Below are positions 1-64,000 of a stretch of DNA of 64,000 nt, in pieces. Under the pieces are notes generated by a model. The model had not been told where the DNA came from. It saw only the letters and a program-made list of their open reading frames with translations, and did no database searches. The number at the start of each line of letters is the position of its first letter. Position 1 is the first letter of the stretch. Source of the DNA: Kazachstania africana CBS 2517 (Eukaryota > Ascomycota > Saccharomycetes > Saccharomycetales > Saccharomycetaceae); the NCBI RefSeq assembly GCF_000304475.1, contig NC_018942.1, positions 124,001 through 188,000 on the forward strand, given 5' to 3'. Position numbers and translations under genes: made by a program.

Positions 1-156
1 AATGACAGTAATTAAAAGAGTAGTGTTCTTTAAATGTAATAGCTATATTTTATATAAAATGTTCTTGATGATATTGGTATTTTACTCCTTTTATGAGAGA
101 AGATTTTTGAATGTATATAATTTTTTTTTATTTTATTTCTTAATTGTAGAGCCGCC

Positions 157-1092
157 TTATCTCTTTGAATGGTATGAGGAGTTCTCAGATGAAGAGTAGT
201 AATGATTTTGCATGTATGGTCTTGAGATATTGTCGGCACCCAAGTGGAAATTTCTATTTGTAGCATTGTTCAAAATTTCCTCATCTTTTGATGCAGATGT
301 TCTTTCTCTGATGTATAGTGACCAAAAAATGACGCAGATAACTAAGTAAAATGAAAAACTGAACCAACTCATCGTACCGGATTTCTTGCCTCTATAAGTG
401 TCAATAATATCCATACTTGCTGCAGGGACAAATTCGTAACTTGCTCTGATACCAACATGTGTATACATAGCCCCCATTCCCCAGAGCAGTACTATAACAG
501 AACTTAATAGTAGTAGGAATTTGTCTACTTGGAATTTCATAGGAACGCCAGGTAATATGACATAAACGATTAGTAAAAACATAATAAGAGTCAAGATAAT
601 TGTTGCAATTAGGACATAGGGATGGAGTACCTTCACCACAGTTAATTCTGCTATTTGAAGAATGTTCAATGTAGACTGATCACTTGTTGAATTTTCGGAA
701 GATGACGATTGGGAAAATTTAATTTGTAAATCTGAATATAATGAGGTATTTGTTAGATTTTTTCTTGCGTAGCAATAGGTGCTTAATGCCTGTCCTTGTA
801 AATCGTAGTTTGATGGCACATTACTGACACATACACCCATATAACCAGTTCTGATTTGAATCTTTTCCAAACCCGAAGTCTTATTCGAAGTAGCAAATGA
901 CTCTTTAATGATTGAGTACATTGGCGAATCAGAATTGAATTCGTAACGGACTAGAAATGTGTCATCATTAGATGTGTTGTAGCAACCTATCAAAAGAAAA
1001 ACTGTCAAAAAGACAGTAATAAAATTAAAAATTAATGCCATAAATCTTGGGGAGTTTTTGAAAAAAGACCATGTACTTTTGATACCTAACAT
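157..1092 (-). CDS. FIG1: Fig1-like pheromone-induced membrane protein
   Basis: Fig1 is a plasma- or cell-surface membrane protein used in mating, for pheromone-induced low-affinity calcium influx and cell fusion. The 311-residue product has a first hydrophobic segment at about residues 17-37, an extracytoplasmic part with several N-glycosylation sequons, the family motif GYMGVC at residues 83-88, then three more membrane segments and a short polar tail. The frame is open further upstream only through a TTG codon, so I chose the ATG at 1092-1090. Adjacency to ATP3 matches S. cerevisiae YBR040W/YBR039W. Upstream sequence carries an inverted pair of Ste12-type pheromone response elements (1321-1335), which fits the known pheromone induction of this family. 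Family assignment is firm from motif, topology and synteny. Confidence 0.88.
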   Translation of the reverse strand: MLGIKSTWSFFKNSPRFMALIFNFITVFLTVFLLIGCYNTSNDDTFLVRYEFNSDSPMYSIIKESFATSNKTSGLEKIQIRTGYMGVCVSNVPSNYDLQGQALSTYCYARKNLTNTSLYSDLQIKFSQSSSSENSTSDQSTLNILQIAELTVVKVLHPYVLIATIILTLIMFLLIVYVILPGVPMKFQVDKFLLLLSSVIVLLWGMGAMYTHVGIRASYEFVPAASMDIIDTYRGKKSGTMSWFSFSFYLVICVIFWSLYIRERTSASKDEEILNNATNRNFHLGADNISRPYMQNHYYSSSENSSYHSKR

Positions 1093-1181
1093 TGTTGAAC
1101 TAGTTTTTATGTGGTTGTCTTTCCTTGCCTTCTTTAAACCTCTCAAAACGCATCTTCATAAATTTAAAAGATATTTTATCA

Positions 1182-1189
1182 TTTATATA
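1182..1189 (-). promoter_or_regulatory. TATA box of FIG1
   Basis: TATATAAA on the minus strand, about 90 bases upstream of the FIG1 ATG, a usual place for a yeast TATA element. Seen in sequence; use not tested. Confidence 0.45.
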
Positions 1190-1320
1190 TGGCATTTCAA
1201 CATACCAACATTCCTGAATGTGTAACACTTACGAAACAAGCGTGAATAGTATTTTATACAATCGTTTTTCTTTTCACTGTCGTTATAAGCTCATTCAGTT
1301 AAACAAAATTGATACCAGTA

Positions 1321-1335
1321 TGAAACAAAGTTTCA
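1321..1335. promoter_or_regulatory. Inverted pair of pheromone response elements
   Basis: The 15-base string tgaaacaaagtttca is a perfect inverted repeat of TGAAAC around AAA. One arm is a full Ste12 consensus (TGAAACA) and the other matches six of seven. It lies about 229 bases upstream of the FIG1 ATG in the FIG1-ATP3 intergenic space. Ste12 is known to act on paired elements, and FIG1 is a pheromone-induced gene. Confidence 0.6.
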
Positions 1336-1440
1336 GAATGTTCAAATGAAAAAAAAAGAGGATCATAAAAAAAGTATGAATATATATGTTTATACATGGA
1401 TTTTCTTGGAGTTTACGGTTATATTTCCATCATTATGCGT

Positions 1441-2370
1441 TTAGTCTAACGAGGAAGCACCTGTAATAATGTCGACCAGTTCATTAGTGATGACGGCTTG
1501 TCTTGTTCTGTTGTATAGAATAGAATATTTACTGATCATGTCGAGCGCATTCTTTGAAGCGTTATCCATAGCATTTCTTCTAGCGGTAATTTCTGCGGCA
1601 TAACCATTTGCCATAGCCGTTAGCAATTGATTTGTTAAAGTGTATTCGAATAGATCAATTGGTACGTCAGAATCATTTTCAATTTCAAATTTGTTGAAAG
1701 AAGGTGATTTTTCAATGATTTCGGGATTATAGATCGGTTTTGATGTAGATTGGAATGAAAGTGAGCTTATCGGGTCATTATAATATATTGAAATTTTGTC
1801 ATATGATTCTGATGGATTCAATTCTTGTATCAATTTATCTGAAATTAAGGAAGCCTCGAAAAATGTGGGAGCATCTTTACCTATTCCATTGAAAGACAGT
1901 TTAAGTTGATGTGGATGACTCCTTAACAATTGCATCTTGACCTTATCGCCAATGGTAACGACATCGATGTCCGACAAACGGTCCTTATTTTCATATAGAT
2001 AGAACCTGACAGTTCTGGAAAGAGATGAATGGATTGAACCGCATAGCCCTTTATCCGAAGTGACTGCAATAATCAATTCTTTCATGTGATTAATGTCGTT
2101 ATTCTCGAGCTTCGCAGTTTCAGCATTTTTGTAAAATGCTAAATCAGTTTCATCAACTTTTTTGGCCGTTCTTTTAGCCTTTTCAGCCTTACTTAGTCTG
2201 GTAGAAGCAACAATCTTCATGGTCTTTGTGATTTTTTCGATATTTTTAATTGATTTCAAACGTGTTTCAACTTCTTTCAAGGTTGCATAGTTCCTAGAGA
2301 ACGGGGCTAATCTACCGGATGATATGCGCAAGAAATGAGCGCTATTGACAGCAGCAGTCCTTGAAAACAT
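1441..2370 (-). CDS. ATP3: F1-ATP synthase gamma subunit, mitochondrial
   Basis: This is the central-stalk gamma subunit of mitochondrial F1Fo ATP synthase, which rotates inside the alpha3beta3 head. The 309-residue product starts with a basic, Ser/Arg-rich mitochondrial presequence of about 30 residues, ending near PFSRNYATL. The long N-terminal helix (LKEVETRLKSIKNIEKITKTM) and the C-terminal helix (about residues 255-309) form the antiparallel coiled-coil shaft typical of the family. Length is close to the 311 residues of the S. cerevisiae protein. It is next to FIG1 as in YBR039W/YBR040W. A CCAAT box (minus strand, 2528-2532) about 160 bases upstream of the ATG would fit Hap2/3/4/5 control. 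The inverted-repeat element at 2645 begins only 275 bases upstream of the ATG. Confidence 0.95.
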   Translation of the reverse strand: MFSRTAAVNSAHFLRISSGRLAPFSRNYATLKEVETRLKSIKNIEKITKTMKIVASTRLSKAEKAKRTAKKVDETDLAFYKNAETAKLENNDINHMKELIIAVTSDKGLCGSIHSSLSRTVRFYLYENKDRLSDIDVVTIGDKVKMQLLRSHPHQLKLSFNGIGKDAPTFFEASLISDKLIQELNPSESYDKISIYYNDPISSLSFQSTSKPIYNPEIIEKSPSFNKFEIENDSDVPIDLFEYTLTNQLLTAMANGYAAEITARRNAMDNASKNALDMISKYSILYNRTRQAVITNELVDIITGASSLD

Positions 2371-2644
2371 GATAGATCGGAATAGAAGAAACTCTATTTT
2401 TATGGATTTAAGTCAAAATGGATTTTATTTCAGTCTTCTCTTCATGAATTGTACGATGGCTCCTCCTATCGTTTTTTTATCCTTTCTTACTTGCAATCCC
2501 AATTTGAGACAAAAATGATAAATTTCCATTGGCTGCCATCTCTAAGCACGCCCGCGTTGAAAGAAAAATACATTTTTGAAATTCCTTGAAAATTTGGAAA
2601 GCCCACAGGGTATCCTGTGTAACCCGGTCTTCCAATCTAGAATT
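2371..2644. other. ATP3 upstream region bordering the inverted-repeat insertion
   Basis: Promoter space of ATP3 (which reads leftward), ending where the left inverted-repeat arm begins at 2645. It holds a CCAAT box on the minus strand at 2528-2532 and a small hairpin around 2605-2630 (GGGT...ACCC). No gene is supported here. An open frame that runs into the repeat arm looks like chance. Confidence 0.5.
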
Positions 2645-2854
2645 AAGTTGTTTGACTTTTTTTACACACCAAAGACACCTACAACAAAACCAGTGCACCA
2701 TTTGTCCAACTGATTAAATTTGGGATTTCACAATATATTCGAATATTAGTGAACACTTTTCATGGACGCAACTTTATCCATATTGAAGAATCCCACACTA
2801 TAAAAATGTAGTTTTCGTTACTATTTGTTCTTAATATTATATACTATATTTATG
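2645..2854 (-). repeat. Left arm of 210-bp inverted repeat (truncated LTR)
   Basis: Read on the minus strand, this 210-base segment matches 3918-4127 over its whole length with no gaps and four mismatches. The shared sequence also resembles the middle-to-end part of the solo LTRs at 4168-4549 and 16422-16819: TTAAGAACAAAT, then a tatagtgt box, then AAAGTTGCGTC and CACTAATATTC. I therefore read it as a truncated LTR in inverted orientation. Its inner end touches the toxin-like gene leader. Its outer end at 2645 joins unrelated sequence. Confidence 0.85.
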
Positions 2855-2872
2855 GGAAAAATAACAGTAACC
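2855..2872 (+). other. GAAAAAT-type leader at the repeat junction
   Basis: Eighteen bases lie between the inner end of the left arm and the ATG of the signal-peptide frame. They begin ggaaaaataacag. Plus strands of the yeast L-A totivirus and of M killer satellite RNAs are known to begin with GAAAAA a short distance before the first ATG. The match in sequence and position suggests the integrated copy starts at an RNA 5' end (2855 or 2856). This is inference from a short motif. Confidence 0.45.
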
Positions 2873-3738
2873 ATGTGGAGATCCATCACTGTGTTAATTT
2901 CGGTAGTCACATTAGCCGCAGCCCAGTCCTTTAACTACTTGAGTCAGCTTGGACTTAACCGTTGACTAACATCACAGACATCAATGCACGAGCATACAAC
3001 TTCCTTAAGTGTTGTGAAGTCAACGGCTTTTCGAACGCTACTGCAGTCATAACGGACGCAGAGAATACTCTAGCATTAGTGGCCAATGCCACCACTACCA
3101 ATACCACACGTGCGGGACAGGTTTATGACTACTGTGCGATTAAATACGGCCTTAGCCTTAGAACTATGTTAGCCGTTAGAGCACAGTACCACGTAGAAGA
3201 TCAATACTGGTCGACTGTAGGGGAGCTACTCGCGGGAGAAATAGACCTCCCAAGCCTAGTCGATAACCCTGCCGTTACTAGCCAAACATCGATCACTGAA
3301 TTGGAAACAGCCCTTCAACGTAGAGCCACTGGCCACGACGGGGCATACTATGAAGTGTTTCCGTCAGATTACAACAATTGCGGGAGCCCTGACCTGGTCA
3401 CCACTTATACTGACGTGTGTGAGGGGTCTAACAGCGCGTTCAAAGCATATCAAGCTCGTAACACTAATGACAAAGCCATGGTCTTTATTACTTGGCCCCA
3501 TCACAGGTGCGAGAAAGGGGATTATGAGCGTCACGCCATCCTCCTCCATGAAATGATAGCCTGCACTAAACGCACAACATACTCCTGGTATGGATCTCTC
3601 CAAGATGATGTTTGCTATCTTGACCCGTCGGGTAGTGAGTGCGTCGAAGCATATGTAGATACGTGGTCCCCATCGGCAATGGCAAATGCCGACTACGTAG
3701 GCCCGTACTGGGCAGTGTGGGGTTCCAATCTGAGCTAG
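2873..3738 (+). pseudogene. Secreted killer-toxin-like preprotein gene, frameshifted
   Basis: A good ATG at 2873 opens a 30-codon frame coding for a typical secretion signal (a basic residue, then a hydrophobic run ending in Ala-rich sequence). It stops at TGA 2963-2965. The main body (about 258 residues, 2962-3738) lies in another frame with no usable ATG; its own frame has a TAA at 2956-2958. The two parts are thus split by a shift inside about 2959-2964. The body has nine cysteines, four N-glycosylation sequons near its start and one dibasic Arg-Arg (Kex2-type) site, the build of a secreted killer preprotoxin. I cannot place it in a named killer family. Base composition is unlike the neighbours: 31 of 60 bases are G/C in 3301-3360. 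It sits between inverted LTR-like arms. Confidence 0.65.
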
Positions 3739-3843
3739 CCTTTGAAGCACGGGCCGGCAACCAACTGTAATACGGATCCTGAAGGCGCTGTATCTATAGA
3801 TGATTCGATATGATAGCGTGCTCCAATGCTTAGGTCAATGTGA

Positions 3844-3911
3844 ATATTAAAAAGAAAAATAATAAAATAATACAAAATATAAACACATAAATTATTATAA
3901 AAAATTAAAGT
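3844..3911 (+). other. A-rich tract after the toxin-like gene
   Basis: About 68 bases that are almost only A and T, with A dominant, starting about 105 bases after the toxin-like stop codon and ending at the right repeat arm. M killer satellite RNAs are known to carry an internal A-rich stretch after the toxin frame. A reverse-transcribed poly(A) tail is another explanation. Confidence 0.45.
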
Positions 3912-3917
3912 ATACTA

Positions 3918-4159
3918 CATAAATATAGTATATAATATTAAGAACAAATAGTAACGAAAACTACATTTTTATAGTGTAGGATTCTTCAATATGGATAAAG
4001 TTGCGTCCATGAAAAGTGTTCACTAATATTCGAATATATTGTGAAATCCCAAATTTAATCAGTTGGACAAATGGTGCACTGGTTCTGTTGTGGATGTCTT
4101 TGGTGTGTAAAAAAAGTCAAACAACTTGTAGCTCGAATGTTCCAGTTTATGTTACAGCA
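3918..4159 (+). repeat. Right inverted-repeat arm running into an LTR end
   Basis: Bases 3918-4127 mirror the left arm at 2645-2854 (206 of 210 identical, no gaps). Beyond 4127 this copy continues to an LTR-type end, ccagtttatgttacagca, which matches the 3' end of the solo LTR at 16422-16819. The right arm therefore keeps the 3' end of the LTR while its 5' part is missing at the junction with the toxin-like insert. Confidence 0.8.
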
Positions 4160-4167
4160 AAAATTAT

Positions 4168-4549
4168 TGTAAGTTCAATACGGTAACAAGACAGATAATA
4201 CAGAGAGAATATGACACGACTTGTGTATATTCTAATTCAGGGACAGAGAGCTTGGAAATCGATCTGATCGTATAACTATAGCTGAAAGAGTATCAAAAAG
4301 TCTGTCCTCTTTTAATATATAAAATTATAAAGTAAGATAAAAGATTAAGAACAAATATGACGAAGAATTCCTTTTTATAGTGTGGAATCCTTCAAGATGA
4401 CAAAAGTTGCGTCTATGAAAAGTTTTCACTAATATTCAACCAAATTCGATAATATGAAATATTTAATTGAATTTAATAAATTGAACAGCGGGCGTCTAGG
4501 TTTTGATTCTGGGAAAGTAGTCACACGAATTTAGAGCTATGTTACAACA
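4168..4549 (+). mobile_element. Solo LTR (copy A), Ty3-like placement
   Basis: It starts TGTAAGTTC, ends TTACAACA and is close in sequence to copy B at 16422-16819; the first 116 bases of the two are identical. It contains a TATA-like ttttaatatataaaa and the tatagtgtgg box also seen in the inverted arms. Relative to copy B it lacks about 20 bases near the 3' end. No internal gag/pol sequence and no clear 5-bp target duplication are seen. Its end lies 15 bases upstream of a tRNA-Gly-like sequence, as expected of a Ty3-type element that inserts at Pol III start sites. Confidence 0.75.
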
Positions 4550-4564
4550 AAGATACGGTTTCTT

Positions 4565-4635
4565 ACGCAGGTGTTTTAGTCGTAAAATCCAACGTTGCCA
4601 TCGTTGGGCCCCCGGCTCGAGTCCGGGCCTCCGCA
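4565..4635 (+). pseudogene. Decayed tRNA-Gly(GCC)
   Basis: The anticodon arm (ccaacgttgccatcgttgg, anticodon GCC) and a well-paired T arm match yeast tRNA-Gly. The acceptor stem has mismatches at 1:72 and 4:69. The D arm has lost G10 and one of the conserved loop Gs, so the A box is damaged. I read it as a former tRNA gene that once served as an LTR target. A low-activity gene cannot be excluded. Confidence 0.7.
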
Positions 4636-4639
4636 TCTT

Positions 4640-6623
4640 TTCACAACGAATTTTTTTTTCAATAATCCAAAGCTCTTGGTTCCCTGAAGAGCCCGAGCGT
4701 TCTTCACTGCCCGTATATGAGACTATCCCTTGTTACGCTGCAAGATTATAATGTTTGAACGACAATAGGGCTAGATAATGTGGGAACTTCGCCTTTTTGA
4801 GCAAAATTCTTTCATTCTATAGCAGAACTTAAGTTGTTCGAGGATTTCTCTTCCAGATTAGAGAGACCGTCTATAAGTTGGAGAGTTATAGACAGCCAAT
4901 GATACTGGTTGAACAATTTGGTCTTTTTATGTGAAAAGAGTGGAAAGTACTAATGGGATGTAGTTTTTCTTGCATTTTTCTTCTCCTTTTCAGTGATGAA
5001 AAGATAGTAAAAATTCCGATTTAGGGCGGGTAATATATTCGTCTAGTAATGACCTGTAAGCTTCTTTTTGTTTAGGGTTTTTCAAGTGTAGGATGAGCCC
5101 AAAACGTTTCTTCACCTTCCCATATAAGGGGGTTCAGCAACGTTATCTCATGGCATATGGTACAGGGTCTCCCATTGTTTTATGGGTCTTATCTCTGGTT
5201 ATGAGGAAAATCAGTTCTAGCTGTTCCACATATAACCCATGCATCCCGGAGAGAACTTTGTATAAAATCTTGTCGAAAATGGACACTCTAAGACACAATT
5301 TCCATTGTCTTGACGTAACTACGTGGAGCCAGAAAAGCAATTTTGTTTGTTCGACAATAGTGGATAATACAGCTACGATGTCAAGATAAGTAGAGAATGA
5401 AGCAGCAGTCTTTCAATTGAGAGATCTTCTGTTATGCTACTTGATGGAAACAGATATTTGTATTATAGGACGTTGCGCTCCTGATTTAGGATATTTTGCC
5501 CGTCTAATTGCATGTTTTGTTTTCTATTTTTCAGATATCTAACACCCCAACACTATATACTCTTAATCCATTATTTTTAAAGAAAAGTGTCTCCTTTTAT
5601 TTGATTGCAATTCGATACTGTCAATTAGTAGAGAAAAAACATGTCATTTACGAGAGTTTCTTAAATTGACGTCTGGAAATCACTAAAAGACATTTTGTAT
5701 AATCTACCTTCTTCCAACAAAACAGGTTCCTAATTAATTGAATTTGGATCAAGCTTACAAAAGGACTTTCTAAAAAAAAGTCAATGTACATATGCTTGAT
5801 TTATGGCTTAATTCCGGTAATTAGGATACTCTGACGCATATATTTTAGTTTAGTGGACTGGAATATATGGGAGGGCCGATTTTGAATCTTTTCAGCTTCC
5901 TCAATTTGGTGTCAATTGGATGTCTTATTTATGGCACTTTACAATTGAAATATTCCATTTGCTTCATTATCTGATTCTTTTTCATTATGTTTTTAGTGTG
6001 GTCTTTCTTTCATTTTGAATCAATTTATTAAAAAAAAACCAAAGAAAACCCATTTACTGTTGAAACTATTGTCTGCAGTCCAAACACAATTAACTCATTT
6101 TCTGTAGTCCTTTGAAAAGACAAGAATTTTTTGGACCAGAAAGAAGATTTTTATTGCAAATTTTGGAAAAAGTTTAGACGAATTTTTTCTTAATAAAAAT
6201 TAATACAATATCCTTGATCTCATGCTTTTTTTTTGAGACTCTTTTCTTTAATGTGGGATGTATTTTCTTTTGAATGGATTGGTATGTTCTTTCTACAATG
6301 TTTATTTCTATGTCTTTTCAACACAAATTTTTGGAACTTTTCATCATTTTGAATTAATTTCAAAATGGTACTCTTCTACCACACGGCATCCGTATATATC
6401 CCACTTGAGACACACCCATTTTACTAACAAAGTAGTCATTTATTCGTTTCTTGTCACTGACTAACTCTTTTTTTCAGAGACCCATGAAAAAAATCACGGG
6501 ACCTCCTATTGTACGTGAAAAAGACTCATAGTTAGTATTTTCACTTATATATTACATAAACGTAGCTAATATTTGTTGAGCAAACATTGAAATACTAGAT
6601 ACGAAGAGAGGTACTGTAGTATT
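4640..6623. other. Gene-poor region before PDX3
   Basis: About 2 kb without a convincing intact gene. In S. cerevisiae CHS2, SCO1 and CSG2 lie between ATP3 and PDX3; none is recognisable here. The minus strand of about 5010-5390 translates into a peptide-like string broken by several stops and one frame change, which may be an old coding relic (see findings). The stretch from about 5550 to 6600 is A/T-rich with many T-runs, and its right end is the PDX3 promoter. Confidence 0.5.
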
Positions 6624-7310
6624 ATGCCAGGTAAATCAGAAAAGACAGAAACACCATTAATTTTTGCACCAGAGACATTTCAATACGATAAGTTGTCATT
6701 GTCAGAGGAGCAACTAGAAAAGGACCCAATCGACCAATTCACTAAGTGGTTCAACGACGCAAGAGATGATCCTACAGAAGCGCTACCAGAAGCGATCACA
6801 TTTTCCTCCGCAGAGTTACCATCTGGTAGAGTCTCGTCTCGTGTGTTATTGTTCAAAGAATTAGATCACCGTGGTTTCACCATATACTCCAATTGGGGTA
6901 CCTCTGCAAAGGCAAACGATATAAAAACGAATCCAAATGCTGCTATCAATTTCTTTTGGAGGAATTTGCAGAGACAAGTTCGTGTAGAGGGCTTTACAGA
7001 GTTTGTAAATCGTGAGACTTCTGAAAGATATTTCAAGACAAGACCAAGGGGCTCTAAGATCGGTGCATGGTCTTCCCCACAATCTCAAACTATTAAAAAC
7101 AGAAAGGAACTTGAAGAATTGGTCGAAGCAAATGCTAAAAGGTTCGAAAATGTTGAAGAAGTCCCTTGTCCTGAATACTGGGGTGGATTAAGACTCGTTC
7201 CTTTAGAAATCGAATTCTGGCAAGGTAGGCCAAGCCGTCTCCATGATCGTTTCGTCTACAGAAGGAAATCTGCTGAAGATCCTTGGGAAGTGATTAGATT
7301 AGCTCCATGA
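6624..7310 (+). CDS. PDX3: Pyridoxamine 5'-phosphate oxidase
   Basis: This FMN-dependent oxidase converts pyridoxine or pyridoxamine 5'-phosphate to pyridoxal 5'-phosphate, the last step of vitamin B6 cofactor salvage. The 228-residue product matches the usual yeast length. It has the flavin-binding split-barrel fold signatures: PSGRVSSRVLLFKELD (about residues 66-81), the FMN contact segment around FYSNWGTSAKA-like FTIYSNWGTSAKA, and the conserved C-terminal pair EFWQGRPSRLHDRFVY plus WEVIRLAP. PDX3 followed by HMT1 in the same direction matches YBR035C-YBR034C. The start is the first ATG of the frame. Confidence 0.96.
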   Translation: MPGKSEKTETPLIFAPETFQYDKLSLSEEQLEKDPIDQFTKWFNDARDDPTEALPEAITFSSAELPSGRVSSRVLLFKELDHRGFTIYSNWGTSAKANDIKTNPNAAINFFWRNLQRQVRVEGFTEFVNRETSERYFKTRPRGSKIGAWSSPQSQTIKNRKELEELVEANAKRFENVEEVPCPEYWGGLRLVPLEIEFWQGRPSRLHDRFVYRRKSAEDPWEVIRLAP

Positions 7311-7542
7311 TATGAACTCTCGTCAAATTGATATAATTGACCTATACGTCTATACATAATTTTCATTTCTTTTTAGTATGCTAACGTAATTTTCCTTTTC
7401 TTTTTCTCATCGGGAAACGTTGATCCAATTTTTTCTCAATATTAATGGAAAAATTTTAAACTCATCTTGAAATTTTAGTTCTTTTCAAGCCATAAGATCT
7501 AAAGAAAGCTTCAATTATCCGTAGCATATACATCCTATAACC

Positions 7543-8589
7543 ATGTCTAAGACTACCCGTGATGAATCAGCTACTGATAAAAAAGAATTGAATCAATTCG
7601 AACAACATTATTTCACCTCCTATGACCATTACGGTATTCACGAAGAAATGTTACAGGATACCGTCCGTACTTTATCCTACAGAAATGCCATTATGCAAAA
7701 CAAAGATATGTTCAAGGATAAGGTTGTCTTAGATGTTGGTTGTGGTACTGGTATTTTGTCAATGTTTGCAGCTAAGCATGGTGCCAAACATGTCATCGGT
7801 GTTGACATGTCAAGCATTATTGAAATGGCTCGAAAAATTGTTGACTTAAATGGGTTCTCTGATAAAATTACCTTATTACGTGGTAAATTAGAAGATGTCG
7901 TTTTACCTTTCCCAAAAGTTGATATAATTATATCTGAATGGATGGGTTACTTCTTACTTTATGAATCTATGTTAGACACCGTTTTATATGCAAGAGATAA
8001 ATATTTAGTGGAAGGTGGTTTGATCTTTCCAGATAAATGTTCAATTCATATTGCTGGTTTGGAAGACTCTGAATATAAAAGTGAAAAATTAAGTTACTGG
8101 CAAGATGTTTACGGTTTTGATTACACTCCTTTTGTTCCAATCGTAAAGGAAGAACCTATCGTTGATACTGTCGATAACAATGCAATCAACACTACAAAGT
8201 GTAAAATGATTGAATTCGATTTGAATACTGTCAAACTATCGGATCTTGATTTCAAAGTTCCATTCGAAGTTGAAGTTAAGAGACAAGACTGGATTAACGG
8301 TGTCATTTGTTGGTTCGATATTGTTTTCCCAGCCCCAAAGGGTAAAAAACCAATAGAATTCTCAACAGGTGCTCATGCTCCATACACACATTGGAAACAA
8401 ACTGTTTTCTATTTAGAAGATGATTTAGAATGTGAAAAGGGTGATATCTTAAGGGGTGAATTGACATGTTCACCAAATAAGAGAAATAACAGAGATCTAG
8501 ACGTTAAAATTTCCTATGAATTCGAAGCTAGAGGCGTCGACGCAAAAGAAAGATCGAGAAAAAATGAAAACGTCTATTTGATGCATTGA
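7543..8589 (+). CDS. HMT1: Type I protein arginine methyltransferase
   Basis: Hmt1 is the main PRMT1-type enzyme. It makes asymmetric dimethylarginine on RGG proteins such as the hnRNP Npl3 and fibrillarin, and affects mRNP export. The 348-residue protein shows the S-adenosylmethionine motif VLDVGCGTG (residues 62-70), the double-E loop SEWMGYFLLYE with catalytic Glu132 and Glu141, and the THW loop at 282-284, followed by the beta-barrel dimer domain. Length equals the S. cerevisiae protein. A likely substrate, NOP1, is also in this window (55022-55966). Neighbour order with PDX3 is conserved. Confidence 0.97.
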   Translation: MSKTTRDESATDKKELNQFEQHYFTSYDHYGIHEEMLQDTVRTLSYRNAIMQNKDMFKDKVVLDVGCGTGILSMFAAKHGAKHVIGVDMSSIIEMARKIVDLNGFSDKITLLRGKLEDVVLPFPKVDIIISEWMGYFLLYESMLDTVLYARDKYLVEGGLIFPDKCSIHIAGLEDSEYKSEKLSYWQDVYGFDYTPFVPIVKEEPIVDTVDNNAINTTKCKMIEFDLNTVKLSDLDFKVPFEVEVKRQDWINGVICWFDIVFPAPKGKKPIEFSTGAHAPYTHWKQTVFYLEDDLECEKGDILRGELTCSPNKRNNRDLDVKISYEFEARGVDAKERSRKNENVYLMH

Positions 8590-8795
8590 ATTAAGCTTGT
8601 ATTATAAGGTTGTATATTAGTACTTAGACTTTTTTTAAAAAATATAATATAATATTATCGTGTCTACACCTCGAACTATGAAGGAGTAGACAGTGGCGGT
8701 ACTTGATATGTTCTGATGTTTCCTGTAACGAATGTCAGAGATTACAAAAAAAAAAATTAAATTTCCATATGAGTGAAGATGGGATAAAAAATAAA

Positions 8796-8868
8796 TGCTT
8801 CCAACCAGAGTCGAACTGATGATCTCTACATTACTAGTGTGGCGCCTTACCAACTTGGCCATAGATGC
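8796..8868 (-). tRNA. tRNA-Thr(AGU)
   Basis: The 73-base sequence folds as a cloverleaf with anticodon AGT in loop ctagtaa, and has an A box (tggccaagttgg), a B box (gttcgactc) and a discriminator A. It closely matches yeast tRNA-Thr(AGU). Two stem mismatches are seen, A3:A70 in the acceptor and C28:A42 in the anticodon stem, so it may be weakly active or starting to decay. Confidence 0.75.
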
Positions 8869-9125
8869 ATAATTTTCGGGAATTTTTTTCCGGAAGTTTT
8901 CCATATTCGGTATTCTTCATCTTCGCCTCAGCTCAAAAGGAAATAAACAACCATACAAACTGGTCTGGGGCGGGAAGCTCGACAGAACTGTTCAAACTAT
9001 GATTGTTGAAGTTCAACCACATAAACAGCGGACATTCCACAACAGAAATAACTTGGCTATTAATTTTGGCTTTACTCACATGTATTATTTTATTTAGATT
9101 ATTTTAAATAGCCAGAGACAGTTTT

Positions 9126-9640
9126 TGTTGGAAAAGAATAGGAAACGGCAAGTACTGGCTAGGCAAGTATGAAGACCTCTGCTTTTGTAGAGTCAACGTT
9201 CCATATTCCTAATCAAAAGCTGCTGGAAGTACTAGATAAAGCTAGTTGATCCTAAACTTCGTTTATAGAAAATATCTCGGATGAACATTTGAGGTAGAGT
9301 CTATGATCTAGAACAAGCATTGAGCAGAACTCTAGAACAAGTCTTGTACAGAAGTCCAGAACTACGGCGTTTATTAGAATCAGTAAGATGAAACTGTGAG
9401 GTTTTAATATTGTGATGATGACATCAACAATCCTGAGGGATATCCGATTATTGATGTAATCGGTTACATTCAGATTATTATATAAAGGATGAAATAAGAA
9501 CGGAACTTCCTGGATTATTTCATTACCTTCGTTACGTTATGTACATTAGAAGAAAATATATATCGACTTATTACGATAATTACTGAAAAAATAAAGAACT
9601 TATACTCTTACAAGATTATCATGTCCAACAACACTATTAA
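9126..9640 (+). mobile_element. Possible Ty1-like solo LTR (boundaries unsure)
   Basis: It begins TGTTGGAAAAG at 9126, as Ty1/copia-type LTRs do. It lies about 260 bases upstream of the tRNA-Thr 5' end, within the usual Ty1 targeting zone. It contains a Ty1-like series of stretches: gtaagatgaaactgtgagg, then gatgatgacatcaacaatcc, then a TATA-type ttatataaagg near 9480. An ATG at 9621 opens a 51-codon frame, reminiscent of gag starting at the end of a Ty1 LTR. No direct repeat flanks it and no internal domain follows, so this is a low-confidence call. Confidence 0.35.
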
Positions 9641-10111
9641 CAAAAACAGTAACGAAGGTATGTCCAAGGACATTTCCGTCCAAAAGCTATATAAAAGAAG
9701 TATAGAGGCTATGAGAATGGATTGGCATTTTTTCCCTATCTATATATTGGACTGTAAACATCTAGTATGGGGATAATGTACACTGCGTTACGTGATTTAC
9801 AGCTCCAACGGGGAAATATATGGGGCAGAGGGGCTTATCTTTCCTACATACTTAATTGATTGTAATTCTTGTTCCCAAGCTGAGATTTAAATAACGCAGA
9901 TACTTTGGAAGAGAGCATCAGATTGATAGTTGAAATAGATCAGTATTTTATGCTTGCATTATCGTATGTATAATTCGTTAACTAACATGGCCATATGATG
10001 TATATAATGCTGAAATCGGAGCAAAACGTTCGTAAATATGGTCGTTGTAATTGCTTCGAGAGATATAGGTGTCATATTTTACAGGTGAGGAAGGTCAAAA
10101 CTCGTAGACTA

Positions 10112-10780
10112 CTATAATCCTTTCCCTTGAGCTATGAAAGTTTCAATTTTATTGAAATCCTTGACGTTATCAGTTTCCACGCCACCGCTGACGTCGACAC
10201 CAATGACACCATGCAATGAGCTAGCTTCTTTTACATTATCTGGAGTTAATCCACCAGCTAAGATGAATTTGATTTCATTCTGAGAGCTGGCTCCTTTCGA
10301 CCAATTTGAAATTGAGTTCCAGTCCAATTTTTCACCTGTTCCGCCTGCTTCAGAATCGAAAAGAGGCAAAACTGTACGTACTGGTAGGTTATTAATTCTG
10401 ATAACATCATTACAATCTCTAGGGAAGATGACTCTTTTAATGATTGGTTTTCCGATGAAGTTATGATATTCTTCCCAGTCTTCATCGCCATGCAACTGCA
10501 CTATATCTATGTTATAATCATTAACAAGTTTTAAGACATCTTCTTTTGATTGGTTGCGAAACACACCTACAAGAAATTTTGTAGGATGGTGGCTGTGTAT
10601 ATAGGATGATATTTCTCTGGCAATTTCGGGTCTTATAGTTCTGCTACGATTTGGAACACAGATGATACCGATGAAATTTGTACCAGAATTTAAAGCATGT
10701 TGAGCAGCCTCAACTGTTTGTAGGCCACAAATCTTGATTAACGGTTCATTTGAATCTAGTAGCGACTGAAAATCCTTCAT
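10112..10780 (-). CDS. TRP1: Phosphoribosylanthranilate isomerase
   Basis: It catalyses the third step of tryptophan synthesis, the Amadori rearrangement of phosphoribosylanthranilate to CdRP. The 222-residue single-domain TIM barrel has the N-terminal LIKICGLQ segment with the general-base Cys18, the VQLHGDE strand, the FDSEAGGTG segment with the acid Asp, and the C-terminal phosphate-binding loop GVDVSGGVE. Length matches yeast Trp1 (about 224). In S. cerevisiae TRP1 is YDR007W, on the segment duplicated with the HHT1-HHF1 region, so the neighbourhood fits the ancestral order. No clear Gcn4 site is seen upstream. Confidence 0.95.
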
Positions 10781-11113
10781 TCTCTGGAGTTCCTTAAAGA
10801 ACTTGATAATTGAAATTGGAAGTGACTAGCTTATTACTACTATTTTTATATAATACCGTAAGAGAAGCGACAAAGAAAAAAAGAAACATTTTTCAATATT
10901 CCCCCATAAGAGTAATCGTAATTTTACTAAATAGATATATTAAAATAGAATTTTAGTATATATTATTGTACAACAACTGCATAAACCACAGTTTAAAGAA
11001 TAAAAGAAATTATTTACGTGATGCTCTTTCTTTACCCATTTTTTTAGATACCCATGTTTATTATTATAATTGATAGTTTTTTATCGCTCTAGAAATAAGA
11101 ATATGAATCAAGT
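10781..11113. other. TRP1 promoter and H3 3' region
   Basis: The 333 bases between TRP1 (reading left) and the end of the H3 gene are A/T-rich. They must hold the TRP1 promoter near its left end and the H3 3' processing signals near its right end. No gene or RNA is seen. Confidence 0.4.
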
Positions 11114-12618
<1,505 letters not shown>

Positions 12619-13709
12619 TCTGGGTATCTTAATCACATTCACAAACAAAAAGCAAATTGTATTATATATATATATTTTGGGTCATACGAAAATATTATTT
12701 TATGGGTATATAACGTATTTTTTAATATATTAAATCTTTATTCAGCAAATTAAAGAACAAATTCTTCCTTGAATTCATTATCGAGCTTGTGGAGTCTGTT
12801 GTAATGGGACAATTTATTCCATTTCTTCTTCTTCTTCTTCTTCTCTCTAATCTTTTATTATCTTTTTTTTAGTTTATATTTTGTTCGGGAACATAGTATT
12901 TCTATACTCTGATCATTATTAGATGGATGGACGATTTCTTTAATTATATATAAACAAAAGTTAAAATATGCAGAAATTTACGCAGTCAATCTAGCTATTG
13001 AGATAATAGATTAAAATAATGATAAGTAGGAACAAAAATAGGAAGACTAAGTCTTACAGATCAAGAAAGTTTCCACGACCCTGAAAAGACACAATTATTC
13101 AAGAAAGCAACTAAAAAGCATTTTCCACCAAACTTTTCTGTTACTTCTCTTTATCGTTCCACCCCAAACCCGCAAAATTTATAACCCAACAGCATATTAT
13201 TACTTCCACCATTGTAATATCCCCTTCGATGGGCCCATTCAAACAAACTTCTAGTAATTTGTTGCAAGAGACATCGAGAGAGCGATATCTGATGAAAATA
13301 ATAATTCAATGAACAACCACAATCTGACCACTCTTGTTATAGATCAAACATTTCACTTAGCCATCAGATGACTTACCGTACCAGTCACTTGTGAAATGAC
13401 ACCTGCAGCCATTTTCGGAGAAATAGTCGTACCGAAAAGTTGACGCGCGCCTACCGTTATCAAATCTTGGATCTTCCATTTTTCTGCTCGAGGAAAAAAG
13501 AATGGATCAAAAAGTAAGCACAAGAGCATTAGACTTTAACCGCATAAAAGTATACTATCATTCCTCATAAGTCTATATTTTTACTTACTGAATAGCTAGA
13601 GATTGGTAGTAGTGCGATAATTTTGAAAAGAAAAGTAGAGAAAAAATCTCGAAAACTAATATTTTGAAGCTAAAAATATATCTTTTGATTGCCTAATAAA
13701 ATATCAAAG
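12619..13709. other. H4-DSF2 intergenic region with TTC microsatellite
   Basis: About 1.1 kb. It includes H4 3' sequences, a run of TTC triplets at about 12823-12843 and the DSF2 promoter. In S. cerevisiae FLR1 sits here; no FLR1 coding remnant is recognised. No RNA gene is seen. Confidence 0.5.
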
Positions 13710-16013
13710 ATGGAAATTACGAAAACTTCTCCTCTAGAAGAAATTAGAAGGGAGAACTATCTCCCCAGAAATTCCAACGAGATGATGAGTAGTACAAAAA
13801 CTAGCAACGGACTTGGTAGGACTTACAGTTTAAGGTCAAATTTTAGTGCAGTATCGTTTGATTCTGTGGTAACAACTGAAAGACTACTAGATAAATTAGA
13901 ATTGAGTACAGAAGATCAACTTCTCTTTGAACAGGTAGTACAAAAAGAAAAAGAGCGCAATCACTCAGGAAAATCGAATGCCATTGTCAGTCCCAGAACA
14001 ATCTGTATGCCCGCTTCTCAGTTCCCATCTTTGAGAATGAGACAGATGAAAATAAATAACTCAGCAAATAGCAGTACGATAAATCTGTATAAAACACAGG
14101 ATGGTGCTATTGTAAAGGACTCTATAAAACAGCTATTAGAAAATGATCTAATATTGAAAGATAAATCTATAGCAGCAAGTGTCGAACAACATTATGCTTC
14201 GACTTCAAGATTTTCATACGTTGCAGAAGAAGATCCCTGCTCTGATGAATTAATAGACGATTTGACTAATAATTATAAAGATGCAGGAGCTGTTACAAAA
14301 AACACCGGAAGAGGCACTTCTTTCAAGTACGGCGCCAGGAACAATGTCGCTAATTTTGAAAAATTTAGAATTCTTAATGAACAACAATCAACTAGGCATA
14401 GTTCTGACTCAAGTGCTCCACAAAGTCATAATGGACAAACATTTCAGAAAATTAATTTTAAAGGAAAACAGCTGGATAGTGTCGGCCTTAGTCACGCAGC
14501 CACCATAATACCCGAATCCAACAAGCGTACCAAAGTTCAATCATCTTTCTACTCATCTACTATAGGTACTGGTAGTACAAATAGTGCTAGTAGCCAGTTC
14601 TCAGAAATAAGACAACCCGCTGAGCATTCCCCTGATACAATAGTTTCTAGCTCAGAGAGTAAACTCTGGAACAGCACACCCGTGAGAAATAAATTTCATA
14701 AAGAATCCACTCCCAAGGGATCTATTAACGGAGACCCATTTGATTTCGAAAATGACATAACTTTCATTCAAAATGTTGCAGAAACATCCTCTCCTCTAAC
14801 TGCTTCCTACAAGTCTCATAAGAAAAAATCTTCTCTATCTTCATTGAAAAGTCTGTTCAGAACTACGAAATCTTCAAAAAATAACCAAGATAAAACCAAA
14901 CTATCGTATAATAATAGATGCAACAATACAAGTGAACAGTATTCTACTCAGTACGCTAACGACTCCCATAATTCTATGAGAAGTAACAGCATTTCGGTGG
15001 ACTCCTCTAATTCACTGGAAAGCTCACCTTCAAGATCAAAATCGTCTATTAAAAATAAGTTCATATTCCCACCGAATCCTGTTTTTCCTTCTGATAAAGA
15101 AATATATTCCAATACAAAATCTAAAAATAATAGCGCTAATAGACATTTTCGTTCATTCTCTGATGTTCATAGCAAATCAAAATTTTTGAGATTGGATGAT
15201 CACAAAACGGGCAAGGATTCATTTACAACAAAAGCGTACTCAAGTTCATGTAATGCGTCACCAATAAAATTTATAAATCATAAGCAGAGCCATAACAGAC
15301 GTGCTTCCATTCCGAATGATGACCTTCTGAATGAATTTACTGCGTCACCATCTATGAAAAATGTCCTTGCAACACAAAGTGGCAGCCCTGGTGTAGGAAG
15401 TAAATCTGAAAATCTCCGAGATAAAACGAGCAACAATGACTTGATATCATCGGCCATAGCCATGAGAAAAGTGGGTAACATGAAGGCGAGTGCTGAGAAG
15501 TTACAAAAAGCCTGCAAATCGGGTGATAAGACTGCATTTTTGTTATATGGATTGGCATTAAGACATGGATATGGAGTAACGAGAGACTTAAGCATGTCAT
15601 TTAAATATATTTTGATGGCTACAGGCCTGAATCCATCACAAGTTCACAGTAAAATCCTTGAATGCAGCATTGATCCATCTGAAATCGAAAAGCATTTGAA
15701 CGTATTGCCAGAAAGGATCATTGAACCCCTAGTTCCTGCTATATATGAGTGTGGGATCGCATACCTAAAAGGATATGGGGTCGATCAAGTTGATGAGCAC
15801 AGGGGTTTGAAGTTTCTGGAGAAATCTGCTTCCATGGGACATGTTGATTCAATGTGTATATGTGGTATTATTTGGTCTCAAAAATCTACCTGTAGAAAGA
15901 AAGATATTGCAAGAGCTGCTGCTTGGTTCAGAATTGCAGAAAAGAGGGGTGCCAATTTATTAGGTTCTGATTGGATCCATAAAAAGAAGTATATGAAAAG
16001 ATCCAAGTCTTAA
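13710..16013 (+). CDS. DSF2: Dsf2-like protein with C-terminal Sel1-type repeats
   Basis: 767 residues. The first two thirds are Ser/Asn-rich, low-complexity and basic, with many potential phosphosites. The C-terminal third (about residues 590-760) carries Sel1/TPR-like repeats, for example AFLLYGLALRHGYGVTRDLS, then AYLKGYGVDQVDEHRGLKFL, then an AAAWFRIAEKRGA unit, as in chitin-synthase regulators of the Skt5/Chs4 type. In S. cerevisiae DSF2 (YBR007C, 736 aa) is known as a multicopy-type suppressor related to MPT5; its molecular job is unclear. Placement beside HHF1 and UGA2 supports the name. The frame is open a few codons upstream only via TTG, so the ATG at 13710 is taken as the start. 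Confidence 0.85.
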   Translation: MEITKTSPLEEIRRENYLPRNSNEMMSSTKTSNGLGRTYSLRSNFSAVSFDSVVTTERLLDKLELSTEDQLLFEQVVQKEKERNHSGKSNAIVSPRTICMPASQFPSLRMRQMKINNSANSSTINLYKTQDGAIVKDSIKQLLENDLILKDKSIAASVEQHYASTSRFSYVAEEDPCSDELIDDLTNNYKDAGAVTKNTGRGTSFKYGARNNVANFEKFRILNEQQSTRHSSDSSAPQSHNGQTFQKINFKGKQLDSVGLSHAATIIPESNKRTKVQSSFYSSTIGTGSTNSASSQFSEIRQPAEHSPDTIVSSSESKLWNSTPVRNKFHKESTPKGSINGDPFDFENDITFIQNVAETSSPLTASYKSHKKKSSLSSLKSLFRTTKSSKNNQDKTKLSYNNRCNNTSEQYSTQYANDSHNSMRSNSISVDSSNSLESSPSRSKSSIKNKFIFPPNPVFPSDKEIYSNTKSKNNSANRHFRSFSDVHSKSKFLRLDDHKTGKDSFTTKAYSSSCNASPIKFINHKQSHNRRASIPNDDLLNEFTASPSMKNVLATQSGSPGVGSKSENLRDKTSNNDLISSAIAMRKVGNMKASAEKLQKACKSGDKTAFLLYGLALRHGYGVTRDLSMSFKYILMATGLNPSQVHSKILECSIDPSEIEKHLNVLPERIIEPLVPAIYECGIAYLKGYGVDQVDEHRGLKFLEKSASMGHVDSMCICGIIWSQKSTCRKKDIARAAAWFRIAEKRGANLLGSDWIHKKKYMKRSKS

Positions 16014-16331
16014 AACCTGTTTTATTTTATTATACCATTTATTGTCATTTATCGATGGCATAAGCTTGTATTATTATATAAATATTGACATTTAATCTGA
16101 AAATATTCTACAACCCCTCGAAGTTACCCAAAAAATTTATGCTTCACTCTTTTGAGATATTATTCATAACAAATTAAGGCGTTTGATATTGCCCATGCCC
16201 GCACGTTATGTTAAGTGCCTGCTGATAAATATACACATCGTGTCGTCCAGCTGATTTAGCTAGATTACTACAACCCCGATGTCTTCTATTATGGCTCCAT
16301 CCTCAAGAGTAGAGCAAATTCAAAAAAAAAT

Positions 16332-16404
16332 TGGACGAGTCCGGAATCGAACCGAAGACCTCTCCCATGCTAAGGGAGCGCGCTACCAACTACGCCACAC
16401 GCCC
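16332..16404 (-). tRNA. tRNA-Ala(AGC)
   Basis: A 73-base cloverleaf with anticodon AGC in loop ttagcat, acceptor stem starting GGGCGTG with the G3:U70 wobble pair that identifies alanine tRNAs, an intact A box (tggcgtagttgg) and B box (ggttcgattcc), and discriminator A. It is nearly identical to S. cerevisiae tRNA-Ala(AGC). No intron. Confidence 0.95.
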
Positions 16405-16421
16405 GTAATTTCTTGTTTCAT

Positions 16422-16819
16422 TGTAAGTTCAATACGGTAACAAGACAGATAATACAGAGAGAATATGACACGACTTGTGTATATTCTAATTCAGGGACAG
16501 AGAGCTTGGAAATCGATCTGATCGTATAACTATAGCTAAAAGCGTATCAAAAGCTTGTCTTTTTTTAATATATAAAATTATAAAGTAAAATAAAAGATTA
16601 AGAACAAATATGACGAAGAAATCCTTTTTATAGTGTGGAATTCTTCAAGATGACAAAAGTTGCGTCTATGAAAAGTTTTCACTAATATTCAACCAAATTC
16701 AATAATGTGAAATATTTAGTTTGATAAATTGGACAGCGGGTATCTAGGTTTTGATTCTGGGAAAACAGTTACACGAACTTAGAGCTTAATGTTGTAGTTT
16801 CCCAGTTTATGTTACAACA
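16422..16819 (+). mobile_element. Solo LTR (copy B), 17 bp from tRNA-Ala
   Basis: 398 bases, starting TGTAAGTTC and ending TTACAACA, homologous to copy A at 4168-4549 (first 116 bases identical, about 10 percent divergence after that). Its first base is 17 bases upstream of the tRNA-Ala 5' end, matching insertion at a Pol III start site as known for Ty3. No internal domain follows, so it is a solo LTR left by recombination. No exact 5-bp target duplication is seen. Confidence 0.8.
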
Positions 16820-17218
16820 TGTTTCTTTGGTGAAAGATACATACTGACAGTACACCCTGTCATATAATGACCCTAATACCCCCACATCAGACATAATGAA
16901 ACAGAAGTATCCTCCTCGAAATCATTCTACTGACATTTCAATATCTTGGTAGTTGATATCCATGTATAATGTATATAATGCAACGCTATTAATCAATACT
17001 ACCTAAGACATATAAATATATTTTGGTTGACACTTTCCGGTAGAACTCATCATCATATTACATATCTTTAAGTATTACATAATACTTCCAAAAGGAGGTG
17101 GTGACTAAAGTGCTTACATCAACGAAAAAGCTAGCTATGGATGTGAATTCACAATTATGAAGTTTTATCATAAATATTGGGATGCAATGAAGAAGGGCCA
17201 ATAACTTTTCAGAAACAT

Positions 17219-18712
17219 TTATAATCGTGGCGGTAGACCACCAATAGTGATTGCTTTAAGAACGGTATAATCTTCAATTCCATGTAGAGAACCTTCTCTT
17301 CCAAAACCGGATTCCTTGACACCCCCAAATGGCATGGCTGCATCTGAAAAAATACCGGTATTGCAAGAAACCATACCTGTCTCTAAAGCTTCTGAAATGG
17401 TGTATATTGTGTCCACATTTTTAGAAAAGACATATGCAGCTAATCCAAATTCTGTATCATTAGCATACCCAACGACTTCCTCCATTGTATCGAAGGAGAA
17501 AATTGGGCAAAGCGGACCAAATGTTTCTTCTTTTGCAACTAATGCATCTTGTGTAACATGTGATAGTATAACTGGTGCATAAAAATTTGGACCAAGTTCA
17601 GGAAGTAAACCTCCTGGAACAACAACTTTTGCACCCTTATCAATAGCATCTTTCTTATGAGCCTCCACTTTTTTAACTGCATTTTCATTAATTAAACAAC
17701 CCAGTGTAGCATTTTCATCAAAGCCATAGCCTATCTTAAATTTGGATACTTTTGAAGAAAGTAATTTTGTGAAATCACGAATAATATTTGAATGAACATA
17801 AACCCTGTTAATACAAACGCAAGTTTGTCCTAATGACCTGAATTTGGATGCAATAACTTGTTCTGCAGCTTGCTCTAAATCCGCATCTTCAAAAACAATA
17901 ACAGGCGCGTTACCACCCAGTTCTAGAGATAGTTTTTTTAGGGTAGTGGCTGATTGTTTCATTAAAATCTTGCCTACTCTTGTAGAACCTGTAAAACTTA
18001 CCTTCTTAACCTTAGATGATTCACATAATCTATTTCCAAGCTCTGGGGTATTTTTATGTGATAGGATAATGTTCACTACACCTTTAGCAAAACCAGCCTT
18101 TTCAATTAGAGTGCCTAAAGCTAGCGCCGACAGGGGAGTGGAAGAATCAGGCTTGATAACCACTGTACATCCAGCTGCTAGGGCAGCAGCAGCCTTTCTT
18201 GCTATCATAGCACTTGGAAAATTCCAAGGACATATAATACCACATACTCCGACAGGTTGTCTAATGGTGAAGACACGATTGGTCGGGGTACTTGTTTGTA
18301 TAGTATTACCATAAATACGCGGTGCCTCCTCCGCAAACCATTGAAAATAAGACGCAGCATATTTAATTTCACCTCTTGCTTCAGCTAAAGTCTTACCATT
18401 TTCCCAAGTAATAATTTTGGCTAAATCTTCCTCATTTTCTATCATAAGGTTGTATAAATTCCTCAACCAGACAGCTCTTTGCCTGGGCAATGTATTCTTA
18501 TAGCTCTTGAATGCATCATGTGCCATTTCAATGGAATAATCGACCTGAGAAAGTGATAATTCGGGTAGCGTAGCTATTACTTCACCAGAAGCAGGATTTG
18601 TAACGTCAAAATATTCCTTAGCATCATTTATCCACTCACCATTGATAAGAGCACCATTTTTAATCAGATCTTGATTAGCAAACTTTGGATTAGGAAACTG
18701 TGGTTGTCCCAT
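17219..18712 (-). CDS. UGA2: Succinate-semialdehyde dehydrogenase
   Basis: It oxidises succinic semialdehyde to succinate with NAD(P), the last step of GABA use, and contributes to oxidative-stress tolerance. The 497-residue protein is a full aldehyde dehydrogenase: the Rossmann cofactor region with PWNFPSAMIARKAAAALAAG, the glycine motif FTGSTRVGKIL, the active-site Glu in LELGGNAPVIVF and catalytic Cys in GQTCVCINRV, then ETFGPLCPIF and KESGFGREGS toward the C terminus. Length matches S. cerevisiae Uga2 (497). Location between DSF2 and RCR1 matches YBR006W. It is cytosolic by lack of a targeting sequence. Confidence 0.95.
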   Translation of the reverse strand: MGQPQFPNPKFANQDLIKNGALINGEWINDAKEYFDVTNPASGEVIATLPELSLSQVDYSIEMAHDAFKSYKNTLPRQRAVWLRNLYNLMIENEEDLAKIITWENGKTLAEARGEIKYAASYFQWFAEEAPRIYGNTIQTSTPTNRVFTIRQPVGVCGIICPWNFPSAMIARKAAAALAAGCTVVIKPDSSTPLSALALGTLIEKAGFAKGVVNIILSHKNTPELGNRLCESSKVKKVSFTGSTRVGKILMKQSATTLKKLSLELGGNAPVIVFEDADLEQAAEQVIASKFRSLGQTCVCINRVYVHSNIIRDFTKLLSSKVSKFKIGYGFDENATLGCLINENAVKKVEAHKKDAIDKGAKVVVPGGLLPELGPNFYAPVILSHVTQDALVAKEETFGPLCPIFSFDTMEEVVGYANDTEFGLAAYVFSKNVDTIYTISEALETGMVSCNTGIFSDAAMPFGGVKESGFGREGSLHGIEDYTVLKAITIGGLPPRL

Positions 18713-18902
18713 TTTTATTTTGCTATTTAACAGAAGAGAAAGGAAGCTTTTGTTACAATATCATATATATTCTACAAGTCATCTCTTTTATAGGCAGCGA
18801 TATTAATTTTTTTACCCTTTATCAGATAGGCGATGAGGAAATTTGCTCAGTATATAACGAATCTAAAATTATTGAGAACAAAAATATCGATTTGACGCCA
18901 CC

Positions 18903-18936
<34 letters not shown>

Positions 18937-19151
18937 TAATTAATAAACTATTATATAGTTGGACCATTTTTCTTACTCTCTATGTACAATGAAACATGTA
19001 GTGAATAATACGTTTAACCATTGACTATGGGAAAGGAAAAAAAATAGAATATGAATTACTGTTAGATTAAATAAAAGTATACAAAAGTCAAATCTGCTTG
19101 TCAAAAATGTATCACACTAGGCGATAAATGCTAACACTTGAATGCAGGGTA
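18713..19151. other. UGA2 promoter and RCR1 3' region with microsatellite
   Basis: 439 bases. The UGA2 promoter is at the left end. A triplet ATT microsatellite runs from about 18904 to 18934 and passes into ATTA units up to about 18945. No further feature is supported. Confidence 0.5.
18904..18945 (+). repeat. (ATT)n microsatellite
   Basis: About ten ATT units followed by ATTA tetranucleotide repeats. Likely variable in length between strains. Confidence 0.85.
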
Positions 19152-19750
19152 TCAATGGGAGAGTTTTGCCCTCTGTGGCGAAGACAATTCTTCATTCTGG
19201 GTACTAGAACTGTAGTATTGATTACTAGAGGCTCCAGCAGCTGTATATGCCGGTCTTGTGAATTGCAAATCATCAGAACTATCGTCATCTCTCACAACGG
19301 CGGGTCTTGGATGTTCTAAAGAGGAGTCTGACAAAGTACTTGTATTTACGGGTCCCGGATTAGTTCGCTCAACTTTATCATTCATATGAAATTCACCTCG
19401 TTCATCAAAATAACCCAAATCATGCACATTTGCAGTTTCTGTGTATTCTGGGACATAATCGATATGATTGTCGCCTTCATTATACTGCCTTTGGGATTGT
19501 CTATAGGAAGGTGGTGTTAACCACGAGGTACCTCTTATAGGGGCCTGACCCAGACGATATCTCTTCCTGTTGGTTATGATGGTGCCAAAAAGTAAAGAAC
19601 TATCAGTACAACAAAGATTATGAAGAGCAACCATCTTCCCCAATTCCAGGAAGAAGAAGACCCATCGGATGATGTGTAGTACCAGAATCTCTTTTGATAG
19701 TTAGATAAATGGGAAATAGTATTTCTAGCTTGTTTGTCTGTGATAATCAT
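19152..19750 (-). pseudogene. RCR1: Rcr1-like membrane protein, frame interrupted
   Basis: Rcr1/Rcr2 are single-span proteins that lower chitin deposition and help sort plasma-membrane cargo, binding Rsp5 through PY-type motifs. The N-terminal part starts at the ATG at 19750-19748 and encodes a short lumenal segment plus a clear membrane helix (WGRWLLFIIFVVLIVLYF). It then hits a stop near 19582. The family-typical cytoplasmic part (from NRKRYRLGQAPIRGTSWLTP through YVPEYTETANVHDLGYFDERGEFH) continues in another frame down to 19152 and has no ATG start of its own. The break falls beside a run of five T in the coding strand at the end of the membrane helix. A sequencing indel, a true mutation or recoding are all possible. 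Synteny between UGA2 and GPI18 matches YBR005W. Confidence 0.75.
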
Positions 19751-20394
19751 TGTATGCCTAACTGCTAGTCACTTACTATCCTGTTGTTAAGCATCAACGA
19801 GTGCAAATAAGTGGTGATGATTTCAACTGTTTTTATTCTGATCCACGGATTCTTCTTTTTTTTTTTTTTACCTTTGCCTTGCAGGGCGTAGTGACAGATT
19901 CCTAGTCATGGCTTCCAGTTAAAAGAGGCATCAACAATTTGTGGGGTGGATAACCGCTGAAATAACAGAAGTTTAGTGGGATTCTTGGCTGTTAGAGGAG
20001 AATATACAATCAAGAGTCTGTAGGGAGGGAGCACAAGTAACTGAGATGTGTGATTTACCGCAGTATCGACACTGAGATGGCTCGTGTCTTTGTTGGTATG
20101 GCCGCACACAGAACCTCCCAATATGTGCGATGTGCTTACAAGAGGAGAGAAACGAGGGGGAAAAGACTGCACATATCTTATTTCCTGCTATTCAAATAAC
20201 GGCTATAACTTATGCGCATGGGTCGCTTTACACAGAAGCTGCATTTGATTCATGGCTACACTATTTTGGTATTCCTCGCAATATTGGACCTTTGTTCGCT
20301 TGATGAAACAGTGTGGTGTGAAAAATGAAAAATTGAACATATTTGAAAAACTATACAGCTCATCTCATCGAGAAAGTATCATATTAACTCAATT
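19751..20394. other. Shared RCR1-GPI18 promoter region
   Basis: 644 bases between divergent genes. It has a T-run at about 19853-19870 and otherwise mixed sequence. Open frames here do not resemble known proteins, and a weak C/D-box-like pair was rejected. No gene supported. Confidence 0.45.
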
Positions 20395-21702
20395 ATGAGT
20401 AGTAGTGAACCTTCCTCTCATTTAGCCAACTATTGGAAGATAATCTATGTTTTTCTAATTGGTAAAAGTGTACAGTATCTGCTGGTGATATCGACACCTC
20501 CTTTCCCGTTCGATACGTCTACTTCATTACTTCTGGATACCCTGGTGACAGATAAGTCTGAGATTAGCAACTTGGCGAATAGATTGGTGTGGAATAAATT
20601 ACTTTCGTGGGATGCCGTATATTTCATTAAAGGTATGATCGATTCTCCAGAATTTGAAAATGAATTTGCATTTTCTTTACTGTGGAAAAAGTTGGTGAAA
20701 ATGTCAACCAATGGAGATAATTTCTATCGCATTTTATACACTGCTGTTTTCTACGAGAATATTTTCCATCTATTGTCATGTTTGGTACTTTATCATTTAA
20801 CGCTGGAGACATTCGGATCTAAAAGAAAGTTTTCGAGGGAAATGGCATTGAAAACTTCTATTTTGTTTGTATTCACAAGTGCAGCCGGTTTCTTACTAAG
20901 CATTTACTCCGAATCATTGTCATGCTTACTTGCATTTACAGGTGTCTGGCTTCGAGAATTGAGTGTTAAGTTCGTTAGTTCTAAACAATTTGACATTCCA
21001 TGGAAATATTGGCCTTTGTATGTCATCGCAACTACGTTATGCTTTACTTTGGCGACTGTAAATAGAACTAATTGCATATTACTGGGACTTTTCTACATTT
21101 TTGATCTTTTCCAACTCATTAAATTACGTCATTACAAGAAGGCATTCTTAATTCCTTTCCTAGCGGGATTTCTCATGTTCTCCTGTATCATTTATCAACA
21201 GTATTACATTCCATTCAGGACATTTTGTCCTCAAAGAGGTGAATGGTGTCATACACAAATTTATGGATTCATTACAAAGGAATCATTATATTCTTTTATT
21301 CAATCAAGATATTGGAACGTTGGATTTTTACGTTACTGGACGATAAGTAACGTACCAAATTTTATTATGGGCTTCCCAAACTTGATAATACTTGTATATT
21401 CGATAATTTATTTCACTAGAGTGTATCCAATTAACAATCTTAAGCCATTATGTTTAATAAGTGGAGGATTTCTCATTATAATGATTTTTTTGGCACATTT
21501 CCAGATTATAAATAGATTAATAACGTTTATCCCACTTCATCTTTGGTACCTTGCCGATCGATTAGTTAAGAAAGGTCAAATCAAAGAGGGCAAGATGATG
21601 AGAGGTGGTGATGATACGATCGTTAAAAGTTACATATATTGGTTGATGATTTGGATACCTGTACAGACGGTGCTGTTTGCATGCTTCTTACCACCTGCAT
21701 GA
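20395..21702 (+). CDS. GPI18: GPI mannosyltransferase II
   Basis: An ER membrane enzyme (PIG-V family, GT76) that adds the second mannose, alpha-1,6, to the glycosylphosphatidylinositol anchor precursor. The 435-residue polytopic protein starts with a membrane segment, then a lumenal loop with SWDAVYFIK (the conserved Trp-Asp region thought to be catalytic), followed by about seven more hydrophobic spans and CPQRGEWCH, a conserved Cys-containing loop. Length matches S. cerevisiae Gpi18 (433). Its place between RCR1 and YRB1/NTH1 corresponds to YBR004C. Confidence 0.9.
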   Translation: MSSSEPSSHLANYWKIIYVFLIGKSVQYLLVISTPPFPFDTSTSLLLDTLVTDKSEISNLANRLVWNKLLSWDAVYFIKGMIDSPEFENEFAFSLLWKKLVKMSTNGDNFYRILYTAVFYENIFHLLSCLVLYHLTLETFGSKRKFSREMALKTSILFVFTSAAGFLLSIYSESLSCLLAFTGVWLRELSVKFVSSKQFDIPWKYWPLYVIATTLCFTLATVNRTNCILLGLFYIFDLFQLIKLRHYKKAFLIPFLAGFLMFSCIIYQQYYIPFRTFCPQRGEWCHTQIYGFITKESLYSFIQSRYWNVGFLRYWTISNVPNFIMGFPNLIILVYSIIYFTRVYPINNLKPLCLISGGFLIIMIFLAHFQIINRLITFIPLHLWYLADRLVKKGQIKEGKMMRGGDDTIVKSYIYWLMIWIPVQTVLFACFLPPA

Positions 21703-21857
21703 ATTAATTTACGATTATATAAAAAAGAATAAATGCTAATTTTGTTGGTTTTCCTTCTTTAGTAGGTATATATCATTATACATGGAATAAATTTATAAAA
21801 TCTTTGATTAGAACAAAAAGAAGTTATCTGTTGTTGTTTTGTTCCAGTTATTTACTT

Positions 21858-22457
21858 TCATTTTTTGTTCAATTCTTGAGCTTTTTCGAATTCTTCTTTG
21901 AATTTATCCGCATTTTCCTTGTTACCGAACCTAATGGCAAAAGTGAAAGCTTCTGGAGCACCTTCAGCGATATCAGCGGTACAACTGTAAACCCATGATC
22001 TATCGGAACCAACATTTGGTTTCAAACTATATTCAGGAGCAATGATATGATTAGCACAGACTTTTAGAGTCTTATCTCTTCTCATCAGTAATCTGACTTT
22101 ACCGGTGGCTTTATTCTTTAAGAATTTAGCATCACCAGTGCCTCTTTCCTTCCATTCCTTGGCGTCAGCATCGAATCTAAATAATTTTGCCCTCACTTTG
22201 AAAAGAACTTCTTCATCTTCTTCTAAAGTTTTGACGTCGACTTTTTCTAAATGAACCACTGGTTCGAAATGAACATCTGGTTCTTCGTCTTCTTCGTCGT
22301 TCTTCTTTGGTTCGTCTTTCTTGGATTCATCGTCAGCTTTGTCTTCCTTCTTAACCTCAGTTTCTGGTTTCTTACCACCGAACATGGAGAAAACGGCAGA
22401 AGAAGGTGGCTTTGGAGCAGAAGAAGATTCTTCTTGTTTGGTAACTGGTTCAGACAT
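21858..22457 (-). CDS. YRB1: Ran-binding protein 1 homologue
   Basis: Yrb1 binds Gsp1-GTP (Ran) and with RanGAP releases it from karyopherins at the cytoplasmic side of nuclear pores. The 199-residue protein has a charged Lys/Glu-rich N-terminal part and a Ran-binding domain from about residue 65 to the end. Family features include [47 protein letters not shown] and [20 protein letters not shown]. cerevisiae Yrb1 is 201 residues (YDR002W), next to NTH1 as here. Codon use is moderately biased. Confidence 0.96.
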
Positions 22458-23046
22458 AGCGAAGTGTGTGATAGGGGTATGCTTGCTGCGTTGTAAGTGT
22501 ACTGTTTACTCTCTCTCTCTCTCTCTTTATCCAAGCTATTGAAAATTTTTCTAATCTTAAGAGGAATTCCTCCAGTATGTCAAAATTTTGGATCCACGAA
22601 ATTCATCATCATTGTATACGTCAATCACTGTATACGATTTTTTGCAAAATTTTATAAAATCATTATCGACGGAAGAAACTTTCATTTTTCTCCAAAAAAA
22701 AAAACCGCCGAGGAAAAAATCTTCCGCCCCTTAAAATTTCAACCTGATGGCGAAAGGTCGGGTAACGAGTGTATTGCACAAAAAGAAATTACATCTTCTC
22801 TTGCACAGAGGAAAGGAGGACCCGTATTTCTTATATAAGAACTCTATTTTTGGATTGTATATTATGGAGCTTCTGTAAAGTATTTAGCCCGCCCATCTCT
22901 CAGGTATACTTATTTACTCGCAGGTAGTTCCACATTTTCAAAGTTTTTAACTGGCTTCTCTGTTGATATCTTATTCAGAGAAGTATTAAAACACCAAGAA
23001 GAGTTACTATTTTACAAAGCAAAATATTATCACTTGCAGTTTAAAC
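22458..23046. promoter_or_regulatory. Divergent YRB1-NTH1 promoter with STRE
   Basis: 589 bases. A stress response element core CCCCT is at 22727-22731, about 316 bases upstream of the NTH1 ATG; neutral trehalase genes are known to be stress-induced through Msn2/4. A short TC dinucleotide run is at about 22508-22525 near YRB1. Confidence 0.45.
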
Positions 23047-25359
23047 ATGGCTGATCCTATGTCTCCTATTAGCCCTCTGGCTAATAGCACTCCTAACTTC
23101 GTCACAAACAGTATCCAGCAACAGCAAACCGTCCCACCATCAAGAAGACATCATAGAAGAATGTCCTCTTTAAATGAATTTAATGATCCTTTCTCAAATG
23201 CTGAAATTTATTATGGACCTGCTACTGATCCAAGGAAAGTTAGTACAAAGAAGAAATTTAATAGAACAAGAACAATGAGTGTTTTCAATAAAGTTTCAGA
23301 TTATAAAAGTAATATCCCCAAGGATCATCATTTAAAGAGACGTGGTTCAGAGGATGATACACTATTAGCAAGTCAAGGTAATCGTAGATTTTTCATCGAT
23401 GATGTGGATAAGACGTTGGAAGAATTATTGGCAAATGAAGATACCGATAGAAATTATCAAATTACCATTGAAGATACAGGTCCAAAAGTCTTAAAAATTG
23501 GTACTGCAAATTCTCATGGTTATAATCATGTCAATATTAGAGGTACTTATATGCTTTCAAATCTTCTACAAGAATTAACCATTGCTAAAAGTTTTGGAAG
23601 ACATCAAATTTATTTAGATGAAGCACGTATTAATGAAAATCCAGTTAATAGATTATCAAGATTAATTACAAATCAATTTTGGAATAATTTAACAAGAAGA
23701 ATTGATTTAAATAATATAGGTGAAATTGCAATGGATACTAAAATTGATACCCCTGAAGCCAAAAATCCAAGAGTTTATGTCCCTTATAACTGTCCAGATC
23801 AATACGAATTTTATATTCAAGCTTCACAAATGAATCCATCATTAAAATTAGAAGTCGAATATTTGCCAAAAAATATTACACCAGAATACGTTAAATCTTT
23901 AAACAGAACTCCAGGTTTATTAGCATTAGCAATGGAAGAACATGTTAACCCATCTACTGGTGAAAAATCATTAATCGGTTATCCATACGCAGTACCTGGC
24001 GGAAGATTTAATGAATTATATGGTTGGGATTCTTACATGATGGCATTAGGTCTATTAGAAAGTAACAAAATTGATGTAGCAAAGGGAATGGTAGAACATT
24101 TCATTTTTGAAATTGAACATTATGGCAAAATTTTAAATGCAAATAGAAGTTACTATCTTTGTAGATCTCAACCACCTTTCTTAACAGATATGGCCCATAT
24201 TGTCTTTAGTAGAATTGGTGGTAATAATAATCCAAATGCTATAAATTTTTTGAAAAGAGCATTTAAAGCCGCTATCAAAGAATATAAAACCGTTTGGTGT
24301 GCATCTCCAAGATATGATCCTGAAACTGGATTTTCCTGTTATCATCCAGATGGTATTGGTATTCCACCTGAAACTGAACCTGATCATTTTGATACCATTT
24401 TATTACCTTACACTAAAAAATATAACGTTTCATTTGAAGAATTCAGACGCATGTATAACGAAAAGGAAGTTGATGAACCTGAATTGGATGAATTCTTCTT
24501 ACATGATCGTGGTGTTAGAGAATCTGGTCATGACACCACTTATAGATTTGAGGGTGTGTGCGCTTATCTTGGTACTATTGATCTAAATGCTTTACTTTAT
24601 AAATATGAAGTCGATATTGCCAATTTCATTGAAAAATATTGTAAAGGTAAATATGAAGATCCTGAAGATGGTACAATGTCTACCACGGAAGATTGGAAAA
24701 ACTTAGCTGAGAAGAGAAAAGAAAATATCACCAAGTATATGTGGGATGAAGAATCAGGCTTCTTTTTCGATTATAACGTTAAAGCTAAAGAAAGAACATC
24801 TTACGAATCAGCAACCACTTTTTGGACTTTATGGGCTGGTCTAGCTACACCAGAACAAGCAAAAATTATGGTGGACAAAGCGTTACCCAAATTAGAATCT
24901 TTAGGTGGTCTTGTTGCATGTACAGAACGTTCCAGAGGACCAATTTCTATCAATAGACCATATAGACAATGGGATTATCCATTTGGTTGGGCACCTCATC
25001 AAATACTTGCATGGGAAGGTCTCTGTGATTATGGTTATACTGCAACTGCAACAAGATTATCTTATAGATGGCTTTATATGATGACAAAGGCTTTTGTAGA
25101 TTATAATGGTATCGTTGTAGAAAAATACGATGTTACAAGAGGCACAGATCCGCATCGTGTAGAGGCCGAATATGGTAATCAAGGTGCAGATTTTAAAGGT
25201 GTTGCTAAAGAAGGTTTTGGTTGGGTCAATTCTAGCTATTTATTAGGACTAAAATTTATGAATAGTCATGCAAGAAGAGCTCTAGGTGCATGTATTCCAC
25301 CTGGTCCATTTTTCAAGAGCTTGAAAGCAGAGGAAAAGAAACTATACGGTTTGTCTTGA
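23047..25359 (+). CDS. NTH1: Neutral trehalase
   Basis: It hydrolyses cytosolic trehalose to two glucose during recovery from stress and at start of growth (GH37). The 770-residue protein has the family signatures PGGRFNELYGWDSY (residues 317-330) and QWDYPFGW (641-648). The N-terminal regulatory region carries PKA-type sites RRMS (Ser40), RTRTMS (Ser78) and RRGS (Ser101), known in yeast to recruit 14-3-3 proteins, and the calcium-binding segment DTDRNYQITIED (132-143). Length is close to the 751 of S. cerevisiae Nth1. Neighbour YRB1 points to the NTH1 (YDR001C) rather than the NTH2 track, though in this species it may be the only copy. Confidence 0.95.
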   Translation: MADPMSPISPLANSTPNFVTNSIQQQQTVPPSRRHHRRMSSLNEFNDPFSNAEIYYGPATDPRKVSTKKKFNRTRTMSVFNKVSDYKSNIPKDHHLKRRGSEDDTLLASQGNRRFFIDDVDKTLEELLANEDTDRNYQITIEDTGPKVLKIGTANSHGYNHVNIRGTYMLSNLLQELTIAKSFGRHQIYLDEARINENPVNRLSRLITNQFWNNLTRRIDLNNIGEIAMDTKIDTPEAKNPRVYVPYNCPDQYEFYIQASQMNPSLKLEVEYLPKNITPEYVKSLNRTPGLLALAMEEHVNPSTGEKSLIGYPYAVPGGRFNELYGWDSYMMALGLLESNKIDVAKGMVEHFIFEIEHYGKILNANRSYYLCRSQPPFLTDMAHIVFSRIGGNNNPNAINFLKRAFKAAIKEYKTVWCASPRYDPETGFSCYHPDGIGIPPETEPDHFDTILLPYTKKYNVSFEEFRRMYNEKEVDEPELDEFFLHDRGVRESGHDTTYRFEGVCAYLGTIDLNALLYKYEVDIANFIEKYCKGKYEDPEDGTMSTTEDWKNLAEKRKENITKYMWDEESGFFFDYNVKAKERTSYESATTFWTLWAGLATPEQAKIMVDKALPKLESLGGLVACTERSRGPISINRPYRQWDYPFGWAPHQILAWEGLCDYGYTATATRLSYRWLYMMTKAFVDYNGIVVEKYDVTRGTDPHRVEAEYGNQGADFKGVAKEGFGWVNSSYLLGLKFMNSHARRALGACIPPGPFFKSLKAEEKKLYGLS

Positions 25360-25653
25360 TGGTATTAATTTTCTTTTCACCTCTGGCTTATCTATATAAA
25401 TTGTACATAAATAAAATTCAATCATTGGGACGGTTTAGTTAAAGAAATAAAACAAATATCAAACATACATGCTAGAATTAGAATTAAAATTAAAATATAT
25501 GTATGAAAAAAAAAAAATTACTATTAATTTGATTTTTTTTAAAAATTTCGTTCTTTTAAATGAATAAAATACCCTATATTACAATACCCGTTATATAAAA
25601 AACCCTACATTATTATCAAATTATATTGTTTTATTTACAATTCATTACTAACT

Positions 25654-26049
25654 TTAAGCTTGGGTGGAAGAAGAATATTTAGTGACAGCTCTGGTACCTT
25701 CAGAAACAGCGTGCTTAGCTAATTCACCTGGTAAGATTAATCTAACGGCGGTTTGAATTTCTCTAGCAGAGATAGTAGATTTCTTGTTGTAAGCAGCTAA
25801 TTTGGAGGCTTCAGTAGCAATTCTTTCAAAGATATCGTTAACAAAAGAGTTTAAGATAGACATGGACTTTTGTGAAATACCGGTATCTGGATGAGTTTGC
25901 TTTAAAACTTTGTAGATGTATGAAGAGTAAGTTTCCTTTCTAGCCTTAGTTCTCTTCTTACCTTCGACACCAGTAGCGGTCTTCTTGGCGGCTGGTTTCT
26001 TTTCAGCAGGGGCTTTGGAAGCAGGTTTCTTTTCAGCTTTGGCAGACAT
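25654..26049 (-). CDS. HTB2: Histone H2B
   Basis: Core histone H2B, 131 residues. The Lys/Ala-rich tail is followed by [23 protein letters not shown] and the histone fold. The C-terminal helix contains AVTKYSS with the ubiquitination lysine (K123 equivalent), ending SSTQA. It is divergent from H2A through a 674-bp promoter. Its place beside NTH1 across the ancestral centromere region fits YBL002W (HTB2). Codon use is highly biased. Confidence 0.98.
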
Positions 26050-26723
26050 TGTTATTGTTGGTTTATTGTGTTTGTATTGATTATACCTTAAAAACTAACT
26101 GAAGCTTAAGAGTAAAAAGCGTAGTAAACACAATTCAAAGTTTCCATGATTCAGGTTTCTCATTCTCATTTATATACTTTGATTAAAGAATTTCTCATTC
26201 TCATTTCTGAGTAACAAACAAAACAAACCACCACTAAACCTTTTCTTGCCATACCCATTGAAGCCCACCACTAACAAATTACTACTGTTCCCTCTCAGCG
26301 AAACTGTCAGCACGGGTGACGCGAAACTTTCAGCACGAAACCCCGGGGGAGCAACGAGATTCTCAGCGGCGAAAACCGCGCGCGCCTTCTGAAAATTTCG
26401 CAGTGCGGTGGTTTTTTTTTGTTCTTTTTGCCCCCGTTCCAGGAATTTCATACTGTTCTCGGAATGGCGTGAAACTGCGAGAATAAAGGAGGGGCCCACA
26501 CTGCGAAATTTTCGAGTCTTGTGATGCGAAAAGATTAAAAGTGGGAAACGCGGTGTAGTTTATGGCTGATTAAAGAGGGCAGTTATGTTGTCGAGAGGAA
26601 GTGGGAAAGAGTATATAAGGTAAGGAAAGAATTGATGTTTGAAGTAGTAAATTGTGTGTCTTGTTGTCTTAAAGTTTGAAGTAGTAAAAACAACTCATAC
26701 AAATAACAAATACACAATAAAAA
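26050..26723. promoter_or_regulatory. Divergent H2B-H2A promoter
   Basis: TATA boxes: TATATAAA on the minus strand at about 26169-26176 for H2B and TATATAAG at 26612-26619 for H2A. Between them GCGAAA/TTTCGC motifs recur (about 26297, 26321, 26363, 26396, 26503 and 26524). The 16-mer at 26389-26404 is identical to one in the H3-H4 promoter. This is the expected arrangement of histone cell-cycle activating elements. Confidence 0.7.
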
Positions 26724-27122
26724 ATGTCCGGTGGTAAAGGTGGTAAAGCTGGTTCAGCTGCTAAAGCTTCTCAATCTAGATCTGCTAAGGCTGGTTTAAC
26801 TTTCCCAGTCGGTAGAGTTCACAGATTATTAAGAAGAGGTAACTACGCCCAAAGAATTGGTTCTGGTGCTCCAGTCTACTTAACTGCTGTCTTAGAATAT
26901 TTAGCCGCTGAAATTTTAGAATTGGCTGGTAACGCTGCTAGAGATAACAAGAAGACTAGAATTATCCCAAGACATTTACAATTAGCCATCAGAAATGATG
27001 ACGAATTAAACAAATTGTTAGGTAACGTCACTATTGCTCAAGGTGGTGTCTTACCAAACATTCACCAAAACTTATTACCAAAGAAATCTGCTAAACCAGG
27101 TAAAGCATCTCAAGAATTATAA
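26724..27122 (+). CDS. HTA2: Histone H2A
   Basis: Core histone H2A, 132 residues. It has the N-terminal SGGKGGKAG tail, [20 protein letters not shown], the acidic-patch region, the docking segment [21 protein letters not shown] and the C-terminal SQEL motif, whose Ser is phosphorylated after DNA damage (the yeast H2A carries the H2AX-type site). It is paired with H2B. Codon use is highly biased. Symbol by synteny (YBL003C). Confidence 0.98.
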
Positions 27123-28090
27123 AGAAAAGAATAAAATCTTTCTATTTGGTAATATATAAGGGTTGAGAAAAAAATAATGGGTAAAATATTTATATAACAG
27201 CAATTGTCTATATAGTATCTTGAATCAGCAAACACGGCGCTGTTTTGCGGTTCAATTATGTGTAATATTAGTTTATAACTTTTAATATTTCAGCTTTATG
27301 ATATTTCTTCTTTTGTACTATTTTGAACGAAATCATTACGCCTTGATCATTTGAATTCTTCTTTGTTTACATAATATTGGTAAAATTAATATTTTGTTCA
27401 AAAAAGGATGAATTACCACCAGTGAGCAAAGAATTTATAAAAAATAAACATTTATAAAATATCATAACATTCTCTCACAGTCATGAAAATCTACTTTACT
27501 GCACAGTAGAGTGAGTTATCCTATCTTTCAAAACCACAATAGCGTGGGTTATATAATCCAAAACATAGCTCTCTCGACTGTTACTTATTACTTTGCGTCT
27601 GTTATGCGTCATCAAGGTACGGCACAATATAACGCTTTTACAAGCTAAGTGCTTGCAATCTATATTTTAATCATATATACTACTAAATATAGCTACCCAA
27701 TTTTCTGGTAATGTAATTAGTACTGTGAGAACAGAATCTTGCCACAATTGAATAATCATTAGTCTTTCTTGCACGAGCGAGTTCCAGAGTGTTACATCTC
27801 ATACACAAATCAAGTATAAGAATCAATCACTAAAATGAAGAACATCCGGGATTGATAACTCATCTGCTCTTTATTGGAACATCATGCCTACTCTGACCAA
27901 TTATATGTTATTTTGACATTCAATCACATTGCCCGAAACTTTAACTCATAAAAAAAAACTATTCTTAAGATGGCTTACTTACCCCTACGATATGTGAAAA
28001 AGATAAAATATCCAGCGAAGAATGAACATCTGATTTATTCTAAACCTGAATCTCAATTAGACAAATACAATTACTAACAAAATACTCACC
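27123..28090. other. H2A-ATP16 intergenic region
   Basis: 968 A/T-rich bases with the H2A 3' end at the left and the ATP16 promoter at the right. I looked for tRNA boxes and for a point-centromere pattern and found neither. No gene is supported, although ancestral neighbours (NHP10, MCD1) would be expected near here. Confidence 0.45.
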
Positions 28091-28567
28091 ATGTTTCGTA
28101 CTACAGCCCTCAAGAATATAATCAGATCAGGCGTCATCGCTAAGCGTATGTACGCAGAGGCTGCTGCCATCGGTACGCTGAAATTGCATTTCGCTTTGCC
28201 CCATGAAACACTCTATTACGGTTCAAATGTAACTCAAGTTAATGTTCCTGGTAAATCTGGCAAATTTGGTGTTCTAGCTAATCATGTTCCTACGATCGAA
28301 CAATTGTCACCAGGTATAGTGGAGATTATTGAAGAAAGTTCGAAATCCAAGAAATATTATATTTCTGGTGGCTTTGCGTCAGTCCAACCAGATTCCTTAC
28401 TATGTGTAACAGCAGTTGAAGCGTTTCCACTAGAGCAGTTCTCTCCAGATAAAGTAAAAACATTACTCTCTGAGGCAAGGAATAAAGTGACCTCGTCCGA
28501 TGGAAAGGTAGCTGCCGAGAATAAGATAAAGGTAAGTATTCTAGAAGAGTTAGAGTCACTACTATAG
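28091..28567 (+). CDS. ATP16: F1-ATP synthase delta subunit, mitochondrial
   Basis: Central-stalk delta subunit (bacterial epsilon homologue) of mitochondrial ATP synthase, which holds gamma to the c-ring. The 158-residue protein starts with a basic mitochondrial presequence (about 20 residues, ending near AKRMYAEAA). The beta-sandwich domain has LPHETLYYGSNVTQVNVPGKSG and FGVLANHVPTIEQLSPGIVEI, followed by the C-terminal helical hairpin. Length matches S. cerevisiae Atp16 (160, YDL004W). Its partner ATP3 is also in this window. Confidence 0.95.
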   Translation: MFRTTALKNIIRSGVIAKRMYAEAAAIGTLKLHFALPHETLYYGSNVTQVNVPGKSGKFGVLANHVPTIEQLSPGIVEIIEESSKSKKYYISGGFASVQPDSLLCVTAVEAFPLEQFSPDKVKTLLSEARNKVTSSDGKVAAENKIKVSILEELESLL

Positions 28568-29438
28568 AGTCAAGCAGATGGAGAAAATGGTTTATAGTAA
28601 GTGAAAATATTCCTGTAAGATAAAAGAAAAATGCATTGCTGTTATCGACGTAATAAGAAATAAAAGTAAAAGCTCAATAAACTCAAGCACATAGCTGAAG
28701 CTTCTCCTTTGGAACCATATTAAAATTAAATAATACATCAGATAAGCTCAAGATAGCGCTGATTATTCCTTTCATTTCGCGTTCTCAATGATTGCTTAAA
28801 TAGTAATCTTACACTAGTTCTCATATAACACTTATACAACCCTCTTTGAAACTTCTAATATAATTCAGTTGAAGTAGGAATGAACAGAGAGTGATGCGAA
28901 TTTATATTAAAGCCATGCACAAAACATTTAAATTCTAGGCTTCAAAAATCAAAAAAATAACGACAACTGCAGGACTCGAACCTGCGCGGGCAGAGCCCAA
29001 AAGATTTCTAATCTTTCGCCTTAACCACTCGGCCAAGTTGCCTCAATTAATAATTTTTAAAAAAACCCGAGACATCTATATAAATTATCTATTATAGAAC
29101 ACCCTCCCTTTTCCCTTCAATTCAATTAACTTTATTTGTTATATAGCTATGTATTATATTGATTTCTATGTGAAGATCTTCATCGAGATAATAAATTGAG
29201 ACGTAACGCTGAGTAGGTAATTTCACGATTACATACAGTTAGACGCCTACTTGGATTAAGACAAAAGGGCTCGTAGACATAAATTTTGCTATAAACAGTA
29301 TAAATTCATCATTTTTTTTTTTTTTCAATTACGTCGCTCAAAATTAATAAATATAATCTTGGTATATTGTATAAAAGTTTCCTCGATGGGTCATATATCT
29401 GTTCGTATATAAAAGATCATTTCATTTATGAAAGACTT
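28568..29438. other. ATP16-GAL7 intergenic region with tRNA-Ser
   Basis: 871 bases between convergent genes, holding tRNA-Ser at 28961-29042. I saw no LTR of the families found elsewhere in this window near this tRNA. A T-run lies at about 29313-29325. No gene is seen. Confidence 0.5.
28961..29042 (-). tRNA. tRNA-Ser(AGA)
   Basis: An 82-base class II tRNA with a long variable arm, anticodon AGA in loop ttagaaa, acceptor stem GGCAACT paired with AGTTGTC, discriminator G, A box tggccgagtgg and B box ggttcgagtcc. It is nearly identical to S. cerevisiae tRNA-Ser(AGA). No intron. Confidence 0.96.
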
Positions 29439-30539
29439 TCAAAGATTTTCAGTGTAGTGAGTGTTACCATCTAAGTTTCTTAATCTTTCAGCGGCTTGTT
29501 CGGCCGTTAAATCTCTTTGAGGTTCACCTAATAATTCAAAACCGACTAAAAACTTTCTAACAGTAGCAGATCTCAATAATGGTGGGTAGAAATGTAAATG
29601 TAACCAACTTCTGTCTAATTCTTCTTGGGTAGCATTTAGCGGTGCTTGGTGAATACCCATAGAATATGGGAAACTTGTTTGGAATAAGTTATCATATTTG
29701 GTGGTTAAAACCTTGATAATTTGAGCCAAATCTTGCTTCTCACTGTCTGTTAACTTGACAATGGACGGAATCTTCTTCTTTGAAACAACCATGGTTTCAA
29801 ATGGCCAGACAGCCCAATATGGAACGACGACCAAAAATGTATCATTTTCAAAAACGATTCTAGACTTTTCTTGCATTTCTAGAGCAACATAATCGCCTAA
29901 TAAATCAGCATTATGTTCATGCTTATATTTGTCAAAAGATTTGAATTCTTTAGCAACTTCATTTGGAACACTTTCCAAGCACCAAGCTTGACCGTGAGGA
30001 TGTAAATTTGAACAACCCATAGCTGTACCTTTATTTTCAAAAATTTGTAGGTATTTGTAAGGTTTCTTTTCTTCAACTGCTTCTTTAGCCAATTGGTTAT
30101 ATAAAGTTTGCCAAGTGCTAACAACCTTGACAATATCCTGCTGTTTCATTAATGGTAAAGTCAAATTGTGCTTAGGACTGAAACAGATAACAAAACAATT
30201 ACCTCTAACGGATTCTGTTTGGAATAATCTGTTCTTTAATGTATCTTTGGTTTTGTCATTAGCTGGCAAAGATGGTTGAACTGTCTTGACAGCAGGGTAG
30301 TCATTTTGGAAGAAGAAGGTAGATTCGTAGTTTGGAGTACTGTTACCTGTAGCTCTTTCATTACCGGGACATAAGTAACACTTTGGATCGTATTCTGGCG
30401 CATCAGACTTACTTGGAGTTTCTTGTTGACCTAACCAAGGTCTCTTAGCTCTGTGTGGAGAAACGAGGACCCAGGAGTCAGTTAATGGGTTGTAACGTCT
30501 GTGGGAATGGTCGGAAAAATCAAAATGTTCAACTGTCAT
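29439..30539 (-). CDS. GAL7: Galactose-1-phosphate uridylyltransferase
   Basis: Second enzyme of the Leloir pathway: it swaps UMP from UDP-glucose to galactose-1-phosphate. The 366-residue protein has the active-site HPH triad at residues 180-182 (NLHPHGQAW) with the nucleophilic second His, the zinc-type pair CYLC at 54-57, and the N-terminal RRYNPLTDSWVLVSPHR family motif. Length equals S. cerevisiae Gal7 (366). It is divergent from GAL1; normally GAL10 stands between them. Two consensus Gal4 sites (30699-30715 and 30734-30750) lie 160-210 bases upstream of its ATG, with TATATAAA at about 30629-30636. Confidence 0.97.
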   Translation of the reverse strand: MTVEHFDFSDHSHRRYNPLTDSWVLVSPHRAKRPWLGQQETPSKSDAPEYDPKCYLCPGNERATGNSTPNYESTFFFQNDYPAVKTVQPSLPANDKTKDTLKNRLFQTESVRGNCFVICFSPKHNLTLPLMKQQDIVKVVSTWQTLYNQLAKEAVEEKKPYKYLQIFENKGTAMGCSNLHPHGQAWCLESVPNEVAKEFKSFDKYKHEHNADLLGDYVALEMQEKSRIVFENDTFLVVVPYWAVWPFETMVVSKKKIPSIVKLTDSEKQDLAQIIKVLTTKYDNLFQTSFPYSMGIHQAPLNATQEELDRSWLHLHFYPPLLRSATVRKFLVGFELLGEPQRDLTAEQAAERLRNLDGNTHYTENL

Positions 30540-30628
30540 TTTAGTAAGTGGTATATTACTGGTGTTTTTACATAAGTTAAATAGAAACTAAAATGAATCA
30601 AGACATAGTTTGTAGCAAAGATCCTAGG

Positions 30629-30636
30629 TTTATATA
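30629..30636 (-). promoter_or_regulatory. TATA box of GAL7
   Basis: TATATAAA on the minus strand about 90 bases upstream of the GAL7 ATG and 63 bases from the nearer Gal4 site. Confidence 0.5.
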
Positions 30637-30698
30637 TTTCTTGAACATGTTGATATCATGGATTTATTTTACCTTCCGCAAAATATGAATTTTATATT

Positions 30699-30715
30699 CG
30701 GAGCGAAGCTTTCCG
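30699..30715. promoter_or_regulatory. Gal4 binding site 1
   Basis: CGG-N11-CCG (cggagcgaagctttccg), an exact match to the Gal4 consensus spacing, upstream of GAL7. Confidence 0.8.
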
Positions 30716-30733
30716 CATAGTGAACGTTGGGCT

Positions 30734-30750
30734 CGGAATATAGTAGGCCG
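30734..30750. promoter_or_regulatory. Gal4 binding site 2
   Basis: CGG-N11-CCG (cggaatatagtaggccg), an exact match to the Gal4 consensus, 18 bases from site 1. Close pairs are known to bind Gal4 cooperatively. Confidence 0.8.
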
Positions 30751-31618
30751 TTATGCAATTGTTATATGCCTGTCTGAAAAATGAATTCGTAGTAGGAACC
30801 AGGCCAACTTAACATATTCAAAAGAAAATTGGGGGGAACCCCACCAGATGCATTGTCGCCAACGCCAGGGAATGTATTGAGATGGTGCAAAGAGATCCGA
30901 ATACCTAGTTACTCCGTGCACTATCTGCTGGGTTCATTATTCTGCACTCGAAGCTGAATATTCAAGCAACGGATCTTCCGTCGTACTTTGGGCAGTTGAT
31001 TGGAATTTTAACTATGGTCATACTAGCTTTCTAGAGGGCTACATCTGATACAGCACCGGAAAAAAATCTTCTTTTTGCTAATAACTGGATTCCTGAAACC
31101 CATGGTCTCTCCAGTTTTTTTTAGCATTTGCGTAGTAGACAATACCTCTGGGAAACAGGCTGGAAACGGACCCTACAAAGTTCTAATGTCGATAATATAA
31201 TCAAGTTTCTGTCTTTCTAACTCGAATGAGAAATTTGAGCGTCAACTTCTGGCATCAGGTACAAATATTTTTTTTTTTTACATCAGGTACCAAAATATCT
31301 AACGCAGCATAGTATGATATTCTCATTATCGTAATTGTCTTTCATTTAGCTTTTCTCATTCGCTTCTTTGTATGCTATGTACTTGTTTTCGAGATTTGGC
31401 TAAAATCTATCATCCAATTTGTTTTTTAAACAGCTCCCGAAATTTAAGGTAAGCAGAAAAGTTCTGTACATACAAAACCATAAAACAATAAAGACAATCC
31501 CCCTCGAGCACATCGATTATCAGGGATACCAGAACACTAAGTGACTCTTCGATCCAATTTGAATAGTTAAGCCTTATTTCTTATCTCTATCTTTTTTTAT
31601 TAAGTCGAAGTTTTTGCG

Positions 31619-33232
31619 ATGGCGATGTCGACTTTCATTCCACAATACAATAAAGAGTCCAAGGATATTCCACATATTCTATGCTCGAAAAAGGAAAACA
31701 TAATAGCCAATTTTAAATGTGCTTACGGGTATGAACCGGACTTTATATCAAGATCGCCTGGAAGAGTCAATTTAATAGGTGAACATATCGATTATACAGA
31801 CTTTTCTGTACTTCCACTATCAATTGAAGTGGATATGATGTGTGCCATTAAAATACATGAGAATGATTCTAGAAATCCTTCAATTACATTGGTCAATATT
31901 GATTCTAAGAAATTTGCAAGACGTAAGTTCGATTTACCTTTAGATGGTTCTCTAATAAACATTGATCCATCGGTTTCAGATTGGTCCAATTATTTTAAAT
32001 GTGGATTGTATGTGGCAAATGTATTCTTAAAACATATTCAACCGGAAAGGTTTGAAGATAAGCCCTTAAATGGCATAGATGTATTCTGCCAGGGGGATAT
32101 ACCCGTCGGCGGGGGTTTATCATCTTCTTCCGCATTCATCTGCGCCGTTGCTCTTGCCATAATAAGGGCAAATATGGGTCCATCTTTCAAGATGGTAAAA
32201 AATGATTTAATACGTATTACTGTCGTGGCTGAACATTATTTAGGTGTGAGCAATGGTGGGATGGATCAAGCTACTTCTGTATGTGGAGAAGAAGGTCATG
32301 CCCTATATGTTGAATTCAAACCTGTTTTAAAAGCTACTCCTGTCAAGTTCCCCAATTTGAAGAAGAATTCCGTACAATTTATCATTGCTAATACACTTGT
32401 AGTTGCAAATAAATACGAAACTGCGCCAACAAATTACAATTTAAGAGTGGTAGAAGTTACAGTTGCTGCCAACGTTCTAGCTAAGAAGTATGGATTAGCA
32501 CTACAGAATAGTGAGAACGGTATTGACAATAGCAATGATAATGGTGAAGAGACAAATATTGATAAGGGAAATCTTCGAGATTTTATGGACACATACTATG
32601 AGAGATATGATGATCATAAATGGGACGGGGACATTGATGTGGGAATTAGGAGATTGACTAAAATGCTAGAACTTGTGGAAGAGGCTCTTGGGAAATATAA
32701 AGGTGGTTTCACGGCAGAACAAGCTGCAGGAGCACTAGGATGCTCGAAAGAAGAATTTGCCAGAGAATATCTAATGATATATCCTATTCGTTTCCAAACC
32801 TTAAAATTATATGAACGAGCAAAACATGTATATTCTGAGGCGCTAAGAGTGTTGAGAGCAGTTAAGATAATGATTAGTGATGCCAATAGTTTTAGTGATG
32901 ATGAAGAATTTTTCGAAAAATTTGGAGAATTAATGAATGAATCTCAAACGTCTTGCGACAAATCATATAATTGTTCCACGCCTGAAATCAATGCCCTCTG
33001 TTCAATTGCACGTGCCAATGGAGCATATGGATCAAGACTAACGGGTGCCGGTTGGGGTGGTTGTACGGTTCATCTCGTACCTGGTGGTCCCGAAGGAAAT
33101 GTCGAAAGAGTAAGACAAGCATTGATCGATCAATTTTACAAAGTCAAATATCCTGACATTACGGAAACCGAGTTGAAGGAGGCCATTATTGTATCCAATT
33201 CAGCACCTGGTAGTTGTTTATACGAACTGTAA
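31619..33232 (+). CDS. GAL1: Galactokinase
   Basis: First Leloir-pathway enzyme, phosphorylating galactose; in yeasts also the relative of the Gal3 inducer. The 537-residue GHMP kinase has the galactokinase signature [12 protein letters not shown] (about residues 48-59), the ATP-binding motif GLSSSSAF at 166-173, and the C-terminal [15 protein letters not shown]. The Ser-Ala pair missing from the S. cerevisiae Gal3 inducer is present in the ATP motif, so an active kinase is expected. It may also act as the inducer if no GAL3 exists elsewhere. Length compares with 528 (Gal1) and 520 (Gal3). A second ATG lies two codons in. It is followed by an SNQ2-type pump, as GAL3 is in S. cerevisiae (YDR009W-YDR011W). 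Confidence 0.96.
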
Positions 33233-33877
33233 GTACAAACTTAAATACGATTCTAATTAATGTTAATGAACTTATTATTACCTGCAAATAGGTTAGTTTT
33301 GCTCGTGATCAGTAAACTCCGATGCTCTCATAATCAAAATGAGAACGGAATTCGGAGATATTCATTGGTAACACGGAGAAAATAGTGGACAAATATTCTT
33401 ACCCAAGAGACTCCCATGGAGGGGAACACGGACTGACTACGTTCAGCCGAACCTGCTGGCATGGGTGGTTAGAAATGCAAGGCTATATACAACATAATTT
33501 CAGGGTGCTGGCACATTGGAGAGAAAACACGGAGTCATCCAGCCTGAGGTAAGACTAATGTAGTCACTGCTGTATTTAGCTCGGTGCGAAAGTGAAGAAG
33601 AGGTACTGCTTTATGTCAAGTGGTCGTGTCTGAAGTTCGTGAAAAGCATACAGTGCGATGTCAAGCTTCTTTATATACAATATATGGCTAATGAATTGAT
33701 TGATTCGAACAGTGTGCGGTAGGTGTGTTTTATACTTTTTGATTATTCATAACTCTATTTAATTGACACGAAGAATCCGTATATAAGTCATCTCTTTATT
33801 GAAAATCTAGTGCTTTTAATAGGGAACACGGCTTTAAATTAAACTTTGTACTCTGCAACTTTCTACATCTAGGGGTT
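33233..33877. promoter_or_regulatory. Promoter region of first SNQ2 copy
   Basis: 645 bases. The string aacacgg occurs four times (about 33369, 33424, 33525 and 33824), three of them as AACACGGA, and a related tacacgga is upstream of the second pump gene at about 38874. It contains the CGGA half of the Pdr1/Pdr3 drug-response element, but no full TCCGYGGA-type element was found. Confidence 0.4.
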
Positions 33878-36800
33878 ATGGAATCTGAAAGTGAAATTAG
33901 TTCGACCCCACTAAATGAAACTCAATGCATGAGTGAAATATACCAACATAAAGACAGCAATGTCGAAGGAAAACCAGATGGGCTACGACCTGATACATCT
34001 GAGGACAAGTTCACAGGGATGCTTACTTCTTCGTCTGATGAGAGAGTGAAAGAAAATAAACATTTAACTCATAATCGTAACGAATCAAGCCTTTCTGATG
34101 ATATGACTTCAAAAGTAGAACAATTTGCCGAAGCCTTGGCTAGACATACGTCAAGAAGCGGTGAGTTCAAGTTATTTTCTGACAACGGAAGTAGCAGTCA
34201 AGATTCAGAGAGAGAATTCGATGCTAATGCTATTTTTGACTCGTTTGTCAAGGATTCAGAAGAACAGGGTATTCATATTCGTAGAGCAACAGTCACCATA
34301 GAAAATCTTTCCGTTCAGGGCTTTGATAAGTCTTCCATGGAAGGTAAGACTTTTGGTAACTTTCTGCTACTACCACTAACCATATACAGAGCAATCAAAA
34401 ATAAGAGGAGGAATAGAATGACAAATATATTACAAAATATCAACGGATTGGCTAATGCCGGTGAAATGGTTTTAGTTCTTGGCAGACCGGGTGCTGGATG
34501 TTCTTCGTTTTTGAAAGCAACTGCAGGTGAGATTAGTCAGTTTGCGGGAGGAGTTACTGGTGATGTTTCTTACGACGGCATTCCACAGAAAGAAATGATG
34601 AAGAAGTACAAGTCAGATGTCATTTATAATGGTGAAGTCGATGTCCATTTCCCGTACTTGACGGTGCAACAAACGTTGGACTTCGCCATCGCATGCAAGA
34701 CCCCATCGACAAGAGTTAACAACGTTTCAAGAAAAGAATATATCGAATCAAGAAGAGACCTCTTCGCAACGATATTTGGGTTGACTCACACATATCACAC
34801 TAAAGTAGGTAATGATTTTGTAAGAGGAGTTTCTGGAGGGGAACGTAAGCGTGTATCCATAGCAGAAGCCTTGGCGGCAAATGGTTCTGTCTATCTCTGG
34901 GACAACGCAACGAGAGGATTAGATGCCTCTACCGCGCTTGAGTATGCTAAAGCAATTCGTATAATGACAAATCTACTAGGTTCCACTGCATTTGTCACAA
35001 TTTATCAGGCCTCTGAAAATATCTACGAAACTTTTGACAAAGTCACAGTGTTACATTCCGGTAGACAGATTTATTTTGGGAAAATTGAAGATGCAAAAAA
35101 ATATTTTACTGATATGGGCTACATCTGTCCTCCAAGACAAGTAACTGCCGAGTTTTTAACAGCTTTAACAGATCCACATGGATTTCACAAGGTGAAACCC
35201 GGTTATGAAGATAAAGTTCCTCGTACTGCTGAAGAATTTGAAAACTATTGGAGAAATTCACCAGAGCTTCTACAATTGAAAAGAGAAATTGAAGATTTTA
35301 AATCAAGGGTTGATACAACAAAGACAAAAAAAATTTATAATGAATCATTATCACAGGAGAAGTCTAAATATACACGAAAGCAATCCTACTATACCGTTTC
35401 ATATTTTGAACAAGTTAGGCTTTGTACGATACGTGGTTTACAAAGAATTTACGGTAATAAAAGTTACACGGTCATCAACATATGTTCGGCTATAATCCAA
35501 GCATTCATCAGTGGATCTTTATTTTATAACAGTCCGTCAACTACAAATGGCGCTTTTTCTAGAGGTGGTGTTCTTTACTTTTGTCTACTTTACTATTCTC
35601 TTATGGGTCTTGCGAACATTCGGTTCGATTATAGACCTATCCTACAAAAACAAAAGCTCTATTCGTTCTATCACCCTTCAGCAGAGGCACTGGGAAGCAC
35701 TTTCTCTGCATTCCCCTTCAGGATGATTGGGCTCACATGTTTTTTGATTATCTTATATTTCTTATCTGGTTTACGTAGGAGTGCAGGCGCGTTCTTTATC
35801 GTATACTTATTTCTAACTTTATGCTCAGAAGCCATTACGGGCTTGTTTGAAATGGTTGCAGCTGCGTGTGATACAATGGCACAGGCAAATTCCATTGCAG
35901 GCATTTTAATGATGTCAATCTCCATGTATTCGACCTATATGATTCAGCTACCATCAATGCACCCATGGTTTAAATGGATTTCATACGTACTGCCCATTAG
36001 ATATGCTTTTGAATCAATGCTGAACGCTGAGTTCCATGGTAGACATATGGATTGTGGTGGCACTTTGGTCCCTTCTGGTCAAAATTATGAAAATGTTGCT
36101 GCTGAAAACAGAGTGTGCGCTTTCGTTGGATCAGAGCCTGGACAATCATGGGTTCTTGGTGACAACTACTTGAGAAAACAATTTGAATACGTTTACAAAC
36201 ATGTTTGGAGGAATTTCGGTATAATGTGGTGTTTTGTGCTCGGATATATTACTTTGAAGGCTATTATTACCGAATATAAGACACCAGTCAAAGATACGGG
36301 GGACGCACTGATATACAAGAAAGGTTCTAAAAGCTATAAAATGAAAAATGATGAAGAATCCAACCATAGCTCTGAGAATCTGGAGCCACAAGAAAAATAT
36401 TCTAGTGGTAGTACAGCAGAAGAGAGTACGGATGCCATTTTTGAAGAATTGGAGTCTAAAGGTGTTTTTATTTGGAAGGATGTTTGTTACACTATTCCGT
36501 ACGATGGTGGTCAACGTATGTTGCTGGATCACGTTTCTGGTTTTTGCAAGCCTGGTACTCTGACTGCTTTGATGGGTGAATCTGGTGCTGGTAAAACTAC
36601 TTTATTGAACACGCTAGCTCAAAGAAATGTCGGTATTATTACTGGTGATATGTTAGTAAATGGTCATCCGATTGATACAAGTTTCGAAAGACGTACAGGT
36701 TACGTTCAGCAGCAAGATATCCATATTTCCGAACTTACTGTTAGAGAATCATTACAATTCTCTGCGCGTATGCGTCGTCCTCAAAGCGTTACTGATAAAG

Positions 36801-38431
36801 AAAAGATGACCTACGTTGAAAAGATTATTCATGTTTTAGATATGGAAGATTATGCTGAAGCCTTAGTAGGAACTGTTGGAAGTGGTTTGAATGTTGAACA
36901 GAGAAAAAAATTATCTATTGGGGTCGAACTGGTGGCGAAACCAGATCTTCTTTTATTTTTAGATGAACCCACTTCTGGATTGGACTCCCAATCCTCCTGG
37001 GCTATCGTTCAATTATTGAAAAAATTAGCACATTCAGGACAGTCAATCTTATGTACAATCCACCAGCCATCTGCTACATTATTTGAACAATTTGATAGAT
37101 TGCTGCTGCTCAAGAAAGGTGGCCAAACAGTCTATTTTGGTAACATAGGAGAAAATTCTTCTCTTTTGTTGGATTATTTTGAAAGGAACGGTGCAAGACA
37201 ATGTTCATCAAGTGAGAACCCAGCAGAATATATTTTAGAAGCTATTGGTGCCGGTGCTACTGCAACTGTAAAGGAAGACTGGAATGAAATATGGAGAAAC
37301 TCTCCAGAATCGCGCAACAGTCAGAATGAGATTACTGAATTGATCGAAAATTTATCCAAGGAGGTAGACCCAAGCAAAAACGGAGCAAAACCCTCAAAAT
37401 ATGCCACATCGTATCTCTATCAGTTTAGGTATGTATGGGCTAGGACAAACGTCACTTTTTGGAGAAGTTTAAACTATATCATGTCGAAGTTTATGTTGAT
37501 GGCAGTAGGTGGTTTATACATTGGATTCACTTTTTTTGATGTTGGTAATAGCTATGTAGGGTTACAAAACGCCTTATTTGCTGCGTTTATATCAATTGTT
37601 CTATCCGCACCTGCAATGAATCAAATTCAGGCTAGGGCTATTGCATCAAGAGAATTATTCGAAGTGAGAGAATCAAAATCGAATATGTTCCATTGGTCTT
37701 TATTATTAATAACACAATATTTGAGCGAACTACCATATCACCTTGTATTCTCGATAATATTTTTTGTTTCATCCTATTTCCCATTAAGGAATCACTTCGG
37801 AACACCTTTCTCTGGTGTATATTTCTTAAATTATTGCATTATGTTTCAGCTCTATTACGTAGGATTTGGGTTATTAATTCTATACATGGCACCAAATCTT
37901 CCTTCGGCCAATGTTATACTGGGCCTTGCTCTATCCTTTTTAATTGCGTTTTGTGGGGTTGTTCAACCTAAGAGCTTAATGCCCGGATTTTGGACATTCA
38001 TGTGGAAAACATCTCCCTTTACATACTTCGTTCAAAATCTTGTTGGTATTATGTTACACACGAAGGCAGTAGTGTGTACTTCAAACGAGTTAAACTATTT
38101 TAATCCTCCTAGCGGTCAAACATGTGGAGAGTACATGCAAAATTACTTACAGACACATTCAGGTTATATTGCGAATCCAAGTGCTACAAGCAATTGTGGA
38201 TACTGTCTTTATTCTGTTGGGGACCAATACCTGACTCACATAAGCTCAAAATATTCATATCTCTGGAGAAATTTTGGATTTTTCTGGGTTTATATTATTT
38301 TCAATATATTTGCGATGGTTGGGGTTTATTATATTTTCCACGTAAGAGATGCTTCAATCTTTAACTTGAAGTTTGTGGAAAAATTAATATCTCACATTCG
38401 CAAATCAAAAAAAAAGAACGTCGTAGATTGA
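33878..38431 (+). CDS. SNQ2: ABCG (PDR-type) multidrug efflux pump, Snq2-like copy 1
   Basis: Full-length plasma-membrane ABC exporter, 1517 residues, in the (NBD-TMD)2 order. NBD1 has the Pdr-type Walker A with Cys in place of Lys, GRPGAGCSS (from 202), the signature VSGGERKRVS and Walker B WDNATRGLDAST. NBD2 has the canonical GESGAGKT (900-907), the altered signature LNVEQRKKLS and LLFLDEPTSGLD. Two sets of about six membrane helices follow the NBDs, with long Cys-containing loops near the ends. Overall sequence is of the Snq2 type, known to export 4-NQO and other drugs. S. cerevisiae SNQ2 (YDR011W, 1501 aa) sits beside GAL3, matching the position next to GAL1 here. It is a tandem partner of the copy at 39830, with which it shares a 211-bp identical tract. 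Codon use is less biased than in copy 2. Confidence 0.93.
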   Translation: MESESEISSTPLNETQCMSEIYQHKDSNVEGKPDGLRPDTSEDKFTGMLTSSSDERVKENKHLTHNRNESSLSDDMTSKVEQFAEALARHTSRSGEFKLFSDNGSSSQDSEREFDANAIFDSFVKDSEEQGIHIRRATVTIENLSVQGFDKSSMEGKTFGNFLLLPLTIYRAIKNKRRNRMTNILQNINGLANAGEMVLVLGRPGAGCSSFLKATAGEISQFAGGVTGDVSYDGIPQKEMMKKYKSDVIYNGEVDVHFPYLTVQQTLDFAIACKTPSTRVNNVSRKEYIESRRDLFATIFGLTHTYHTKVGNDFVRGVSGGERKRVSIAEALAANGSVYLWDNATRGLDASTALEYAKAIRIMTNLLGSTAFVTIYQASENIYETFDKVTVLHSGRQIYFGKIEDAKKYFTDMGYICPPRQVTAEFLTALTDPHGFHKVKPGYEDKVPRTAEEFENYWRNSPELLQLKREIEDFKSRVDTTKTKKIYNESLSQEKSKYTRKQSYYTVSYFEQVRLCTIRGLQRIYGNKSYTVINICSAIIQAFISGSLFYNSPSTTNGAFSRGGVLYFCLLYYSLMGLANIRFDYRPILQKQKLYSFYHPSAEALGSTFSAFPFRMIGLTCFLIILYFLSGLRRSAGAFFIVYLFLTLCSEAITGLFEMVAAACDTMAQANSIAGILMMSISMYSTYMIQLPSMHPWFKWISYVLPIRYAFESMLNAEFHGRHMDCGGTLVPSGQNYENVAAENRVCAFVGSEPGQSWVLGDNYLRKQFEYVYKHVWRNFGIMWCFVLGYITLKAIITEYKTPVKDTGDALIYKKGSKSYKMKNDEESNHSSENLEPQEKYSSGSTAEESTDAIFEELESKGVFIWKDVCYTIPYDGGQRMLLDHVSGFCKPGTLTALMGESGAGKTTLLNTLAQRNVGIITGDMLVNGHPIDTSFERRTGYVQQQDIHISELTVRESLQFSARMRRPQSVTDKEKMTYVEKIIHVLDMEDYAEALVGTVGSGLNVEQRKKLSIGVELVAKPDLLLFLDEPTSGLDSQSSWAIVQLLKKLAHSGQSILCTIHQPSATLFEQFDRLLLLKKGGQTVYFGNIGENSSLLLDYFERNGARQCSSSENPAEYILEAIGAGATATVKEDWNEIWRNSPESRNSQNEITELIENLSKEVDPSKNGAKPSKYATSYLYQFRYVWARTNVTFWRSLNYIMSKFMLMAVGGLYIGFTFFDVGNSYVGLQNALFAAFISIVLSAPAMNQIQARAIASRELFEVRESKSNMFHWSLLLITQYLSELPYHLVFSIIFFVSSYFPLRNHFGTPFSGVYFLNYCIMFQLYYVGFGLLILYMAPNLPSANVILGLALSFLIAFCGVVQPKSLMPGFWTFMWKTSPFTYFVQNLVGIMLHTKAVVCTSNELNYFNPPSGQTCGEYMQNYLQTHSGYIANPSATSNCGYCLYSVGDQYLTHISSKYSYLWRNFGFFWVYIIFNIFAMVGVYYIFHVRDASIFNLKFVEKLISHIRKSKKKNVVD
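36458..36668 (+). repeat. Identical tract shared by the two pump genes (copy 1)
   Basis: All 211 bases are identical to 42335-42545. The flanking parts of the two genes differ at many synonymous sites. The tract codes for the start of NBD2, including Walker A (about residues 861-930 of copy 1). This is the mark of recent gene conversion. Confidence 0.9.
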
Positions 38432-39829
38432 TTCGGTATTTGCACATTAGCTATTAGATATATCTTAGTCCATTATTCTCAATATTTAAAGTAATTTATG
38501 AAGATATTTCTATAGACATAATTAATAACGTTATTAATCTATACTCTAAAGGGAGGGAGCTACATGTATTTACAAATAAACTATCCTTCCAACCTAATGA
38601 TTATATAAACTATTAATACCCTTGATAGCATCTTACTCTTGATGTGGATTTCAGTCCAGTGCACTCATTAATTAATGCATAAAAGAAATTAACAAGGCAA
38701 CTCCAATAAACCAGTGAAGCTTTATAAAGGACTTTTTTTTCACTTTATTAATTCTCCAAGTAAACTCTCTCACGGGAATAATCTCTGACACAATTTGTAA
38801 AACAGAAAATGCCAGTGACACTTCAGCTATCAATGGTAATTAACACCACGTATGGCTGACTTCTGACAATAGTTACACGGAGCTCCTGTATCACTTTCTT
38901 CTTTCGATATTAGCCCCTCTGGCGCTAGCGCCTCGGAGTAACAAATGCATTTATGAAATGCGCTCTTCTTGAAACAACCTTGTTGAAACATAAAATCATG
39001 TTCTAGTCATTTTTTGTGGGTACAACTTTATTGCTAGAGACATGCTATCTGATCCAGGTGCGAAATGGAAAAAACAAGACAAAATAGGGTACTAGAAGAA
39101 AATACTCGTCAACTGAATCGGACTTCTAATAAATTTCTAGGTGCATTAAGCTCCCTTAGCATCCGTTTACAGTAATAGGAGTCAAGTTACGGATAAATTA
39201 GATAGTCCAAAGCCTCATGTCGCTACTTTTATCTTTGGTAGTTCTATATCTCCGAATAAGCAGACTTCAAGGTTAAATCCGCGATAAATGTTGCCAGTTG
39301 GCAGTATGATACTTTAAATTTAGACTACTGTAGGTGGCTTTATCCTCCAGATATCACTCGTTTCTTTTGTAGTTTCCATTTTGGTCAATAAGCCGTGGCA
39401 AAATGGACACTAAAAAGAAAAAAAATTATTTCCATGGAATATATCATTTTAGTAAGTCTGTTTTGCGATGAGCTCGAGAAAAAGAAAAGCGAAATTTCAC
39501 CAGGCTTTGGCATGCCTATTTTCCTTCCTTAGAAGTCGATGGAGCTAGCAAAAGCCGCAGTGTTGGGACAGTTATGCGTTATTTTCTCGGTGTGAGTCTC
39601 TCATTACTAATTTTTCCGCATAACAAGATCTTTGATTATGGTGACTCCTGACCGTGAATGTCAACATTTCACAAGTTGATGTCTCTGACAACGCACTCAT
39701 AACCAACATTCATGCATATATATACATAGGAGGTTAGCGACATATACAAGACCTCAATTCCACATCCCCAACCTCTGCTTGACGACTTACTCAATCTTTT
39801 TACAATACAAAAAGGAATATCCGTAAGGA
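38432..39829. other. Spacer between the two SNQ2 copies
   Basis: 1.4 kb holding the 3' end of copy 1 and the promoter of copy 2. A tacacgga motif is at about 38874 (compare the copy 1 promoter). The sequence shows no similarity to the copy 1 promoter that I could see beyond this motif. No gene or RNA is supported. Confidence 0.45.
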
Positions 39830-42800
39830 ATGTCGAGTTCAATTAGTGAGGACAAAAAGGCACCTTATGAAAGTGTGGCCTCGTCCGCCTCATCCGAAGA
39901 ATCCTTTAGAGGTCAATACGACGATCAAAATAAAAGAAATAGCGAATTTAATGCAGAAACTCTATCCAGAACGCTATCACGTCTATCGCAAGATGTCGAA
40001 AATGGAAGGCCATCAGAAATTGTTTCCCAAGTTGAAACGTTAGCAGAAATTCTATCAAAACATACCACTAGGGATGGTGAACTTCAATTACGAAATGATG
40101 ATTCTTTTGATGCCGAGGCAATCTTTGCTGCTTTTGCCAGAGACTCTGAAGAACAAGGTATTCATATACGTAAGGCTGGTGTCACATTGGAAAACGTTAG
40201 TGCTGAAGGTTTCGACGCCTCTGCTTTAGAAGGTGCTACTTTTGGTAATATCTTATGTTTACCATTAACAATTTATAAAGGGATTAAATCAAAAAAAGGG
40301 AACAAAATGAAATCCATTTTACAAAATGTTAACGCCCTAGCTAGACCAGGTGAAATGGTTTTAGTTCTTGGAAGACCAGGTGCAGGTTGTTCCTCATTCT
40401 TAAAAGTTACAGCAGGTGAAATTGATCAGTTCGCAGGAGGTGTCACAGGTGATGTTGCATATGATGGAATTTCACAAGATGAAATGATGAAAAACTACAG
40501 AGCAGATGTGATTTACAATGGTGAATTAGATGTCCACTTCCCTTACTTGACAGTGAAACAAACATTAGACTTTGCAATCGCATGTAAAATGCCAGCCAAA
40601 AGAATCAATAATATTTCCAAGAGCGAATACATTGAATCTACAAGAGATTTATACGCTACTATCTTTGGTCTAAGACACACGTATCAAACAAAGGTCGGTA
40701 ACGATTTTGTTAGAGGTGTTTCCGGTGGAGAACGTAAGCGTGTATCAATTGCTGAAGCGTTAGCTGCTAGAGGTACCGTATATTGTTGGGATAATGCTAC
40801 CAGAGGTTTAGATGCCTCTACTGCTCTGGAATACGCCGCAGCCATCCGCATTATGACAAATTTACTGAAGTCAACTGCCTTCGTTACCATCTACCAAGCT
40901 TCTGAGAATATTTATGAAAAATTTGACAAGGTTACAGTATTATATGCTGGTAGACAAATATATTATGGTCCAATTCACGAAGCAAAAGAATACTTTGCCG
41001 AAATGGGTTATTTATGCCCTCCAAGACAGGCTACAGCCGAATTTTTGACAGCATTGACTGATCCAAAGGGGTTCCATCTTATTAAACCAGGTTATGAACA
41101 TAAAGTACCACGTAGTGCGGAAGAGTTTGAAGCTTATTGGTTGAATTCGAAAGAATATGCTCAATTGAAAAATGAAATCCAGACATACAAGGAAGAAGTT
41201 GATAGCGAAAAGACTAAGGAACTTTATGATATGTCAATGGCTGATGAAAAGTCTAAAGGTGCAAGGAAAAAGTCATATTATACTACCTCCTACCTAGAAC
41301 AAGTGAGACTCTGTACCATCCGTGGTTTTCAAAGAATTTATGGTAATAAAAGTTATACCGTTATCAATGTTGCCTCTGGTATCATCCAAGCCTTTATCAG
41401 TGGTTCATTGTTTTATAAAACACCTTCATCTACTGACGGTGCTTTTTCAAGAGGTGGTGTCATTTATTTTGCTTTGCTTTACTACTCCTTAATGGGTCTG
41501 GCCAATATTACTTTTGATCATAGACCAATTTTACAAAAGCACAAGGGCTATTCTTTGTACCACCCATCTGCTGAAGCCTTAGCTAGTACATTGTCCGCAT
41601 TTCCATTCAGAATGATCGGTTTGACATGCTTCTTGATCATCCTATATTTCTTAGCCGGCTTGCATACTAATGCAGGTTCTTTCTTTACTGTCTATTTATT
41701 CTTGACTATGTGTTCGGAATCAATTACAGGTTTATTTGAAATGGTTGCTTCTGCATGTGATAATATCTCACAAGCTAACTCTCTAGCCGGTATTCTTATG
41801 ATGTCGATTTCCATGTATTCCACGTATATGATTCAATTGCCATCAATGCATCCATGGTTCAAATGGATTTCTTACATTTTACCAATTAGATATGCTTTTG
41901 AAGCGATGTTGGAAGCTGAATTTCATGGTAGACATATGGAATGTACTACGCTTGTTCCAACAGGCCCAACCTACGCAAATGTTTCTTCCAGTAACAGGGT
42001 TTGTGCCTTCACTGGCTCTCAATTTGGTCAATCATATGTGTTGGGTGATGATTATTTACAAATGCAATACCAATATACATATGGCCATGTCTGGAGAAAC
42101 TTTGGTATTATGTGGTGCTTTGTTATTGGTTATCTTGTCATCAAAGCTGTTATCACTGAATACAAAAGGCCTGTTAAAGGCGGTGGAGACGCCTTACTTT
42201 TTAAGAAGGGTTCCAAGAGATTTGAGGTGACTACTGATATTGAATCTGGTGAAACTTCTCCAAGTGACTTAAAAGAAAGATATTCCACATCCAGTTCCAA
42301 AGGAGAAGATATCCAGTTTGAAGATTTGAAGTCAAAAGGTGTTTTTATTTGGAAGGATGTTTGTTACACTATTCCGTACGATGGTGGTCAACGTATGTTG
42401 CTGGATCACGTTTCTGGTTTTTGCAAGCCTGGTACTCTGACTGCTTTGATGGGTGAATCTGGTGCTGGTAAAACTACTTTATTGAACACGCTAGCTCAAA
42501 GAAATGTCGGTATTATTACTGGTGATATGTTAGTAAATGGTCATCATATTGATGCAAGTTTCGAAAGACGTACAGGTTATGTTCAGCAACAGGATATCCA
42601 TATTGCAGAACTTACTGTTAGAGAATCATTACAATTCTCTGCTCGTTTACGTCGCCCTCAAAACATCTCTGATAAAGAAAAGATGGACTACGTAGAAAAA
42701 ATTATTGATGTTTTAGATATGGAAGATTATGCTGAGGCTCTAGTCGGTGCTGTCGGTAATGGCTTAAATGTGGAACAAAGAAAGAAACTATCTATTGGTG

Positions 42801-44284
42801 TGGAACTAGTCGCTAAACCTGACTTACTTTTATTCTTGGATGAACCTACCTCTGGTCTGGACTCCCAATCTTCTTGGGCCATTATTCAATTATTAAGGAA
42901 ACTAGCAGCTGCGGGACAATCGATTCTATGTACAATCCATCAACCATCTGCTACACTTTTCGAGCAGTTCGATAGACTTCTTCTGCTCAAGAAAGGTGGT
43001 CAGACGGTTTATTTTGGTGATATTGGTGAGAACTCCTCCACATTATTAGGCTATTTTGAAAGGAATGGTGCAAGAAAATGTTCTAAGGCTGAAAACCCGG
43101 CAGAATATATTTTAGAGGCTATTGGTGCTGGTGCTACTGCATCTACTGATGCTGATTGGCACGAAATTTGGAAAACTTCCTCTGAGTTTGATAGTTCTAG
43201 CAAAGAGATTAGTGAATTAATCTCTGAGTTATCTCAAAAGCATTCCGATTCTGAAGGTAAGGAAACTGCAACCAAATATGCTACTTCATATTTCTACCAA
43301 TTTAGATACGTCTGGTTAAGAACTGCAACTATGTTTTGGAGAAACTTGGATTACCTAATGTCCAAGATGATGCTTATGACAGTTGGTGGTTTATATATCG
43401 GTTTTACCTTTTTCAATGTAGGGAAATCCTATATTGGTCTACAGAATGCTATGTTCGCGGCCTTTATGTCCATTGTTATCTCTGCTCCCGCAATGAACCA
43501 GATTCAAGCCAGAGCAATTGCTTCTAGAGCGTTGTTTGAAGTCAGAGAATCTAAATCAAACATGTTCCACTGGTCATTTTTACTAATTACTCAATATTTA
43601 TGTGAAATTCCCTACCATTTCCTATTTTCGACAATTTTCTTTGTTTCATCGTACTTCCCATTAAGAAACCATTTTGGTAGTTCCTTCTCTGGTGTCTACT
43701 TTCTAAATTATTCCATTATGTTCCAACTCTACTACGTTGGTCTAGGTTTGATGATTTTGTATATGTCACCAGATCTTCAATCTGCTAACGTTATTTTAGG
43801 TTTAATCCTTTCCTTCTTGATTTCTTTCTGTGGTGTCACACAACCAAAGAGTTTGATGCCAACATTCTGGACATTCATGTGGAAGGCTTCCCCATACACA
43901 TATTTCGTTCAGAATATTGTCGGTATTATGTTGCACAAGAAGGAGGTTGTTTGTTCAACGAAGGAATTGAATTATTTCGATCCACCTTCTGGTCAAACGT
44001 GTGGTTCATACATGGAGGAATATTTCAAGACAGGTTCAGGCTATGTTGCAAACCCCGATGATACTTCCAACTGTGCCTACTGTATCTATTCAGTTGGTGA
44101 TGAATATCTAACTCACATTAGCTCTAAGTATTCATACTTATGGAGAAATTTCGGTATTTACTGGTTGTACATTGTCTTCAACATCTTCGCAATGGTTGGT
44201 GTCTACTACATCTTCCATGTTAGACAAACCTCACTATTAAACATATCCAAAGTCAAAAAGATATTGGGTAAATCTAAAAAATGA
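39830..44284 (+). CDS. SNQ2: ABCG (PDR-type) multidrug efflux pump, Snq2-like copy 2
   Basis: 1484 residues with the same architecture as copy 1: NBD1 Walker A GRPGAGC at 181-187, signature VSGGERKRVS, WDNATRGLDAST; NBD2 GESGAGKT at 875-882, LNVEQRKKLS and FLDEPTSGLD; two membrane domains and a C-terminal helix followed by a short Lys-rich tail. The N-terminal Ser-rich region aligns with S. cerevisiae Snq2 better than that of copy 1. Codon use is more biased toward frequent yeast codons than in copy 1, suggesting higher expression, so this may be the main functional Snq2 and copy 1 a diverging duplicate. The inference on expression rests only on codon choice. Confidence 0.94.
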   Translation: MSSSISEDKKAPYESVASSASSEESFRGQYDDQNKRNSEFNAETLSRTLSRLSQDVENGRPSEIVSQVETLAEILSKHTTRDGELQLRNDDSFDAEAIFAAFARDSEEQGIHIRKAGVTLENVSAEGFDASALEGATFGNILCLPLTIYKGIKSKKGNKMKSILQNVNALARPGEMVLVLGRPGAGCSSFLKVTAGEIDQFAGGVTGDVAYDGISQDEMMKNYRADVIYNGELDVHFPYLTVKQTLDFAIACKMPAKRINNISKSEYIESTRDLYATIFGLRHTYQTKVGNDFVRGVSGGERKRVSIAEALAARGTVYCWDNATRGLDASTALEYAAAIRIMTNLLKSTAFVTIYQASENIYEKFDKVTVLYAGRQIYYGPIHEAKEYFAEMGYLCPPRQATAEFLTALTDPKGFHLIKPGYEHKVPRSAEEFEAYWLNSKEYAQLKNEIQTYKEEVDSEKTKELYDMSMADEKSKGARKKSYYTTSYLEQVRLCTIRGFQRIYGNKSYTVINVASGIIQAFISGSLFYKTPSSTDGAFSRGGVIYFALLYYSLMGLANITFDHRPILQKHKGYSLYHPSAEALASTLSAFPFRMIGLTCFLIILYFLAGLHTNAGSFFTVYLFLTMCSESITGLFEMVASACDNISQANSLAGILMMSISMYSTYMIQLPSMHPWFKWISYILPIRYAFEAMLEAEFHGRHMECTTLVPTGPTYANVSSSNRVCAFTGSQFGQSYVLGDDYLQMQYQYTYGHVWRNFGIMWCFVIGYLVIKAVITEYKRPVKGGGDALLFKKGSKRFEVTTDIESGETSPSDLKERYSTSSSKGEDIQFEDLKSKGVFIWKDVCYTIPYDGGQRMLLDHVSGFCKPGTLTALMGESGAGKTTLLNTLAQRNVGIITGDMLVNGHHIDASFERRTGYVQQQDIHIAELTVRESLQFSARLRRPQNISDKEKMDYVEKIIDVLDMEDYAEALVGAVGNGLNVEQRKKLSIGVELVAKPDLLLFLDEPTSGLDSQSSWAIIQLLRKLAAAGQSILCTIHQPSATLFEQFDRLLLLKKGGQTVYFGDIGENSSTLLGYFERNGARKCSKAENPAEYILEAIGAGATASTDADWHEIWKTSSEFDSSSKEISELISELSQKHSDSEGKETATKYATSYFYQFRYVWLRTATMFWRNLDYLMSKMMLMTVGGLYIGFTFFNVGKSYIGLQNAMFAAFMSIVISAPAMNQIQARAIASRALFEVRESKSNMFHWSFLLITQYLCEIPYHFLFSTIFFVSSYFPLRNHFGSSFSGVYFLNYSIMFQLYYVGLGLMILYMSPDLQSANVILGLILSFLISFCGVTQPKSLMPTFWTFMWKASPYTYFVQNIVGIMLHKKEVVCSTKELNYFDPPSGQTCGSYMEEYFKTGSGYVANPDDTSNCAYCIYSVGDEYLTHISSKYSYLWRNFGIYWLYIVFNIFAMVGVYYIFHVRQTSLLNISKVKKILGKSKK
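42335..42545 (+). repeat. Identical tract shared by the two pump genes (copy 2)
   Basis: Identical over 211 bases to 36458-36668. Downstream similarity stays high for roughly 100 more bases and then falls to the gene-wide level, so the converted segment may once have been longer. Confidence 0.9.
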
Positions 44285-44454
44285 AATCAAAAGTAAAATT
44301 TCTGAAAGATAGATACCCTGTTTCATTTGCATACTGATTACATATATAATTTACATATTAATAACTTTTTTAACATTTATAGAATTTTATCAATTTTTTC
44401 TCTTAACAAGTAGTTCCTTATATGTGAATAGCAAGGTGGGCGCTTTTTATTTTT

Positions 44455-47400
44455 CTACAAATAATCTGTTGATTCACATTTCCCTCCAGTAGTTTCCAGT
44501 GCAAAGGTCTTCCAAGTTTTCATCTCTATCATGGAATGATCAAACTCCCCCTCGGTTTCATGGTCATCTTTTTTGGTTGATTCACCTTCGATGGTCCTAG
44601 TATCACCCCATGAGAAATCATCAAATTTCCAATACGCATATGAAGGGAGAACGAAATTCCATATTGGAAGAGCAAGTAAGTAGATCAACATCCATAAAAG
44701 ATAAGACCATCTGCTAATAGTCACAACGACTACAAAACCTGGCAGACCTAAAATAAGGGCTAATAATATCAATGTTATGACCGGAGTTGGACTAGAAAAT
44801 ATCGAAAATAAAATCACATATATCGTAAAACAAATGGCGAGAGGTAAAATTAATGTACCCATGAGTTCAATTACCACAACAAACTGCATGGAAAAGCAGA
44901 AAGTTCCACATAAATCTCGCACTAAAACGAGCTCAAACAGATTATGAACTGTCGAATTTATCCAACGACGTCTCTGAGATAGAAGGACCTTGAATGTATC
45001 TGGAACTACTGTTTTACACGCAGCTTTTGGGACAAAAATTTGCTTTCGTTTTGGGAACGTCTTCAAAAGTAAGGATGATAAATATCTATCCTCCCCAAGT
45101 AATAATAAATTCTTTTTCCGCAATGTTCTAGTGTCATTATCAGAATATCTCTCAACAATATCTGGATTTGCTAGGATTGGAACCCAAAATCCGTGTACAT
45201 CCTTAGGCGACTTGATTCTATAAATTGAAAAGCATCCCGGGAGGCAGGTAACACTGTTAAACACAGATTCGAATGCTTTAATCTGATGATGGGATATGTA
45301 ATATTCAAATACCTGAATAGCAGTGACCCAAGATTGCCTTTTATTGGCAATTTTGGTTTCCCCACATATTCCCATTATTAGTGGATCCTTTACCAGCTCA
45401 GCTACCATATGGGTAAGAGAATCAGGATATATCTTTGTATCAGCATCAACCATTAGAACAGCCTCATAAAAATTGGCCATTGTTCCAGTAAGCTGCCATA
45501 TGCTCATCAGCATTTCAAACTCCAGCCTTGTCATCCTTTCATCAAATGTCACTTTTTGCAAAAATGACATTAAGATAATTTGCGAGTCTCTTTTACCTCT
45601 GTTTCCAGGTTTACTAGAACACGCTTCAGACGGTGCACCGCATTTAACTACCACTAAAATTGGTACTTTCTGCTGCTTTTCTGCTGAAACTGTACTATCA
45701 TCATATTTGTAAAATCCTGCGTAGACTTTTGCCATATTGTGTCGTTTTGAACCTGAGGTTACTGCGACATACGAGTGTGGCTTTACCTCCTGGGGTGGCA
45801 CAACAAAATTTTCAACCATGCTTAACACAATTTCAGGAGTTGTTTTATCATTTCCCTGACCTTTAATTATCCCATCACAAACTACCATGAGCATTTTATG
45901 CGAATTTGGGTAATCTGTGGTTGCTAATGAATCTAGCGTTGTTCTAATGGCTTGATATTCCTCTGAATAGCAAGTAACAAAGCATATAACGTGAATTAGC
46001 GGTAGGTTATACAATCTGTGATATGGTGAAGGCTGCACTATAGCATCGGGATGTATCAATCTATTGTCCAAATGGGCTGCATGTGTCTGGACAGAAAACA
46101 TAGAACTATCGGTTGAGTTTGTATGCTCGACCTCTGAAGTAAGCAATATTGTTTCTTTTGCTTCTTGGCTCATAGTTGTCATCGTCTGATACCTATTTTT
46201 ATTTGCCTTACCACTTAGGCTCCTTTCCTTGAGAATACCATAGAAGGCGTTCCGCTTTTGTGGCATGAACCTTCTGTTCTTTGAGGAATTGTGTTTCGGT
46301 CTAAGGTGACCTTCAACTTCTTTCAGAGGGCCAGGCTCATTTATATTATTTGACCATTCTTCAATAGCCTTTCTACGTTTATCCATCTCCTTATTGTTAA
46401 TCTCGAATGCACCTTGCTTTCGAGCAATTGTCCAATGGAAATAACATGCCACCAGAAACTTGAATACAACAACTGAGACTATCATTGTTAATGACACATA
46501 AAGAACAACATCTGAAACAATACAGCCAACCGTACTAGAATCGACCCTACCTACTTTTATTATGTCAATAAGACATCTCGCAATTTTTTTGCCCTCTGTT
46601 GTTGAAAGTAGAGTGGTGATATCGTATCCTCTTAAGTCTGACTTAAGCAAATATTCCAAGATAGGATGTGATCTAAAGTTTTTTTGATCAATCCATTTCA
46701 GAAGGTCCAAATCCAACACAATCCCGTTATACACAACAAGGTTTCTCGATACGTTATTGACCTGTTTCCACGTAAAATAAACGTCAGCAATGCTTTTTGA
46801 GCTATAATATTCTTGCCTTTCATTATAATTTAGATGACAATTACTAACTTCTACTTGTTCTAAAACAGGGTTACTAGTACCATCCGTTTTGAGAAACGTA
46901 CAAGGATAATACCATGCCAAGTTACCATTGGCCGAATCCCTTGGGACTGTAGAATTTTCAGTAGCAGTAATCAAATCGAAACAATTACCATTCAGGTTCT
47001 GAAAAAGAAAACTAGCATCCATTCCTCCGTTACTTCTATGGCTGAAAATGGTAGAGTTTTTCAGTTCAGTGCTATTTTTATCATCATCGAAATAGGGCTC
47101 GAAACGATAAACTTTACCATGAATTACCATATATTCTTTTCCAATTGAATCGACCTTGAGACATAAAGTTGAGTGATCACAGAATGTCTTAGTAAATCCA
47201 AAAGTCAGGAAAGAAACAAAAATCCCAAGGTATAATATTACAGATAATAATCCAAGCTTCGCCCTCCATGCCAACTGTCTCTCGGTTGTGTCCATGCCTA
47301 GTTTTTTTAAAATGAAAGATGGCGCCCAAAATGTTATTATGTAACAATAAAACTGCCAAAATGACAATGCCTCGTCTGGTCTTGATTTCAGATATTTTTT

Positions 47401-48111
47401 ACTATGTACCTCTTGGTAATTAACTTTTTGGGCCTTTTCTTCTTTGAACTTTATCCTCTTTCTTGGTTTTGTAATAAATTTATCTAACTGTGACACAGTC
47501 GTACTAGAACACGATCCATTTTCGGAACTTATAGTTTCTGTTTTTATGATGAAACCAGCCAGCTCTGAAACTGTTGGACTTCTTGGGCCCTCCAAATGGC
47601 TCTTTTGTTTTTCAATCAACTGAGCTAGTTGTGAAGGTGTAATACTAATCCCCGGCGAGTTGTCAACAACCTTGTCGGACGTTGTGGAGGAGCCTTCGCT
47701 AGAATCATTGCGACGAGAAATAGGAGCACCCATTCCATGCTCCTCAAGCGAATAGAAACTTTCTTTCATTTTTGAGTGTTGAAGAGAATATGTGCCACCG
47801 CCACTGGACCCTTTAGAACTAGGGTTACTTGTCTCCGTATCTTCTTCTTCATTAACATTATGAATTTTCGAGGGAATAATCGTACAATTAAGAGAAGAAT
47901 TCAAGGCAGTACCAGATGCTTGAATTGTCAAGTGGTCTTGATTCTGTTGAATGGTCTGCATATAATGGAAATGGGGATTCGAGTCTTCCTCAAGGTTAGC
48001 CCTCTCAGGCCTCACCAATGCGTTTCTCGTAGTTATGAGATTAACAGAAGACCCAGGTCGAGACTCTTCATCTTGAACTGACGAAGAGAACGAAATATCG
48101 TCTTCTGCCAT
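44455..48111 (-). CDS. CHS3: Chitin synthase III catalytic subunit (class IV)
   Basis: It makes most cell-wall chitin, the bud-neck ring and spore-wall chitosan precursor from UDP-GlcNAc. It is a cargo of exomer (Chs5/6) and is activated by Chs4/Skt5. The 1218-residue protein has a long Ser/Asn-rich cytoplasmic N terminus, two membrane segments around residues 260-310, a lumenal glycosylated domain, a third span near 545, then the GT2 catalytic domain with DADT at 889-892 and the product-site QRRRW at 1046-1050, followed by a C-terminal cluster of spans and a cytoplasmic tail. S. cerevisiae Chs3 has 1165 residues, so the N-terminal part is somewhat longer. It is paired divergently with an SCO gene, as YBR023C-YBR024W. 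Confidence 0.96.
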   Translation of the reverse strand: MAEDDISFSSSVQDEESRPGSSVNLITTRNALVRPERANLEEDSNPHFHYMQTIQQNQDHLTIQASGTALNSSLNCTIIPSKIHNVNEEEDTETSNPSSKGSSGGGTYSLQHSKMKESFYSLEEHGMGAPISRRNDSSEGSSTTSDKVVDNSPGISITPSQLAQLIEKQKSHLEGPRSPTVSELAGFIIKTETISSENGSCSSTTVSQLDKFITKPRKRIKFKEEKAQKVNYQEVHSKKYLKSRPDEALSFWQFYCYIITFWAPSFILKKLGMDTTERQLAWRAKLGLLSVILYLGIFVSFLTFGFTKTFCDHSTLCLKVDSIGKEYMVIHGKVYRFEPYFDDDKNSTELKNSTIFSHRSNGGMDASFLFQNLNGNCFDLITATENSTVPRDSANGNLAWYYPCTFLKTDGTSNPVLEQVEVSNCHLNYNERQEYYSSKSIADVYFTWKQVNNVSRNLVVYNGIVLDLDLLKWIDQKNFRSHPILEYLLKSDLRGYDITTLLSTTEGKKIARCLIDIIKVGRVDSSTVGCIVSDVVLYVSLTMIVSVVVFKFLVACYFHWTIARKQGAFEINNKEMDKRRKAIEEWSNNINEPGPLKEVEGHLRPKHNSSKNRRFMPQKRNAFYGILKERSLSGKANKNRYQTMTTMSQEAKETILLTSEVEHTNSTDSSMFSVQTHAAHLDNRLIHPDAIVQPSPYHRLYNLPLIHVICFVTCYSEEYQAIRTTLDSLATTDYPNSHKMLMVVCDGIIKGQGNDKTTPEIVLSMVENFVVPPQEVKPHSYVAVTSGSKRHNMAKVYAGFYKYDDSTVSAEKQQKVPILVVVKCGAPSEACSSKPGNRGKRDSQIILMSFLQKVTFDERMTRLEFEMLMSIWQLTGTMANFYEAVLMVDADTKIYPDSLTHMVAELVKDPLIMGICGETKIANKRQSWVTAIQVFEYYISHHQIKAFESVFNSVTCLPGCFSIYRIKSPKDVHGFWVPILANPDIVERYSDNDTRTLRKKNLLLLGEDRYLSSLLLKTFPKRKQIFVPKAACKTVVPDTFKVLLSQRRRWINSTVHNLFELVLVRDLCGTFCFSMQFVVVIELMGTLILPLAICFTIYVILFSIFSSPTPVITLILLALILGLPGFVVVVTISRWSYLLWMLIYLLALPIWNFVLPSYAYWKFDDFSWGDTRTIEGESTKKDDHETEGEFDHSMIEMKTWKTFALETTGGKCESTDYL

Positions 48112-48716
48112 TATTATCCACTACTTGGATATTCACTTACTACTATAGATCCAAGAAATAGACATGCATAACGGTGTTTATATTGGATGACAGCTTCCAA
48201 AACTCGCATCTATCATAGCTATTAAAGTGTCACAAAAAACTGTAACAAACAAGCTGCAATAGAATCAAGTATATCCGCATTAAATCGGATTATAGGTACT
48301 TCCCTTTTATGCTTGGTCATACATAAAATTGCATAATCTAGAGACACAAACCCTAAAGTATCATAGCATGAGCTAAAAACTGTCTTTGGACAGTCGCATG
48401 TGTCGAACAGAGTTCATCAAAACAAGAACCAGGCCAACATTTTTAGAGGTGCCAAAAAGACAGCAGAAAGCAGGTGGAGCCGTCGTAATACAATATACGT
48501 CTCGTAAGTACCATTATATTGGCTTGATATGGTCTTATTTTAATGTGTCAACCGGCGCACATTATTAACATATATAAATTTTTTTCGTCTATTTACGGGA
48601 ACTCCGAAACGGTTGATCTCGAAAGGTCAAGAAAAGTCTGGGATGCTCTGATACTCCCTGTAAGCACCGCTGGAAGGCCTTGACCGTTGAGGTGATTATT
48701 TAACTCTAGAGTAAAG
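48112..48716. promoter_or_regulatory. Divergent CHS3-SCO promoter region
   Basis: 605 bases between divergent genes. No consensus element stands out beyond a tatataaa-type box at about 48572, near SCO. No gene is supported. Confidence 0.4.
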
Positions 48717-49583
48717 ATGCAGAAGTTTGCCAAATCTATGTTAATGATAAACGTGAGATCTTCATTTGTGAGACCTAGAATGATAGATCAGGAGATTATG
48801 AAGCTTTCCTTGGTTCAAAGCCAGAGATTGTTCACAAGTAGCCCAGCGAGAAAGAGTACCAAACCTCTAAGTAGGAAACCAATTGGTGGAAATGACGACA
48901 ATAATCTTAGAAGCGCAAATCTCGAATTTTCATCTGGTAAGGCCATTATACTATGTGTACTAGTTGGTGGAATTGGATATTATATCTTTCAAAATGAGAA
49001 ACATAAAATGGATTTGAAGCGTGAACAAGAGTCCAAAAAAGGTTATGGTAAACCTCAGATTGGCGGTGGCAGGTTTACTCTAATAGATCACAATGGGAAT
49101 CCATTCAGTGAACAAAATCTTTTAGGTAAATTCTCTCTCATATATTTTGGATTCTCTCATTGCCCTGATATTTGCCCCGATGAGCTAGATTTACTCGGAG
49201 TTTGGCTGGATAAACTTAAGAAAGACAACATTGAGGTTCAACCCGTTTTCATCACCTGTGATCCAGCAAGAGATAAACCTGAGGTGTTGAAGGAATACTT
49301 GAGCGATTTTCATGACGGCATAATTGGCGTTACAGGAGAATACGATGACATCAAAAATATTTGTAAACAGTATAGAGTATATTTTTCCACACCACAGAAT
49401 GTGAGGCCTGATCAAGACTATTTGGTTGACCATTCTATTTTCTTTTATTTAATGGATCCACAGGGGCAATTTATGGAGGCTTTGGGAAGAAATCATGATG
49501 AGAATAGTGGTGTAATTAGAATCAAAGATCAAATAAGACAATATAAGGAGGCTGACAATAACGATAATAAAAAATGGTTTTAA
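48717..49583 (+). CDS. SCO2: Mitochondrial copper chaperone of the Sco family
   Basis: Inner-membrane protein that delivers copper to the CuA site of cytochrome c oxidase subunit 2. The 288-residue product has a basic mitochondrial presequence, one membrane span at about residues 75-92 (AIILCVLVGGIGYYIF), and a thioredoxin-like intermembrane-space domain with the copper ligands CPDIC (Cys149 and Cys153) and His239 (LVDHSIFFY). Position beside CHS3 equals S. cerevisiae SCO2 (YBR024W). The other SCO position (SCO1, between PDX3 and ATP3) is empty in this window, so this may be the main SCO gene here. Sco1 versus Sco2 function cannot be told from sequence. Confidence 0.9.
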   Translation: MQKFAKSMLMINVRSSFVRPRMIDQEIMKLSLVQSQRLFTSSPARKSTKPLSRKPIGGNDDNNLRSANLEFSSGKAIILCVLVGGIGYYIFQNEKHKMDLKREQESKKGYGKPQIGGGRFTLIDHNGNPFSEQNLLGKFSLIYFGFSHCPDICPDELDLLGVWLDKLKKDNIEVQPVFITCDPARDKPEVLKEYLSDFHDGIIGVTGEYDDIKNICKQYRVYFSTPQNVRPDQDYLVDHSIFFYLMDPQGQFMEALGRNHDENSGVIRIKDQIRQYKEADNNDNKKWF

Positions 49584-49725
49584 TGAATGAATAATGACAA
49601 GTAAATACATATATAAAAAAAGATAAATACATAATATATGAACAAAACCAAAGAACCCAATGACATCAGAAACAACAATAGTACACAGCAAGAGAAATAA
49701 TAACTTTTCATTTCATCCCATTTAT

Positions 49726-50805
49726 CTATTTCCTCCCATCATGTAAACTGATGAATAATATTAGAGAACTTAAAGTCAACATGATGTAGCCGATGACTTC
49801 CCACCTAACAATCATAGTTTGCTCTGGTTCACAAATCCAATCTACTATTCCCATAAAGAAGATAGAACCCAGATTACAAGTTGTAATGAATTCTGGAGGT
49901 GCTTTGTTATTTAGTTTGATAATGGAGATAATATTTGGTAAAATACCACAAAAGATAGCAACTAAGAGAGATGTCCATAACTTCTTTTCCGTTAAATGAT
50001 TGAAAAAACTAAAATCTGGTTCATTAGTTGGTAATAGCATTGCCAACATTATGAAACTTGTTCCTGAGATAATAGAGAGATCTCTCTTCGAATTTACCAG
50101 CTTGCTGCTATTATCGCCATTTTGAAACAGCCATTTATTGGCAAGTACCGCAAATGGTCCAATAGCTAAGGAACCTAGACCACAAATCAAAGCAGCTTGT
50201 AGCCTATCGAACAGATAAGGATCATTCAATTCACCTGTCGTCTTATTGATGTATAATTTACCTGCTAACAAGTCACATGTTGCCTTTGTGTACGATATGA
50301 TCAATATACTGATTAGAGCTATCATCATAACAATAAAATTTCTGAATAGACTGTTTTGTTTTTTAGTAATGTTACAAACACCATACAGTAATGTAATAAT
50401 TTCGAACATTGCAGTATTTTGAATTAAACAAACGTCGAAAGAAGGTGTTAAGGAGAGACCCATAGCGTATGTTAGGATAGAGATCACAATACACACAGAG
50501 AGAATAGTTAATTTTATAATATGGTATAATTTTTCTTTAATGCTAATGGTTGTATGCAATGGAGGGGAGAGGTTGAAAGACTCATCGTTTTCATTACTAG
50601 TCCAAAATTTTGATAATGGAAGTAACAGGAACCAGGATGCAAAATATATCATGGTTACATGTACCGTGATGTTTGGTTCCTTATGAGTATTGACAGTGCT
50701 GTTAGTAGCATCTAAACTGGCAGTCTTGGCTAGTATAGCCGAAAGTGATCTTGTTTGCACGAGATAACTGCCCACAGTGGTTAACCAGAGCACTTTGGTA
50801 GACAT
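49726..50805 (-). CDS. Unidentified polytopic membrane protein, drug/metabolite-transporter-like
   Basis: 359 residues with about ten hydrophobic segments in two halves, short loops, and a small central charged part (KTTGELNDPYLFDRLQAALICG). The layout resembles the drug/metabolite transporter (EamA/SLC35) superfamily, but I see no motif that fixes a substrate, and I do not recognise an S. cerevisiae gene at this position (between SCO2 and MNN2). The frame extends 12 codons upstream through a TTG; the ATG at 50805-50803 is the likely start and gives a short N terminus before the first span. It lies tail-to-tail with SCO. It is a real gene by length and hydrophobic periodicity; function unknown. 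Confidence 0.75.
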   Translation of the reverse strand: MSTKVLWLTTVGSYLVQTRSLSAILAKTASLDATNSTVNTHKEPNITVHVTMIYFASWFLLLPLSKFWTSNENDESFNLSPPLHTTISIKEKLYHIIKLTILSVCIVISILTYAMGLSLTPSFDVCLIQNTAMFEIITLLYGVCNITKKQNSLFRNFIVMMIALISILIISYTKATCDLLAGKLYINKTTGELNDPYLFDRLQAALICGLGSLAIGPFAVLANKWLFQNGDNSSKLVNSKRDLSIISGTSFIMLAMLLPTNEPDFSFFNHLTEKKLWTSLLVAIFCGILPNIISIIKLNNKAPPEFITTCNLGSIFFMGIVDWICEPEQTMIVRWEVIGYIMLTLSSLILFISLHDGRK

Positions 50806-51650
50806 TGTACTATTGGTTTTCTCTTTGTAGCTTAGTGGCAAACTCTTTTAATCAAATCAAGTTGATTTTATAAGGACACTAATGCCAAGACTTATATAAA
50901 CAATATCAGAAGACACAAGATAGGATTAACTATATCAATTTTTTTGGTTCAGAAAAAAGAACTGTCTAATGGCGTTATTTTTCTGGAGAACAGACAACAA
51001 ATAACGGCGTCGAGCACCAAAATTGTTCGACAGTTTTCTCGAGGCTGGCAAAGTCGCTTGCTCGACTTGAAGCCTCTTTTGCAGGCAAGCTCAGGGTGAG
51101 GTGAAAGGCACGAGTCGAGAAAAAAAAAAGAAAACTTGAAAAGAGAAATCAAAAAAAAAAGACAAGTTGGTGACAGAGGGAAATTCCGCAGAGGGCTCCG
51201 AGGCGGAACTAGGCTCTGTCCTGATTTCCTCGAGGGCAGTCGGGAGAAGGTTCGCCTTCATGAGGAAACCCGCAGGACGCATGGCCCATTTTACGCGCGA
51301 GAGGACTCTTCTCGCAGAATAGTAGATTCCTTTTCTTCTTTTTCGCGTTTTTCTACGAGCGTTGTTCTTCTGCCGTGCCTATCGAAGATGAGATAAGACG
51401 AGCACCGGGTAATGTAATTTTCTTATTTTGTGGCCGCAAGAACAAACAACTCGTGATTCTATCTATCGGCGGGGTAAGAGTAATCTATTTTTGGGAAATG
51501 TCACTGGTAGATACTCATACAACGAGGTATTTCTTCCTCATCTTATTATGAGGAATTAATTATTGCTCTTATAGATATTATATTGTATTATATCGGTTGT
51601 TATGCCCTCATACTCCGGAATGCCCTGACAGATCATCTTTTTTTTTTTTG
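50806..51650. other. Intergenic region with GC-rich structured block
   Basis: 845 bases from the transporter-like gene's promoter to the end of MNN2. Part of it (about 51020-51330) is clearly GC-richer than the surroundings and has local inverted repeats, such as ctcgact at about 51060 with agtcgag at about 51114. Open frames in it do not look like proteins. It could be a promoter or an unannotated RNA; neither is shown. Confidence 0.4.
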
Positions 51651-53489
51651 CTAATTGGAAATTGCTGCCTCATGTGTGGATTGCAAGAAGTCCAATCTAT
51701 CACTGATGTATTTACACATACTGGACTTGTCATTTTTATTATTTCCTAATGCATCATCCAAGTATTTGAAATGAAGTCCTTGTTCACATAGAACCTCATG
51801 ATATATCTTGAAATTTTCTAGTTCAATGTCGTAATTCTTTAATCTTTTCAAATTCGTAAAAGATCTTATGTGTTTCCCATCGATTATTAAATCTGAAGTT
51901 TTCCATGAAGTTAATGGTTCAAATTTAGGTAAGTTTGAATGAATAAACATTACATCAACTTCTTGTGCTCCACCTTGACCAGGTTCAGAGCCACTGTCAA
52001 AATATGTCCTGTAAAATGAATCAACATCATAATTTGGATCATACTTTATTTTACTAGAATATCTATCTTTACCATATTTGAGTCTAACTTCTTCTTTAGC
52101 CTTCACGTACCTTTTATAATCTTGCGCGAAATCATGCTGTAACATAGCTACACCACGGAAACCTTTATTTTCTGGTTGATGGTATCCATCAACACCAACT
52201 TCTGTTCTAATTTGATAGTAAGGTAAATCGTAGAAATTAGCTGCTGCTAAAAACGTCTCTTTATCGCCTTCTCCTGATGCCTTTTGTGAAAAGATTGGAT
52301 AGTACCAACTTGGTCCATTTACATTATAGTATAATGCTAATAGAACTGTTGGCAAATGTTTTGATTTACTAATCATCAATTGACCTGATTCTGTAGAAAC
52401 ATCAGGAATGGTACCTTTCAGGTCATGCAATGGAATATTCGAAAGATCATTCATATCTTTAGTGTACACAGGAGGAGGTGTAATGTCATCGATTGAGTTA
52501 CGTACCCTAGTTTTGAAATCTACTGAAACGTCAGCAATTTCATAATATAACGGTTGAGTAGTACGTCTCCAGAAATCGGGCCATAGGACTAACCCAGTAG
52601 AAACGTATGGCTCTTCTTCAAAAATGTGATCTAACGGTTTGATCGGGAAATTATCTGCATCTAATAATAACAAATTTTCAAAACTTGATGCAATAATAGC
52701 GAGAGACTTAAATTGATAACCCGCAAATTCGAAATTATCAATCATTTGTTGCGGTAAAATGTCACTAATATAAATACATTTAGCATGATATTGTGGGAGG
52801 ATCTTGTTACAGAATTCCATTTCACCTTTCTCTTCCTGCGGTGGGATGAAAACTTCGACGGGTAATGTTGTACCTAAATTCCTTAAAGTTCTTATTACAA
52901 GTAATGACATTAATGAAAATTTACCTCCACCTACTGTGACAATACCATTACCTTTGTATGAGTTCTTTGGTAGTACTAGCTTACCTAAATTTTCCACGAA
53001 CTCTTTATGTGAAGTTTTCAAATTTAATACATCAGATTTTGAAATTGAAAGACATTTATTCAGTTCGGTATAAGATAATTTATACCAACTTGCATATTCA
53101 TGCGGTCTATTACCCATCTTTTCACTCAACTGACAAGCATCTTGATAATGACGTGCTGATTTCCCACTTGGAGAATAATTAATAAAATATTGGAAAACCT
53201 CATTATAGAACTCTCTCAATCTATTTTTGGTATTACTTTCAACGGTACTCATAAGAACAGGATTCTTACCCTTAGATGCCGCAGGTACTGATTCATCTCC
53301 TCCTTTAGTGCCTTGTGCATCCGTACTATCTCCGGCATTATTGTTGATGTAACTTTGAAGATACTCTTTATAATCTTTCACAGACACAGAATCATTATTA
53401 ATGTAAAGTCTATTAGTTAATAGGAAGAAGAATCCTATCGAAACAAGTAGTATAAATAACTTTGAAAAGCGTTTATTTACCACAGCCAT
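51651..53489 (-). CDS. MNN2: Golgi alpha-1,2-mannosyltransferase
   Basis: A type II Golgi enzyme that adds the first alpha-1,2-mannose branch to the N-glycan outer-chain backbone. The 612-residue protein has a short cytoplasmic N terminus, a signal-anchor at residues 9-25 (LFILLVSIGFFFLLTNR), a stem region, and a GT71 (MNN2/MNN5) catalytic domain with the DXD motif at 277-279 (LLLDADNFPI) and downstream conserved GLVLWPDFW. S. cerevisiae Mnn2 is 597 residues. Position next to the CYSTM gene and KAP104 matches YBR015C; Mnn5 lies elsewhere in S. cerevisiae. Confidence 0.94.
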   Translation of the reverse strand: MAVVNKRFSKLFILLVSIGFFFLLTNRLYINNDSVSVKDYKEYLQSYINNNAGDSTDAQGTKGGDESVPAASKGKNPVLMSTVESNTKNRLREFYNEVFQYFINYSPSGKSARHYQDACQLSEKMGNRPHEYASWYKLSYTELNKCLSISKSDVLNLKTSHKEFVENLGKLVLPKNSYKGNGIVTVGGGKFSLMSLLVIRTLRNLGTTLPVEVFIPPQEEKGEMEFCNKILPQYHAKCIYISDILPQQMIDNFEFAGYQFKSLAIIASSFENLLLLDADNFPIKPLDHIFEEEPYVSTGLVLWPDFWRRTTQPLYYEIADVSVDFKTRVRNSIDDITPPPVYTKDMNDLSNIPLHDLKGTIPDVSTESGQLMISKSKHLPTVLLALYYNVNGPSWYYPIFSQKASGEGDKETFLAAANFYDLPYYQIRTEVGVDGYHQPENKGFRGVAMLQHDFAQDYKRYVKAKEEVRLKYGKDRYSSKIKYDPNYDVDSFYRTYFDSGSEPGQGGAQEVDVMFIHSNLPKFEPLTSWKTSDLIIDGKHIRSFTNLKRLKNYDIELENFKIYHEVLCEQGLHFKYLDDALGNNKNDKSSMCKYISDRLDFLQSTHEAAISN

Positions 53490-54336
53490 ATGGTATAAAT
53501 TTGGTTATGATATTAATGTTATTTTAAACAGCCTCGCACACGCAAAAGGTTCTTCTTTCGAATCTGACAGTACTATAGAGACGACTCCGTAGATTAGTGC
53601 TTCGTTAAAATACAGGCTCTTGTATGTGACAGAAAACACCCTACTCTGTATGCTTGGTACTTCAACTGATACCGCTGGTCTTTTTAAGATTCCTCGTACT
53701 ATAATTTAATCAATGGGGGACTTTCAGAAACTGCCAACCTCAAAAGAATATAAGCGCCCGCGCCAAAGAAAAAAAAACAAAAAAAAACAAGAGAGGTTGG
53801 TGAAGCGGGGTAACAAGCTGAAGGGTTACCCGTCAAGTTTTTGGCTGCTACCCGGCTGCAACACGTGGCAAAAACCCAGTTATTACACCAATTGACAACT
53901 GATAGAAGAGAGGAAGTGTGGGAGTCGGGAGGATGGACTTTGCATGTGATGAATCCCCATCTGTTTTGTAGCAATCTTTGGGGACGGTTTTCCCAGGTTT
54001 CCCATTGATCTGATTTTGTTATATCATCCAAGCCAAAAGAACCCTAACTAGGGTTGTTGGGTGTATAATGTAAAATAACCGGGTAAACTAGGGCTGGATA
54101 CAACCTCCAGGGTTAAAATCCCAAAAAAGATAGGGCTAAATCCAAACCCTAAATTTCTCGACCAAAAAAAAAAAAGTTGAAAGCACAAATTATTCTTTTT
54201 TATTGTGATCATCGTTATAAGGATGATTATGGACTATATCACTATTAATAGGAAGAAATTGGTATTAAACAGAACTAACATTGTTTAGTAAAAAAAAAAC
54301 AATTTCTGTCATCCAATAGCTTATTACACTGGAGAG
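53490..54336. promoter_or_regulatory. MNN2-CYSTM promoter region rich in general-factor sites
   Basis: 847 bases. It contains a Reb1 core TTACCCG at 53826-53832, a Cbf1/E-box CACGTG at 53862-53867, a second Reb1 core (CGGGTAA) at 54080-54086, and a cluster of Tbf1-type ARCCCTAA motifs at 54040-54152. A perfect 7-bp stem (GGGTAAC/GTTACCC) lies at about 53808-53831. The block is GC-richer than the flanks. Confidence 0.55.
54040..54152. promoter_or_regulatory. Cluster of Tbf1-type motifs
   Basis: Exact AACCCTAA at 54040-54047 and 54145-54152. Near matches are at 54048-54055 (ctagggtt), at about 54088-54095 (ctagggct), at about 54109-54115 and at 54130-54137 (inverted). Tbf1 sites are known in yeast snoRNA and some ribosomal-protein promoters. 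Telomere-like repeat remnants are the alternative. Confidence 0.55.
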
Positions 54337-54801
54337 ATGTCTGCAAGAGAATATTACGGTGATACTAAAACACAAGTATGTTTTCGTTTATTTAGTTATT
54401 TTGTCCCTTAACAGAATGGGATATCAACGTCTGTGATAAATACTAACATGTATGCAATCTTTTTCCCCCAATAGTACAATCGTCCTAGTGCTCCTCCTCC
54501 TCAACAACAGGGCCAAAGTAGTAAAGGCTACTATCAACAACAGCAACAACCACAATACTACCAACAACCTTCGGGACAACAGCAACAGCAATATTATCAA
54601 CAGGGTGCTCCACAAGGTCAACAACAATATTATCAACAACCTTATGGTCAACAACAGCAGGGCTACGGCCAACAAGGATATGGCCAACAACAACAACCTA
54701 TATACGTACAACAACAACCTCCTCAAAGGGGAAATGAAGACTGTTTGACCGCATGTTTGGCTGCCATGTGTATTTGTTGTACTTTAGATATGCTATTCTA
54801 A
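54337..54801 (+). CDS. YDL012C: CYSTM-family tail-anchored protein, two exons
   Basis: Exon 1 is 54337-54375 (13 codons) and exon 2 is 54475-54801, giving 121 residues. The protein is [13 protein letters not shown], then a long Gln/Tyr/Pro/Gly-rich repeat region (YYQQ and GYGQQ units), then a C-terminal Cys-rich segment of the CYSTM type ([12 protein letters not shown]) that anchors it in the plasma membrane. The S. cerevisiae relatives are YDL012C, which also has an intron near its start, and YBR016W. Position between MNN2 and NOP1 fits this pair. Without the intron the second part has no start codon, so splicing is required. Confidence 0.88.
54376..54474 (+). other. Spliceosomal intron of the CYSTM gene
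   Basis: 99 bases with the yeast consensus 5' splice site GTATGT (54376), branch point TACTAAC (54441-54447) and 3' end AATAG (54474). Removal joins codons 13 and 14 in phase 0. Confidence 0.92.
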
Positions 54802-55021
54802 TTGCAATTTTATCTTATCCAGGCTTCCCATTATCTAAACTAAACTCAAAAACCGTCTGACTTGAAATATGTACTAATAATTATTACTATTCTGTATAAG
54901 AAGAAATGAACTTTTTTAAAACACTTAAAGATTTTTTTGTTTTACCATTTTCTTTTATTTCTATGTTACAGGATCCATTTTATATAAAAATAACTATATT
55001 GAAATATGTCATTTTATCAAA

Positions 55022-55990
<969 letters not shown>

Positions 55991-56254
55991 TTATTATATG
56001 TGCTGTAATCAATTACCCACAAATGTACTCTACCTTTAACTATTGAGATCTCTCATTATAGTCTATAATTTTTCACAGCTTGCTTAAAATTTTCGATGAG
56101 ATGCCCATTCGAACTACACAACAAAGAAAGCAAAAAAAAAAATTTTGAAAAATTTTCCATCATTTGTAACGAATACTTTACAGGTTTCAGTTGAAATATT
56201 ATTTCGTGACAATCTGTAAATGGACCGATCAATTGGTATCTATATCTATATATT

Positions 56255-59017
56255 TTAGTTACTAAATTGCTGTAAGAATGCTATTTGTGTTTGTGACAGA
56301 TTCAAAGACTGTATTTGTGCGGAATGCTTCATGAGAAAGTCAAGAACTTCTTCAGCAAAAGCTTGCGCTTCTACATTGTTGGATAATCCGTCAATTATCT
56401 TAACCATGGTATTACTGCTGATCTGAGCTTGTTCTCCCATTAAATTCAGTATCTTGAGGAATCCCATATATGCACTACTCTTTTCTTCCAGAGACTCTAC
56501 ATTGGCTACAGAATCACACCACCTAGACCATACATTATCTGCTGCAAATTGCCCTGATGTGAAAACCTCAGGATGTGTTATGCTCATACGGCCGATTGTA
56601 ATGGCAATATTTTCCATGACAGAAATGTCTACATCTTGTAATGTCGTAGTGAAAAGGTCCAGTAGGATTCGTGACATATCGATGACATATTCGCTTAGAT
56701 CAATTCTTTCACTGATTAAACCTAGGCACCAAATTGCATTTATCATCGATGAAACGCCGTCTGGATCATCATTGTGTATTATTTCAGTTCCGATAAATTT
56801 GAGGAATTGTTGCAAGTATCCACTTAGTACCTGTGGACTGTGAAATGTAACAATATCACCCAGTAATGCAAAGGTACTTTGTCTCACTTCATGTACAGGG
56901 TCCTGTAAACACTCAAGCATTATCCTTAAAATGGAATTATCGTTATTTGGGAACAGGAGAGCCTGTGATTGTGCTTCAAGACCTTGAACTAAACCATCAA
57001 TCAAATCAATTGAAGTAATAGTAAAGTCCTTTTCTGGGACCATAATAGTTGGGTCTTGGTGTGCTTTTCTTTCCAATTCAACGCAGTGACATAATATCCT
57101 ATAGGCTCTACTAAAGACATCTGGTGCCATAGGTAGAAATTTTTCTCCTAAAGAAGATGCCACACATGATAAACATTCCAATAAGGGCCATAACTCTTTA
57201 TCATTATCAGGTAACGACGTCCATTTATTAATTAAATGAGGCAATATAACTTGCATACCGTTGTCGTCCAACAAAACTTTCTCTGCAAACCTACCAACTG
57301 CGTCATATAGAATAATTAAATTTTTTTTCTTGTACAATTGGAAACATTTGTCGAAACTTGCTAATAGGTCGTTGTATAAAAGTGTTTCGATTAACTCAGG
57401 ATCACAGTTTTCAATAAAAACTGCAGTACTACTTATTGCTGCCTCCTGAACGTCCTTCTTCTTATCGACTAATGTGTTCACAACTGGTTCCAGGACAGGA
57501 ATCATAAATTCGGTATGATCTTTCAACACCCAAGGTGAAAATCTTGATAATGTCCAACAAACTATCTTTCTAATAGGTGCCCAAGGATCCTTTATTTGTT
57601 CAACGAGGAAAGGAATTAATGCTGGCAACTGATCGTTAAAATATTTCATACCACCCTCTGACATAGCACCTAAAGCCAAGATAGTTGCTTCCCTTACGTA
57701 CCATTTTTCTGAGGTTAAATGCTCCCTCAAAAATGGAAATGCAATCTCTATTACATCCCGAGGTAAAGCAGTAGTCAATGAATCTAATGTAGCTGCTGAA
57801 CATTTTCTTAATGTCCATACTGAATCAATTTCTCCATCATCTTCATCTTCATCATCTTCATCGTCTTCATTATTGGCACCAGTGGATGCATCTGCATTTG
57901 CAACATCCTTTCTTTTGACAATGCGTGGCGCCATTGGCTTGATATCTTCGTCCTTATCTTCTAGGTAAGCATCGTCTTCATTATGAGATTCTAGAACCAT
58001 AATAGTGTCATTATCGTACACCATCTTAGCCAACAAAACAGGCACAAGTTGAGGAACATATGGTTGTAAAATATGCTTTGGAACAAGTGTATTATTAACG
58101 AATTCAAATAAAAATTCACAAGCTTCAATTGCGACTTTTTCATCATCTACCGTTCCAATGATATGCAAACAAAAGTTTACTATACCATCTAAATAATCAA
58201 TCAGCTTATCAGGTCTTACTTGAAGCAATTGAGTGAAAGAAACACATATTTGAATTCGTACATCGTCATGATGATCATTTTCGGCCAAACCAAATAAAAT
58301 TGCAAGGAATTCATCCAATTTTACGACGAAAAATTGATTTTGTAATGCTATTATGAAATTCATGCACTTGAGAGATTCGCTTCTAATGATAGAATTTTCG
58401 TTGGAGGCTTTGATAAATCTCAAGAAACTTTCTATTAAAGTTTCAATTGGCTTGATTTGTTCTCCATTCATCCCAGTCCAATCAACTTGGAAAAATTGTC
58501 CGTTATCTTCCACGATTTTGCTGAGTGCCTTGATAGCGCCAACATTACCATTGGAGGCCAATTCCAGTAATTGAAGTAACATTTGATACCCGGTTGGATC
58601 ATTTCTATGTTGCCTATAATGGGCGGAGAAAAGCGTTGTTATAACAATACCTGTAACATTTGCCACAAGGGCATTTGTGGAATTGTACAGGCCGTGGACA
58701 ATATTGTTCTTGACATATTCAATATTGTGTTTCAATAAAGATTGTTGATTTAACAACGTATTTTTCAAAAGCATACCAGCACTTGCACGGTATGTACTTA
58801 ACTCATTGGCCGAAAAGTTGGATGTTAGATTTTGATCAGTTTCTCCTTCAATTAGAATATAACACAAGTAGTTTAGAAATTCAGGTTGTAATTCAAAAGT
58901 TTTTAGTGACTCCATTGAAGTCATTCTTTCGCTTTGGTTTGGAGAAATAGAGCTTTTGAGCAATCCCACCAGCTCCATAACTGACTGAGGATCTGCTGAC
59001 CATGATTGAGTCGACAT
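56255..59017 (-). CDS. KAP104: Transportin, karyopherin beta-2
   Basis: Nuclear import receptor for proteins with PY-type signals such as the hnRNPs Nab2 and Hrp1. The 920-residue protein (918 in S. cerevisiae) is built of HEAT repeats throughout. The acidic loop used to release cargo on Ran-GTP binding is visible at about residues 383-398 (NEDDEDDEDEDDGEID), and conserved segments follow, such as REATILALGAMSEGGM and DPWAPIRKIVCWTLSRF. Position near MNN2 and the CYSTM gene fits YBR017C. Confidence 0.96.
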   Translation of the reverse strand: MSTQSWSADPQSVMELVGLLKSSISPNQSERMTSMESLKTFELQPEFLNYLCYILIEGETDQNLTSNFSANELSTYRASAGMLLKNTLLNQQSLLKHNIEYVKNNIVHGLYNSTNALVANVTGIVITTLFSAHYRQHRNDPTGYQMLLQLLELASNGNVGAIKALSKIVEDNGQFFQVDWTGMNGEQIKPIETLIESFLRFIKASNENSIIRSESLKCMNFIIALQNQFFVVKLDEFLAILFGLAENDHHDDVRIQICVSFTQLLQVRPDKLIDYLDGIVNFCLHIIGTVDDEKVAIEACEFLFEFVNNTLVPKHILQPYVPQLVPVLLAKMVYDNDTIMVLESHNEDDAYLEDKDEDIKPMAPRIVKRKDVANADASTGANNEDDEDDEDEDDGEIDSVWTLRKCSAATLDSLTTALPRDVIEIAFPFLREHLTSEKWYVREATILALGAMSEGGMKYFNDQLPALIPFLVEQIKDPWAPIRKIVCWTLSRFSPWVLKDHTEFMIPVLEPVVNTLVDKKKDVQEAAISSTAVFIENCDPELIETLLYNDLLASFDKCFQLYKKKNLIILYDAVGRFAEKVLLDDNGMQVILPHLINKWTSLPDNDKELWPLLECLSCVASSLGEKFLPMAPDVFSRAYRILCHCVELERKAHQDPTIMVPEKDFTITSIDLIDGLVQGLEAQSQALLFPNNDNSILRIMLECLQDPVHEVRQSTFALLGDIVTFHSPQVLSGYLQQFLKFIGTEIIHNDDPDGVSSMINAIWCLGLISERIDLSEYVIDMSRILLDLFTTTLQDVDISVMENIAITIGRMSITHPEVFTSGQFAADNVWSRWCDSVANVESLEEKSSAYMGFLKILNLMGEQAQISSNTMVKIIDGLSNNVEAQAFAEEVLDFLMKHSAQIQSLNLSQTQIAFLQQFSN

Positions 59018-59195
59018 ACTTGCTATATCTCCTTGACACTTGTACTCAAGACTATACCATAAAACTCGTTATCCATATTTTTTCTATTAGTTAGTGATGG
59101 CCTGCCTGAAATTTTTTATTTTATCACGCAGTACGGAGAGTTGGTTGTCATATTAACATATTAATGATTCATATTGGATGCAAAGTTATACTATA

Positions 59196-59213
59196 ATATA
59201 TATATATATATAT
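59196..59213 (+). repeat. (AT)n microsatellite
   Basis: About nine AT units just downstream of BUD14 and upstream of KAP104. Confidence 0.8.
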
Positions 59214-59229
59214 GAGGGTTGATGTAATA

Positions 59230-61230
59230 TTAGTTTTCCATGACACTGTCGAGTCTTTTCATTAAATCGTCCATCCTATCAAAAATAGGATTGTATAGAT
59301 TTTCAATGGTTGGATGTCGTTCACTAGCAATATGGTTTGTAGAAGCAAGAAGAAATGGTTGCTTTGTAGAGTTGTTACTGTTAATGCTCGTAGTTGATGC
59401 GATGTGTTGTGATTCCATGTTGAACTCTTCCGAACACTCGCTAGAAGGTGATTGGACGGAATTATCATCGCTATGTGCGATGAAAATGTTGTTATTATCA
59501 TTTACATCATCTCTTCCCTCCTTTGAAGGAATTTCTTCCTCCGGATTGTTAATAATGGTGTCGTCAATCTGGTCGTCAATATCACTTGGTTCTTCTTGGG
59601 CTTCTGCTTCACGTTCAGTTTCTGAATGATCGTCCTTTACAAAAGTAGAAATATCTTGAATCGCTCTCGAATTAGGTATGGATGTACGAGGTTCTTCAAA
59701 ATCACCGCCTTGAAGTTTTGGAGAATCATTTGTCATTTCAGAAGAAGAGGGAGAGAATTCACCAATGGTAGAAATAGAGTAGTTCGAATTGGAATTATGC
59801 ATGGCTCCATTTGATGTACCTGCAAAGGGTACTGTTGGCGCCTCAAAAACCTTGTACAGTGTATGGTCATCATTGATATCATCGACAGGATCATCTGATT
59901 TTCCTTTCGGGGTTGCTGTTTTAGCATCACTTTCATCTACATCTTCTATGGATGGGCTATCTTCCTGAGGTATTTCTAGAGTTTCCTGGTTCTGTATATC
60001 TAGTGTCACATCAATATCACCCAGTTTGGGCTGCCTTCTCTTCTTTATATTCAATGGTTGCAGACTCCCGCTATTAGATGAAACGTCGCTCCAAGCATCG
60101 CTGATATCGTCATTGAAGTGCAAGTTCTTGCTTGTGAATTCGTCATAATGCTTTGATTTTTCATTTGATACACTACTTTCATCATCAGAAATTGATTCCT
60201 CTTCACTATTTCCTTCCTCTATAAATCTGTCAGCATAACTCACAATATCATTGAAACTTACAGACTTGTCACCCTTTTGGTAGTTTTTCAGTACTTCTGA
60301 ATCTTCCCCTTCACGCTTCTTGATATTTTCTTTGGCACTGATAAAAGAAAGTTCCTCGGTAACAGAAACATTGGATTCATTACTATTAGATGACATATTT
60401 TCATTTTTCCAGCAATTTAATCTAGCTAATCTTTCTGGGAATGTCTCCAATATTTCGGCTGGGGCAAATCCAATTTTCCCATCCCTACATCTTTTAACTA
60501 ACCACCAATATGCGTCTTGATCATTCAACAATATACAATCTTCATCCTGATCTAGTTGACAGTGTGATGAGTCTGGCCCATTAAAGGCATATAAGGCATA
60601 TAACTTATCTGGATCTAGTTCTCTTGGAGGTGGTAATGATTGGTACTCTTCATCTTCATCTTCTTTGTAATAATCATCTTCATCCGAGAGATCAAGCGAT
60701 TTTTCCTGAACTATATCTTCATCATTCAACATAGCACCCTCTTCATTCTCATTAGAATCCCTAGTACCATCAGATCCTGCACTAGTACTTCTATTCAACT
60801 CTAGTAAGCGCTGTTCCAAGTTATCTTCGAAGTCTGAATCAGAATAGTCCATCCCCACATTTTCCTCATTATTGTGCGTACCGACGCTTGCAGCGTCATT
60901 CAAAATGTCGTTAGTATTAGTCGTTATATTTAGATGCCCAGTTGTATCACTATCTGAGGAGTAGTCACTTGACGTTTCACTATCCTGCGCGGAAGCAACG
61001 TCATTCTCTGTATCTGCATTCCCACTCTCTTCCTCAACATCATGCCCTTGTGTGAGGGAGTTAGTTACAACTACGCTTCCAGAGACACTACTTTCATCTC
61101 TGTTCTTTCTTGCTGCCCTAGGATCCAATAACAAATCTGAATAATCCTCTATCAAAGTAGGATCATTCAATAATGCAGGATTTTTGATTGCAGCAATCGA
61201 AGTTTGTCCAAACAACTTCTCACTGTCCAT
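59230..61230 (-). CDS. BUD14: Bud14-like SH3 protein, formin and PP1 regulator
   Basis: Bud14 is a bud-site and cell-tip protein that binds the PP1 phosphatase Glc7 and with Kel1/Kel2 displaces the formin Bnr1. The 666-residue protein is acidic and Ser/Asn-rich with one SH3 domain at about 210-272 (from LYALYAFNGPDSSHCQLDQDE through WWLVKRCRDGKIGFAPAEILE). The C-terminal end (PTIENLYNPIFDRMDDLMKRLDSV) looks like a short coiled segment. S. cerevisiae Bud14 has 707 residues. Order BUD14-KIN3-CDC15 on one strand matches YAR014C-YAR018C-YAR019C, which supports the name more than the low-complexity parts do. Confidence 0.86.
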   Translation of the reverse strand: MDSEKLFGQTSIAAIKNPALLNDPTLIEDYSDLLLDPRAARKNRDESSVSGSVVVTNSLTQGHDVEEESGNADTENDVASAQDSETSSDYSSDSDTTGHLNITTNTNDILNDAASVGTHNNEENVGMDYSDSDFEDNLEQRLLELNRSTSAGSDGTRDSNENEEGAMLNDEDIVQEKSLDLSDEDDYYKEDEDEEYQSLPPPRELDPDKLYALYAFNGPDSSHCQLDQDEDCILLNDQDAYWWLVKRCRDGKIGFAPAEILETFPERLARLNCWKNENMSSNSNESNVSVTEELSFISAKENIKKREGEDSEVLKNYQKGDKSVSFNDIVSYADRFIEEGNSEEESISDDESSVSNEKSKHYDEFTSKNLHFNDDISDAWSDVSSNSGSLQPLNIKKRRQPKLGDIDVTLDIQNQETLEIPQEDSPSIEDVDESDAKTATPKGKSDDPVDDINDDHTLYKVFEAPTVPFAGTSNGAMHNSNSNYSISTIGEFSPSSSEMTNDSPKLQGGDFEEPRTSIPNSRAIQDISTFVKDDHSETEREAEAQEEPSDIDDQIDDTIINNPEEEIPSKEGRDDVNDNNNIFIAHSDDNSVQSPSSECSEEFNMESQHIASTTSINSNNSTKQPFLLASTNHIASERHPTIENLYNPIFDRMDDLMKRLDSVMEN

Positions 61231-61474
61231 TTTAGTCTCAATGAAAAAAACCTATCTGGACTAAATAACAACTATAACACGAAGATACGCCCAAACAAAG
61301 ATGTCAGGTATAGGATGTTATCTATTTGTTGCTCTTGCTGACAGAAATTTCTTGCCGTATCATGTTTCAAAAATCAACTGAAAATTTCCCAGGAAGAAAC
61401 ATTGCGATGCGCAGAATGAGCGATGTCAAAACATTGCAAACACTGAACATTGTAGTATCACTTTGTATATAGCT

Positions 61475-62674
61475 TTATCTGTATCGAGTTTGCCAATGAT
61501 ATGCTGGCTTATATAGCTTCTTATTGTACTCATTACTGTAGATTATGGAATCAGGTATTTTACCTATCTTCTTACCATTCAAGACCTCACGTGTTCGTTC
61601 CTCTACTGCTTCTCCAAATTGTTCTTTCAATTGCATAACGGTTCTTTCATAATCTATGGCCTGCTTTTCGAGAATTTTCTCAATATTGACTAGTTCTTGC
61701 TCATAATCTAGTAGATTTCGTTCAAATTTCTCGAGTTGTAATGACTTTCTCGTTGTTCTTATTTGTATATCCTGTAATAGTTCAAATATTGAAGCCCTAT
61801 CATTCATATCTGTCTTGATCATCGATTTTATTATGGCCATTAAACCGTCACTGTAGTATTCGGGGATGTTATCGAATCTTCCCAGCTTGATTTTATTTTG
61901 CAACTCACTATAGTTCTTAGCCTGGAATGGTGGGTGCAACGAGCACATCTCATAGACTACACAGCCCAATGACCAAACATCACTCAGTGGAGAATATGGT
62001 TGATCTCTTAATACTTCAGGAGACATGTAATATGGCGTCCCCACATATGTGGTAGCAAATTGAATGCTATTTCCTAAAGCTTTGGCAAGGCCAAAGTCAC
62101 CGAGTTTCACTGTCCCCACTGCACTGCTGCCATTTTTTGCACTGTTATTAGTTCGACTCTTATTCCCATCCAAGAAAATGTTACCTGGCTTCAAATCTCT
62201 ATGTATCACAATATTCTTGCTCCCACTGGGTAGTTTCATCCTGTCATAAATGGTGACCAAGGTTGCTGGGTCCTCACCATAATGACAACGATATAACGCG
62301 AGTAGTAACTGCGTTAATATAACCCAAATAATTTGTTCAGGAATATACTTATGCTCATTTTTGTACAAAGATATCAACTGACTCAAATCACCGTTTGAGC
62401 AATACTCCATGTACAAATATAAAACTTGCAATCTTTCGTTAAAATCCCACGAATGAAACTTGACAATGTTTTCATGATTCAATTGAGATAAAATTTTACA
62501 TTCTGATATCAACTGCTGCCTTTCTTTATGATTCATATGTCCATACTTAATCTCCTTCCTAACCATGGTGGTATTGGTAGCCTTATGAATAACCTTCCTC
62601 ACTGCGCCGAAAGATCCTCTACCTATTTCTTCGAGAACCTCATATTCTGAATTACACTCAGCTCTTCTATACAT
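61475..62674 (-). CDS. KIN3: NIMA-related protein kinase
   Basis: A Nek-type serine/threonine kinase linked to mitotic exit and DNA-damage response. The 399-residue protein has the kinase domain first: GRGSFG (residues 18-23), the VRKEI catalytic Lys, [17 protein letters not shown], and the activation-segment motif SPEVL, followed by a Nek-typical C-terminal coiled coil ([20 protein letters not shown]). S. cerevisiae Kin3 is 435 residues. The frame extends four codons upstream through a GTG; the ATG at 62674 gives the expected N terminus. BUD14 and CDC15 neighbours agree with YAR018C. Confidence 0.94.
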
Positions 62675-62876
62675 CTTATGGCACACGCTGGCTTCCTTAG
62701 CTTGAATGGTCTATTTGTTCACTTTTAAGTCTTCTTCATCTTGAGCTTTTCTGAGATTTGATCTTTTACCAAAATGAGTAAAAGTATAATATACATAGCG
62801 AAGCGACGGCGTCAGTAATTAAACAAAATAGTAAAATAGTACGAAATATTGAATATATATGTGAGCATAATGGCAT

Positions 62877-64000
62877 TCATTTATATAAATTGGTAATATC
62901 ATTACATAATTGTATGATTAAAACTGAATCCTTTCCGACTTGTCTGGTTTCTTTGTTAGATTTATTATCCCAATTGGCACTCAGAAACTTCACGAGCTTT
63001 TTATAGTTCTTCTCTACAACGGGGTCGGTTATATCACATGTAACAAACAAACCTTTCAAGAGCTTCAATATCTCAATTTGAATTAATAGACTGTTTTCAT
63101 ATAGTTTGAAAAATACCTTAAAGTCTTTTGAAAAACCTGGGTGCATGATTATTTCATTCGAAAGCCCACTCAAAAACGAGTATTTCCTTTGTAAACTGCA
63201 TAACCTAGTATATTTCCCCAAAAATGAGTTGAAGTTGATATTATTGGCTTCGAATTTATAAAAGGCATCCGTCAAATCTTTCAATGTAATTAAATTCATG
63301 TTTTCCTTACTGAGTGTGCTACTAGATGATAGAATTTTCACAACAATTTCTATACCTCCAGATATAAAGTCTTTGAATTGGAGAAAGCGTAATATTAAAT
63401 GGACAAAATCCGGATGTATCGTATTGAGATTCACGATCTCGATCAATACATTCAATAACTGCTGAAGAACGGATGCTAGATGTGTTGCCATTTTATTTGG
63501 CACTAATTCGTGTTGGTCTAAAATGTAATTGATCAAGCTCATAAACTTCGGTTTTTGAAATAATAATTTGGCAAATGACCTGTTTTTATTGTTTATTTGA
63601 ATAGTGTTAAGGCAAACTTTGGTAAAATATTTCCAAACATGAATATTATTATTGTTATTGTTATTTTTGATATTGACAACATTTGAATTACTACTAGTGC
63701 TCGAGCCAGTAGTCGAAGTATCACCGTTATCATTAACAAAAAGGGTCGTATGATTTAGTAAGCCTAGCAGCCAATTTTCAAAGTCATCCTTTAGTATTAT
63801 CTTGGAAGTTCTCGTGCTATCACCAAAATTTTTAAAGTTACTTTTGATCGGTGAATTCAATTTGAGAGGAGAAGGCGTCATCAATATTGTTCTATCTGTG
63901 GGTGAGCTACTTGAAGAATGTGAATTAAGAGAATTACCATCATTCATGTCACCGTCGTTATCATGCATAATTGTACAATGGGAGTGCTGGGTCATAAATG
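62877..64000 (-). CDS. CDC15: C-terminal part of probable Cdc15 mitotic-exit kinase (cut by window edge)
   Basis: The minus-strand frame is open from 62877 to the window end, about 374 residues, and shows no kinase motifs. It begins with a Ser/Thr-Pro-rich stretch (PTDRTILMTPSPLKLNSPIKS), then an Asn-rich run and a helical region with repeated hydrophobic heptads, ending ILIQLCNDITNLYK-like. Cdc15 (974 aa in S. cerevisiae) has its kinase domain at the N terminus, which would lie beyond the edge. The call rests mainly on synteny (KIN3-CDC15 are adjacent in S. cerevisiae) and on the fit of this helical C-terminal region. An internal Met near 63995 is not taken as a start because the frame continues upstream. 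Confidence 0.7.
   Translation of the reverse strand, partial: FMTQHSHCTIMHDNDGDMNDGNSLNSHSSSSSPTDRTILMTPSPLKLNSPIKSNFKNFGDSTRTSKIILKDDFENWLLGLLNHTTLFVNDNGDTSTTGSSTSSNSNVVNIKNNNNNNNIHVWKYFTKVCLNTIQINNKNRSFAKLLFQKPKFMSLINYILDQHELVPNKMATHLASVLQQLLNVLIEIVNLNTIHPDFVHLILRFLQFKDFISGGIEIVVKILSSSSTLSKENMNLITLKDLTDAFYKFEANNINFNSFLGKYTRLCSLQRKYSFLSGLSNEIIMHPGFSKDFKVFFKLYENSLLIQIEILKLLKGLFVTCDITDPVVEKNYKKLVKFLSANWDNKSNKETRQVGKDSVLIIQLCNDITNLYK

What the first reader, a model, noticed from the sequence alone, without database searches (positions are those of the whole stretch)
2645..4159. Killer-toxin-like gene captured between inverted LTR arms
A secreted, Cys-rich, glycosylation- and Kex2-site-bearing protein gene sits between two inverted arms that resemble a local LTR family. 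The first base after the left arm begins a GAAAAAT leader like the 5' ends of yeast L-A and M killer RNAs, only 18 bases before the ATG. An A-rich tract follows the coding region, as in M satellite RNAs. Its base composition differs from that of the neighbouring genes. Together this suggests a cDNA of a killer satellite RNA made and inserted by retrotransposon machinery, a possible endogenous viral element with a traceable capture mechanism.
Basis: partly seen in the sequence, partly recalled or inferred. Interest (0 to 1): 0.88.

Follow-up and report, generated by a model that had tools for sequence, protein, structure and literature searches.

The report
Killer-type gene captured by yeast retrotransposon
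In a yeast genome, a broken gene resembling an RNA-borne killer toxin gene sits between two mirror-image retrotransposon ends beside a tRNA gene, one of seven such insertions that together suggest how toxin genes carried on RNA become chromosomal genes with a ready-made promoter.

Summary
The genome is Kazachstania africana CBS 2517. The 210-bp arms (98%, inverted) are truncated LTRs (U3 plus the start of R) of a Ty3/gypsy-type element; their inner ends meet a GAAAAAT leader and an A-rich tract. The gene is broken: the signal-peptide frame stops at 2963, the body lies in another frame. Six loci, the window included, share the layout U3-R / killer-type gene / inverted U3-R, with two unrelated protein families; a seventh, with a third family, is in direct orientation with pol remnant, polypurine tract and full LTR. 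All seven end 14-18 bp from a tRNA gene, the Ty3 rule (the window's once a later solo LTR is discounted). 15 of 23 killer-family starts examined have an LTR promoter directly upstream in the same orientation, against 0 of 27 other window genes. Leaders match between unrelated proteins behind different LTRs. Best explanation: reverse transcriptase copied killer-satellite RNA, jumped at its 5' end onto Ty RNA, and the U3-capped product was integrated. Retrotransposon capture was already proposed in print; junction anatomy, recurrence and promoter donation were not found in my searches. The dsRNA source is inferred, not shown.

The parts
2645..2854 (+). 5' arm: U3 and start of R of a Ty3-type LTR (subfamily A), outer ~33 nt missing; TATA box 75 bp upstream of the ATG
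2855..2872 (+). leader GGAAAAATAACAGTAACC, read as the 5' end of the captured RNA
2873..2965 (+). ATG and signal-peptide-like frame, 30 codons, then TGA at 2963
2962..3738 (+). body of the killer-type protein (family A) in another frame: 9 Cys, 5 sequons, RR and KR sites; the gene as a whole is broken
3739..3917 (+). 3' untranslated part passing into an A-rich tract (about 3838-3917), then the 3' junction
3918..4159 (-). 3' arm: U3 and start of R of the same LTR subfamily, inverted, complete to its outer terminus
4165..4549 (-). later full-length solo LTR (Ty3-type, subfamily B), flanked by AAAAT (4160-4164) and AAGAT (4550-4554)
4564..4637 (+). tRNA-Gly(GCC), the target; the killer element ended 14 bp from it once the later LTR is discounted

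Best explanation
The window holds a broken chromosomal copy of a killer-type toxin gene, made by a Ty3/gypsy-type LTR retrotransposon from a cytoplasmic killer-satellite-like RNA. Steps: (1) the RNA (5' GAAAAAT leader, toxin ORF, internal A-rich tract) was copied by the retrotransposon's reverse transcriptase [inferred]; (2) at the RNA's 5' end the enzyme jumped onto the R region near the 3' end of a Ty RNA and went on through U3 [junction shown, polarity inferred]; (3) at the A-rich tract the other end was joined to the T-rich part of R, again leading to U3, so that both ends carry U3 and the arms are inverted [structure shown, order inferred]; (4) Ty3-type integrase used the two U3 ends to insert the molecule just upstream of the tRNA-Gly transcription start [position shown]; (5) the 5' U3 supplied a promoter, TATA 75 bp before the ATG [sequence shown, expression inferred]; (6) later another Ty3-type element inserted at the same tRNA and was reduced to a solo LTR, the left arm lost its outer end, and the reading frame broke [shown].
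For: Recurrence: inverted arm pairs around killer-type genes at WIN, L009, L010, L011, L012, L030, and a direct pair at L013. LTR arms are cut at different places, 5' ends at LTR positions 229-355 of 400 and 3' ends at 217-251, so these are separate events. Outer ends 14-18 bp from a tRNA gene in 7 of 7, as Ty3 (PMC5006619, PMC8632968; passages). L013: pol-side remnant, polypurine tract 13/14 identical to Ty3's (PMC11381356 passage), full LTR, AAACC on both sides. The same LTR family follows a gypsy-type pol (RVT_1, RNase H, integrase zinc finger; L055/L057). GAAAAA within 30 nt of the ATG in 5 of 7 Ty3-type loci. L010: R, then an A-rich run, then the leader, as if the jump had been onto a poly(A) tail. 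Leaders shared between unrelated toxin families behind different LTRs. GC of killer ORFs 0.43-0.52 against 0.378. U5 remnants outside the 5' arm: none in 6 of 6.
Against: No satellite RNA with this protein is known: homologs found only in K. africana. GAAAAA is missing in 2 of 7 Ty3-type loci (L009, L011). Duplications of the target are clear or nearly so in 2 of 5 testable inverted elements (L011 5/5 if one LTR base is taken as mutated; L012 4/5) and not in L009, L010, L030. The two arms of L030 are of different LTR subfamilies. The DPA motif of known satellites' 3' part was not found in the genome. Searches for totivirus genes gave nothing, but their controls did not ring either. 8 of 23 killer-family starts have no LTR upstream.
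Confidence: 0.76

Rival explanations
1. Retrogene of a nuclear mRNA: the same reverse transcription and integration, but the template was the polyadenylated mRNA of an older chromosomal killer gene, not a satellite dsRNA.
For: A-rich tracts could be decayed poly(A) tails (L030 has a run of 16 A). Retrocopies of yeast mRNAs by Ty1 are established (Derr et al. 1991, seen only as a reference in PMC7888664). Several family members sit in the genome without LTRs.
Against: Leader conserved between unrelated proteins, expected of viral termini, not of separate mRNAs. GC well above host genes. GAAAAA is the reported 5' end of many satellites (PMC7888664 section 18). No near-identical parental gene was seen in the own-genome search.
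Confidence: 0.15
2. Nested or separate insertions: two LTRs landed in opposite orientations around an ordinary chromosomal gene.
For: Nested LTRs are common here: L058-L061 and L014. The window itself has a later LTR beside the element.
Against: Both arms are cut inside R exactly where the gene begins and ends, in six loci; no displaced U5 outside the 5' arm in 6 of 6; upstream LTR in the same orientation in 15 of 15 cases that have one. The four other U5-truncated LTRs that I fetched carry no killer-type ORF next to the cut.
Confidence: 0.04
3. Capture at a chromosome break: U3-R/killer cDNA chimeras were made by Ty reverse transcriptase but joined to the chromosome by repair, not by integrase.
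For: No clear target duplication at L009, L010, L030. Ty cDNA capture at breaks is known (references in PMC7175516 passage).
Against: Spacing of 14-18 bp to the tRNA in 7 of 7 and duplications at L011, L012, L013 are those of integrase.
Confidence: 0.05

Closest known systems
[quoted passage not shown] africana and other yeasts (Fredericks et al. 2021, PMC7888664; outline, passages and section 18 seen)
   Same: Chromosomal killer-type genes; GAAAAA near the start codon in K. africana; capture by retrotransposons and closeness to tRNA genes proposed there
   Different: No LTR arms, junctions or inverted architecture appear in the passages seen; mostly subtelomeric; the window's protein family is another one as far as I could test (K1L itself was not at hand)
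KTA2 of S. cerevisiae Y55 (PMC12691639; passages seen)
   Same: Killer-type gene flanked by LTRs, 1,459 bp from a tRNA gene, acquisition by retrotransposition suggested
   Different: Single case of the aerolysin-like K62 family; no junction analysis in the passages seen; not at Ty3 spacing
NIRVs/NUPAVs of yeasts (Taylor and Bruenn 2009; Frank and Wolfe 2009; seen through the commentary PMC2823675, passages)
   Same: Non-retroviral dsRNA virus genes in yeast chromosomes; Ty reverse transcriptase assumed
   Different: The commentary states that there were no direct clues to the mechanism; here the junctions give such clues
Ty3 of S. cerevisiae (PMC8632968, PMC5006619, PMC11381356; passages)
   Same: Gypsy-type pol, polypurine tract 13/14, tRNA spacing, 5-bp duplication at L013
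   Different: The inserted body here is a killer-type gene, and six of seven carry U3 at both ends
Klus/KHR (CSS2) killer family (PMC13211469; passages)
   Same: The captured genes at L010 and L012 are PF20521 proteins named 'Secreted protein CSS2'; Klus is encoded by the Mlus satellite
   Different: The window's family A matched no Pfam family

Membership tests
LTR-retrotransposon-mediated cDNA insertion (Ty3 type) | LTR sequence with correct termini at the outer ends | tested here: met
   Right arm complete to the terminus at 4159; left arm lacks ~33 nt; five other inverted elements tested
LTR-retrotransposon-mediated cDNA insertion (Ty3 type) | Insertion just upstream of a Pol III gene | tested here: met
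   14-18 bp in 7 of 7; the window's value only after discounting the later LTR
LTR-retrotransposon-mediated cDNA insertion (Ty3 type) | 5-bp target duplication around the whole unit | tested here: inconclusive
   Window untestable; L013 5/5, L011 5/5 with one mutated LTR base, L012 4/5, L009 3/5, L010 2/5, L030 2/5
Ty3/gypsy | pol order RT-RNase H-integrase linked to this LTR | tested here: met
   L055 followed by the U5 part of the LTR at 78% in L057
Yeast killer preprotoxin | Signal peptide, dibasic processing site, cysteines, sequons | tested here: met
   By eye and counts; no signal-peptide predictor was run; the signal piece is in a separate frame
Yeast killer preprotoxin | One open reading frame | tested here: not met
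   TGA at 2963, body in another frame; open in relatives L030, L010, L012, L013
Yeast killer preprotoxin | Kills sensitive yeast | not testable with these tools
   needs an assay
M-type satellite dsRNA copy | 5' GAAAAA, then ORF, then A-rich tract | tested here: met
   definition from PMC7888664 section 18
M-type satellite dsRNA copy | 3' part with packaging and replication signals or DPA motif | tested here: not met
   The copy ends at the A-rich tract; DPA motif not found in the genome at up to 2 mismatches. So at most the 5' half was captured
M-type satellite dsRNA copy | Relative encoded by a known dsRNA | tested here: inconclusive
   Family A: only K. africana proteins. Family B: CSS2/Klus family by name and Pfam
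KKT (K1-like) genes | Homology to K1L | not tested
   K1L sequence not at hand

The most novel reading that the evidence does not exclude
Killer satellite RNAs are routinely converted into chromosomal genes by two unrelated LTR retrotransposons: the satellite's 5' end serves as an end-of-template jump site onto the R region (by a GAAAAA match in the copia-type LTR), both cDNA ends become capped with U3, integrase accepts two U3 ends, and the toxin gene arrives under a ready-made promoter. The inverted-U3 cassette would be a distinct class of retrotransposition product.
Probability: 0.45. Interest if true: 0.87.

Novelty: new variant of a known kind. Interest (0 to 1): 0.78.

Why it matters
How genes pass from cytoplasmic RNA elements into yeast chromosomes was attributed to Ty reverse transcriptase without direct clues (PMC2823675 passages). 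Here one genome offers a series of junctions that fix where the jump occurs, which retrotransposon did it, where it landed and how the gene got a promoter. It also warns that GAAAAA before a chromosomal killer gene is not by itself a viral relic: the copia-type LTR upstream of several of these genes carries the same motif.

Tried and rejected

Considered and rejected: DNA transposon with terminal inverted repeats (the arms are partial copies of an LTR that also stands alone in full length); duplication of one captured element (junctions, tRNA targets and proteins differ); nested LTRs. L014 has an inverted U3-R pair beside a tRNA-Ala but no killer-type ORF inside, and was not counted.

Rows left out of the 23 starts: L036 (weak match, later seen to have the copia-type LTR and leader), L040, L041, L045, L047/L049 (many stops) and L050 (E 0.37). 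The second start of L035 was placed a few bases off its ATG. The copia-type reference LTR was cut from L035, so its match there is by construction. Of the LTR copies truncated on the U5 side without a killer gene, I fetched 4 (L058-L061); shorter fragments were not fetched.

In print: my ten searches showed no account of these K. africana junctions; the library lacks most subscription papers, and supplements could not be opened.

Full report
The window is G000:C3:124001-188000 of an 11.13-Mb genome in 12 contigs. A protein of the same contig is KAFR_0C05240 of Kazachstania africana CBS 2517, so the host is that yeast. The neighbours at 1441-2370 and 6624-7310 look like ATP3 and PDX3 (recalled resemblance).

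The finding itself. Arms 2645-2854 and 3918-4127 are inverted repeats with 4 mismatches in 210. The right arm continues to the LTR terminus at 4159. After the left arm come GGAAAAATAACAGTAACC and ATG 2873; after the coding part comes an A-rich tract. The gene is broken: the first frame, signal-peptide-like, ends at TGA 2963, and the cysteine-rich body is open in another frame to 3738. A full solo LTR (4165-4549) lies between the element and tRNA-Gly (4564), flanked by AAAAT and AAGAT.

What the arms are. They are partial LTRs. A complete LTR of the family is 400 bp in L013, with TATA at 187. With the window's solo LTR as query, 46 places were found, many covering nearly the whole LTR; the copies next to killer-type genes stop short on the U5 side. 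The family belongs to a Ty3/gypsy-type element: the C6 pol frame has RVT_1, RNase H and integrase zinc-finger domains (rve just below its cut-off) and is followed by positions 268-400 of this LTR at 78% (L057). L013 keeps a polypurine tract identical at 13 of 14 positions to that of Ty3 (Ty3 sequence from a passage of PMC11381356). The pol remnant of L013 matched no Pfam family.

The element is one of a series. Six loci have U3-R, killer-type gene and inverted U3-R: the window, L009, L011, L030 (protein family A), L010 and L012 (family B). L013 (family C) has a direct pair, the downstream LTR being complete. Arm identities are 98% (window), 98, 84, 77, 90 and 72% for L009, L010, L011, L012, L030. 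Frames are broken in the window, L009 and L011 and open in L010, L012, L013 and L030. In the seven loci the 5' arm ends at seven different LTR positions, 229 to 355, and the 3' inverted arms end at 217-251: separate events. The tRNA gene lies 3' of the killer-type gene on the same strand in 7 of 7, at 14-18 bp; the ends of L009 and L010 are eroded, so their values may be off by about 3. Ty3 is reported at about 12-15 bp from the mature tRNA with a 5-bp duplication (passages of PMC5006619 and PMC8632968). Duplications: L013 5/5, L011 5/5 if the first LTR base is taken as mutated, L012 4/5, L009 3/5, L010 2/5, L030 2/5; the window cannot be tested.

A second retrotransposon. Another LTR family (start TGATGGGTC) lies upstream of killer-family genes at L031, L032 (two), L033, L035 (two), L043 and L048 and L036. 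In L035 it is accompanied by a pol piece 46-49% identical to a locus with a copia-type RVT_2 domain. In all, 15 of 23 killer-family starts have an LTR 7-128 bp upstream, always in the same orientation; 8 have none. Of 27 other window genes one has an LTR within 600 bp, in the opposite orientation, and that is this element's own left arm. This second LTR contains GAAAAA at the very place where several genes are joined; there the motif cannot count as viral, but it could have guided the jump.

The leader. GAAAAA lies within 30 nt of the ATG in 5 of 7 Ty3-type loci, not in L009 or L011, against 0 of 27 window genes. Beyond the motif the leaders agree between unrelated proteins behind different LTRs: L010 (family B, Ty3-type) and L035 (family A, copia-type) share GAAAAATAAGGATAA, and the window reads GAAAAATAACAGTAACC. 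Among the eight leaders with the motif, cross-family identity exceeds that of random GAAAAA sites (mean P 0.004; best pair not reached in 20,000 draws from 65 sites). In L010 an A-rich run stands between R and the leader, as if the jump had been onto a poly(A) tail.

The proteins. Family A has no Pfam, NCBIfam or PDB relative, and the protein search returned only K. africana proteins; it did not return the paralogs of L029 and L031, so its reach is limited. Family B is PF20521, 'Secreted protein CSS2'; CSS2 is a relative of Klus, which is encoded on a satellite dsRNA (passages of PMC13211469). Family C has relatives near two contig ends and no Pfam match. GC of the killer-family ORFs is 0.43-0.52, the host mean 0.378.

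Mechanism. Known satellites read 5' GAAAAA, ORF, central poly(A), then a 3' part with packaging signals (PMC7888664 section 18). The captured copies run from the leader to an A-rich tract and lack the 3' part; a motif of that part was not found in the genome. I infer that cDNA synthesis began in or stopped at the A-rich tract, where the T-rich start of R can pair, and that at the 5' end the enzyme ran off and resumed on R. Both ends then lead through U3 to the polypurine-tract boundary, which gives a molecule with U3 at both ends. Which strand jumped first cannot be told from the product. The TATA box lies 61-215 bp before the ATG in 7 of 7, so the gene arrives under an LTR promoter; expression is untested here.

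Against. The satellite source rests on leader, A-rich tract, composition and the Klus relation, not on a matching RNA. Duplications are missing in three elements. Eight starts have no LTR. Nested insertions of LTRs are common in this genome, but none of six inverted elements shows a displaced U5 within about 2 kb.

In print. Capture of killer genes by retrotransposons, GAAAAA in K. africana genes and tRNA neighbourhood were proposed in 2021 (PMC7888664); an LTR-flanked killer-type gene is known in one S. cerevisiae strain (PMC12691639). I found no account of these junctions in ten searches of an incomplete library.

Noticed in passing
L035:3059-3343, L032, L043 and others: A copia-type LTR upstream of several killer-family genes carries GAAAAA itself, so the published GAAAAA of K. 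africana KKT genes may in part be LTR sequence.
   Followed up: partly
window 2873-4637 and L009-L013, L030: In 7 of 7 captured elements the tRNA gene lies 3' of the killer-type gene on the same strand, although two U3 ends should insert either way.
   Followed up: no
L014:2142-3772: Inverted U3-R pair about 12 bp from an intron-bearing tRNA-Ala, with about 1,150 nt between that hold LTR pieces and no killer-type frame.
   Followed up: partly
L029:2393-5196, L032:1161-3505, L034:2033-3690: Killer-family genes in tandem duplication without (L029, L034) or with (L032) an upstream LTR.
   Followed up: no
window 16420-16819: A second full-length Ty3-type solo LTR, about 15 bp from tRNA-Ala (16332-16404).
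   Followed up: no
L055 and L057 (C6:293-298 kb): The only gypsy-type pol found by the RVT_1 search, apart from a weak hit on C1; its pol 3' end and the U3 of its downstream LTR are missing.
   Followed up: partly
L018, L019, L058-L061: Nested LTRs of several families at tRNA genes.
   Followed up: partly
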